From NCBI GenBank assembly GCA_016234855.1, contig JACRNO010000046.1, forward strand, positions 1 to 36,190: a DNA stretch of 36,190 nt, in the 5' to 3' direction. The position numbers were made by a program, and so were the translations under genes. Below the pieces are notes generated by a model. It saw nothing but the letters and a program-made list of their open reading frames with translations. It was not told the DNA's origin and did no database searches. Shown here piece after piece: positions 1-36,190 of the stretch. Position 1 is the first letter of the stretch, and every line of letters starts with the position of its first letter. Source of the stretch: Deltaproteobacteria bacterium. GTDB lineage: Bacteria; Desulfobacterota; GWC2-55-46.

Positions 1-85
1 CCGGGGTGAATGCAATCTTGCCGCGCGGCACGGTAACGCCGTATTTAGCGAGTATCTGCTTTGCCTGGTACTCGTGAATGTTCAT
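1..85 (-). CDS. sucC: Succinyl-CoA synthetase beta subunit, N-terminus only (cut by window edge)
   Basis: Reading the minus strand from 85 gives [17 protein letters not shown] and continues to the window edge. This is the characteristic start of SucC, the ADP-forming succinate-CoA ligase beta subunit (ATP-grasp family). Only 28 codons are visible, so the ORF track missed it. A strong Shine-Dalgarno (GGAGGGG) lies about 6-9 nt upstream of the ATG. The gene follows the fumarate reductase flavoprotein gene in the same direction, so it extends the pathway from succinate to succinyl-CoA. Family recognition rests on the N-terminal signature alone, but that signature is highly conserved. Confidence 0.88.
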
Positions 86-181
86 GTAGAAGGCCCCTCC
101 AATCGGTTTTTACGGGTTTTTTCCACCAGAAGTTATACTAAAAAACAAGGCTCTATGCAAGGACGTTTTAAAAACAGTACG

Positions 182-289
182 ACTTGGGAGGTGGGGGGTG
201 GGAGGTGGGTGGTAAGAAGCAGGGGGGAGGAGGTAGCAGATTGGTGCTATGAGACTACTTCCCACATCCCACTCCCTGCCTCCCACCTA
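182..289. repeat. G-rich/C-rich inverted repeat with G-quadruplex potential
   Basis: The 211-bp gap between sucC and the flavoprotein gene holds a G-rich tract (GGGAGGTGGGGGGTGGGAGG...) at 182-215. It is followed by a C-rich near-complement (CCCACATCCCACTCCCTGCC...) at 257-289. Each strand has at least four runs of three or more Gs within about 30 nt. The transcript of the operon (minus strand) would carry the G-rich form of the right arm. The region could fold as a hairpin or as G-quadruplexes. No gene is present; the 74-400 plus-strand ORF simply reads through this repeat. Confidence 0.7.
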
Positions 290-296
290 ACAAACC

Positions 297-1952
297 CTAT
301 CCCCACTGGCGCGCGCGGACATGGTCCGGCGCATAGTTCGGAAGGAGCAGAGGCGCGACTACCGCGTCCTTTATACCGGCCGCGTCAAGCTCGCGGTTGA
401 AGGCGTCTACATGACCGAGCGTCAGCTTGGCAGAAGGCTTTGCCGACTTGGCGTATTCAGCGGCGTACAGGCCCGCCCTCCTGCCGAAGACAAGGACGTC
501 GAGGAGCGAGTTGCCCATGAGGCGGTTCCTGCCGTGCACCCCGCCAGTGACCTCTCCGGCGCTGTAGAGGCCCGGAATCGTGGTTTCGGACCTCTCATTG
601 ATGCCTATGCCGCCGTTCTGATAATGGAGCGTCGGATAGATGAGCATCGGCAGCTTGCTGATGTCGATATCGTAACGCTTGAACTGGATATACTTGGCCG
701 GAAGCTCCTTTCTGACCGTGCCCTCGCCGTGAAGCGCGTCTATCATGGGGGAATCGAGCCATACGCCGTATCTGCCGGTGGGCGTTACCACGCCCTTGCC
801 GATGCCGATATCAAGGCATTCCCTGATGATGCAGGCCGACTCGACGTCGCGCGGCTCAAGCGGGAAGCAGAACTGCTCGCCCGCCGTATTGAGTATCTGC
901 GCCCCGAGGCCGCGCACCTTCTCGGTGATAAGGAGCCCGACGTTCTGCTCCGGGTATATCGCGCCGGTCGGATGGTACTGGGTAGAGTCCATGTCAACCA
1001 ACTTGACCCCGGCCCTGTAGGCCATGACCACGCCGTCGGCGGTCGCGCCGTAATGATTGGTCGTTGGAAAACCCTGTATGTGCAGCCTGCCGAAGCCGCC
1101 CGTTGCAATAACCACGGCCTTTGCGTGGACTACATAATACTCTTTGGTCTCAAGGTTATAGAGTACCGCGCCGCCTGCGCGGCCGTTGGAGTCGAGTATC
1201 AGCTCGACCGCCGGGGCGAACTCAAGAACCTTTATCTTATCAGGCCTGTTGCGCACCTCGTCCTTCAACACGCGCATTATCTCCGCGCCGGTCATGTCTC
1301 CGGCCGAATGCATGCGCTTACGGGAGGTGCCGCCGCCGTGCCTGACCATCATCCTGCCGTCCGGGTGCTTGTCGAACATCATCCCGAGACGCTCAAGCCA
1401 GTGGATGATAACCGGCGCATCGTTCGTAAGCGCGGCAACGAGGTCCGGCTGGTTGGAAAAATGCCCGCCGCCGATTACGTCAAGATAATGGTAGTACGGC
1501 GAATCGCCCTCCTGGTCGGCGCCCTGTATACCGCCCTCGGCCATGACGGTGTTGGAATCGCCGTGACGGAGCTTCGTTGACATAAGGACGTCGAGACCGG
1601 CCTCCTGAGCCACGAGCGCGGCTGCCGCGCCCGCGCCGCCCGCGCCTATGACGAGAAGGTCGGTAGTGTAATCAGCCTTTGAAAGGTCAATAGAAGCCGG
1701 GTTGAGCCTTGAGCGCGACTCAAGCACGGTGGAGACCTCTTCGGGCAGTACCGCGCCCTTGTTCGGGCCGACGTTAACCGCCCGCCTGCCGTCGCTCTTG
1801 TAGTCGGGATGGTATTTGCGCAGCCACTCCTTGCGCTCGTCCATGGTAAGGGCCGGAAAATGCTCGCCCCGGCGCGCCTTCTCAAGACGGGCCGCCCTCG
1901 TGGCCTCGACGTTTTTTATAATTTCCATCAACTGCGGCGTATATCCGCTCAT
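297..1952 (-). CDS. tfrA: Fumarate reductase / succinate dehydrogenase flavoprotein, soluble TfrA-like
   Basis: This 551-aa flavoprotein of the SdhA/FrdA/NadB superfamily should interconvert fumarate and succinate in the cytoplasm. A dinucleotide-binding motif (VIGAGGAGAA) lies near residues 101-110. The stretch GDSNTVMAEGG near 131-141 corresponds to the FAD-attachment loop, with Asn134 where membrane FRD/SDH have the covalent His. Catalytic elements are visible: QYHPTGA, TEKVRGLGA, LHYQNGG and HGRNRLMGNSLLD. An extra ~95-residue N-terminal extension precedes the FAD domain. The ATG has a GGAG eight nt upstream. The partner Fe-S subunit (2822-3610) is separated from it by a hicBA cassette and an orphan ORF. 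The non-covalent FAD is typical of thiol:fumarate reductase and L-aspartate oxidase. NadB is less likely because the gene sits with TfrB, Flx and Hdr genes. The symbol is by analogy. Confidence 0.87.
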   Translation of the reverse strand: MSGYTPQLMEIIKNVEATRAARLEKARRGEHFPALTMDERKEWLRKYHPDYKSDGRRAVNVGPNKGAVLPEEVSTVLESRSRLNPASIDLSKADYTTDLLVIGAGGAGAAAALVAQEAGLDVLMSTKLRHGDSNTVMAEGGIQGADQEGDSPYYHYLDVIGGGHFSNQPDLVAALTNDAPVIIHWLERLGMMFDKHPDGRMMVRHGGGTSRKRMHSAGDMTGAEIMRVLKDEVRNRPDKIKVLEFAPAVELILDSNGRAGGAVLYNLETKEYYVVHAKAVVIATGGFGRLHIQGFPTTNHYGATADGVVMAYRAGVKLVDMDSTQYHPTGAIYPEQNVGLLITEKVRGLGAQILNTAGEQFCFPLEPRDVESACIIRECLDIGIGKGVVTPTGRYGVWLDSPMIDALHGEGTVRKELPAKYIQFKRYDIDISKLPMLIYPTLHYQNGGIGINERSETTIPGLYSAGEVTGGVHGRNRLMGNSLLDVLVFGRRAGLYAAEYAKSAKPSAKLTLGHVDAFNRELDAAGIKDAVVAPLLLPNYAPDHVRARQWG

Positions 1953-1996
1953 AATATATTCTCCGTGCGCTTCAATGTTCAGCTTCCGCTACTTGC

Positions 1997-2287
1997 TTAT
2001 TCCATTACTTTCTGCTTTTTTAATGCTTTTGTATATTCAAGCGACTTGCCTAACGTTCCACGACGTATGGTTATTCTATCATGATAGGAACGCGCAAGGA
2101 TTATTTCATAGTTACACAAATCATCAATGCGCTCTAATCTCTTAAAGTCCTTACTGTCAAAAAGCAATGCGTATCGCTTGCCTTGTTTATCAACAAAACA
2201 CACATTCCCGGTATTTTTAATTAGCGTTAATTTCAGATGCTTCATTACGATATCTCTGTCAGATTCATCCGGTTTTAGATTTGTCAT
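1997..2287 (-). CDS. Hypothetical small protein, possibly antitoxin-like orphan
   Basis: I chose ATG 2287 (MTNLKPDESD, 96 aa) because it follows a near-perfect Shine-Dalgarno (AAAGGAGG, 4-5 nt spacing). The longer ORF start at 2317 has none. The middle reads VCFVDKQGKRYALLFDSKDFKRLERIDDL, faintly like the 'reuse-of-name' segment of Phd/YefM antitoxins, but I cannot assign a family. The gene is visibly more AT-rich than its neighbours (many AAA/TTT codons), has no partner toxin next to it, and sits between tfrA and hicA inside an otherwise metabolic operon. Acquisition together with the hicBA cassette is plausible. Function unknown. Confidence 0.6.
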   Translation of the reverse strand: MTNLKPDESDRDIVMKHLKLTLIKNTGNVCFVDKQGKRYALLFDSKDFKRLERIDDLCNYEIILARSYHDRITIRRGTLGKSLEYTKALKKQKVME

Positions 2288-2324
2288 CAAGCCTCCTTTA
2301 CTCAAGCCGTATTTCATACAGAAC

Positions 2325-2564
2325 TTACTTGCGCCTTAATTCCTCAAACTCACCCATCGTGATGCCGGCGGCTGACAGTATCGCCTTCAGTGTGCGCCGC
2401 TTGATAACCTTGCCGGCATGAACCGGGACGTTCGTCCTTTTCCTGTCCGATTCCCTGTAATATATCGCGTGGCTGGTTCCCGATTGTCTCTTAAAGAGAA
2501 AACCGGCTTTCTTAAGAATCCTTATGACCTCAGCCGAAGTCGCCGCCGGGAACCTCTTGCTCAT
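2325..2564 (-). CDS. hicA: HicA-type mRNA interferase toxin
   Basis: The ORF track extends far upstream, but the true start is ATG 2564 (MSKRFPAATSAEVIRILKKAGF), giving 79 aa, the usual HicA length. Family features are visible: the N-terminal 'S..EVIRILKKAGF' helix, the GTSHAIY segment carrying the catalytic His, and the VPVHAGKVIKRRTLKAILSAAGIT tail. HicA is a dsRBD-like ribonuclease that degrades mRNA when free of HicB. The start overlaps the hicB stop as ATGA (2561-2564), so the pair is translationally coupled, antitoxin first. It lies between the two fumarate reductase subunit genes, an unusual location for a toxin-antitoxin module. Confidence 0.92.
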   Translation of the reverse strand: MSKRFPAATSAEVIRILKKAGFLFKRQSGTSHAIYYRESDRKRTNVPVHAGKVIKRRTLKAILSAAGITMGEFEELRRK

Positions 2565-2794
2565 ATCGCAACTTTCAGGGTTGTGACAGTGACATGGTCG
2601 TCCGGGACCGGTTCCTTCTCTGCCTTGTAATCCTCGATAAAGGCGTCTATGGCGCTCTTCATCTCCTTGAGCGTCTCCTCGTAGGTCTCGGCTTGGACAT
2701 GACATCCCGGCAATGCAGGACACATGGCAAAATAGCCGCCCTCATCGCAAGGTTCGATTACAACCGTAAAGCTGTGTTCTTTTTTTCTAGCCAT
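2561..2794 (-). CDS. hicB: HicB-type antitoxin
   Basis: This 77-aa protein shows the HicB partial RNase H-like fold: FTVVIEPCDEGGYFAMCPALPGCHVQAETYEETLKEMKSAIDAFIEDYK. The CPALPGC and TYEE..L..... segments are diagnostic. The C-terminus is short (VPDDHVTVTTLKVAI) with no obvious added DNA-binding domain. HicB neutralises HicA by direct binding. A strong GGAGG lies six nt before the ATG. The gene overlaps hicA by four bases. The composition is closer to the host than that of the other two inserted cassettes, so its arrival may be older. Confidence 0.93.
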   Translation of the reverse strand: MARKKEHSFTVVIEPCDEGGYFAMCPALPGCHVQAETYEETLKEMKSAIDAFIEDYKAEKEPVPDDHVTVTTLKVAI

Positions 2795-2821
2795 AAGAAG
2801 CCTCCGTCATCTGCGCGCCAT

Positions 2822-3610
2822 CTACAGCTTCGTCGTGTCCTTGGGCATCCACTTCCCGCTCTCGGCCAGGTCAGGCTCACGCTCGCGCTCGACGTAGAGC
2901 TTCTTGACGTCCTCTTCCTTCATGGTGAGGAGTTCCTTATGCATCTTCTCGTACTTGCCGCTCCTGACCTCTTCAACGCGCTTTGCAAGATGGGCGGCCG
3001 GAGGGAGTATATACCTGCCGAAGAGGCGCCTGACGAACATAGCGGCCGTGAACTGGGATATCTGAGCAGGACAGCGCGAGGCGCAAAGACCGCACATGAC
3101 GCAGTCGAAGCTCTTGTGCGCCGCGCCCTTCAGGTCGCCGCGCTTCATGAGCGCTATATAGTCCATGACGTCTATGTCCATCGGACAGGTGCGCGTGCAC
3201 GTGCCGCAGCCCACGCACTTGAAGACCTCGGGGTAGATGGCGCGCAACTCCTCGTGCGGGTCGCCGGTAATCTTCTCAAGGTCGTAATCCGGCCTGTTGG
3301 ACGGGAAGAACGGCAGCTGCATGATGACCATGTTCGGCTCGGCAACGGTCTGGCACGCAAGACCGGAACGGAGCCTGTAGTCGCCGAGAAAACGGTAGAA
3401 GGTGCCGCACGCCCCGCAGATGCCGCCCCTGCACCCGCAGCCGCGCACATACGCATAACCCGCGTACTCGACGGCCTTCATGATGGTGAGCGTCTCCGGG
3501 ACGATGTACTCTCTGCCCATGATGTAGATGGGTATCATCTTCGCGCCTTCGGGCGGAATGGTGCGGTCTCCGGTCGCCAGCGGTTTCAGCGTTTTTTTCT
3601 CGTCTGCCAT
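2822..3610 (-). CDS. tfrB: Fumarate reductase iron-sulfur subunit, TfrB/SdhB-like
   Basis: Start ATG 3610 (MADEKKTLKP, 262 aa) is preferred over the ORF start at 3691 because AGGAG lies upstream and conserved sequence begins soon after. A ferredoxin-like 2Fe-2S domain occupies about residues 25-95 with Cys58, 60, 65, 68 and 86 (RGCGCRGGICGACG). Two 4Fe-4S motifs follow: CVGCGTCTRTCP near 132 and CVMCGLCASRCP near 170. The protein would carry electrons to the TfrA-like flavoprotein. It has no HdrB-like CCG domain at the C-terminus, unlike methanogen TfrB; a separate HdrB is encoded upstream instead. No membrane anchor subunit is encoded nearby, in agreement with a soluble complex. hicBA separates it from tfrA. 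Confidence 0.85.
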   Translation of the reverse strand: MADEKKTLKPLATGDRTIPPEGAKMIPIYIMGREYIVPETLTIMKAVEYAGYAYVRGCGCRGGICGACGTFYRFLGDYRLRSGLACQTVAEPNMVIMQLPFFPSNRPDYDLEKITGDPHEELRAIYPEVFKCVGCGTCTRTCPMDIDVMDYIALMKRGDLKGAAHKSFDCVMCGLCASRCPAQISQFTAAMFVRRLFGRYILPPAAHLAKRVEEVRSGKYEKMHKELLTMKEEDVKKLYVEREREPDLAESGKWMPKDTTKL

Positions 3611-3799
3611 AGCTCCACTCTCCTGCCCTTCTCGGTTACCTGCGCGGCGCATACCCAAATAATGCCGGCTTGCGTCCGTGCCAACCTTCATCTTATATTA
3701 TATTACAATCAAAAACCGTTATAAACAGATTACATTATTTGTTTTTCGCGGCTCAGACCTTCGATCTCGACTTTACAAACGCGCACATGACCATCTTTT

Positions 3800-3822
3800 T
3801 CAGGGCTGAAGCCCTGAGCTAC
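3800..3822. repeat. Palindrome of the GTAGCTCAG family
   Basis: TCAGGGCTGAAGCCCTGAGCTAC is a single half of the compound repeat described at 6529-6603. It lies in the 302-bp gap between flxA and tfrB, which also holds the flxA-tail remnant (3833-3873) and nothing else recognisable. Confidence 0.75.
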
Positions 3823-3832
3823 TGTAGAGCAG

Positions 3833-3873
3833 TTAAAAATCATTGTACAGCTTCTTTACTTCCGCGGCCGTTT
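3833..3873 (-). pseudogene. Remnant of a duplicated flxA 3' end
   Basis: On the minus strand this stretch reads K-T-A-A-E-V-K-K-L-Y-N-D-F-stop. It is nearly identical to the last residues of the neighbouring FlxA-like protein (T-A-A-E-V-K-K-M-Y-N-D-L-stop, ending at 3913). About 80% of bases match over ~40 nt, with differences mainly at third positions. The reading frame upstream is closed by a stop within a few codons. It therefore looks like the surviving tail of a second, diverged copy, left after deletion or recombination. It is too short for the ORF track. Confidence 0.72.
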
Positions 3874-3912
3874 TTTTTACAATTTGCCTGACCCGCCTCA
3901 ACTTCGATATAT

Positions 3913-4746
3913 CTAAAGATCGTTATACATCTTCTTGACTTCGGCAGCCGTATATACCGGCCCTTCCTTACATATATAGACGTCGCCGACGTTGCATCTG
4001 CCGCACTTACCAACCCCGCACTTCATCTTGTTCTCAAGGGTCGTATAGATGCTCTCATCCGTGAAACCGAGCTTGCCGAGCGCGGCGATGACGTATTTTA
4101 TCATTATAGGAGGCCCGCAGGTCACTGCCACCGCGTTCTTGGCGGACGGGGCGGCCTCTTCAAGCACCATGGGCACGAAACCTACCTTGCCCTTCCAATC
4201 CGGCGTCTGTCCGCCTGGATCTACGGCCTGAATAACCCTTACGTCAGTTCTGTCTTCCCAATGCGCAAGCTCGTTCTTGTAGACAAGGTCGGCGACCGTG
4301 CGCGCGCCGTAGACGATGGTTATCCTGCCGAAGTCTTCGCGCCTGTCGAGGCAGTTCCAGATGACGGAACGCACTGGTGGCAGGCCGATGCCCCCGGCTA
4401 TAAAGACGATGTCCTTGCCCTTCCACTCATCAAGAGGGAATGAGTTGCCGTACGGCCCCCGAAAGCCCATGGTGTCGCCGATGGAAAGCTGAGCGAGCCC
4501 GCCGGTGACCCTGCCGCTCTTCCTGAACGTGCATTGGATGTAGCCCTTGCGCGTTGGCGAGGACGCGATGCAGAACGTGGACTCGCCCTGTCCGAATGCA
4601 GAATAGAGGCCGAACTGGCCGGTCTTGAACTCGAACGAGTCCCGCAAGCCCGCGTCCTTGAACACGAGCCTGAAACTGCGCACGTCCGGCGCCTCTTCGT
4701 AGATATCTTCTATTGTCACCAACTGCGGCAGATATATGTTGTTCAT
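3913..4746 (-). CDS. flxA: FAD/NAD(P)H-binding oxidoreductase subunit, FlxA-like
   Basis: This 277-aa protein belongs to the ferredoxin-NADP reductase/dihydroorotate dehydrogenase electron-transfer family, which also includes sulfite reductase subunit B. An FAD-binding barrel occupies roughly 1-100, followed by the nucleotide-binding domain (DIVFIAGGIGLPPVRSVI). A C-terminal Cys cluster, C243-x4-C-x2-C-x7-C (CGVGKCGRCNVGDVYIC), should hold 2Fe-2S. In FlxABCD-HdrABC complexes this subunit is the NAD(P)H entry point. The adjacent 4Fe-4S proteins, FlxD and HdrABC support that role here. The ATG lacks a Shine-Dalgarno and is preceded by a degenerate heptamer array. A fragment of a second copy of its tail lies just downstream. 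Confidence 0.85.
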   Translation of the reverse strand: MNNIYLPQLVTIEDIYEEAPDVRSFRLVFKDAGLRDSFEFKTGQFGLYSAFGQGESTFCIASSPTRKGYIQCTFRKSGRVTGGLAQLSIGDTMGFRGPYGNSFPLDEWKGKDIVFIAGGIGLPPVRSVIWNCLDRREDFGRITIVYGARTVADLVYKNELAHWEDRTDVRVIQAVDPGGQTPDWKGKVGFVPMVLEEAAPSAKNAVAVTCGPPIMIKYVIAALGKLGFTDESIYTTLENKMKCGVGKCGRCNVGDVYICKEGPVYTAAEVKKMYNDL

Positions 4747-4780
4747 AATTGGTTGTCGGTTATTCGGTTATCAGTAATCG
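4747..4780 (-). repeat. Degenerate heptamer array abutting the flxA start
   Basis: On the minus strand the last ~30 nt before the ATG read as units CGATTA, CTGATAA, CCGAATAA, CCGACAA, CC, then AATT-ATG. This is a degenerate CCGATAA tandem array. The same layout occurs before 6426 and 13369. No Shine-Dalgarno is visible in the usual window. Confidence 0.7.
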
Positions 4781-4793
4781 AAAAAAACCTATG

Positions 4794-4930
4794 GAAGCTC
4801 TGATTAATTCCGTTTTTGTCATTTCGAGGAGCGCTTTTGCGACGAGAAATCTTGTAACTGTTGATTTTCCTCAGCATAAGATTTCTCGCTGCGCTCGAAA
4901 TGACACTTCAGTATAATTAATCAGAGCTTC
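4794..4930. repeat. 137-bp palindromic (MITE-like) element
   Basis: The left arm starts GAAGCTCTGATTAATT and the right arm ends AATTAATCAGAGCTTC. Inner arms GTCATTTCGAG...GAGAAATCTT and AAGATTTCTCG...CGAAATGAC extend the imperfect inverted repeat to about 50 bp per side. It lies just 3' of the nuclease-like gene (stop at 4946) and upstream of flxA. A second, interrupted copy is at 12131-12346. No protein is encoded. Confidence 0.82.
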
Positions 4931-4945
4931 TCTATATTCTTACGC

Positions 4946-5368
4946 TCAACTATTCGCTTCTAAAAAACGATCCATGGTTTTATTCTTTAAGTTACCGCCA
5001 CTAAAGCGATAAGATTCTTTTTTTATTAAATACCCACTCTTAATCTCTTCACGCGGGATTTTATATCTTGTAATTGTCTTGATGTCCTCTGTCTCCCTAT
5101 ATTTCTTAATATTACAGACTACAAAAAGAAAATCTGCTTTCAGAGGGAATTCCTTGCTAAAATCAAAGTTACTTGAACACGCATCTGGTATGCCACGTTC
5201 TCTTTGGGAGCCTTTCACTTCATAAGTTTCTTTCTTCCCGTTCCTAAAAGTCACTTCATAATCATAGCCAACGCCTTTTTTGCTGACGTCTTCAAAACAT
5301 CCACCATTGTCCTTAACCCATATCTCGAAAAAAATGAGTGCCATTTTTTCTGTGCGCATTTTTTCCAT
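4946..5368 (-). CDS. DUF3883-like (PD-(D/E)XK-type) nuclease-related protein
   Basis: ATG 5368 (MEKMRTEKMALIFFEIW, 140 aa) is chosen because AGAGGA precedes it by five nt. The ORF-track start lies inside the upstream gene. The segment GYDYEVTFRNGKKETYEVKGS matches the pattern of DUF3883 / 'NO VEIN' C-terminal domains, where D, E and K of a D-x-n-(E/V)-V-K core form a restriction-endonuclease-like site. No helicase or methylase is fused or adjacent. The gene is much more AT-rich than the flanking operon genes, lies between the two Flx-like genes and is followed by a palindromic element, all signs of acquisition. The activity is not known. A role in defence is inference. Confidence 0.62.
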   Translation of the reverse strand: MEKMRTEKMALIFFEIWVKDNGGCFEDVSKKGVGYDYEVTFRNGKKETYEVKGSQRERGIPDACSSNFDFSKEFPLKADFLFVVCNIKKYRETEDIKTITRYKIPREEIKSGYLIKKESYRFSGGNLKNKTMDRFLEANS

Positions 5369-5409
5369 TTGTTTCCTCTGATAACGAATTGTTGTTAAGC
5401 GCGTTCGTA

Positions 5410-6426
5410 TTACTTTGACAATGCCTCCATCGCCTCGGTTATATCCAGCCTTACGGGACATACGCGTATACACCTTCCGCACCCGACGCATCCCGTTGAC
5501 TTGAACTTCTCAGGATAGAAGTTGAACTTGCACATGAAGCGGTTGCGCCATCTCTTCCACTGCACGTCCCTTGGATTGTGCCCGCTCGCGTGCAGGGTGA
5601 ACATGTCAATCTGGCAGGCGTCCCAGTTCTTGCGCCGCTCTCCCTCGAAGGCCGTGCCCTCGTCTATGATATCGAAGCAATGGCAGGTCGGGCAGACGTA
5701 CGTGCACGCGCCGCAACCGATGCATTTGCGCGTCAGCTCGGCCCATATCGGGTCTTCGTAATGGCCCCGGTCTTTCAACCGGCCGCCTATCCTCGCAAGG
5801 TCGATGCCTTCTATCGGAGCCGGGTTATAAAGCGTGACCGCATCCGTGTCCGCCGATTGAGCGCCAAAGACAACCTCGTGCGCCGCGACAAAGGCCTTGC
5901 CTTTGTCCGTCACGCTATGGACGAGCCAGCCGCCCTTTGTAGTCTCGTAGAGCATGATGTCGGAGCCTGCCACGGATTCAGGCGACAGGCCGACGGTAGT
6001 GCAAAAACATGCGTCGTCGCCATTCGTGCAGGCAACGGAGATGACCACCGTCTTGTCCTCGCGCTTGGTGTAGAACTCGTCAACAAAGTCCCATGTAAAG
6101 ACCGAACGGAGCGACGCGACCGATGCCGCCTCGCACGGACGGCCGCCGAAGACCACGGTATCAACGGCCTTGACATCCCTTGCGCGAAGCTCTACCCCGT
6201 CCTTACGGATACTGAAGTCGGCCACGACCTCGGTCTGCGGGAAGAGAAACTCCTTAAAAGAGTTGCGCGCGAGTATGTAGCCGGTCGCAACCTCGTCCGC
6301 CGTTATAACCTCTTTAAAAACGGTCTGACGCGCCACGGTCGCGGGCGCAATAAACCTGCCGCCCTTGCCAATAACGGAAGAGATGAGTTTCGCAAGCCCG
6401 TCTTTATCTAAGTATCTATCTGCCAT
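5410..6426 (-). CDS. 4Fe-4S oxidoreductase subunit, FlxB / anaerobic sulfite reductase A-like
   Basis: This 338-aa soluble protein has a ~220-residue N-terminal domain of the AsrA/hydrogenase beta-like type (ADRYLDKDGLAKLISSVIG... FIAPA). Two C-terminal 4Fe-4S motifs follow: CIGCGACTYVCPTCHCFD and GCVGCGRCIRVCPVRLD. Family members pair with an FAD/NAD(P)H subunit like the neighbour flxA and relay electrons. In Flx-Hdr clusters this corresponds to one of the two Fe-S subunits; assigning B rather than C is uncertain. The ATG at 6426 lacks a Shine-Dalgarno and is preceded by the heptamer array. A nuclease-like cassette separates it from flxA. Confidence 0.8.
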   Translation of the reverse strand: MADRYLDKDGLAKLISSVIGKGGRFIAPATVARQTVFKEVITADEVATGYILARNSFKEFLFPQTEVVADFSIRKDGVELRARDVKAVDTVVFGGRPCEAASVASLRSVFTWDFVDEFYTKREDKTVVISVACTNGDDACFCTTVGLSPESVAGSDIMLYETTKGGWLVHSVTDKGKAFVAAHEVVFGAQSADTDAVTLYNPAPIEGIDLARIGGRLKDRGHYEDPIWAELTRKCIGCGACTYVCPTCHCFDIIDEGTAFEGERRKNWDACQIDMFTLHASGHNPRDVQWKRWRNRFMCKFNFYPEKFKSTGCVGCGRCIRVCPVRLDITEAMEALSK

Positions 6427-6463
6427 AAATGGTTATCGGTTGCCTGTTATCGATTATCGGTAA
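6427..6463 (-). repeat. Degenerate heptamer array abutting a start codon
   Basis: Minus-strand units are CCGATAA, TCGATAA, CAGGCAA, CCGATAA, CC, then ATTT-ATG of the Fe-S gene ending at 5410. The layout and spacing match the arrays before flxA and before fumarase beta. No Shine-Dalgarno is present. Confidence 0.72.
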
Positions 6464-6528
6464 ATACGTAAGCCGGAATTCCTTGTCCCTGTAGCGCAGA
6501 CCAACTTGTATTTTGGCGGCGAATCTTT

Positions 6529-6603
6529 GTAGCTCAGACCTTCAGGTCTGATTGTTGTCAGCGCCTACGGAAAGGCCATCTCAGGGCTAAAGCCCTGAGC
6601 TAC
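6529..6603. repeat. Compound palindromic repeat (GTAGCTCAG ... CTGAGCTAC)
   Basis: Two palindromes (CAGACCTTCAGGTCTG and TCAGGGCTAAAGCCCTGA) are separated by about 35 bp. They are bounded outside by inverted GTAGCTCAG and CTGAGCTAC. Whole or partial copies recur at 3800, 18817, 23331, 26739, 31157 and 31368. The organisation resembles BIME-type REP doublets. No coding capacity. Confidence 0.8.
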
Positions 6604-6612
6604 TTTCAGGAT

Positions 6613-6641
6613 GATTTGCAACGGCTACGCCGTTGTAAATC
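6613..6641. terminator. Hairpin overlapping the end of the Fe-S gene
   Basis: GATTTGCAACGGC-TAC-GCCGTTGTAAATC forms a 13-bp stem with one mismatch and overlaps the stop codon at 6640-6642. There is no T-run, so attenuation or transcript-end protection is as likely as termination. Confidence 0.45.
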
Positions 6642-7533
6642 ACTTTATAAAATCGTCCTTGTCATCCGGCTTGAATACTATCATCGGCGGATGGGTCTTC
6701 TCATCGTAGCCGGACTTGAACTCAAACGCCGAGTCCACCACCTGTATCATCTTCTGGTTCACGAGATTGAGAGGGATATTCACCGGGCACGCCCGCTCGC
6801 ACTCGCCGCAAAATGTGCAGCGTCCCACAAGGTGCATTGCGCGCGTAAGATTCCACGATAGGTTGCCGCGCGGATGCGCGCTCGTCTCTATCCACTGCGG
6901 CATGTTCTTCTCCGTGATGCAACGCTCGCAATAACAGAGCGAGCAAACCTGACGGCACGCGTAACACTTGATACAGCGCGAGAACTCGCCAACCCAGAAG
7001 TTCCAACGCTCTGAGGCGTCCATCGCGTCTATGGCCTTTATCTTATCGAAGACCATGCCGGTCGGCGTCTCCGGCGGCGTAAACGTCGAGCGCTCGCCGA
7101 TTGTAAAATCGCTCACGTGCGGGTTCCTCACGTCGCAGTTGTGGCACTTGGTCGGCATCATCTCAGGCTTCAGCCCGCCCTTCCACAACTCCTGCCTGTA
7201 GACGACGCCCTCGCAAGTCATGCCGATTATCACCGCGTCTTCGCGCTTTATCTGCGCTTCGGTTATAAGGACGACGATATTCCTGATATCGCAGCCCTTG
7301 GCAACTATGGCGGGCTTGCCAAGCGCCAGGATGTCCTTGAACTTACGCGTCAGATAAATGGAGAGGTTGTTGACGCACAGCGGGTTCCAGACGAGCTTGT
7401 CCACGTCAGCCGGTCTCGTAATGAATACCGGTGTGGTGCGCGTCTTCGCCCTATTCCAGCCATAGCCGATGACGACCTTTACGTCGCCGGACTCAAGGAG
7501 CTCTTTTGCTTTTTGTCTTAATGCATTTTCCAT
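6640..7533 (-). CDS. 4Fe-4S electron-transfer protein, FlxC / FrhB-like
   Basis: This 297-aa protein has an N-terminal domain reminiscent of F420-dehydrogenase/hydrogenase beta family proteins (VKVVIGYGWNR..., PAIVAKGCDIRNIVVLITEAQI, IIGMTCEGV). A Cys-rich CHNCDVRNPHVSDF segment is followed by two clusters: CIKCYACRQVCSLCYCERC and CTFCGECERACPVNIPLN. It should relay electrons between the NAD(P)H subunit and the HdrA/FlxD side. It follows a PNPOx-like gene by seven nt, so the two are probably co-translated. Which Flx letter it matches is uncertain. Confidence 0.77.
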   Translation of the reverse strand: MENALRQKAKELLESGDVKVVIGYGWNRAKTRTTPVFITRPADVDKLVWNPLCVNNLSIYLTRKFKDILALGKPAIVAKGCDIRNIVVLITEAQIKREDAVIIGMTCEGVVYRQELWKGGLKPEMMPTKCHNCDVRNPHVSDFTIGERSTFTPPETPTGMVFDKIKAIDAMDASERWNFWVGEFSRCIKCYACRQVCSLCYCERCITEKNMPQWIETSAHPRGNLSWNLTRAMHLVGRCTFCGECERACPVNIPLNLVNQKMIQVVDSAFEFKSGYDEKTHPPMIVFKPDDKDDFIK

Positions 7534-7540
7534 TGACGCT

Positions 7541-7969
7541 CTATCTGCTCAAGTCAAAGTCTATGTAGACCGGTTTTTCGAGGTTGACCGCCATCGTCCA
7601 GAAATACGCGCGCCCCTTTGATATCCTGAACGGAGTCCACATCGCGTTGTCATGGGTGCCGATGATATTCTTAAGCCAGTCTATCTTCTTGAATATGGCC
7701 TCTTTCTCTTTCATATCCGTTATGAACTCGACCGTTCCCTCGACCCTCATTGACCTGGCCTCCTTCTGCGAGAAGAAACAGACCTCGGTCTTGGGGTTAA
7801 TCTTAAGCTGAACGTGCATGCCCTTAAAATTGCCGGTGGTGAAGTGAAACCCCCTCTCGTTGCAAAAGAGCATGTGCATCCCCCTGACCCTCGGCTGTTC
7901 CCCGTCAATCGTTGCGAGGAAACAACGCGGATTCTCGTTTGCAAAATTAATGCACTCCTCAAAGTCCAT
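7541..7969 (-). CDS. Pyridoxamine 5'-phosphate oxidase-fold flavin-binding protein
   Basis: Start MDFEECINFANENPRCFLATIDGEQPRVRGM (142 aa) is preferred over the ORF start nine nt upstream because AGGGG is then correctly spaced. The small split-barrel fold of the PNPOx-like family is indicated by NPRCFLAT, QPRVRGMHMLF, FHFTTGNFKGMHVQLKINPKTEVCFFS and VEGTVEF. Such proteins bind FMN, F420 or haem. The substrate cannot be deduced. Its place within an electron-transfer operon, seven nt from the FlxC-like gene, suggests an accessory flavin role. Confidence 0.82.
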   Translation of the reverse strand: MDFEECINFANENPRCFLATIDGEQPRVRGMHMLFCNERGFHFTTGNFKGMHVQLKINPKTEVCFFSQKEARSMRVEGTVEFITDMKEKEAIFKKIDWLKNIIGTHDNAMWTPFRISKGRAYFWTMAVNLEKPVYIDFDLSR

Positions 7970-8006
7970 CTTACCCATCCCCTGTTTTCGTCTTTACCGT
8001 TGCCAC

Positions 8007-8252
8007 CTACGCCACCTTAAAACTCTTTCCAACGGCCTTCAAACCTCTTACGTTCTCACTTTTGAGTTTTTCCCGTATCACTTCAAACCTCTTGACAATA
8101 TCCGGGGCATAAAGCCTTTCGCCGCACCGAAGACACACTTCTGCCTTAACCTTTATTGATGCCGTATTATTGCCCCCGCGAAGCAGCTTCTCGACGTTTT
8201 TACTTAATACCTCGCCCCCGCATACAGGGCATTTCGGGAAAAGAATCTTCAT
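8007..8252 (-). CDS. YgiT-type zinc-finger protein (MqsA-N-like antitoxin)
   Basis: ATG 8252 (MKILFPKCPVCGGEVLSKNVEKLLRGGNN, 81 aa) overlaps the upstream stop as ATGA and follows AGGAGG with five-nt spacing. Zn ligands CPVCG and CLRCGERLY and the following helix (PDIVKRFEVIREKL) match YgiT-type domains, the N-terminal half of MqsA antitoxins. These commonly pair with DUF4258 or MqsR-like toxins, as here. The pair is AT-rich compared with the flanking flxD and PNPOx genes and interrupts the operon. Confidence 0.85.
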   Translation of the reverse strand: MKILFPKCPVCGGEVLSKNVEKLLRGGNNTASIKVKAEVCLRCGERLYAPDIVKRFEVIREKLKSENVRGLKAVGKSFKVA

Positions 8253-8560
8253 TTTTTCCTCCTCTTCCATCCAATCCACTTACCAGGCTCCGGCCTGTAA
8301 ACGGTTATCAAGACGCTTGCGCCTGTTTCTTTATTGCAAGCCCATACGCTGTGAATAGGCTCGCTTTTGTAATTTTCCCCGTATATCAAACAACTCGGAT
8401 AGGGGTTGTCATCCGGATAACTTTCAATTACTATTCCGTTTAACACCGACGTGAAGATTTCATCAAACGTCAAGCCGTCATTATGAGCCTCTTCGTCCGC
8501 ATGGTCGGTTATACGAATTTTCCCGTTCCTTATGCTTTCGATTATCTCGTCTATAGTCAT
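8249..8560 (-). CDS. DUF4258 protein, putative toxin of a DUF4258/YgiT pair
   Basis: This 103-aa protein shows the DUF4258 layout: KIRITDHADEEAHNDGLTFDEIFTSVLNG, then PYPSCLIYG, then ASVLITVYRPEPGKWIGWKRRKK. The family resembles RelE/MqsR-type RNase toxins. The gene comes first and overlaps the zinc-finger antitoxin gene by four bases, the same toxin-first order as mqsRA. Its Shine-Dalgarno is weak. Toxic activity is inferred from family and context only. Confidence 0.78.
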   Translation of the reverse strand: MTIDEIIESIRNGKIRITDHADEEAHNDGLTFDEIFTSVLNGIVIESYPDDNPYPSCLIYGENYKSEPIHSVWACNKETGASVLITVYRPEPGKWIGWKRRKK

Positions 8561-8581
8561 ACGAAAGCCTTAAATCATCCT

Positions 8582-9046
8582 CTACTTCAGCCCCTTATAC
8601 TCCATGAACGGGCCAAGGTTCTTTATCTCGTCGGTGACGTTGTTTATCAGGTCAACCCACTTTATCGCCTCCGACGCTGAGACCCATGAAAAATGGAGCC
8701 TCCGCATGTCGATGCCCGCGAACTCGAGGAGTTTTTTAAAGCCTATCCAACGCCGTCTGGCGTGATAGTTGCCTGTAGTATAATGACAATCGCCCGGATG
8801 GCAGCCTGAAACCAAAACGCCGTCGGCCCCGTTCTCGAACGCCTTAATGATGAAGAGCGGGTCTATCCTGCCCGTGCACGGCAGTTTTATTATGCGCACG
8901 TTCGGCCTGTACTCCATGCGCGAGGTTCCGGCAAGGTCCGCGCCCGCGTACGTGCACCAGTTGCAGACGAAGGCCATGATTTTCGGCTCGAATGCGCCAG
9001 ACTGCGTAGTCCCGGAATGGCCTGTCGTATCGGTATGTCCGCTCAT
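8582..9046 (-). CDS. flxD: MvhD/FlxD-type 2Fe-2S electron-transfer subunit for HdrA
   Basis: This 154-aa protein matches the MvhD (F420-non-reducing hydrogenase delta) family: IMAFVCNWCTYAGADLAGTSRMEYRPNVRIIKLPCTGRIDPLFIIKAFENGADGVLVSGCHPGDCHY. Conserved Cys residues (CNWC, LPC, GCHPGDC) bind a 2Fe-2S cluster. The subunit links an input module (hydrogenase, formate dehydrogenase or Flx) to HdrA. With no hydrogenase nearby and an FlxA-like NAD(P)H subunit in the operon, FlxD is the best reading. A 25-residue Ser/Thr/Gly N-terminal extension is unusual. A MITE-like element separates it from hdrA. Confidence 0.88.
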   Translation of the reverse strand: MSGHTDTTGHSGTTQSGAFEPKIMAFVCNWCTYAGADLAGTSRMEYRPNVRIIKLPCTGRIDPLFIIKAFENGADGVLVSGCHPGDCHYTTGNYHARRRWIGFKKLLEFAGIDMRRLHFSWVSASEAIKWVDLINNVTDEIKNLGPFMEYKGLK

Positions 9047-9111
9047 GACTAATAATCCCTTATAAGATTATACATCTGCCAGCAACAACATATTATAAAC
9101 GCCCAGCCTCA

Positions 9112-9230
9112 CAAGCGCGAGAAATGGCTTTAGACAAGGCGGACGACGAGTAAAACCGCAGGCGTACTCTTTTGTACGTCGAGGATTTTACGAGGAGTCC
9201 AACGCGGTATAAAGGCATTTATCGCGCTTG
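9112..9230. repeat. MITE-like element abutting the hdrA stop codon
   Basis: Imperfect terminal inverted repeats CAAGCGCGAGAAATGGCTTT (left) and the complement of a segment ending TTATCGCGCTTG (right) enclose about 70 bp with its own small stem-loop around GTACTCTTTTGTAC. The right end is one nt from the hdrA stop codon (9232-9234). A shorter relative sits two nt beyond the glnB stop. Confidence 0.75.
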
Positions 9231-9231
9231 G

Positions 9232-11205
9232 TTAGAATGCGGCCAACGCCGCAAACACCTGCTCGTCCGTATACCCCTTGAGATCAATCGACTTGCTCCT
9301 GCACGCGGCCACGCAGACCCCGCATCCCTGACAGACGCCCTCGTTCACCTTTGCAAGAAGCCTTACGACCTCGCCCTGCCTGTTCTTTACCGCGTCTCTT
9401 TCTATCGCGGAGTATGGACACGCGGTCACACAATCCCAGCATGCGTTGCAAGTGACCTTGTTCACAAGCGCGGTTATCGGCTCGCGGGTCATCTCGTTTG
9501 CGGAAAAGAGCGCCAAGACCTTTGACGCGGTGGCAGAGCCCTGCGCAACCGAATCCGGTATGTCCATCGGCCCCATGCATGTTCCGGCAAGGAATATACC
9601 GGCGGTTACCGTCTCAACCGGACGGAGCTTCGGGTGGTACTCGTTATAGAATTTATACTTGTCATAGCCGATGCCGAGCTTCTGCGCAAGGCTGTCCGCG
9701 CCCGGGCGCGATACCAGGGCCGTGGCCATGACAACCATGTCCGCCTCTATCTCGACCTGCGAGTTACTGAGGGTATCCGCGCCCTGGACGATAATCCTGC
9801 CATCCTTCTCATATACACGCGAGACGCGGCCGCGCAGATACATTGCGCCGTCGTGCTCTATCGCGCGCCTTACGAACTCTTCATAGCGCTTGCCCGCGCA
9901 GCGTATGTCCATGTAGAAGACATACGACTTACCGCCGTGCACCTTGTGGTTGTAGAGCATCGTATGCTTGGCCGTATACATGCAGCATACCTTCGAGCAG
10001 TAGGAAACGCCCTTCTGCTCGTCCCTTGAGCCGACGCACTGGATGAATACGATGCTCTGCGGGACCTTGCCGTCCGACGGCCTCCTTATCTCTCCGCCGG
10101 TCGGGCCGGACGAGGAGGCAAGCCTCTCAAACTGCATCCCGTTTATAACGTCCTTTATCCTGCCGTAACCGTACTCGCCGAAGCGCTCGTTGGGCATCAG
10201 GTCGTAGCCGGTCGCGACGATTATCGCGCCAAACTCCTCGGTGACAATCTTGTCTTCCTGCTTGAAGTCTATGCACTTGGGGCCGCATACAACGGCGCAC
10301 GCCCCGCACTTGTCCTTCTGAATCTTGGGACAATTGGGCGCGTCGATTACCGGTATGTTCGGCACGGACTGCGGAAACGGCGTGTAGATAATCTTGCGCT
10401 TTGCAAGCCCGAGCTCGAACTTGCTCTCGGCATTGAACGGGCATTTTTCGATGCACTCGCCGCAGCCGGTGCAGCGGTCTTCATCCACGTAACGCGCCTT
10501 CTTGCGTATCTGCACGGTAAAATTGCCGATGTATCCGTCTACCTTCTCGACCTCTGAATAGGTATAGAGCTTGATATTCTCGTTCAGCTCTGCCTCGACC
10601 ATCTTCGGCGTAAGTATGCACTGCGAGCAGTCCATCGTGGGGAAGGTCTCGGAAAGACGCGCCATGTTGCCGCCTATGGAAGGCTCGCGCTCCACGAGCA
10701 CGACCTCGATGCCGCCCTCGGCAATATCAAGCGCGGCCTGTATGCCTGCTATGCCGCCGCCGATGACCAAGGCGCGCTTCTTTATCGGTATCTTGATCTT
10801 ATTGAGCGGCTGGTTGCGCTTGAGCCTCTCGAGCGTCATGCGGGTAAGGTCGGTTGACTTTACCGTGCCCACGGCCCTGGTCTTGTCGTGATGCACCCAC
10901 GAGCACTGCTCGCGTATATTCGTTATCTCGACCCTGTAAGGGTTCAACCCGGCGGCCTCGCCCGCCTTTCTGAAGGTCTTCTCGTGCATGTGCGGGGAGC
11001 AGGCCGCTACTATGATGCTGTCGAGCTTGTTATCCTTGATCGTCTGCTTGAGCATCTCCTGGCCCGGAGACGAGCACATGAACTTGTAGTCGCACGTGTA
11101 TACGACGCCGGGGAGTTTTAACATTTCCTCGGCGACCTTTTTTGTATCGACCGTCGCGGCGATGTTATTGCCGCACTGACATACGAAGACACCTATGCGT
11201 GGCAT
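9232..11205 (-). CDS. hdrA: Heterodisulfide reductase subunit A (HdrA)
   Basis: This 657-aa flavoprotein is the core of Hdr-type, potentially electron-bifurcating complexes. Visible features are an N-terminal Cys domain (CQCGNNI, CSSPGQ), a Rossmann FAD motif VIGGGIAGIQAALD near 148-160, the TMDCSQCILTPKM Cys motif near 190-200, 4Fe-4S motifs near 245-256 (CTGCGECIEKCP) and 296-310 (CGACAVVCGPKC), and two C-terminal ferredoxin motifs (CNACWDCVTACP, CQGCGVCVAACR). No in-frame TGA/selenocysteine is needed. It sits between flxD and hdrB as in known hdr/flx loci. In such complexes HdrA splits electrons from NAD(P)H between ferredoxin and a second acceptor; whether it bifurcates here is inference. 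Confidence 0.95.
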   Translation of the reverse strand: MPRIGVFVCQCGNNIAATVDTKKVAEEMLKLPGVVYTCDYKFMCSSPGQEMLKQTIKDNKLDSIIVAACSPHMHEKTFRKAGEAAGLNPYRVEITNIREQCSWVHHDKTRAVGTVKSTDLTRMTLERLKRNQPLNKIKIPIKKRALVIGGGIAGIQAALDIAEGGIEVVLVEREPSIGGNMARLSETFPTMDCSQCILTPKMVEAELNENIKLYTYSEVEKVDGYIGNFTVQIRKKARYVDEDRCTGCGECIEKCPFNAESKFELGLAKRKIIYTPFPQSVPNIPVIDAPNCPKIQKDKCGACAVVCGPKCIDFKQEDKIVTEEFGAIIVATGYDLMPNERFGEYGYGRIKDVINGMQFERLASSSGPTGGEIRRPSDGKVPQSIVFIQCVGSRDEQKGVSYCSKVCCMYTAKHTMLYNHKVHGGKSYVFYMDIRCAGKRYEEFVRRAIEHDGAMYLRGRVSRVYEKDGRIIVQGADTLSNSQVEIEADMVVMATALVSRPGADSLAQKLGIGYDKYKFYNEYHPKLRPVETVTAGIFLAGTCMGPMDIPDSVAQGSATASKVLALFSANEMTREPITALVNKVTCNACWDCVTACPYSAIERDAVKNRQGEVVRLLAKVNEGVCQGCGVCVAACRSKSIDLKGYTDEQVFAALAAF

Positions 11206-11226
11206 AGCAAACCTCTATCTTTCCTT

Positions 11227-12096
11227 TCAGGCCAAACCCTTCTTCTTCAAAAGCGGCATAGCGTCCCAGACGTTCTTTTCAAAACCGAGCGTCTCAACCG
11301 GCTGGCCAAGGGCCAGGCCGAGGAGCTGCGTGAAATAGATTATCGGCATTGGCTTGTAATCGCCTGTGGCCGAGGCGAGCGCGGTCTGACTCTGCTCAAG
11401 GTTATACTGACAGAGCGGACAGGACGTGACGATTATCTCGGCCCCGTTGTCCGCCGCGGACGTCATTACGTTACCCGAAAGTTTCGTTACAAGCCCGGTG
11501 TTGCTCATGGCAAGGTGCGCGCCGCAGCACTCGATCTTATTTGGAAACTCCACAGGTTCCGCGCCCACGGCCTTGAGCATATCCTCGAATATGACAGGCC
11601 TTTCCGAATCGTCGATGCCCCTGTCCTCGAACGGCCTCAGGAGCATGCAACCGTAATACGCCCCCGTCTTCAAACCCGTAAGCGGTTTCTTTACAGCGGC
11701 CTTTACCTTGTCAAAGCCGACCTTGTCGCGCAGTATCTCCAGATAATGGATGATGCTGAGGCTGCCGTCATACTCTTCGTTTATAAAACCGTTTATGACG
11801 CTGCGCTTTTCCTTGTCGCCCTTCATCACGGCGTTGGTGCGCTTGAGGACGTTGTAGCAGACCGAACAGAGCGTCGTCAGCTCTTCGCCGCCCTTGCGCG
11901 CGTTGGCCAATACCTTGGCAGGCGCGCTCAAGGCGATAAGGTTATCCGGCGAGAGCGGAAAGGTCGCGCCGCAGCAGTTCCACTGCGCCAACTCCTCCAT
12001 CTCAAAGCCGACGGAGCGTGCGGACGCCCTTGCCGAAAGGTCGAAGCCTTTGGATACGGTATTTAAAGTACAGCCTGGATAATAGGGTATCTTCAT
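11227..12096 (-). CDS. hdrB: Heterodisulfide reductase subunit B (HdrB)
   Basis: ATG 12096 (MKIPYYPGCTLNTVSKGFD, 289 aa) is chosen. The longer ORF-track start lies in a repeat. Two CCG domains are visible: WNCCGATFPLS with CSVCYNVL, and IECCGAHLAMSN with CPLCQYNLE. In methanogen HdrB these bind two non-cubane 4Fe-4S clusters at the disulfide-reducing site. In bacteria the physiological substrate is usually unknown; DsrC-like or other thiol acceptors have been proposed for Flx-Hdr. It is followed by hdrA 21 nt downstream. A 277-bp repeat-filled gap separates it from hdrC. Confidence 0.93.
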   Translation of the reverse strand: MKIPYYPGCTLNTVSKGFDLSARASARSVGFEMEELAQWNCCGATFPLSPDNLIALSAPAKVLANARKGGEELTTLCSVCYNVLKRTNAVMKGDKEKRSVINGFINEEYDGSLSIIHYLEILRDKVGFDKVKAAVKKPLTGLKTGAYYGCMLLRPFEDRGIDDSERPVIFEDMLKAVGAEPVEFPNKIECCGAHLAMSNTGLVTKLSGNVMTSAADNGAEIIVTSCPLCQYNLEQSQTALASATGDYKPMPIIYFTQLLGLALGQPVETLGFEKNVWDAMPLLKKKGLA

Positions 12097-12130
12097 AGAT
12101 TCCGTGAACCGTGACTGTGTAAAAGAACCA

Positions 12131-12346
12131 AGCAAGCTCTGATCAAGGAAACCCTGATTTATTAAACTGAATTGTCATTTCGAGCGAAGCGAGAAATCTT
12201 GTTTTTAAATAATTCAGTAAGTTACAAGATTTCTCGTCGCTTGTGCGCTCGTGTGCGCTAACGTTATGTCTTCGGCGCAACGTTGTGCTTTGGCGCCAAA
12301 AGCGCTCCTCGGAAATGACAGACATAGGAATTAATCATAGTTTCCA
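12131..12346. repeat. Second copy of the 137-bp palindromic element, interrupted
   Basis: The 277-bp gap between hdrC and hdrB holds arms AGCTCTGAT...GTCATTTCGAGCG...GAGAAATCTTG and CAAGATTTCTCGTCGC...AGCGCTCCTCGGAAATGAC...AATTAATCA. They align to the element at 4794-4930. The right arm is split after CGTCGC by a 56-57-bp insert (12242-12297). Confidence 0.78.
12242..12297. mobile_element. 56-bp mini-element inserted in a palindromic repeat (copy 1)
   Basis: The sequence starts TGTGCGCTCGTGTGCGCTAA and ends with GGCGCC, with an internal ~19-bp tandem (GCGCNAACGTTRTG...TTGGCGC). Removing it restores the uninterrupted arm seen at 4822-4857 (reverse complement CGTCGC joined to AAAAGCGCTCC). A closely similar 57-bp copy is at 31295-31351. 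No flanking duplication is obvious. Confidence 0.65.
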
Positions 12347-12373
12347 TAACGTTAACGGTCTGCGAACGCAGCC

Positions 12374-12781
12374 TCACCCGACGAACTTCCGAAACCCGCA
12401 GACAAGCGCCTGTTGCGGCGCCTTGCGGAGGAACGGGATTGGGATATCCTTTATCAGCGTGGGGCCAGTGCCCTTGCGGAGTTGAATCTGCCTCATGCCT
12501 TCAAGCACCGAGGCCACGCTGCAACCCTTGGGACAGCGCGCATAACACTGCACGCATCCCACACAGACCCACATGGTGTTGGCGGCCTCGACGTCGTCCA
12601 CCCTGCCAAGCTGCAACAAGCGCATGACCCGGGACGGCGGCACTTCCATAAGGTACGAGACCGGGCACCCTGCGGAACATTTGCCGCACTGGTAACAGTG
12701 TTTGAGGTCTTCGCCGGTTACGCGCTCTATATGTTTTACACGAGGGCCGTCTATGTCAGCCCCTGAAAGCCTTATCTTCAT
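12374..12781 (-). CDS. hdrC: Heterodisulfide reductase subunit C (HdrC), short form
   Basis: This 135-aa protein has two 4Fe-4S motifs: HCYQCGKCSAGCPVSYLMEVPPSRVMRLLQLG near 29-60 and CVGCVQCYARCPKGCSVASVLEGMRQI near 73-100. HdrC relays electrons from HdrA to HdrB. Family members are usually about 180-200 aa. Here the sequence after RQIQLRKGTGP is only ~30 aa (LIKDIPIPFLRKAPQQALVCGFRKFVG) and lacks the usual 'FL..I...GR..E' tail. The stop falls shortly before a repeat block, so repeat insertion may have trimmed the 3' end, though both clusters remain. It is 21 nt downstream of the fumarase beta gene. Confidence 0.88.
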   Translation of the reverse strand: MKIRLSGADIDGPRVKHIERVTGEDLKHCYQCGKCSAGCPVSYLMEVPPSRVMRLLQLGRVDDVEAANTMWVCVGCVQCYARCPKGCSVASVLEGMRQIQLRKGTGPTLIKDIPIPFLRKAPQQALVCGFRKFVG

Positions 12782-12802
12782 CTTAATACCCCGTTTTGCG
12801 CC

Positions 12803-13369
12803 TCAGTCTCGCGGCGCCCTTCTGTACTTTTCAACGCCCTGCTGGAAGAGGTCGGCGCCGTAAGCGTCGTTGACCACAATTGCGGGAAAGTCCACAACCT
12901 CAAGCCTTCTGATGGCCTCGGCCCCAAGGTCTTCGTATGCAACGATCTCGGCCTTCTTTATCGAACGCGCGATGAGCGCGGCCGCGCCTCCGACCGCCGC
13001 GAAGTAGACGGCCTTGTACTTCTTCATGGCCTCGATAACCTCTCTGTTGCGTGCTCCCTTGCCTATCATCCCGCGTAGCCCCAGCGAAAGGAGCTTCGGC
13101 GTGTAGGCGTCCATCCTGCCGGAGGTCGTCGGCCCGGCAGAGCCTATCACCTGACCGGGCTTGGCAGGCGTGGGGCCGACGTAGTAGATGACCTGGCCGT
13201 TAAGCTCAAGAGGCAGTTCCTTCTCCCTGTATATCAGCTCGATGAGCCTCTTGTGGGCCGCGTCCCTTGCCGTGTATATGACGCCGGAGATCAGCACCTT
13301 GTTCCCTGCGTGCAACTTCATCACGTCTTCTTCGGACAGGGGCGTGGTTATCTTGATAGGTTCCGTCAT
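12803..13369 (-). CDS. Fumarate hydratase class I, beta (C-terminal) subunit
   Basis: This 188-aa protein corresponds to the C-terminal domain of class I Fe-S fumarases and L(+)-tartrate dehydratase beta subunits: KITTPLSEEDVMKLHAGNKVLISGVIYTARDAAHKRL, YYVGPTPAKPGQVIGSAGPTTSGRMD, GMIGKG, YFAAVGGAAALIA and DLGAEAIRRLEVVDFPAIVVND. With the alpha subunit it hydrates fumarate to malate (or the reverse). The ATG lacks a Shine-Dalgarno; a heptamer array sits directly upstream. A MITE-like repeat separates it from the alpha gene. The context between mdh and the fumarate reductase cluster favours fumarase over tartrate dehydratase. Confidence 0.92.
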   Translation of the reverse strand: MTEPIKITTPLSEEDVMKLHAGNKVLISGVIYTARDAAHKRLIELIYREKELPLELNGQVIYYVGPTPAKPGQVIGSAGPTTSGRMDAYTPKLLSLGLRGMIGKGARNREVIEAMKKYKAVYFAAVGGAAALIARSIKKAEIVAYEDLGAEAIRRLEVVDFPAIVVNDAYGADLFQQGVEKYRRAPRD

Positions 13370-13370
13370 A

Positions 13371-13406
13371 AAAGGTTACCGGTTGTCAGTTATCGGTTAT
13401 CGGCAA
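13371..13406 (-). repeat. Degenerate heptamer array abutting the fumarase beta start
   Basis: Minus-strand units are CCGATAA, CCGATAA, CTGACAA, CCGGTAA, CC, then TTTT-ATG. It is the clearest of the three arrays, with two perfect units, and occupies the place of the Shine-Dalgarno. Confidence 0.75.
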
Positions 13407-13470
13407 AGGGAATATTCCGCTGCAATGGTGTTGCGCCACTAACAGTTTGTTGAAAAACACTCATCCGTTC

Positions 13471-13591
13471 AGGCTGTTCAAAAAGCTCCAGCTACAAGGC
13501 ATCGAGGAGCGAGGAATGAGGCGTATTTTGTCCATACGCCGCAGTGACGAACGACGAAGATAACGCAGTAGATGGACTTTTTCAGCAGCCT
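13471..13591. repeat. MITE-like inverted-repeat element between fumarase genes
   Basis: The left end (AGGCTGTTCAAAAAGCTCCA) is an imperfect inverted copy of the right end (GATGGACTTTTTCAGCAGCCT). The interior holds GGCGTATTTTGTCCATACGCC, a perfect small stem. The right end lies about seven nt from the fumarase alpha stop codon. Confidence 0.75.
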
Positions 13592-13597
13592 GATATT

Positions 13598-14434
13598 TCA
13601 GATTACCACTTCCTTATGCCTTCCCGCATGACACTGTATGTTGATGGCAACAGGCAAAGACGCGATATGGCACGGATGGGTCTCTATATGCACGCCAAGC
13701 GCGGTTACCGTGCCGCCGAAGCCCATCGGCCCTATGCCGAGTTCGTTTATCAGACCGAGTAATTCGACCTCCATGGCGTTGACCTCCGGGTCTGGGTTCG
13801 GCGCCCCGACCTTGCGCAGGAGCGCCTTTTTGGAGAGTATGGCCGAGACCTCGAAACTGCCGCCTATGCCAACGCCGACTACTATGGGCGGGCACGGGTT
13901 GCCGCCGGCCTCCCTTATCGTCTCAAGCACAAACGTCTTGATGCCGATGGGGCCTTCGGAAGGCTTTAACATCTTAAGGCGGCTCATGTTCTCGCTGCCC
14001 GCGCCCTTGGGAGCGAACTTTATCGTGAGCCTGTCCCCGTCGACAATGGATGTATGGATGATGGCCGGGGTGTTGTCGCCGGTATTCACCCTGGTGAGAG
14101 GATGGCAGACGGATTTACGAAGGTAGCCGTCCTTATAGCCCTGGCGCACGCCCTCGTTTACCGCGTCCGCGAGCGAACCGTCGATGACGGCCTCGCGTCC
14201 GATATCGATGAAGAATACAGAGATGCCGGTATCCTGGCACATGGGCACGCCCTCTTTCCCGGCTATCTCGAAGTTGTCGATAATCTGGCCGAGGACCTCT
14301 TTGCCGAGCGGGGATTGCTCGGTATCGCGCGCAGTGCGCAGCGCAGCTGCAACGTCAGGCTCAAGGATGCAGGCCGCGCTGATGCAGAGTTCCCTGACCT
14401 TCTTCGTTATCTCTATGGCTGAGATTGTCCGCAA
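13598..14434 (-). CDS. Fumarate hydratase class I, alpha (N-terminal) subunit
   Basis: This 278-aa catalytic subunit carries the oxygen-labile 4Fe-4S cluster. Likely ligands are Cys66 (GVPMCQDTG), the Cys in LRKSVCHPLTR and the Cys in GGNPCPPIVVG. NTGDNTPAIIH, FAPKGAGSENMS and GFGGTVTALGVHIETHPCHIASLPVAINIQCHA are family signatures. The start is TTG at 14434, supported by AAAGGA seven nt upstream. The gene directly follows mdh in the operon. The two-subunit form is typical of anaerobes. Tartrate dehydratase alpha is the main alternative and is less likely in this context. Confidence 0.93.
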   Translation of the reverse strand: MRTISAIEITKKVRELCISAACILEPDVAAALRTARDTEQSPLGKEVLGQIIDNFEIAGKEGVPMCQDTGISVFFIDIGREAVIDGSLADAVNEGVRQGYKDGYLRKSVCHPLTRVNTGDNTPAIIHTSIVDGDRLTIKFAPKGAGSENMSRLKMLKPSEGPIGIKTFVLETIREAGGNPCPPIVVGVGIGGSFEVSAILSKKALLRKVGAPNPDPEVNAMEVELLGLINELGIGPMGFGGTVTALGVHIETHPCHIASLPVAINIQCHAGRHKEVVI

Positions 14435-14508
14435 TGCAGTATCCTTTGTTTGAGCTTTACTGAAAATATATCCGTTTAATGCGTCGTCATCAACAGACTT
14501 CAGGCGAT

Positions 14509-15447
<939 letters not shown>

Positions 15448-15718
15448 TTATACTGCGCTGAATTGTTCAATGACCACGCATGACTGCCCGCATTCAATCA
15501 AAAAAAGGTCTGCATAGAGGCACATGGAACGGCGCAAGACTTACCGCCGATTCTTCCGACCCTGTAAAATCAGCCCTGAGGGTCTGATTACGGGAGCTTA
15601 AAAGTTCTTTAAAAGACGCCGAGACAGATATGGTTCGAGAGTACTTGGCGCATCTTCAAAAATCGCATTTGAGCATACAATACATACGGCAATACGTAAC
15701 ACACTCCCCTCTGTATAC

Positions 15719-15745
15719 AGTATACAAAATACCTGAAACTGTCAA
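15719..15745 (-). promoter_or_regulatory. Candidate promoter of the mdh-to-sucC cluster with GTATAC palindrome
   Basis: On the minus strand TTGACA (15745-15740), 15 nt, TATACT (15724-15719). The -10 overlaps a palindrome, TGTATACTGTATACA (two GTATAC blocks one base apart; 15712-15726), which looks like an operator for a dimeric repressor. The 15-nt spacer is short. It leaves a leader of about 275 nt before mdh, which contains only a small imperfect palindrome (ATCAGCCCTGAGGGTCTGAT, 15570-15589) and no riboswitch I recognise. Confidence 0.6.
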
Positions 15746-15878
15746 GAAAAATACATCGTACACGACCGCGATGCGAGAGAGGGCATTTTATACATAAAAT
15801 CCGCCATCCGCCCCCTCGTGTGCCGGGTTATGGTCGATTCTTGACCATAATCCGACATCTGCCAATCCAAGAAAAGAC

Positions 15879-15908
15879 TTGCAAACCGAGAAAAATATGT
15901 GGTAATTT
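15879..15908 (+). promoter_or_regulatory. Candidate tRNA-Pro promoter
   Basis: TTGCAA (15879-15884), 18 nt, TAATTT (15903-15908), ending 14 nt before the tRNA. An inverted repeat (TTATGGTC...GACCATAA) lies about 30 nt upstream at 15828-15850. Confidence 0.5.
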
Positions 15909-15922
15909 ATATGACTATTCTA

Positions 15923-15999
15923 CGGGGCGTAGCGCAGTCTGGTAGCGCGCCTGCTTTGGGAGCAGGATGCCGGAGGTTCGAATCCTCTCGCCCCGACCA
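15923..15999 (+). tRNA. tRNA-Pro (anticodon TGG)
   Basis: The 77-nt cloverleaf has acceptor stem CGGGGCG/CGCCCCG, D arm GCGC...GCGC, anticodon stem CCTGC/GCAGG around TTTGGGA, T arm GGAGG-TTCGAAT-CCTCT, and an encoded CCA. Confidence 0.97.
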
Positions 16000-16140
16000 T
16001 TTTTATAATACATCAGCAGCGGCCCTGACCTCTTCCGTCTTCACTTGACCTGTCAAGGCCGGTCTTGATTCGGCCCTGCGATACACGGGTGAGCGCATCT
16101 TACATCAACCGCCTTCACCCTGCCAAGATATCAATCCCAT

Positions 16141-16217
16141 GCGCCTGTAGCTCAGTCGGATAGAGCAACTGCCTTCTAAGCAGTAGGCCACTGGTTCGAA
16201 TCCAGTCAGGCGCACCA
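16141..16217 (+). tRNA. tRNA-Arg (anticodon TCT)
   Basis: The 77-nt cloverleaf has acceptor stem GCGCCTG/CAGGCGC, D arm GCTC...GAGC, anticodon stem ACTGC/GCAGT around CTTCTAA, T arm ACTGG-TTCGAAT-CCAGT, and an encoded CCA. Confidence 0.97.
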
Positions 16218-16297
16218 ATAATAGTAAGGGGTTGCGGCTTTTGCCGCACCATCTTTCTCACAAAAAAGACCAACCGGCTCTCAGCTCAAACACAAAA

Positions 16298-16333
16298 AAA
16301 GGCCGCCTCCGTTTTACGGAGGCGGCCTTTTAA
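16298..16333 (+). terminator. Rho-independent terminator after the tRNA pair
   Basis: AAAGGCCGCCTCC-GTTTTAC-GGAGGCGGCCTTTT is a 13-bp, GC-rich perfect stem ending in T residues, with A residues on the other side, so it can act in both directions. It closes the tRNA unit and may also back up glnA transcription from the opposite strand. Confidence 0.85.
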
Positions 16334-16436
16334 CTCCACTTTTGATATGACCTGCCGCTTGTCAACAGGTCGAAGGGGGACTTGAGAACGGCGCGGGGTT
16401 ACGAGAGGATGAGGGACGGTCGTGAAAGACCCATTT

Positions 16437-16495
16437 GAAGAATCCCCCTCAGTCCCCCTTTGAAAAAGGGGGGTTGTGGGGGGGGGGATTCTTCC
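16437..16495. terminator. Long perfect inverted repeat just after glnA
   Basis: GAAGAATCCCCCTCAGTCCC... pairs with its complement ...TGTGGGGGGGGGGATTCTTC over ~25 bp with a short centre (TTTGAAAAA). Its right end touches the glnA stop codon at 16497. It could terminate glnA transcripts but also looks like a dispersed repeat; a related palindrome (CCCCC/TTTTTCAAAGGGGG) is split by the mini-element at 31295. Confidence 0.65.
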
Positions 16496-16496
16496 C

Positions 16497-17909
16497 TTAG
16501 CAGTCGTAGTAGAGGTAGAACTCGTGCGGCACCGGACGAAGCCTTACCGGGTCGAGTTCCTTCTCCTTCTTGTACTCTATCCAGGTCTCGATGACGTCTT
16601 TGGTGAAGACGTCGCCCTTCAAGAGGAACTCGTGGTCGGCCCTGAGCGCGGCAAGCGCCTCTTCAAGCGAGCCGCAGGCAGACGGCACCTTGGAGAGCTC
16701 TTCCGGCGACAGACCGTATATGTCCTTGTCGAGCGGCGCGCCCGGATTGATCTTGTTCTGTATGCCGTCGAGCCCGGCCATGAGCATGGCCGCGAATGCG
16801 AGATAGCCGTTGCAGGACGGGTCCGGGAACCTGACCTCTATCCTCTTGGACTTCGGCGAGGGCGAGTACATCGGTATCCTTATGGACGCGGAGCGGTTCC
16901 TGCTGGAATACGCGAGGTTGATCGGCGCCTCGAAGCCCGGCACGAGCCTCCTGTACGAGTTTGTGCCTGGGTTGCAGAACGCGTTCAACGCGCGGGCGTG
17001 TTTTAGAATTCCGCCTATATAGTACATGGCCATCTGGGACATGCCGCCGTATTCGCTGCCCGCGAATAGCGGCTTGCCGCCCTTCCATATCGACTGATGG
17101 ACGTGCATGCCGCTGCCGTTGTCGCCGAATATCGGCTTGGGCATGAAGGTCACGGTCTTCTTCCATCTCTTTGCCACGTTCTTTACTATATACTTGAACC
17201 ACATGAGCTTGTCGCCCATCTTGACGAGGCTGTCGAAGCGCATGTCTATCTCGGCCTGGCCCGCGGTCGCAACCTCGTGGTGCTGGCGCTCAATCTGTAT
17301 GCCTATCTGCTCCATGATGAGACACATCTCGGTGCGGATGTCCTCCTGACTGTCGGTCGGCGGCACGGGGAAGTACCCTTCCTTGTGCTTGGGCTTGTAC
17401 CCGAGGTTCGGCATCTCCTCGCGGCCGGTGTTCCAGGTGCCCTCTTCCGAGTCGATATAATAAAAGCCGTGATTGGCCCCCTGGCTGTAACGGATATCGT
17501 CGAATATGAAGAACTCCGGCTCCGGGCCGAAGTACGCGACGTCGCCGATGCCCGTGGACTTGAGATACGCCTCGGCCTTGATGGCGATATTGCGCGGGTC
17601 TCTCGTATACGACTCCTTTGTGATGGGGTCGACTATATTGCAGATGAGGCTCATCGTCGTCGTCTCGCTGAACGGGTCGATGACGGCGGTGGCCGGGTCA
17701 GGGATAACGAGCATGTCGCTGGCGTGTATCGGCTGCCAGCCGCGAATGGAGGAGCCGTCGAAACCAAGCCCCTCCTCGAAGATATCCGCACTCAATTCGG
17801 AAACCGGTATGGAGAAGTGCTGCCAGATGCCTACGAAGTCGAGAAACTTCATATCCACCATCCTGGCGTTCTTCTCCTTTGCAAATTGCAAGACTTCCTT
17901 CGGTGTCAT
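16497..17909 (-). CDS. glnA: Glutamine synthetase type I
   Basis: This 470-aa GSI subunit (dodecameric) condenses glutamate, ammonia and ATP. Signatures are [44 protein letters not shown], the ATP-binding [33 protein letters not shown], and R in [10 protein letters not shown]. The adenylylation-site Tyr is present in [19 protein letters not shown] precedes the ATG. It follows glnB with a 147-bp gap that contains a MITE-like hairpin. I see no separate promoter in that gap, so glnBA is likely one unit. Confidence 0.97.
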
Positions 17910-17961
17910 ATTATGCTCTCCTCCTTCATTTAGATGTTTTCATCCTGTTTTTTTACAATAT

Positions 17962-18054
17962 GAAGACATTTATCGCGTTCGTTACCACCTCGCACGAACG
18001 TGAGAAATGGCTTTAGACGAGTTCAACGCGGTATAAAGACATTTATCGCGTTCG
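17962..18054. repeat. MITE-like hairpin element abutting the glnB stop codon
   Basis: Three arms of one motif are visible: GACATTTATCGCGTTCG at ~17965-17981, CGAACGTGAGAAATGGCTTT at 17995-18014, and GGTATAAAGACATTTATCGC up to 18054. The first two can form a ~15-bp imperfect stem. It is related to the element at 9112-9230 and, like it, sits within 1-2 nt of a stop codon (glnB, 18057). Confidence 0.7.
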
Positions 18055-18056
18055 TC

Positions 18057-18461
<405 letters not shown>

Positions 18462-18563
18462 TCATTGCCTTCGCGGGATTTGACTGAAAAACTAACACAC
18501 CGGCGGCCCGATGTAAATCTCTTTTACGCACAACCAGTTCAATCCGCGCCTGACTATTGATAT

Positions 18564-18580
18564 AAGCAATTTTCATGCCG
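18564..18580 (-). promoter_or_regulatory. Candidate sigma-54 promoter of glnBA
   Basis: The minus strand reads CGGCATGAAAATTGCTT. It has GG and GC exactly ten bases apart and a perfect TTGCT -12 element, against the consensus TGGCACG-N4-TTGCW. The predicted leader is about 160 nt. The rest of the 713-bp gap to 19108 holds only repeats (18817-19022). Confidence 0.7.
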
Positions 18581-18816
18581 CGCCAAAACCGCTAAAACCC
18601 GGGTAAAGCTTCAAGAATAACCGCGGCGCAGGTCACCGAAGGCTATTTTTTATGCACGCCGTCTCTTGACTGCCTATTATTTGAACAACCAGGCGCGCGA
18701 AAGGTTTTGACACGGCCAGGGTCGTGGAGTAAGATTTCAACAGACCGTGCCATCGACCAAACAGAGCAACGGGTTCATTGACTCGACAGGAGAAAAAAAG
18801 ACCCTCCTTGTCTTGT

Positions 18817-19022
18817 GTAGCTCAGGGCTTTAGCCCTGGATAAACGGCGTTGGACGCGGCGCCAAAGACACAACAATAGCGCACAAGCAATATCAGGCCT
18901 GAAGGCCTGAGCTACAGACATACGTCATTTCCGCGTGTCTCTGGCGGGAATCCAGCGTCTTTACGTCTTTGTGAGTATCGCAGGAGACGCTGGATTCCCG
19001 GCTAAAGCCTCGGGAATCACAG
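18817..19022. repeat. Composite repeat: GTAGCTCAG palindrome pair joined to a GTCATTCCCG-type repeat
   Basis: GTAGCTCAGGGCTTTAGCCC, then ~60 bp, then ATATCAGGCCTGAAGGCCTG, directly followed by AGCTACAGACATACGTCATT, GGCGGGAATCCAGCG, and an inverted CGCTGGATTCCCGG. The join between the second palindrome and the GTCATT part recurs at 26739-26805 and, inverted, at 31157-31222. No gene is seen here. Confidence 0.78.
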
Positions 19023-19108
19023 ATTTACAAAGCGGCTCTATTCTTACTTTTTGCTTGAGCCGGGCGGACGACGCGCATATATTTTTAGCGGACACTACTT
19101 GAGGCAAG

Positions 19109-19615
19109 ATGACCCATCGCATCGTCATAGACGGCTACAACGTACTTGGCCAAGGCGCGGACGCAGGGCTGCGCGATATCGAGGCCGGGCGCGACAACCT
19201 GATTTCGCGCCTGCTCATATATAAGAAGGTCAGGCGCGTAAAGCTCGCCGTCGTCTTTGACGGCACGCGCTCCGGCAACCTTGCCGAAGGCCGCGAAAGC
19301 CGGGCCGGAATAGATGTAATATTCTCCAGAGACGGGGTTGACGCGGATACCGTGATAAAGAGGATGGCCGGCGAGCGAGGCGAAGGCTTGACCGTCGTCA
19401 CCTCGGACCGCGGCCTCGCCTCTTATTGCGCGGGACGCGGGGCGGTCGTCGTATCGTCAGCCGAGTTCGAGGGCATCCTCGACGCCGCGGCCTACGAAGA
19501 GCTGAAGGGCGTCATTCCGGAAGACGAAGAGGACGCGCCCGTGGAGAGAAAAGGACAATCAAAGAGACTACCAAAGGCGGAACGGAAAAAGAGACGGCGG
19601 TTGAAGAAGATGTAG
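19109..19615 (+). CDS. NYN-domain ribonuclease, YacP/Rae1-like
   Basis: This 168-aa PIN-like protein starts THRIVIDGYNVLGQG with the first acidic residue at Asp8. It continues VKLAVVFDGTRSGN, DVIFSRDGVDADTVIKRMAGE and LTVVTSDRGLASYCAGRGA, the acidic cluster typical of YacP-type NYN nucleases. The family includes Bacillus Rae1, which cleaves mRNA on the ribosome; the substrate here is unknown. The C-terminus is a basic tail (KRLPKAERKKRRRLKKM), suited to RNA binding. GAGGCAAG precedes the ATG. It stands alone on the plus strand. Confidence 0.88.
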   Translation: MTHRIVIDGYNVLGQGADAGLRDIEAGRDNLISRLLIYKKVRRVKLAVVFDGTRSGNLAEGRESRAGIDVIFSRDGVDADTVIKRMAGERGEGLTVVTSDRGLASYCAGRGAVVVSSAEFEGILDAAAYEELKGVIPEDEEDAPVERKGQSKRLPKAERKKRRRLKKM

Positions 19616-19725
19616 GGCGGGCAAGGCAGCCTGATACAACCCCAAAAAAAACAGGCTGAACGCAACGCACAAAGATGCGTCTCGGGCAACCTGATGGGCG
19701 GTGTGCCGAAGCAATTAAATACTAC

Positions 19726-19754
19726 TTGACAAAAGCGCCGTTCAGGATTACGAT
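19726..19754 (+). promoter_or_regulatory. Candidate sigma-70-type promoter of the small secreted protein
   Basis: TTGACA (19726-19731), 17 nt, TACGAT (19749-19754), about 48 nt before the start codon at 19803. Between 19616 and 19725 there is an inverted CAGCCTG...CAGGCTG and nothing else I can name. Confidence 0.6.
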
Positions 19755-19802
19755 TCAAGGCATATGTGGTGGTAAATTCCCCGTTAGGGAGGGTATAACC
19801 CG

Positions 19803-20000
19803 ATGAAGAGAATGTTGGCAGTAGCAGCACTCGCAGTAACCGTAGCCTTTGGCACAATGACCCTGGCAACGGCAGCAGACAAGGCAGCAGCGCCTGCACC
19901 ACCGGCACCTGCGGCAGCAGCACCGGCAGCAGCACCGGCAAAGGCTGAGAAAAGGCCCCTGAGGCCGCAAAGAAGTAACCCCGCAATAACGCAACAATAA
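19803..20000 (+). CDS. Small secreted Ala/Pro-rich protein with apparent frameshift near the C-terminus
   Basis: The 65-aa ORF has a clear signal peptide (MKRMLAVAALAVTVAFGTMTLATAA) and an Ala/Pro repeat (AAAPAPPAPAAAAPAAAPAKAEK). AGGGAGGG precedes the ATG. The annotated tail (RPLRPQRSNPAITQQ) looks unnatural. Adding one A to the AAAA run at 19950-19953 changes it to KKAPEAAKK-stop (TAA at 19976), a far more typical ending for this kind of protein. So the gene is probably a 58-aa secreted protein with a one-base deletion, real or a sequencing error. Function unknown; presumably periplasmic. Confidence 0.7.
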   Translation: MKRMLAVAALAVTVAFGTMTLATAADKAAAPAPPAPAAAAPAAAPAKAEKRPLRPQRSNPAITQQ

Positions 20001-20012
20001 CAAACAACAGAC

Positions 20013-20057
20013 AAAGGCGCCACAAATGACCGTTTTAAGCGTCATTATGGCGCCTTT
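20013..20057 (+). terminator. Terminator-like hairpin after the small secreted protein
   Basis: AAAGGCGCCACAAATGAC - loop - GTCATTATGGCGCCTTT forms a ~17-bp stem with one bulge or mismatch, followed by ATCTTT. It lies ~12 nt after the annotated stop. Confidence 0.75.
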
Positions 20058-20131
20058 ATCTTTGGGCGTTTTGCAGGGCGGCGCCCACCTTGCATATTGG
20101 AGACAGCAGCTTTGAATGCAGTTACGGTGTG

Positions 20132-20226
20132 CCTCTCATTCCCAAGCTCTGTCTGGGAATGCAATTATCCGGAAGCTAAGCTTCTCAAGCAAATCCGTTC
20201 CCAAGCCGGAGCTTGGGAACGAGAGG
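20132..20226. repeat. Inverted repeat bounded by CCTCTC...GAGAGG
   Basis: Contains TCATTCCCAAGCTCTGTCTG and GTTCCCAAGCCGGAGCTTGG with a central AGCTAAGCTTCT stem. A compact relative (CTCGTTCCCAAGCAGAGCTT) is at 26707-26736. It fills much of the 351-bp gap between the secreted protein and gcvPB. Confidence 0.7.
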
Positions 20227-20297
20227 AAAATAAACTCAAACTCCCGCTCAGCAAACCCCGCGTCTTCATTCACACTACACATGCCCCTGAAATTATA

Positions 20298-20323
20298 AAA
20301 GGGGGGACTTTCGTCCCCCCTTT
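20298..20323 (-). terminator. Terminator of the gcv operon
   Basis: AAAGGGGGGAC-GAAA-GTCCCCCC followed by TTTTATAAT on the minus strand. It is an 11-bp stem with a GAAA tetraloop, ~28 nt beyond the gcvPB stop. Confidence 0.85.
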
Positions 20324-20351
20324 ATAATCGCATTAAATTAGTTCTCCACCC

Positions 20352-21842
20352 CTACGCCCCTGGCCTCCATCTTAATATCGGCTCCCTTGCGGCGCGAACC
20401 TCGTCAACGCGCTGGACCTTCGTGTTGACCGGCGCGCTCTTCAGGAGGTCAGGGTTGGCGCGTGCCTCTTCGGCGATTTCCTTCATCGTCTCGATAAAAC
20501 CGTCGAGCGTGGCCTTTGTCTCGGTCTCGGTCGGCTCTATCATTATCGCGCCGTGGACAACGAGCGGGAAATAGACCGTTGGCGGGTGATAGCCGTAGTC
20601 GATGAGCCTCTTGGCCATGTCTATCGTGGTTACGCCGTAGGCCGATTGCGCCTTGTCCGAAAAGACGCACTCGTGCATACACGGCTGGTCGTACGGCAGA
20701 TGGAAGGTCCCTTTCAGGGATTCTTTGATATAGTTCGCGTTGAGTATGGCCGTCAGGGCGGCCTTGCGTATGCCGTCGGGGCCCATCCGCCTGATATACG
20801 CATACGCCTTGACCATGACGCCGAAGTTGCCGTAGAAGGCCTTTACCCTGCCGATGGACTTCGGGTTATCGCGCACGAACTTGTATTTATTGCCCGACTT
20901 CTTTATCCTCGGGCCGGGCAGGAACGGCACAAGCGCCTTACCGACGCCGACCGGACCGCTGCCCGGGCCGCCGCCGCCGTGCGGGGTGGAGAAGGTCTTA
21001 TGCAGGTTGAACTGCACGACGTCGACGCCCATCTCGCCGAGCTTCATGATGCCCATGATCGCGTTGAGGTTTGCGCCGTCGCAATATATAAGCCCGCCCT
21101 TCTTATGGACGTAAGCGGCTATATCGTGGATATTCCGCTCGAATATGCCGATGGTGTTAGGATTGGTCAGCATCAATGCGGCCGTGTCGTCGTCCATCAC
21201 GGCCTTAACCGCGTCGAGCGTCAGGACGCCGTTAGACTCCGACTTTATCGGCACGACCTTGAAACCCGCAAGGGCCGAGCTTGCCGGGTTGGTGCCGTGC
21301 GCCGTATCCGGTATGATTATCTTGTGGCGCGGCCTGCCCTTTGCCTTGAAGTAGGCCGCTATCATCAAAAGCCCGGTAAGCTCGCCCTGCGCGCCCGCGG
21401 AAGGCTGCAGGGTGATGGCGCTCATGCCGCTTATTTCCGCAAGGTAGTCTTCCAGCTCATAAATAAGCCGGAGCGCGCCCTGCGAAAGCTCCTCAGGCTG
21501 ATACGGGTGTATGGCGGAAAGGCCTTCGAGCCGGGCCGCGTCCTCGTTGATTTTGGGGTTGTACTTCATGGTACACGATCCGAGCGGATAAAAACCCGTG
21601 TCAACGCCGAAGTTCCACTGCGAGAGCCTCGTGTAATGGCGCACCGCGTCTATCTCCGAGACCTCTGGAAAACCCGCCATGGGGTCGTTAGCGCCCCTTA
21701 GCATGGCGGCCGGGATGACCTTTGCGGCATCAACCACCGGCACATCGCACACGGCAGGCTCGACGCCCTTTCTCCCGGCTGACGAGACCTCGAATATCAA
21801 CGGCTCGTCAAGCACAAGCCCTTTGGTTACGATATGTCTCAT
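20352..21842 (-). CDS. gcvPB: Glycine dehydrogenase (decarboxylating) subunit 2
   Basis: This 496-aa C-terminal half of the two-part P-protein binds PLP through Lys in VVQFNLHKTFSTPHGGGGPGSGP. Other family segments are LGSCTMKYNPKINE, GAQGELTGLLMI, DTAHGTNPASSALAGF and LPYDQPCMHECVFS. With GcvPA it decarboxylates glycine and passes the aminomethyl group to GcvH. The start overlaps the gcvPA stop as ATGA (21839-21842), so the two halves are translationally coupled. It is the last gene of the operon. Confidence 0.97.
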   Translation of the reverse strand: MRHIVTKGLVLDEPLIFEVSSAGRKGVEPAVCDVPVVDAAKVIPAAMLRGANDPMAGFPEVSEIDAVRHYTRLSQWNFGVDTGFYPLGSCTMKYNPKINEDAARLEGLSAIHPYQPEELSQGALRLIYELEDYLAEISGMSAITLQPSAGAQGELTGLLMIAAYFKAKGRPRHKIIIPDTAHGTNPASSALAGFKVVPIKSESNGVLTLDAVKAVMDDDTAALMLTNPNTIGIFERNIHDIAAYVHKKGGLIYCDGANLNAIMGIMKLGEMGVDVVQFNLHKTFSTPHGGGGPGSGPVGVGKALVPFLPGPRIKKSGNKYKFVRDNPKSIGRVKAFYGNFGVMVKAYAYIRRMGPDGIRKAALTAILNANYIKESLKGTFHLPYDQPCMHECVFSDKAQSAYGVTTIDMAKRLIDYGYHPPTVYFPLVVHGAIMIEPTETETKATLDGFIETMKEIAEEARANPDLLKSAPVNTKVQRVDEVRAAREPILRWRPGA

Positions 21843-23188
21843 CTCGTCACCTTCCCCGCCTCTTCGGCAAACCTGTCAATATCCGCCTTGGAGTTCATCT
21901 CGGTAGCGCTGACTACTATATGACGGGCAAGCTCAGGATAGAACCGTTTAAGCCCCACCCCTGCCATGATGCGCTTTTTAAGGAGCGCCTTCATAAACGC
22001 GTCCGGGTCTGTATCAAGCTTGAACGTAAACTCATTGAAGGTGGGAGAGGTGAACGCCGGGGCAATCCCAACGGAGCTGAGCCTTGCCTTGAGATACTCG
22101 GCCTTTGAGAGATTGAGGTTTGCAAGCGCGCAAAGACCGACCCTGCCGAGGCTTACGAGATGAATGGCGGCCGCAAGCGCGCAAAGGCCGTGATTGGTGC
22201 ATATATTGGATGTGGCGCGCTCGCGGCGTATGTGCTGCTCGCGGGTGGCAAACGTCAGGCAGTATGCGCGGCTTCCGTTCTTGTCAACGGTCTGGCCAAT
22301 GAGCCTGCCCGGCATCTGGCGCACGTATTCGGTCTTTGTGGCCATGAAGCCGAGATACGGCCCGCCGAAGGCGAGCGGGTTGCCGAAGGACTGGTTCTCG
22401 CCCACCGCGATATCGGCGCCAAGCTCGCCAGGCGGTTTTAAAAGCCCGAAAGAGACCGGCTCGGCCGTTACGACAATAAGGAGACCCTTTTTCCTGTGTA
22501 TGACCTCTGCAAGCGTGGCGAGGTCCTCGATGGAGCCGAAGAAGTTAGGATGTTGGACGACCAGACAGGCCGGGGCATCGCCGCATGCGGCCTCAACTGC
22601 CTCCGGGAGCGTGGTTCCGGCCTCGGTGCAGTAAAGGGCTTCAGTCACATGATTGCCCGCGCCAACGAGATAGGTCCTGACCGTCTCCCTGTACTCCGGG
22701 TGCAGGGCCGCGCTCATGACGACGGTATCCCTGCCCGTGATGCGCCTTGCCATGAGCACGGCCTCGGCAGTGGCCGAGGCGCCGTCATAGAGCGAGGCGT
22801 TGGCCACGTCCATTGCCGTCATCTGGCAGACGAGCGTCTGATACTCGAATACCGCCTGCAAGGTGCCCTGGCTTATCTCAGGCTGGTACGGGGTATATGC
22901 CGTGTAAAATTCCGAGCGGGAGGCGAGGTGGCCGACTGTGGCGGGTATGTAATGGTTATACGCGCCCGCTCCTAAAAAAGACGCATACCCGTTGACCGTG
23001 GAATTACGGGCGGCGATGGAGCGCAACTCGGCGGAGAGTTCCTGCTCCGAGAGGCCGTCCGGCAGGTTCAGCTTTCCTTTGAGCCTGAGCTCTTCAGGAA
23101 GGTATTTTAAAAATTCCTCGGTCGACGCGGCGCCGACGGTCTTTAATATATCCGCTATGTCTTTGTCTGAATGGGGGATGTATGGCAA
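21839..23188 (-). CDS. gcvPA: Glycine dehydrogenase (decarboxylating) subunit 1
   Basis: This 449-aa N-terminal half of the P-protein begins PYIPHSDKDIADILKTVGAASTEEFLKYLP. Visible family segments are FLGAGAYNHYIPATV, YTPYQPEISQGTLQAVFEYQTLVCQMTAMDVANASLYDGA and SNICTNHGLCALAA. It uses a TTG start at 23188 with AGAGG six nt upstream. A perfect 11-bp hairpin (TACCGGCAGCC...GGCTGCCGGTA, 23209-23236) lies ~20 nt upstream of the start in the 269-bp gap after gcvH. Confidence 0.96.
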   Translation of the reverse strand: MPYIPHSDKDIADILKTVGAASTEEFLKYLPEELRLKGKLNLPDGLSEQELSAELRSIAARNSTVNGYASFLGAGAYNHYIPATVGHLASRSEFYTAYTPYQPEISQGTLQAVFEYQTLVCQMTAMDVANASLYDGASATAEAVLMARRITGRDTVVMSAALHPEYRETVRTYLVGAGNHVTEALYCTEAGTTLPEAVEAACGDAPACLVVQHPNFFGSIEDLATLAEVIHRKKGLLIVVTAEPVSFGLLKPPGELGADIAVGENQSFGNPLAFGGPYLGFMATKTEYVRQMPGRLIGQTVDKNGSRAYCLTFATREQHIRRERATSNICTNHGLCALAAAIHLVSLGRVGLCALANLNLSKAEYLKARLSSVGIAPAFTSPTFNEFTFKLDTDPDAFMKALLKKRIMAGVGLKRFYPELARHIVVSATEMNSKADIDRFAEEAGKVTR

Positions 23189-23330
23189 TTTATACCTCTA
23201 AAAGTAGTTACCGGCAGCCGTCTCCGGCTGCCGGTAAAGTTGTTTTGTCCTGAAACTCCATTATACAAGCGAGCGCCGGAAGGATGCATGCCGGCGTCCG
23301 CACAACCGCGACATCTCACATCTTCATATC

Positions 23331-23375
23331 TCAGGGCATTAGCCCTGAATAATCAGACTTGAAGGTCTGAGCTAC
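23331..23375. repeat. Compound palindromic repeat, short spacer form
   Basis: TCAGGGCATTAGCCCTGA and CAGACTTGAAGGTCTG lie about seven bp apart, ending in GAGCTAC. It belongs to the same family as 6529-6603 with the spacer almost lost. It is in the gcvH-gcvPA gap. Confidence 0.75.
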
Positions 23376-23457
23376 AAATACAGACCGCGTGAGGGTGAAA
23401 AAATTACGCCACAAACAACCGAGGCCCTTTACATTTTCACCCATAGGCCGCCTTCGA

Positions 23458-23844
23458 TTACTTCTCTTCCTCGATGAACTTCTGATATTCGTCGGCGGAC
23501 ATAAGGTCGTCAAGCTCGTCCAGGCTTGCCACATCGACCTTTATCATCCATGCGTCGCCGTACGGGTCTTCGTTAATAGCCTCGGGCGTATCGACTATGG
23601 CGTCGTTGACCTCGGTAACGCTCCCGCTTATCGGCGAGTACAGGTCTGAGACGGCCTTTACCGACTCGACCACCCCGAAAGGCTCGTTCTTCGTAACGGT
23701 GCCGCCTTCCTGCGGCAACTCGACGTAGACGACGTCTCCGAGCGAGTCCTGAGCGTAGTCGGTTATGCCTACCGTAGCCACGTTGCCGTCGAGCTTGACC
23801 CACTCATGCTCTTTCGTGTATTTGAGGTCCTTCGGAAAATCCAT
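23458..23844 (-). CDS. gcvH: Glycine cleavage system H protein
   Basis: This 128-aa lipoyl carrier is MDFPKDLKYTKEHEWVKLDGNVATVGITDYAQDSLGDVVYVELP. The lipoylated Lys is Lys63 in FGVVESVKAVSDLYSP. It shuttles the aminomethyl group from GcvP to GcvT. GGAGAG precedes the ATG by about 10 nt. It is separated from gcvT by 310 bp containing a GTCATTCCCG-type repeat (24028-24105) and nothing coding. Confidence 0.97.
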   Translation of the reverse strand: MDFPKDLKYTKEHEWVKLDGNVATVGITDYAQDSLGDVVYVELPQEGGTVTKNEPFGVVESVKAVSDLYSPISGSVTEVNDAIVDTPEAINEDPYGDAWMIKVDVASLDELDDLMSADEYQKFIEEEK

Positions 23845-24027
23845 TGTCGGCTCTCTCCTTTCTGTAGTGAAGAACCCGGCTGAAACAATACGGGTTCATG
23901 GCGGGGACCCGGCGCTGGGCCGTCTCCCCTGAATATTCTCAAAATACTTTGTAAGTATCCGTCAAAAAAACCGTCAAGGCAAGCCTTAAATAAACACGAG
24001 GCCTGCTTCGGACGCCCCTCTGTCAGA

Positions 24028-24105
24028 CTGTTAGACTTTATATGTCATTCCCGAGGTCTCAGTCGGGAATCCGGTCTTTTGGGCGCGCTGGGTTCCCGCT
24101 AAAGC
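24028..24105. repeat. GTCATTCCCG-type repeat in the gcvT-gcvH gap
   Basis: CTGTTAGACTTTATATGTCA followed by TTCCCGAGGTCTCAGTCGGG and a later GGGTTCCCGC. The first ~38 bp is shared, nearly base for base, with 31069-31106, so the conserved unit extends upstream of the palindrome itself. Confidence 0.7.
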
Positions 24106-24154
24106 TTGCCCTCGAATGGTTTAGTCGGGGGTCATAATCCTTGCAAAGAAGACC

Positions 24155-25264
24155 TCAGTGCGCCCCAGCCATCTTTTTGTTATAAAAAGGCAGAGTTGCG
24201 GTCTGCGCCTGCACCGGCCTGTTCCTTATGACGACGGCCAGCCCGGCCGTGTCTTTTATACCCGCGTCGATAAAACCCATGCCGATGCCGATGCGCAGCG
24301 ACGGCGACATGGTGCCGCTCGTTACCGCCCCGGCTTTGGCGCCGTTGACTGTGATATCATAACCCTGGCGCGGCACACCCGGCCCGGTGAGGGTGAACGC
24401 TATTAGTCGCTTCTTAAGCCCTCCGTTGGGCCCCTTCTGACTGACAAGCGCATCTTTGCCGACGAACTCCGGCTTGTCAAGCCTGACGTACCTGTCGAGA
24501 CCGGCCTCAAGCGGGGTGATATCGTCTCCCAGCTCATGGCCGTAGAGCGAGTACCCCATCTCAAGGCGCAGAGTATCGCGCGCCGCAAGCCCGACCGCGA
24601 AGATGCCGCAGCGCCTGCCGGCTTCCATAAGGGCCTGCCAGACGGTGACGGCCTCATCCGGCTCGCAGTATATCTCAAAACCGTCCTCGCCCGTATAACC
24701 CGTCCTTGAAACGACGGCGTCGCAACCGGCAACCACTGCCATGACAAAGTGGAAGGGTTTTATCTTTGCCGGTTTTACGTCGATGAGACCGGCGATAACC
24801 TCGGCGGAGCGCGGCCCCTGAAGGGCAATCTGAGCGTATGCCGAACTTACGTCCTCGACGGTAACGGTCGAGGGCCTTTGCTGTGCGTTTATCCAGTCGA
24901 ACGCCTTGGCGGTATTGGAGGCATTGACGCAAAATATGACGCGCTCGGAGTTGAAACGGTAGATGATGGTGTCATCGACAACGCCGCCGTCCGGCCTGCA
25001 AAGGAGCGTGTACTGGCACTGGCCGTCAACGACCCTGCCCGCGTCGTTGGTGGTTATCCGCTGGACGAATTCGAGGGCGCCCTTGCCATAGACCTCTATC
25101 TCGCCCATGTGGCTTACGTCAAAGAGCCCGCAGGCGGAACGCACCGCGAGATGCTCTTCTATCACGCCGCTGTACTGCACCGGCATCTGCCATCCTGCGA
25201 ACTCAACCATCCGCGCGCCGAGCGCGACGTGTGTATCGTATAGCGGCGTCTTCTTGACCTTCAA
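24155..25264 (-). CDS. gcvT: Glycine cleavage system T protein (aminomethyltransferase)
   Basis: This 369-aa tetrahydrofolate-dependent enzyme shows KKTPLYDTHVALGARMVEFAGWQMPVQY, DVSHMGEIEVYG, QCQYTLLCRPDGGVVDDTIIYR, RTGYTGEDGFEIYC and LAARDTLRLEMGYSLYGHEL. It is the first gene of gcvT-H-PA-PB. The only in-frame start giving the conserved N-terminus is TTG at 25264. The Shine-Dalgarno (GGAGG) is far upstream, with a strong 8-bp hairpin between it and the TTG. I found no glycine riboswitch in the leader. Confidence 0.96.
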   Translation of the reverse strand: MKVKKTPLYDTHVALGARMVEFAGWQMPVQYSGVIEEHLAVRSACGLFDVSHMGEIEVYGKGALEFVQRITTNDAGRVVDGQCQYTLLCRPDGGVVDDTIIYRFNSERVIFCVNASNTAKAFDWINAQQRPSTVTVEDVSSAYAQIALQGPRSAEVIAGLIDVKPAKIKPFHFVMAVVAGCDAVVSRTGYTGEDGFEIYCEPDEAVTVWQALMEAGRRCGIFAVGLAARDTLRLEMGYSLYGHELGDDITPLEAGLDRYVRLDKPEFVGKDALVSQKGPNGGLKKRLIAFTLTGPGVPRQGYDITVNGAKAGAVTSGTMSPSLRIGIGMGFIDAGIKDTAGLAVVIRNRPVQAQTATLPFYNKKMAGAH

Positions 25265-25272
25265 TATTGTGC

Positions 25273-25299
25273 GCCGCCGCGTTGCGGCGGCTGCCTCCG
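25273..25299 (-). promoter_or_regulatory. Hairpin between Shine-Dalgarno and TTG start of gcvT
   Basis: On the minus strand GGAGG-CA-GCCGCCGC-AAC-GCGGCGGC-GCACAATA-TTG. Linear SD-to-start distance is 29 nt, but folding the stem brings it to about 10. It could be a structural spacer for initiation or a regulatory switch. Confidence 0.6.
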
Positions 25300-25408
25300 T
25301 TTATGATTTACCCGGCGTGAATCCACGAGCGGACAGATGCAAATTGACGGGCGTCCTTAAGATACCGGCCGCAGCGGGTTGGATGACCTGTCAGCTTTGC
25401 TTTTTGAA

Positions 25409-25436
25409 TTATTACCAAACGGGATAAAAATGTCAA
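25409..25436 (-). promoter_or_regulatory. Sigma-70-type promoter of the gcv operon
   Basis: TTGACA (25436-25431), 16 nt, TAATAA(T) (25414-25409) on the minus strand. It predicts a ~137-nt leader. The 345-bp gap between yibQ and gcvT otherwise contains no supported gene; the 79-aa plus-strand ORF there has no family features. Confidence 0.78.
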
Positions 25437-25609
25437 AGAAAAAAAACGAGATGGGGAAGTTTTTTTTGAGGGGTCGAGGGGCGTTTCAAGCGGACGCGGG
25501 CGCGGCGCTCAGGCGAACGCCTCTTGCGCGCCTCGCCCTGCGGCTTGTCCATATCAAGGCGGCCTTGAGCTTGAGACTGAACGTCCATGTAAAGCAATGG
25601 CCTGCCCGT

Positions 25610-26494
25610 CTACTTTAGCAGAACCGAGAGCCTGACCACCTCGACGCCGTCAATCGTTGAGACGGACTCTTGCAAGGCCTTTATCGTCTCAGGGTATGGA
25701 TGGCCTATGGCTATGGCGCTGCCGCGCTTCCTTGCAAGGCGCACGGCCTCGGCTATGCGCGCCTTTATCTTCACCACGTCCCGCTCGTTGTCCAGGAAGA
25801 CGTCCCTGTCGGACGTGGCAACGCCCATCTCGCGGGCAATGCCTGATGCGACCGAGTTCGGGGTCGTGCGGCTGTCAAGGAAGAAGAGCCTCTTCTTCTT
25901 TGCCACCGCAAGCACCTCGCGCATAAGCGGGCCGTCCTCGGTGAACTTCGAGCCCATGTGGTTGTTCATCCCGATGGCGTAAGGCACTGCCTTGATATCG
26001 CCGTCCATCTGCCCCCTGACCTCATCCGGCGTCATGGCGGTCCACAGGGCGCCCTTGCCCGGGTCGTTCTCGTCGGACTTCGGCTCCATGGGCAGGTGCA
26101 GGATAACCTCCATCCCCCTTTTATGCGCCCTGACAGCGGTATCCGTTGAATGGACAAGGTGCGGCAGCACCGCTATGGTTATGGGCACGCCCATATCGGA
26201 AAGCTCGTCGAGCTTTCTCAGATCCTGGCCCATGTCGTCTATGACTATGGCGAGCCTCGGCAGGCCGGCCAACGGCGCGACGGCAACCGGCGGCACAGGG
26301 GTCGTAACCGGCGGCGCAGGCGGCACAACAACCGGTGGCGGCCGATGGATGATAGGCGGCGGCACAACCGGGCCAGGGGCCGGAGCGGGCCTGCGGTAGT
26401 TAAAAAAGGCAATGACCACCGCAGCCCCGATTATCAGACCGATGGCCCACAGTACCCATGCGGGCATCCCTTTGCCGCGTCTTTTCCTTGCCAT
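25610..26494 (-). CDS. Divergent polysaccharide deacetylase family protein (YibQ-like)
   Basis: ATG 26494 (MARKRRGKGMPAWVLWAIGLIIGAAVVIAFF, 294 aa) is chosen because the ORF-track start falls inside a GTCATTCCCG repeat. One N-terminal TM helix is followed by a Pro/Val-rich linker (VPPPIIHRPPPVVVPPAPP). The periplasmic domain of the divergent polysaccharide deacetylase family then follows: LAIVIDDMGQDLRKLDEL, ITIAVLPHLVHSTDTA, MEVILHLPMEPK, IGMNNHMGSKFTED, FFLDSRTTPNSVA and AIAIGHPYPETIKAL. These carry the metal-binding Asp/His set. It may act on cell-wall or surface glycans near the envC/ctpA set; the substrate is unknown. Confidence 0.88.
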   Translation of the reverse strand: MARKRRGKGMPAWVLWAIGLIIGAAVVIAFFNYRRPAPAPGPVVPPPIIHRPPPVVVPPAPPVTTPVPPVAVAPLAGLPRLAIVIDDMGQDLRKLDELSDMGVPITIAVLPHLVHSTDTAVRAHKRGMEVILHLPMEPKSDENDPGKGALWTAMTPDEVRGQMDGDIKAVPYAIGMNNHMGSKFTEDGPLMREVLAVAKKKRLFFLDSRTTPNSVASGIAREMGVATSDRDVFLDNERDVVKIKARIAEAVRLARKRGSAIAIGHPYPETIKALQESVSTIDGVEVVRLSVLLK

Positions 26495-26536
26495 AACCCT
26501 CTTATTTTTCAGCAGATTACTGGAAAAATCCCAAAA

Positions 26537-26618
26537 CGTCATTCCCGAGGTCTTTGTCGGGAATCCAGTCTACGTACAATCAACGGCTTATGGATTCCCG
26601 CTTTCGCGGGAATAACGA
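26537..26618. repeat. GTCATTCCCG inverted repeat overlapping the yibQ leader
   Basis: CGTCATTCCCGAGGTCTTTG ... GGATTCCCGCTTTCGCGGGA. It lies 42 nt upstream of the yibQ start. Confidence 0.75.
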
Positions 26619-26663
26619 TTTAAGGCGGCAGCGCCGAATTTTTCAGCAGCCTGTTAGTCAATC

Positions 26664-26695
26664 AAAATCCCCTGCGGCGCGCCGCAGGGGATTTT
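26664..26695. terminator. Perfect 32-bp palindrome, terminator-like
   Basis: AAAATCCCCTGCGGCG followed immediately by its exact reverse complement. It lies in the 451-bp gap between the hemerythrin gene and yibQ. It could end hemerythrin transcripts; with no loop it may instead extrude as a cruciform. Confidence 0.65.
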
Positions 26696-26738
26696 ACGAT
26701 ACGATTCTCGTTCCCAAGCAGAGCTTGGGAACGAGAGG

Positions 26739-26805
26739 ATATCAGGCCTGAAGGCCTGAGCTGCGGATATACGTCATTCCCGCATGTCTCCTGGCGGGAA
26801 TCCAG
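26739..26805. repeat. Composite repeat copy 2 (CAGGCCTG palindrome joined to GTCATTCCCG repeat)
   Basis: ATATCAGGCCTGAAGGCCTG then ATATACGTCATTCCCGC and GGCGGGAATCCAG, matching 18890-18956 almost base for base. It is followed to ~26900 by a second inverted segment (GTCCCCGAATGTTTTAGGCC ... ACATTCGGGGAC). Confidence 0.8.
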
Positions 26806-26945
26806 TTTTCCGGTGTTGCGTATGCGATATGGATTCGTCCCCGAATGTTTTAGGCCCCGACTTAGACATTCGGGGACGGACTAATACATCGGGAATGACG
26901 GTGTTAATCAGAGTTTCCTTAACAAAGACGCGCACGGCCGCCCTC

Positions 26946-27353
26946 TCAGACAATCCCCCTGTCTTTGAAGAACTGTCCGTACTTTTTATCGGTCACGAGG
27001 ATATGGTTTATGAGCCAGTCCTTGAGAAAGTTCATGGTCTCTATGGTTATGGTGTTGTCCCCGGCATCGTGCTTGCCCTTGAGTTCGACGACCTTCGCCA
27101 CCAGCCTCTCATGCTCGACCTTATGGGCGGAGTAATCAGGATAGCTGAACGTGGTCATCTGGCGCTCCTCGTCGGCAAAGTGCATCCGCGTGTAATCGAG
27201 AAGTCCCTTGAGGGTATCTCCGAGGACCTCGCGCCCCTTTGCCGCGCGCATGGCGTCGTGCAGGTCGTTTATAAGGTCGACGAGTCTCTTGTGCTGGGTG
27301 TCAAACATATAAACACCGACGCTGTACTTGTCGCTCCAGTTAAACAGCGGCAT
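26946..27353 (-). CDS. Bacteriohemerythrin
   Basis: This 135-aa single-domain hemerythrin is MPLFNWSDKYSVGVYMFDTQHKRLVDLINDLHDAM. The di-iron ligands lie in FDTQHKRL, MHFADEE, HKVEHERL and INHILVTDKKYGQFF. It binds O2 reversibly at a non-haem di-iron site, for oxygen sensing, storage or detoxification, which fits an organism with oxygen-sensitive Fe-S enzymes such as class I fumarase. It stands alone on the minus strand, with repeats downstream. Confidence 0.95.
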   Translation of the reverse strand: MPLFNWSDKYSVGVYMFDTQHKRLVDLINDLHDAMRAAKGREVLGDTLKGLLDYTRMHFADEERQMTTFSYPDYSAHKVEHERLVAKVVELKGKHDAGDNTITIETMNFLKDWLINHILVTDKKYGQFFKDRGIV

Positions 27354-27506
27354 TGTCTGCTCTCCTCATTATCAATTCTAATCGCGCGGCACACGGCCAT
27401 CGCGCACGGTTTACAGGCATGGATGCGGACAGACATCGGCTCCAATCCCGCCGTTCATAACCGTCGTCTCAGGCCCTTCTACACGCGCACGGGCCAGGCG
27501 CGCTAA

Positions 27507-28826
27507 TCAGGCGGCCTTCCTGGAGATGGCCTGGAATATATACCAGCTCTTGAGGTACTCAAGGGCGCGGTTCAACTGGATATCCTCGCCGTTCTGCCCT
27601 GTTTCGACGGAGACGCTCCTGCCCGGTTTCTCGTCCTTGACAGCCGTCTTGTCGGCCTTGTCCGAACCGTCCTCAGCCGCGAGGTGCCCGTCGAGGTCCT
27701 TCTCCTTCATGTGCGACTTGGTCACGTCGCCGACGATGATATCCGGCTCTATGCCCTTTGCCTGAATGGAGCGGCCCGAAGGGGTATAGTACTTCGACGT
27801 GGTGAGCCTGAGCGCTCCACCGTCCGGCAGCGGCATGACGGTCTGGACCGAACCCTTGCCGAAACTCGGCGTGCCCAATATGGCCGCCCTCTTGTGGTCC
27901 TGGAGCGCGCCCGCGACTATCTCGGATGCGCTCGCGCTGCCGCTGTTGACGAGGACTATCATGGGATAATCAGGCTGGTGCTTGACCCCGTCCGCGTTAA
28001 ATGTCATGTCCTGACCGGCCACCCTGCCCTTTGTGGAGACTATCAGCCCCTTGTCTATAAAGACGTTGGAGACCGAGACCGCCTCGGCAAGCAGGCCGCC
28101 GGGGTTGTTGCGCAGATCCAGCACAAGCCCCTTCAGCTGACCTTCCTTCGGGGTAAGTTCGGCAAGGGCCTTTTCAAGGTCGATCGTCGTATTCTCCTGG
28201 AACTGGGTTATCTTTACGTAACCGAAACCGTCCTCAAGGGCCTTTGACTTGACGCTCTTGACCTTTATGACGTCGCGGGTAAGGGTAAACGGCTTTGGTT
28301 CGTCAAAGGAGTCGCGCATTATATGTATGGTCACCTGCGTGCCCTTCTGCCCCCTCATCTGGCCCACGGCCTCGGTGATGGTCATATCTTTCGTATACTT
28401 CTCGTTTATCTTGATTATCCTGTCGCCTGCAAGCAGTCCCGCCTTTGACGCCGGGGTGTCGTCTATCGGGGCGACGACCATGAGCACCCCCTCCTTCATG
28501 CTTATCTCTATGCCTATGCCGCCGAATACGCCCCTTGTATCGACCTGCATCTCCGCGTACTCCTGCGGCGTCATGAAACTCGAATGCGGGTCAAGCCCCT
28601 TGACCATGCCCTTTATCGCGTTATCGATAAGGGTCTTGGTCTCCACCGGCTCGGCGTAATTATCCTGCACCATGGCCAACACGTCCGCGAAGCTCCTCAG
28701 GCTTTCGTAGGTCTCGTTCGGGACCGCCACCACCCTGCGCGAGGCTCCGAATGAAACGGCCAGCACCACCGCCACAACTATCATGACCCCGCCTGCGAAC
28801 CTGAGACCGAAAAATCGCTTTATCAT
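27507..28826 (-). CDS. ctpA: C-terminal processing protease, S41 family
   Basis: This 439-aa periplasmic or membrane-anchored serine protease has an N-terminal signal/TM helix (FAGGVMIVVAVVLAVSFGAS), a PDZ domain (GGIGIEISMKEGVLMVVAPIDDTPASKAGLLAGDRIIKIN), and the catalytic domain with LVLDLRNNPGGLL, NSGSASASEIVAGAL (nucleophile Ser) and GTPSFGKGSVQ (catalytic Lys). The C-terminus has a charged linker (EKDLDGHLAAEDGSDKADK). It is the last gene of ftsE-ftsX-envC-ctpA. CtpA-type proteases degrade or mature peptidoglycan hydrolases, which links it to EnvC. Confidence 0.95.
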   Translation of the reverse strand: MIKRFFGLRFAGGVMIVVAVVLAVSFGASRRVVAVPNETYESLRSFADVLAMVQDNYAEPVETKTLIDNAIKGMVKGLDPHSSFMTPQEYAEMQVDTRGVFGGIGIEISMKEGVLMVVAPIDDTPASKAGLLAGDRIIKINEKYTKDMTITEAVGQMRGQKGTQVTIHIMRDSFDEPKPFTLTRDVIKVKSVKSKALEDGFGYVKITQFQENTTIDLEKALAELTPKEGQLKGLVLDLRNNPGGLLAEAVSVSNVFIDKGLIVSTKGRVAGQDMTFNADGVKHQPDYPMIVLVNSGSASASEIVAGALQDHKRAAILGTPSFGKGSVQTVMPLPDGGALRLTTSKYYTPSGRSIQAKGIEPDIIVGDVTKSHMKEKDLDGHLAAEDGSDKADKTAVKDEKPGRSVSVETGQNGEDIQLNRALEYLKSWYIFQAISRKAA

Positions 28827-28906
28827 CTAACGTCTCCTCCGTGCCGACATGCTGAAGAATGTAATCATCTCCGCGTTATACTTATTGATGTGCCGCCCCA
28901 CCGCCC

Positions 28907-30070
28907 TTACTTCGCCCTTGCAACGAACCATGCCTCCGGGTCCCTCGGCACCCCCTTCTGTCGTATCTCAAAATAAAGCCCGGGCAAGCCGGTCGGCCCG
29001 CTGTCGCCTACAAGCGCCACGGTCTCGCCAACGGCCGCCTCCGCGCCCTTATCCTTCAATATCCTGGAGAGCTGGGCAAAGAGCGTATAATAGCCGCCCC
29101 CGTGGTCTATAATCATCACCTGACCGTAACCGCGAAGCCAGCCGACATACGCAACCTTGCCCGGGTAGACGTTCTTGACGGGTACGCCAAGCTCAGATTC
29201 AATTATTATACCATTATTGAAGACCTCGGTGTTATATTTCTGATTCCTGACCTTCCCGTACCTTGAGGAGACCATGCCGGCCACCGGCATATCGAGCCGT
29301 CCCTTCATTGAGGCGAACCCGTCGAGGCCCGCGGCCTGCGTCTCACCGGTTCGGAGCCTGGCTATCAAATCCGTAAGCTCGGCCGCGGCCTCGGTAAGCT
29401 CCTTTACGACCTTGAGCCTGCGCCTCTTCTCGTTCTTAACGCCGGCCAGCAGCGCCGTCTTCTTTTTCTTAAGCGACTCGGCCTCGGCCTTCTTCGTCAA
29501 CGCCTCGGCGGCCGCCGCGTTCATCTGGACGCCAAGGGAGGCCAGGCGCGCCTTTTCCGCATCAAGACCGTTGAGATTCCTCTCATAACCGTCGATAAGG
29601 CTGGCGTCCGAATCCATGATCAGCGTAAGGTACTTATGCCGCCTCCCGAGCTCTCCCATCGTATCGGCGGTAAAGACGGCCGCAAGCGCGGTCCCCTTCC
29701 TTATCTTATACATCGCCCGCACCCGGCGGCTGAGCCTTCCGGCCAGGACCTTCTTCTCATCCTCAAGCGCGGCTATGGCCGAGGCGGTCTCGCGCGATTT
29801 GCCATCGAGCTCGGCCTTTGCCTTCCGGGCCGTCTCAAGGGCCTGCCTCTTCGCGGCAATACCCTTGTTGATATCGTCAAGCGCGTCGAGTATGGAGACC
29901 TCGCGCTCCGTAGCCGCGCCAATGGCCTTCTTCTCCTCGCGAATCTTCCGCGTTACGTCCTCAAGCCTCTTCTCCTTCCTTATCGTCTCCCTCGACTGCG
30001 CGGCCGCAACCGGCTGGCCTGACGCCAGAAAGACAAAGGCGGTTACAAAAGGGACGATGGCCTTCAACAT
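28907..30070 (-). CDS. envC: EnvC-like murein hydrolase activator (degenerate LytM domain)
   Basis: ATG 30070 (MLKAIVPFVTAFVFLASGQPVAAAQS) gives a 387-aa protein with a signal peptide. The ORF-track start would run inside ftsX. A long coiled coil (about residues 25-250, rich in K/E/A) is followed by a LytM/M23 domain. In that domain the zinc ligands are replaced: the usual HxxxD region reads NNGIIIES and the final HxH reads GLYFEI. This is typical of EnvC-type activators that stimulate amidases rather than cut peptidoglycan. It overlaps the ftsX stop by seven nt, matching its recruitment by FtsEX. Confidence 0.92.
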   Translation of the reverse strand: MLKAIVPFVTAFVFLASGQPVAAAQSRETIRKEKRLEDVTRKIREEKKAIGAATEREVSILDALDDINKGIAAKRQALETARKAKAELDGKSRETASAIAALEDEKKVLAGRLSRRVRAMYKIRKGTALAAVFTADTMGELGRRHKYLTLIMDSDASLIDGYERNLNGLDAEKARLASLGVQMNAAAAEALTKKAEAESLKKKKTALLAGVKNEKRRRLKVVKELTEAAAELTDLIARLRTGETQAAGLDGFASMKGRLDMPVAGMVSSRYGKVRNQKYNTEVFNNGIIIESELGVPVKNVYPGKVAYVGWLRGYGQVMIIDHGGGYYTLFAQLSRILKDKGAEAAVGETVALVGDSGPTGLPGLYFEIRQKGVPRDPEAWFVARAK

Positions 30071-30966
30071 GACTTCAGGAACCTCGACGTTGAGAGCAGG
30101 CTGCCCGCGGCGCCGAGGACGATGCCGAAGGCGAAGACCGCGGCAACGGCCATCGTCCAGCTTACCGGCACGTCGACCACGAACCGGAGATAGACGGGCA
30201 TGCGGCTGAGGAGCGCCCAACGCCCGGCGTATATGATGAAGACTGCCAGAAGCCCGCCGATAAGCCCCTGTAGCACCCCCTCGACGAAGAACGGGAGTTT
30301 GATATAATTATCGGTCGCGCCAACGAGGCTCATTATCTCTATCTCGTCCTGCCTCGCGTAGACGGTAAGTCTGACCGTATTCGATACGATAAAGACGGTC
30401 ACGCCAACGAGGAAGATGCCCGCGCCAAAGGCGGCCACCTCGAAGAACCTCAGGAACGCGGCGAACTTCTCCACCCACTCCTGGCTGTACTGAACCTCCT
30501 CGGCCCAGTCCATCTTCTTGAACCGCTCCACCACGCCCGCGGCCTTCGCACCCTCCATATACTCCGGGTCGAGGCGCAGTTCAATCGAGGCGGGCAGCGC
30601 CCCTGCGTCCACGCCCGCAAGCACCGCCTCATGCCCCTTCATCCCGGCCTTGAGCTCGGCATAAGCGTCGTCTTTGGATATATACGCCACGCTCTTGATG
30701 CCCGGCACGGCAAGAGAAGCGCCCTTTATCCTCTCTATGGAGCCGGGCCCGCGCATGGCCGTATCTTTGATATAAACGACGATATGGGTGCGGTCGCCCC
30801 AGGTCGAGACCGCCGCATCAAGGTTGATAAAGACGAAGAGGAACTGGGCGAGGATGGCCAGCGAGAACCCCACGGTAAGCGCCGTGACCACGGTCGTAGC
30901 GAGGTTGTCCCTGACCGAGCCTGTTGCCGAGCCGAGCAGATGAACGATGTTTGAGCCTTTTGACAT
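30064..30966 (-). CDS. ftsX: Cell division protein FtsX
   Basis: ATG 30966 (MSKGSNIVHLLGSATGSVRDNLATTVVTALTVGFSLAILAQFLFVFINL, 300 aa) is chosen over a TTG 21 nt upstream. TM1 is at the N-terminus. An extracellular domain (~50-165) is followed by three TMs (FGAGIFLVGVTVFIVSN, GVLQGLIGGLLAVFIIYAG, MAVAAVFAFGIVLGAAGSL). The 'VRLTVYARQDEIEIMSLVGATDNYIKLPF' coupling segment is diagnostic. It works with FtsE to gate EnvC at the septum. It is separated from ftsE by 498 bp of repeats, which is unusual because the two are normally overlapping or adjacent. Confidence 0.95.
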   Translation of the reverse strand: MSKGSNIVHLLGSATGSVRDNLATTVVTALTVGFSLAILAQFLFVFINLDAAVSTWGDRTHIVVYIKDTAMRGPGSIERIKGASLAVPGIKSVAYISKDDAYAELKAGMKGHEAVLAGVDAGALPASIELRLDPEYMEGAKAAGVVERFKKMDWAEEVQYSQEWVEKFAAFLRFFEVAAFGAGIFLVGVTVFIVSNTVRLTVYARQDEIEIMSLVGATDNYIKLPFFVEGVLQGLIGGLLAVFIIYAGRWALLSRMPVYLRFVVDVPVSWTMAVAAVFAFGIVLGAAGSLLSTSRFLKSC

Positions 30967-31027
30967 ATCCTTATCAACCTTCCGCAACCACGGGATTGCT
31001 TCGCGGAGTTTATCCTGAGCGAAAAAC

Positions 31028-31464
31028 CGAGATTCCTCGCTACGCTCAGAATGACATAGCGAAGGACTCTGTTAGACTCTATTTGTCATTCCCGAGGTCT
31101 TAGTCCCCGACTAATACTTTCGGGGACGAATCCATACCACCCAAAGACACAAAAGACTGGATTCCCGCCAAAAACACGCGGGAATGACGTATATCTGTAG
31201 TTCAGGCCTTCCGGCCTGATACTGCGCGTCCAGCGCCCGTTATTCAGGGCAAATCCCCCGACCCACGCCAATGGGCGTGGGTGCCCCGCCCCCGTGTGCG
31301 CTCGTGTGCGCTAACGTTATGTCTTTGGCGCAACGTTATGTATTTGGCGCCTTTTTCAAAGGGGGAAGTTTAAGCCCTGAGCTACACAAGACGACGCACG
31401 TATAATCCAAACCGGCAGGTCTGAGTCTTCACAATAACGGGTTAAGGAATTAATCAGCGGTTCT
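31028..31464. repeat. Nested repeat block splitting ftsE from ftsX
   Basis: The 498-bp gap contains, in order, a half-copy of an inverted repeat (GAGATTCCTCGCTACGCTCA), a GTCATTCCCGAGG repeat starting at 31069, composite repeat copy 3 in reverse (31157-31222), a CCCACGCC-ATGGGCGTGGG hairpin (31262-31282), the 57-bp mini-element (31295-31351) inside a CCCCC/TTTTTCAAAGGGGG palindrome, and TTAAGCCCTGAGCTAC. No open reading frame is supported. Confidence 0.8.
31295..31351. mobile_element. 57-bp mini-element (copy 2)
   Basis: Starts TGTGCGCTCGTGTGCGCTAA and ends TTTGGCGCC. It differs from 12242-12297 at a handful of positions and one indel. It is flanked on the left by GCCCCC and on the right by TTTTTCAAAGGGGG; deleting it restores a CCCCC-TTTTTCAAA-GGGGG palindrome like those near 16446. 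Confidence 0.65.
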
Positions 31465-32121
31465 CTAACCTGAGACCACCCTGCCCTGTTCAAGCACAAT
31501 CGCCCTCTTCGCGAACCTGTCGATAAGACCCTGGTCGTGAGTGGCCACTACCACGGTGGTGCCTTTGTTGTTGACCTCTTTAAACAGCTCGATAGTCTCA
31601 AGGGACAGATGCGGGTCGAGGTTGCCCGTCGGCTCGTCGGCGAGTATGATGGCCGGTTCCTTGACAACGGCCCTGGCTATGGCCACGCGCTGCTGCTCGC
31701 CTCCTGAGAGGGTCTCGACCTTGAAGTTGGCCCTGTGCTGCAGCCTGACGTAGCTGAGCGCCCGCGCCACGCGCTTTTTCAGCTCGCCAGTCTCCACCCC
31801 CATGACGCGAAGCGCAAGGGCGACGTTGTCGAAGACGGTCTTGTCGTGCAGGAGCTTGAAGTCCTGAAAAACGAAGCCGATGCGCCTTCGCAGGTAAGGC
31901 ACATCGGAACGCGGTATCTTTATATAATTCCTGCCGTCTATTATGAGCTGACCGCCGGTGGGGGCTTCCGAACCGAACATGATATTGAGAAGGGTGCTCT
32001 TACCCGCGCCCGAAGGGCCGGTGATAAAGACGAACTCGCCCTTTGCCACCTTGAGCGTCACGTCATGGAGCGCCGTGCCGGCGCCCTCAAACGTCTTGTA
32101 GACATGGAATAATTGTATCAT
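31465..32121 (-). CDS. ftsE: Cell division ATP-binding protein FtsE
   Basis: ATG 32121 (MIQLFHVYKTFEGAGTALHDVTL, 218 aa) is chosen. The ORF-track ATG at 32199 lies in the -10 region of the promoter, so it cannot be the start of that transcript. ABC signatures are Walker A GPSGAGKST, the Q-loop FVFQDFKLLHD, LSGGEQQRVAIARA and Walker B AIILADEPTGNLD. It powers FtsX to activate EnvC. It is first in the ftsE-ftsX-envC-ctpA unit. Confidence 0.96.
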   Translation of the reverse strand: MIQLFHVYKTFEGAGTALHDVTLKVAKGEFVFITGPSGAGKSTLLNIMFGSEAPTGGQLIIDGRNYIKIPRSDVPYLRRRIGFVFQDFKLLHDKTVFDNVALALRVMGVETGELKKRVARALSYVRLQHRANFKVETLSGGEQQRVAIARAVVKEPAIILADEPTGNLDPHLSLETIELFKEVNNKGTTVVVATHDQGLIDRFAKRAIVLEQGRVVSG

Positions 32122-32197
32122 CACGCTCTGGGCCCGGCGTAGAGCCGGGAGACGGGGCCGGCCCCGGTAATCCGGAAAAACCGGCCTCGACCCTTTC

Positions 32198-32226
32198 ATT
32201 ATCCCAATTGCGATATTTCATGTCAA
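32198..32226 (-). promoter_or_regulatory. Sigma-70-type promoter of ftsE
   Basis: TTGACA (32226-32221), 17 nt, GATAAT (32203-32198) on the minus strand. It is close to consensus. It is divergent from the plus-strand promoter at 32250-32278. Confidence 0.82.
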
Positions 32227-32249
32227 ACGAAATCAGGGCAATCCTATCC

Positions 32250-32278
32250 TTGATTTTTAGGATTAACATGTATATCAT
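32250..32278 (+). promoter_or_regulatory. Sigma-70-type promoter of the GTPase/proline dehydrogenase pair
   Basis: TTGATT (32250-32255), 17 nt, TATCAT (32273-32278). The predicted transcript begins near 32285. Confidence 0.65.
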
Positions 32279-32365
32279 TTAAGTTCACCCGGCGGATACG
32301 CCTGAATGACCGCCCTGAATCCCGCTGACGTCTTGCGCGAGACAAACGCTCCACCACGAAGATTA

Positions 32366-33685
32366 ATGAGAAAGAACATCATCATAATGGGGGCCGCGGG
32401 CCGCGACTTTCACAACTTCAACTGCCTCTACAAAGAGAACATGGAGTGCCGCGTAGCCGCGTTCACGGCCGCTCAGATACCGTTCATCGACGCCCGCACG
32501 TATCCGCCGGAACTCTCCGGCTTTCTCTACCCCAGCGGCATACCCATACACCCGGAGGCCCGGCTCGCGGAACTGATAAAGTCCGAGCGCATCACCGAGG
32601 TGGTCTTCTCGTACAGCGACGTATCCCACGACTACGTCATGCACAGGGCGAGCATCTGCACGGCGCTGGGCGCCGACTTCGTCCTGCTCGGCGCGGAGCA
32701 GACCATGCTCAAATCCGCCAAACCCGTCATCTCGGTATGCGCGGTGCGCACGGGGTGCGGCAAGAGCGGTGTCACGCGCTTTATCGCGAAGACCCTAATG
32801 AGCGCGGGCATAAAGGTCGCAGTCATACGCCATCCCATGCCCTACGGGAATCTCGTCAAACAACGCGTCCAGCGCTTCGAGACCCTCGATGACATAAAGA
32901 ACGCCGAATGCACCATCGAGGAGATGGAAGAATACGTGCCCCTGATAGAGGCCGGGATAAGCGTTTGGGCCGGGGTCGACTACAAAGACGTGCTCTTCAA
33001 GGCGGAACGCGACTGTCAGGTCATAATCTGGGACGGCGGCAACAACGACCTGCCCTTCATCAAGCCCGACCTTGAGATATGCGTGGCCGACGCACTGCGT
33101 CCGGGCCACGAGATATCGTACTACCCCGGGGAGGCGAACCTGCGCAGAGCCCACGCCGTCGTAATCAACAAGACGAATACCGCCCTGCCCGACGACCTCG
33201 ATCACGTGGTCTCCAACATCAGCGCGGCAAACCCCGGCGCAAAGATCGTGACCACCGCCTCCATCGTAAGCATCGAAGGGGGCGCGGATATAAAAGGCAA
33301 AAAATGCCTCGTCATAGAAGACGGCCCCACCCTCACCCACGGCGGCATGACCTACGGCGCCGGGATCATAGCCGCGCGTAACGCCGGAGCCGTGCCCGTT
33401 GACCCGGCGCCGTACGCGGCCGGCTGCATAAAGAAGACGCTTGACGCCTTTCCGAAGATAAAAAACCTTCTGCCGGCCGTCGGCTACTCCAAAGGACAGA
33501 TACACGACCTTGAAACAACGGTCAACAACACGCCGTGCGACATAGTCCTCATAGCTACGCCCGTCGACCTCGCCTCTATCCTCGCCATCAACAAGCCGAG
33601 CGTGCGCGTGAGCTATGAAATTGCCGAAACCACATCGCCTGGGCTTGCCGACATTGTCATCGACTTCGCAAAGGCGCTGAAATGA
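32366..33685 (+). CDS. COG2403-type predicted GTPase, cyclic 2,3-diphosphoglycerate synthetase-like
   Basis: Start MRKNIIIMGAAGRDFHNFNCLYKEN (439 aa) is preferred by family resemblance. An ATG 60 nt earlier (32306) is also possible; neither has a strong Shine-Dalgarno. An N-terminal Rossmann-like segment (IIIMGAAGRDFHNFN, FIDARTYPPELSG) is followed by a P-loop-like CAVRTGCGKSGVTRFIAKTL, then IIWDGGNNDLPFI, INKTNTA and EDGPTLTHGGMTYGAG. Relatives include archaeal cDPG synthetase, but most bacterial members have no proven activity. It overlaps the proline dehydrogenase ATG by four bases (ATGA), so the two are translationally coupled. Confidence 0.8.
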   Translation: MRKNIIIMGAAGRDFHNFNCLYKENMECRVAAFTAAQIPFIDARTYPPELSGFLYPSGIPIHPEARLAELIKSERITEVVFSYSDVSHDYVMHRASICTALGADFVLLGAEQTMLKSAKPVISVCAVRTGCGKSGVTRFIAKTLMSAGIKVAVIRHPMPYGNLVKQRVQRFETLDDIKNAECTIEEMEEYVPLIEAGISVWAGVDYKDVLFKAERDCQVIIWDGGNNDLPFIKPDLEICVADALRPGHEISYYPGEANLRRAHAVVINKTNTALPDDLDHVVSNISAANPGAKIVTTASIVSIEGGADIKGKKCLVIEDGPTLTHGGMTYGAGIIAARNAGAVPVDPAPYAAGCIKKTLDAFPKIKNLLPAVGYSKGQIHDLETTVNNTPCDIVLIATPVDLASILAINKPSVRVSYEIAETTSPGLADIVIDFAKALK

Positions 33686-34527
33686 GGCTATTATCTCTTT
33701 TTGCAAAGAGATATATCGCCGGTATAACCATAGACGACGCGATACGCGCCGGACGCGGGCTTAACGACGCGGGGCTGGCCGCTGCAATAGACAACCTCGG
33801 AGAGGACGCGGCAAGCGTTGAAGAGGCCGCTTCAGCCGTGGCCGAATACCTCTCACTCATCGACGCCATCGCAGCAAGCCGCATCGACGCCGACATCTCC
33901 CTCAAACTCACCCACCTCGGGGCCGGCATATCCGCAGCCATGGCCGAACGAAACGCGGGCATCATCCTGAATAAGGCCGCGGAACACGGCATCTTCGTGC
34001 GCTTCGACATGGAAGGCTCGCGCCACACGCAGACGATAATCGACGTCTTCCGCTCGCTCCATGAACGTTACCCCAACTCAGGGCTTGCCATCCAAAGCTA
34101 TTTGAGGCGCAGCGCCTCGGACATAGCCATGCTCACCGGGCTCGGCGCGAGCATCCGGCTCGTCAAGGGCGCGTACAAAGAGCCGCCCGATATCGCGTTC
34201 GCGGATAAGCGCGAGGTCGACGCAAACTTCTCCGCCCTTATGAAGACGCTTCTGGTCTCAGGAACGAACCCGGCCATAGCCACGCACGACGAGCGGCTGA
34301 TAGAAGAGACAAAGAGGTTCGCCGTTGCCAACGGCATCTCCAAAGACCGTTTTTCGTTCGAGATGCTCCTCGGTATAAAGAGGTCTTTGCAAAGACGCCT
34401 CGCCGCCGAAGGCTACCGGGTGCGCATCTACTGTCCTTACGGCCCGGACTGGATGGCCTACACCGCGCGAAGACTCCGCGAGAGGAAAGAGAATATCTGG
34501 TTCGTCGTGAAAAACATCTTCGATTGA
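33682..34527 (+). CDS. Proline dehydrogenase (monofunctional)
   Basis: This 281-aa FAD enzyme oxidises proline to pyrroline-5-carboxylate. The TIM-barrel segments are visible: ADISLKLTHLGAGI, FVRFDMEGSRHTQ, GLAIQSYLRRS, IRLVKGAYKEPP, PAIATHDERLI, FSFEMLLGIKRSLQRRL, and the C-terminal RIYCPYGPDWMAYTARRLRERKENIWFV with the substrate-binding Arg pair. No P5C dehydrogenase is encoded in the window. It is coupled to the upstream GTPase gene by an ATGA overlap. Confidence 0.93.
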   Translation: MRLLSLFAKRYIAGITIDDAIRAGRGLNDAGLAAAIDNLGEDAASVEEAASAVAEYLSLIDAIAASRIDADISLKLTHLGAGISAAMAERNAGIILNKAAEHGIFVRFDMEGSRHTQTIIDVFRSLHERYPNSGLAIQSYLRRSASDIAMLTGLGASIRLVKGAYKEPPDIAFADKREVDANFSALMKTLLVSGTNPAIATHDERLIEETKRFAVANGISKDRFSFEMLLGIKRSLQRRLAAEGYRVRIYCPYGPDWMAYTARRLRERKENIWFVVKNIFD

Positions 34528-34560
34528 CGGGATTTGCGAGCGATCAGTGGTCTCTCCCGA

Positions 34561-34695
34561 CTGTATCAGCCCGGCGGGCGGCGGGAGGAAACTCCCGCCG
34601 CCACATCAGCGCCATTTTGTGCCGTCAGGAGTTTCCTCCTGACGGCATCACCACACGTATGACGGCAACAACCCGTTCCTGCCGCGCTGATACAG
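34561..34695. repeat. MITE-like element: 10-bp inverted ends around two tetraloop hairpins
   Basis: CTGTATCAGC (34561-34570) and GCTGATACAG (34686-34695) are perfect inverted ends. Inside are two perfect 11-bp stems: GGCGGCGGGAG-GAAA-CTCCCGCCGCC (34577-34602) and GCCGTCAGGAG-TTTC-CTCCTGACGGC (34621-34646). The first could terminate the GTPase/proline dehydrogenase transcript. No gene lies in this 249-bp gap. Confidence 0.8.
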
Positions 34696-34776
34696 CCGCG
34701 AAACGCAGCCTATCTATTGCCATAACTCGTATTTTATATAATAATTAAAGGATATGCGGGAGGCTGCGGGATATTA

Positions 34777-35559
34777 ATGCACAGAAACGGTTGGCGCACC
34801 ATAACCGTGACCACGGGACTGTCCTGGCTCATGAAGCTCATGATGACGGGACTCATACCCTATGAGATCTCCAGGGGCGAATACCTCTTCGTCGTCGGCA
34901 CGGTCGCGGCAGTCGGCATATCCCTTGTGCCGAGCATAGTCGAGAGGAATTACCGCGTAACGCTCCCTTTCGAGCTCGACCTGCTCATTACCCTCTCTCT
35001 CTTTCTCCATACATTTCTCGGCGAGGGCATGGACTTTTACCAGCGCTTCCACCATTGGGACAAGCTCCTGCACCTCTACGGCGGCTCGGTCGTGGCCGTG
35101 CTCGGCTTCGTAACCGTCTACACGCTCCATTATACGCGCAAGGTGCGCCTGTCCATCCCGCTCATCGGTTTTTTCACCATCATCTTCGCCCTCGCCGTCG
35201 GCGCGCTCTGGGAGATAGGCGAGTTCACCGTGGACAGCATCTTCATACGCCACACGCAGGACGACCTGCCCGACACCATGTGGGACCTTATTGACGACCT
35301 TATCGGCGGAACCATGGCCGCGGGCCTGGGCATGCTCTATGTAAGATACACCAACAAGGCCGCCAGAAAAAGACTGGCAAGACCGCTCGGCGAGGTCTTC
35401 GGCCTCGGCGCAAGGATAGACAGGGTGCGCCAACGGTTCAAACGGCGGAAACACTCCCGCCATTACGACGCGGAACAGGCCCAGGGCGGGCCGAACGGGA
35501 CGCGCATCCCGGCGACGGATAAGAAAAAGCCCGGCGCCCCGCCGGATGTTAATCATTGA
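34777..35559 (+). CDS. DUF2238 family integral membrane protein
   Basis: This 260-aa protein has about five or six TM helices: TGLSWLMKLMMTG, YLFVVGTVAAVGISLVPSIV, LDLLITLSLFLHTFLGEG, LLHLYGGSVVAVLGFVTVYTL, IPLIGFFTIIFALAVGALWEIGEF and DLIGGTMAAGLGMLYVR. The conserved WDKLLHLYGGS, ALWEIGEF and MWDLIDDLIGG motifs are typical of DUF2238/YjdF. A charged cytoplasmic tail of ~60 residues follows. The molecular function of the family is not established. An AT-rich TATATAAT stretch lies ~40 nt upstream. Confidence 0.85.
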   Translation: MHRNGWRTITVTTGLSWLMKLMMTGLIPYEISRGEYLFVVGTVAAVGISLVPSIVERNYRVTLPFELDLLITLSLFLHTFLGEGMDFYQRFHHWDKLLHLYGGSVVAVLGFVTVYTLHYTRKVRLSIPLIGFFTIIFALAVGALWEIGEFTVDSIFIRHTQDDLPDTMWDLIDDLIGGTMAAGLGMLYVRYTNKAARKRLARPLGEVFGLGARIDRVRQRFKRRKHSRHYDAEQAQGGPNGTRIPATDKKKPGAPPDVNH

Positions 35560-35624
35560 CGCCGGAAGCCTGACAAGACCCTCAAATCATCTTCACATAT
35601 CGACAACCCAAGAGGAGGCACCAG

Positions 35625-35957
35625 ATGGAGACCTACTACAACCCGGCGGACCTCGGCAAGTTCGCCTCAGTCGGCGAGGGCGCGCCGGAACTCTGGAAGA
35701 AGTTCAACGAATGGTACGGCGCGGTCTTTGCGGAAGGCGCGCTCACAGAGCGCGAGAAGGCGCTCATCGCGCTTGCGGTGGCGCACGCGGTGCAATGCCC
35801 TTACTGCATAGACGCCTACACCCAGGCCTGCCTTGAGAAAGGCTCGAACAACGAGCAGATGACCGAGGCCGTGCACGTGGCCGCGGCCATCAAAGGCGGG
35901 GCCGCGCTCGTCCACGGTGTGCAGATGAAGAACGCCGCCGAAAAGATAGGGATGTAG
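35625..35957 (+). CDS. Carboxymuconolactone decarboxylase-fold protein, arsenosugar-associated peroxidase-like
   Basis: This 110-aa AhpD-like helical protein carries the redox motif CPYCIDAYTQACLEKG within LTEREKALIALAVAHAVQCPYC. The layout and adjacency to arsS (two nt downstream) match the peroxidase-like proteins of arsenosugar biosynthesis clusters. The exact reaction is not established. GAGGAGG lies seven nt before the ATG. Confidence 0.85.
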   Translation: METYYNPADLGKFASVGEGAPELWKKFNEWYGAVFAEGALTEREKALIALAVAHAVQCPYCIDAYTQACLEKGSNNEQMTEAVHVAAAIKGGAALVHGVQMKNAAEKIGM

Positions 35958-35959
35958 CC

Positions 35960-36190
35960 GTGGATACGACCGTGACGGCGGAAGAAATAATACTCAACCA
36001 ACCCGGTCGGTTTGACGCCGCGCTTGCGGCGTCAAACCTCTATCCTCTGACGGCCTCCGGTATAACGACCCTGCAGATGAACCTCGGCAAGCGCTGCAAC
36101 CTTGCGTGCAGGCACTGCCACGTGCAGGCCGGGCCGCACAGGATAGAACAGATGACGCGGGAGACGATGGAGGCGTGCGTGGAGACGCTT
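35960..36190 (+). CDS. arsS: Radical SAM arsenosugar biosynthesis protein ArsS, N-terminus (cut by window edge)
   Basis: A GTG start two nt after the previous stop opens a frame that runs to the window end (77 codons visible). It reads ...LTASGITTLQMNLGKRCNLACRHCHVQAGPHRIEQM. The CNLACRHC motif is the radical SAM CxxxCxxC. The following HVQAGPHR is characteristic of ArsS, which transfers the 5'-deoxyadenosyl group to dimethylarsinous acid. The ORF track omits it because no stop falls inside the window. Confidence 0.88.
   Translation, partial: MDTTVTAEEIILNQPGRFDAALAASNLYPLTASGITTLQMNLGKRCNLACRHCHVQAGPHRIEQMTRETMEACVETL

Follow-up and report, generated by a model that had tools for sequence, protein, structure and literature searches.

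Why should the end of a gene occur again behind a single complete copy of that gene? This question is raised by the flxA locus of an uncultured deltaproteobacterium (genome of 2.3 Mb in 95 contigs), which we have analyzed within a stretch of DNA of 36,190 nucleotides (hereafter, the window) that corresponds to the complete contig C43. The intact flxA gene (3913-4746, minus strand) encodes a protein of 277 aa with FAD/NAD-binding and DHODB-type Fe-S domains (Pfam matches NAD_binding_1 and DHODB_Fe-S_bind), whose C-terminus is TAAEVKKMYNDL*. The gene name was chosen because of an Hdr-Flx-type synteny, the NCBIfam matches of the protein being to AsrB/HydG-like families and below the cut-offs of those families. 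Upstream of flxA, and also on the minus strand, Pfam matches identify HdrA/HdrB-like, FlpD/MvhD-like, and other iron-sulphur ORFs (9232-11205, 11227-12135, 8582-9046, 6640-7533, and 5410-6426), which together with flxA have the make-up of an Hdr-Flx cluster. The next cluster gene downstream of flxA (2822-3610, minus strand) encodes an SdhB/TfrB-like iron-sulphur (FeS) protein with 4Fe-4S dicluster Pfam matches, and its orthologues come after flxA in the relatives as well. Of 59 related genomes, 49 have a FlxA match at E<=1e-60, the best one (88%) being that of G001, which is the sole further genome of this genus. The ending DL* is found in the window protein alone, all close relatives ending in DF*. 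The window genome contains no second FlxA orthologue, its other FlxA-like proteins being paralogues at 29-35% only.

The second flxA 3' end, named T2, occupies positions 3833-3871 of the minus strand and encodes TAAEVKKLYNDF* in 13 codons (39 nt including the TAA stop: ACG GCC GCG GAA GTA AAG AAG CTG TAC AAT GAT TTT TAA). It is separated from the flxA stop codon by a 41-nt spacer with an A-run at its end (spacer A, 3872-3912, minus strand), and the two ends lie 80 nt apart, start to start. A local alignment of the last 120 nt of flxA with the 302-nt region downstream reached a score of 41, the 99% level of the shuffles being 26, and an nhmmer profile built from the flxA ends of 37 other species, leaving out the window and G001, found T2 at E=1.9e-11; in the reversed-sequence control, the best match of this profile had only E=2.9. 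Thus, a chance match is ruled out by both methods. T2 and the last 13 codons of flxA are identical at 31 of 39 nt, the 8 differences being 6 third-position and 2 first-position changes. When a profile of 153 nt was used, the match began at the same codon as with the shorter one, so no recognisable flxA sequence exists upstream of 3871 and 13 codons are all that is left; an extension of T2 upstream into the spacer had no profile support. A preliminary description of this DNA, made from the letters only, had seen here a second flxA tail that differs mostly at synonymous sites and lacks the rest of the gene, and these results confirm the observation; of the coordinates that it gave (3833-3873), the start was exact and the end has to be moved to 3871. 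The translation of T2 by read-through or frameshift was also discarded, as there is no good start codon and the read-through frame is not conserved between the spacer of the window (41 nt) and that of G001 (40 nt). A scan for downstream repeats over the 122 ORFs of the window retrieved a comparable repeat only for flxA and for two overlapping ORFs of the glnB-glnA region, which are probably non-genic.

The tail is not restricted to this genome, since G001 has one at the same place. The layout in G001 is flxA, spacer, and tail as in the window, the tail being split by a high-copy MITE of 210 bp (L181:4885-5022 and L180). Once the MITE and one TA are removed, the sequence reads ACC GCA GCC GGG ATT AAA AAG ATG TAT AAC GAC TTT TAA, i.e., TAAGIKKMYNDF-stop, located 40 nt past the flxA stop and recognized by nhmmer at E=1.2e-10. 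The spacers of both genomes are homologous, as none of 5000 shuffles gave a pairwise alignment as good when the A-run was held fixed. The MITE has inverted ends TTGAnnnCTGTAnAAGTAATGCAA and a TA target duplication, and it is present in about 14 near-full copies in G001 and in several in the window genome (copies L186-L205). Because two other G001 copies that we have checked sit between TA dinucleotides, the empty-site reading of the G001 tail is sound. The G001 contig carrying flxA (C92) ends, and the contig carrying the next gene (C9) begins, inside this same repeated element, with 63 nt in common. This overlap alone would be insufficient to join them because the MITE is repeated, and we infer their adjacency from the restored 13-codon frame together with the gene order. 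Many G001 contigs end in the MITE, so this assembly is broken by it. The window genome, being a MAG in 95 contigs, might in principle carry a chimeric join of flxA ends from two strains, but the same arrangement in a separately assembled genome of another species makes such an assembly or binning artefact barely credible.

The comparison with relatives covered about 39 distinct gaps between flxA and the next gene in genomes belonging to the same class, and most of these gaps measure 10-60 nt. A second flxA end was found in two of them, those of the window and of G001, and no flxA tail was present downstream of flxA in the ~37 other regions of the class. The preliminary description had proposed to look for relatives with tandem flxA genes; none of the 59 genomes, with their about 39 distinct flxA-FeS gaps, carries two intact copies at the locus. 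In G003, from another genus, the sequence AAATTGTATAATGATTTA just past the flxA stop (L009) resembles the last flxA codons over a 13-nt match (p=0.01 uncorrected; profile E=1). We regard it as a weak candidate for a tail copy, and it could have arisen by a very short tandem duplication or simply represent a -10 box. Another candidate, L057, was rejected: it stood out in a single control test (p=0/60), yet had no profile match.

The position shared by both species implies that the T2 locus predates their split. Differences spread over all codon positions would be expected if T2 had been junk since then. Between the two tails there are 12 differences, and 9 of these fall on third positions; since they lie mainly at such positions, the T2 sequence should have been coding until recently. 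In simulations, so few amino-acid changes over the 39 nt were obtained with p~0.001 if both tails had been neutral since the split, and with p~0.5 if both had been coding. The same measure, again over 39 nt, gave p~0.02 for the 8 differences between the window T2 and its own flxA when one copy was coding and the other neutral. The window T2 is no nearer to its own flxA than to others (median of 7 differences, nearest 5), and the G001 tail has 5 differences from its own gene. From its sequence, T2 appears to have been still a coding stretch when it and the present flxA drifted apart. The initial idea of a former duplicate or a foreign allele is thereby kept as far as an flxA 3' end that diverged while apparently coding is concerned, and set aside as regards a simple recent tandem duplicate. 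When the distances among the four sequences were summed, the pairing of gene and tail within species gave 13 vs 21 and 21 for the other two pairings (codon bootstrap 0.998), a result carried by three informative sites, possibly parallel changes, with synonymous sites near saturation. A renewal of the tails from functional flxA ends, either through conversion by the resident gene or through exchange with relatives, is the most likely way to reconcile an old locus with a recently coding sequence.

We give a probability of about 0.5 to the reading that T2 is the relic of a displaced flxA allele that was later renewed by recombination with functional flxA ends. In the ancestor of the genus, an flxA gene with its own downstream piece (spacer A) would have been placed directly before the final 13 codons of a resident, older flxA, of which everything else would have been lost. 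As the break point is common to both known species, the join predates the species split; its age is thus shown by position, and the displacement event itself is what we infer. Afterwards, as the coding-like divergence suggests, T2 would have been renewed in G001 by recombination with the cell's own flxA, and in the window either from its own flxA long ago or from the allele of a related genome. This reading draws on 39 nt in two species, and no intermediate with two intact flxA genes was seen among the genomes examined.

It is also possible, though we consider it doubtful, that no displaced or foreign allele ever took part, and that slippage or unequal exchange copied the flxA 3' end with some downstream sequence, later slippage between the 80-bp-spaced repeats homogenising the tail ever since. 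Such a local partial tandem duplication would account for a short repeat lying near its source, for a homology that ends sharply at 13 codons, and for a G001 tail to which no flxA is nearer than its own (5 differences); the possible 13-nt repeat after the G003 flxA stop (p=0.01 uncorrected) and another direct repeat of 20 nt in the glnB-glnA gap of the window also speak for it. However, T2 is not followed by a second spacer, which a repeated unit of tail and spacer would require, and the window tail has too much of a coding character to be a neutral copy of its own gene (p~0.02) and is no nearer to its own flxA than to those of other genera.

After a xenologous displacement, the resident flxA would be expected to group away from its congener, unlike the neighbouring genes. 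The FeS protein tree groups the window and G001 in one clade (SH-aLRT 87), the FlxA tree does not resolve the pair, and the identity of the window FlxA is 88% to G001 vs 87% to other genera. The two trees show no strong conflict, and a foreign allele is neither proved nor excluded by them. The proposed history resembles the xenologous gene displacement in situ described for operons, in which another allele takes the place of a resident gene, sometimes leaving a fragment of the latter behind. Unlike in those cases, the fragment at flxA is limited to the last 13 codons and has one break point common to two species, and the trees do not prove a foreign origin.

The icd/icdC locus of Escherichia coli with the prophage e14 also combines an intact gene with a displaced, synonymously diverged 3' end nearby, and flxA and T2 share these traits. 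By analogy, an integrative element could have entered the 3' end of flxA, bringing a new end and displacing the old one, and then have been lost. The fixed 13-codon boundary in two species, a displaced end that would have been coding until the insertion, and a window flxA end (NDL*) unlike that of all close relatives would fit such an attachment-site scar. In contrast to icd/e14, no element, integrase, or att structure was found at the flxA locus, and the 302-nt gap is free of integrase or element remnants; among the relatives, an element between two flxA ends was not seen, not even where the gaps measure 260-660 nt, and the spacer length is nearly equal in both species. The attachment-site origin is thus disfavoured, and we consider it quite unlikely.

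A third parallel is the concerted evolution of short direct repeats, in which copies are closer within species than across, as the flxA end and the tail are, although the flxA case is seen on 39 nt and in two species only. As to the join itself, homology-facilitated illegitimate recombination, which relies on homology for one end of the incoming DNA and joins the opposite end at a non-homologous point, is a documented route to one-sided joins (PMC3240628), and it could have given a 3' join of the T2 type. Altogether, the flxA case works like an in-place displacement, or like a partial duplication, with later recombination between short repeats. Our literature searches found no description of a case such as flxA and T2. 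The flxA scar would be of a known kind, and the combination of an old position with a young sequence is what makes it unusual. If T2 is the relic of a displaced allele, it records on a small scale how one allele replaced another in an operon of energy metabolism; the common break point and the coding-like divergence suggest that the position of a gene scar can be old while its sequence is young, which is a trap when events are dated by their remnants.

The palindrome that had been noticed just downstream of the tail does exist (REP-like, CAGGGCTGAAGCCCTG, 3801-3816), but the connection with T2 was not sustained. It is a dispersed repeat with two further copies in the window, at 6582 and 18823, and many in the window genome (G000) and in G004, and it was therefore ruled out as the cause of T2, being probably an unrelated insertion. 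The repeat (TAGCTCAGGGCTNNAGCCCTGA) is found in high copy at many loci of G000 and G004 (e.g., L112, L117-L129), in tandem clusters in G004, and G000 also has genes of the Y1_Tnp family (REP-associated transposase-like).

Between T2 and the iron-sulphur gene, there is a putative third, decayed flxA end (T3, 3709-3723, minus strand; TAT AAC GGT TTT TGA, i.e., YNGF*), homologous to the stretch GGAATCAAAAGGATTTATAACGGG of G001. Taken alone, T3 of the window is not significant. The G001 stretch matches the flxA ends of other genera at 18/20 positions (0/400 shuffles for the best reference) and the flxA-end profile at nhmmer E=0.059. The alignment shows that both genomes have TTTATAACGG...TATAAT directly upstream of the iron-sulphur gene. 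A consensus scan found there a promoter-like site, TTTATA-17-TATAAT (3697-3725, minus strand; 10/12), with its -35 box in T3, also readable in the G001 sequence, which we propose as a candidate promoter of the downstream iron-sulphur gene on sequence grounds. In several genera, the distance from the flxA Tyr-Asn codons to a TATAAT is 20-23 nt, about the same spacing as at T3. We regard T3 as probably an flxA end of greater age, now overlapping a promoter-like site, and it would probably be what remains of an end that predates T2 at the original junction of flxA and the iron-sulphur gene.

This overlap could mean that the last flxA codons contain promoter elements of the next gene, so that an flxA end must stay close whenever the gene is displaced, and T2 would be a functional remnant. 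The site over T3, readable in G001, and the TATAAT placed ~20 nt past the YN codons in several other genera point in this direction, but they fit T3 and not T2, whose third positions vary freely and for which the consensus scan gave no promoter match on the gene strand. We find this explanation of T2 hard to accept, and no function of T2 could be shown. In a broader and somewhat less improbable, still speculative form, the flxA 3' codons would also serve as part of the promoter of the gene that follows, and each displacement would leave an flxA end behind, giving a stack of ends, the oldest nearest to the next gene and the younger still renewed by recombination with the working flxA.

Other features were observed in and around the cluster. 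A HicA toxin/HicB-like antitoxin pair (2325-2794, minus strand) lies between the iron-sulphur gene and an SdhA-like gene, and G001 has a long gap at the matching position too. Inside the Hdr-Flx cluster, a DUF4258 protein beside a weakly MqsA-like zinc-ribbon protein (8007-8560, minus strand) likely forms a toxin-antitoxin pair. Between flxB and flxA, there is an ORF of 154-181 aa (4946-5410, its start perhaps as far as 5491, minus strand) without counterpart in the other genomes of the order (48 searched); it weakly resembles the C-terminal domain of NO VEIN (E=0.014), contains a YEVKG motif, and possibly encodes a restriction-endonuclease-like protein. The flxB-flxA gap also holds a MITE-like element (4791-4928) with inverted ends GAAGCTCTGATTAAT/ATTAATCAGAGCTTC. 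Finally, the direct repeat of the glnB-glnA intergenic region, ACGAACGCGATAAATGTCTT, is located at about 17962-17983 and 18036-18056, its copies being ~74 nt apart.
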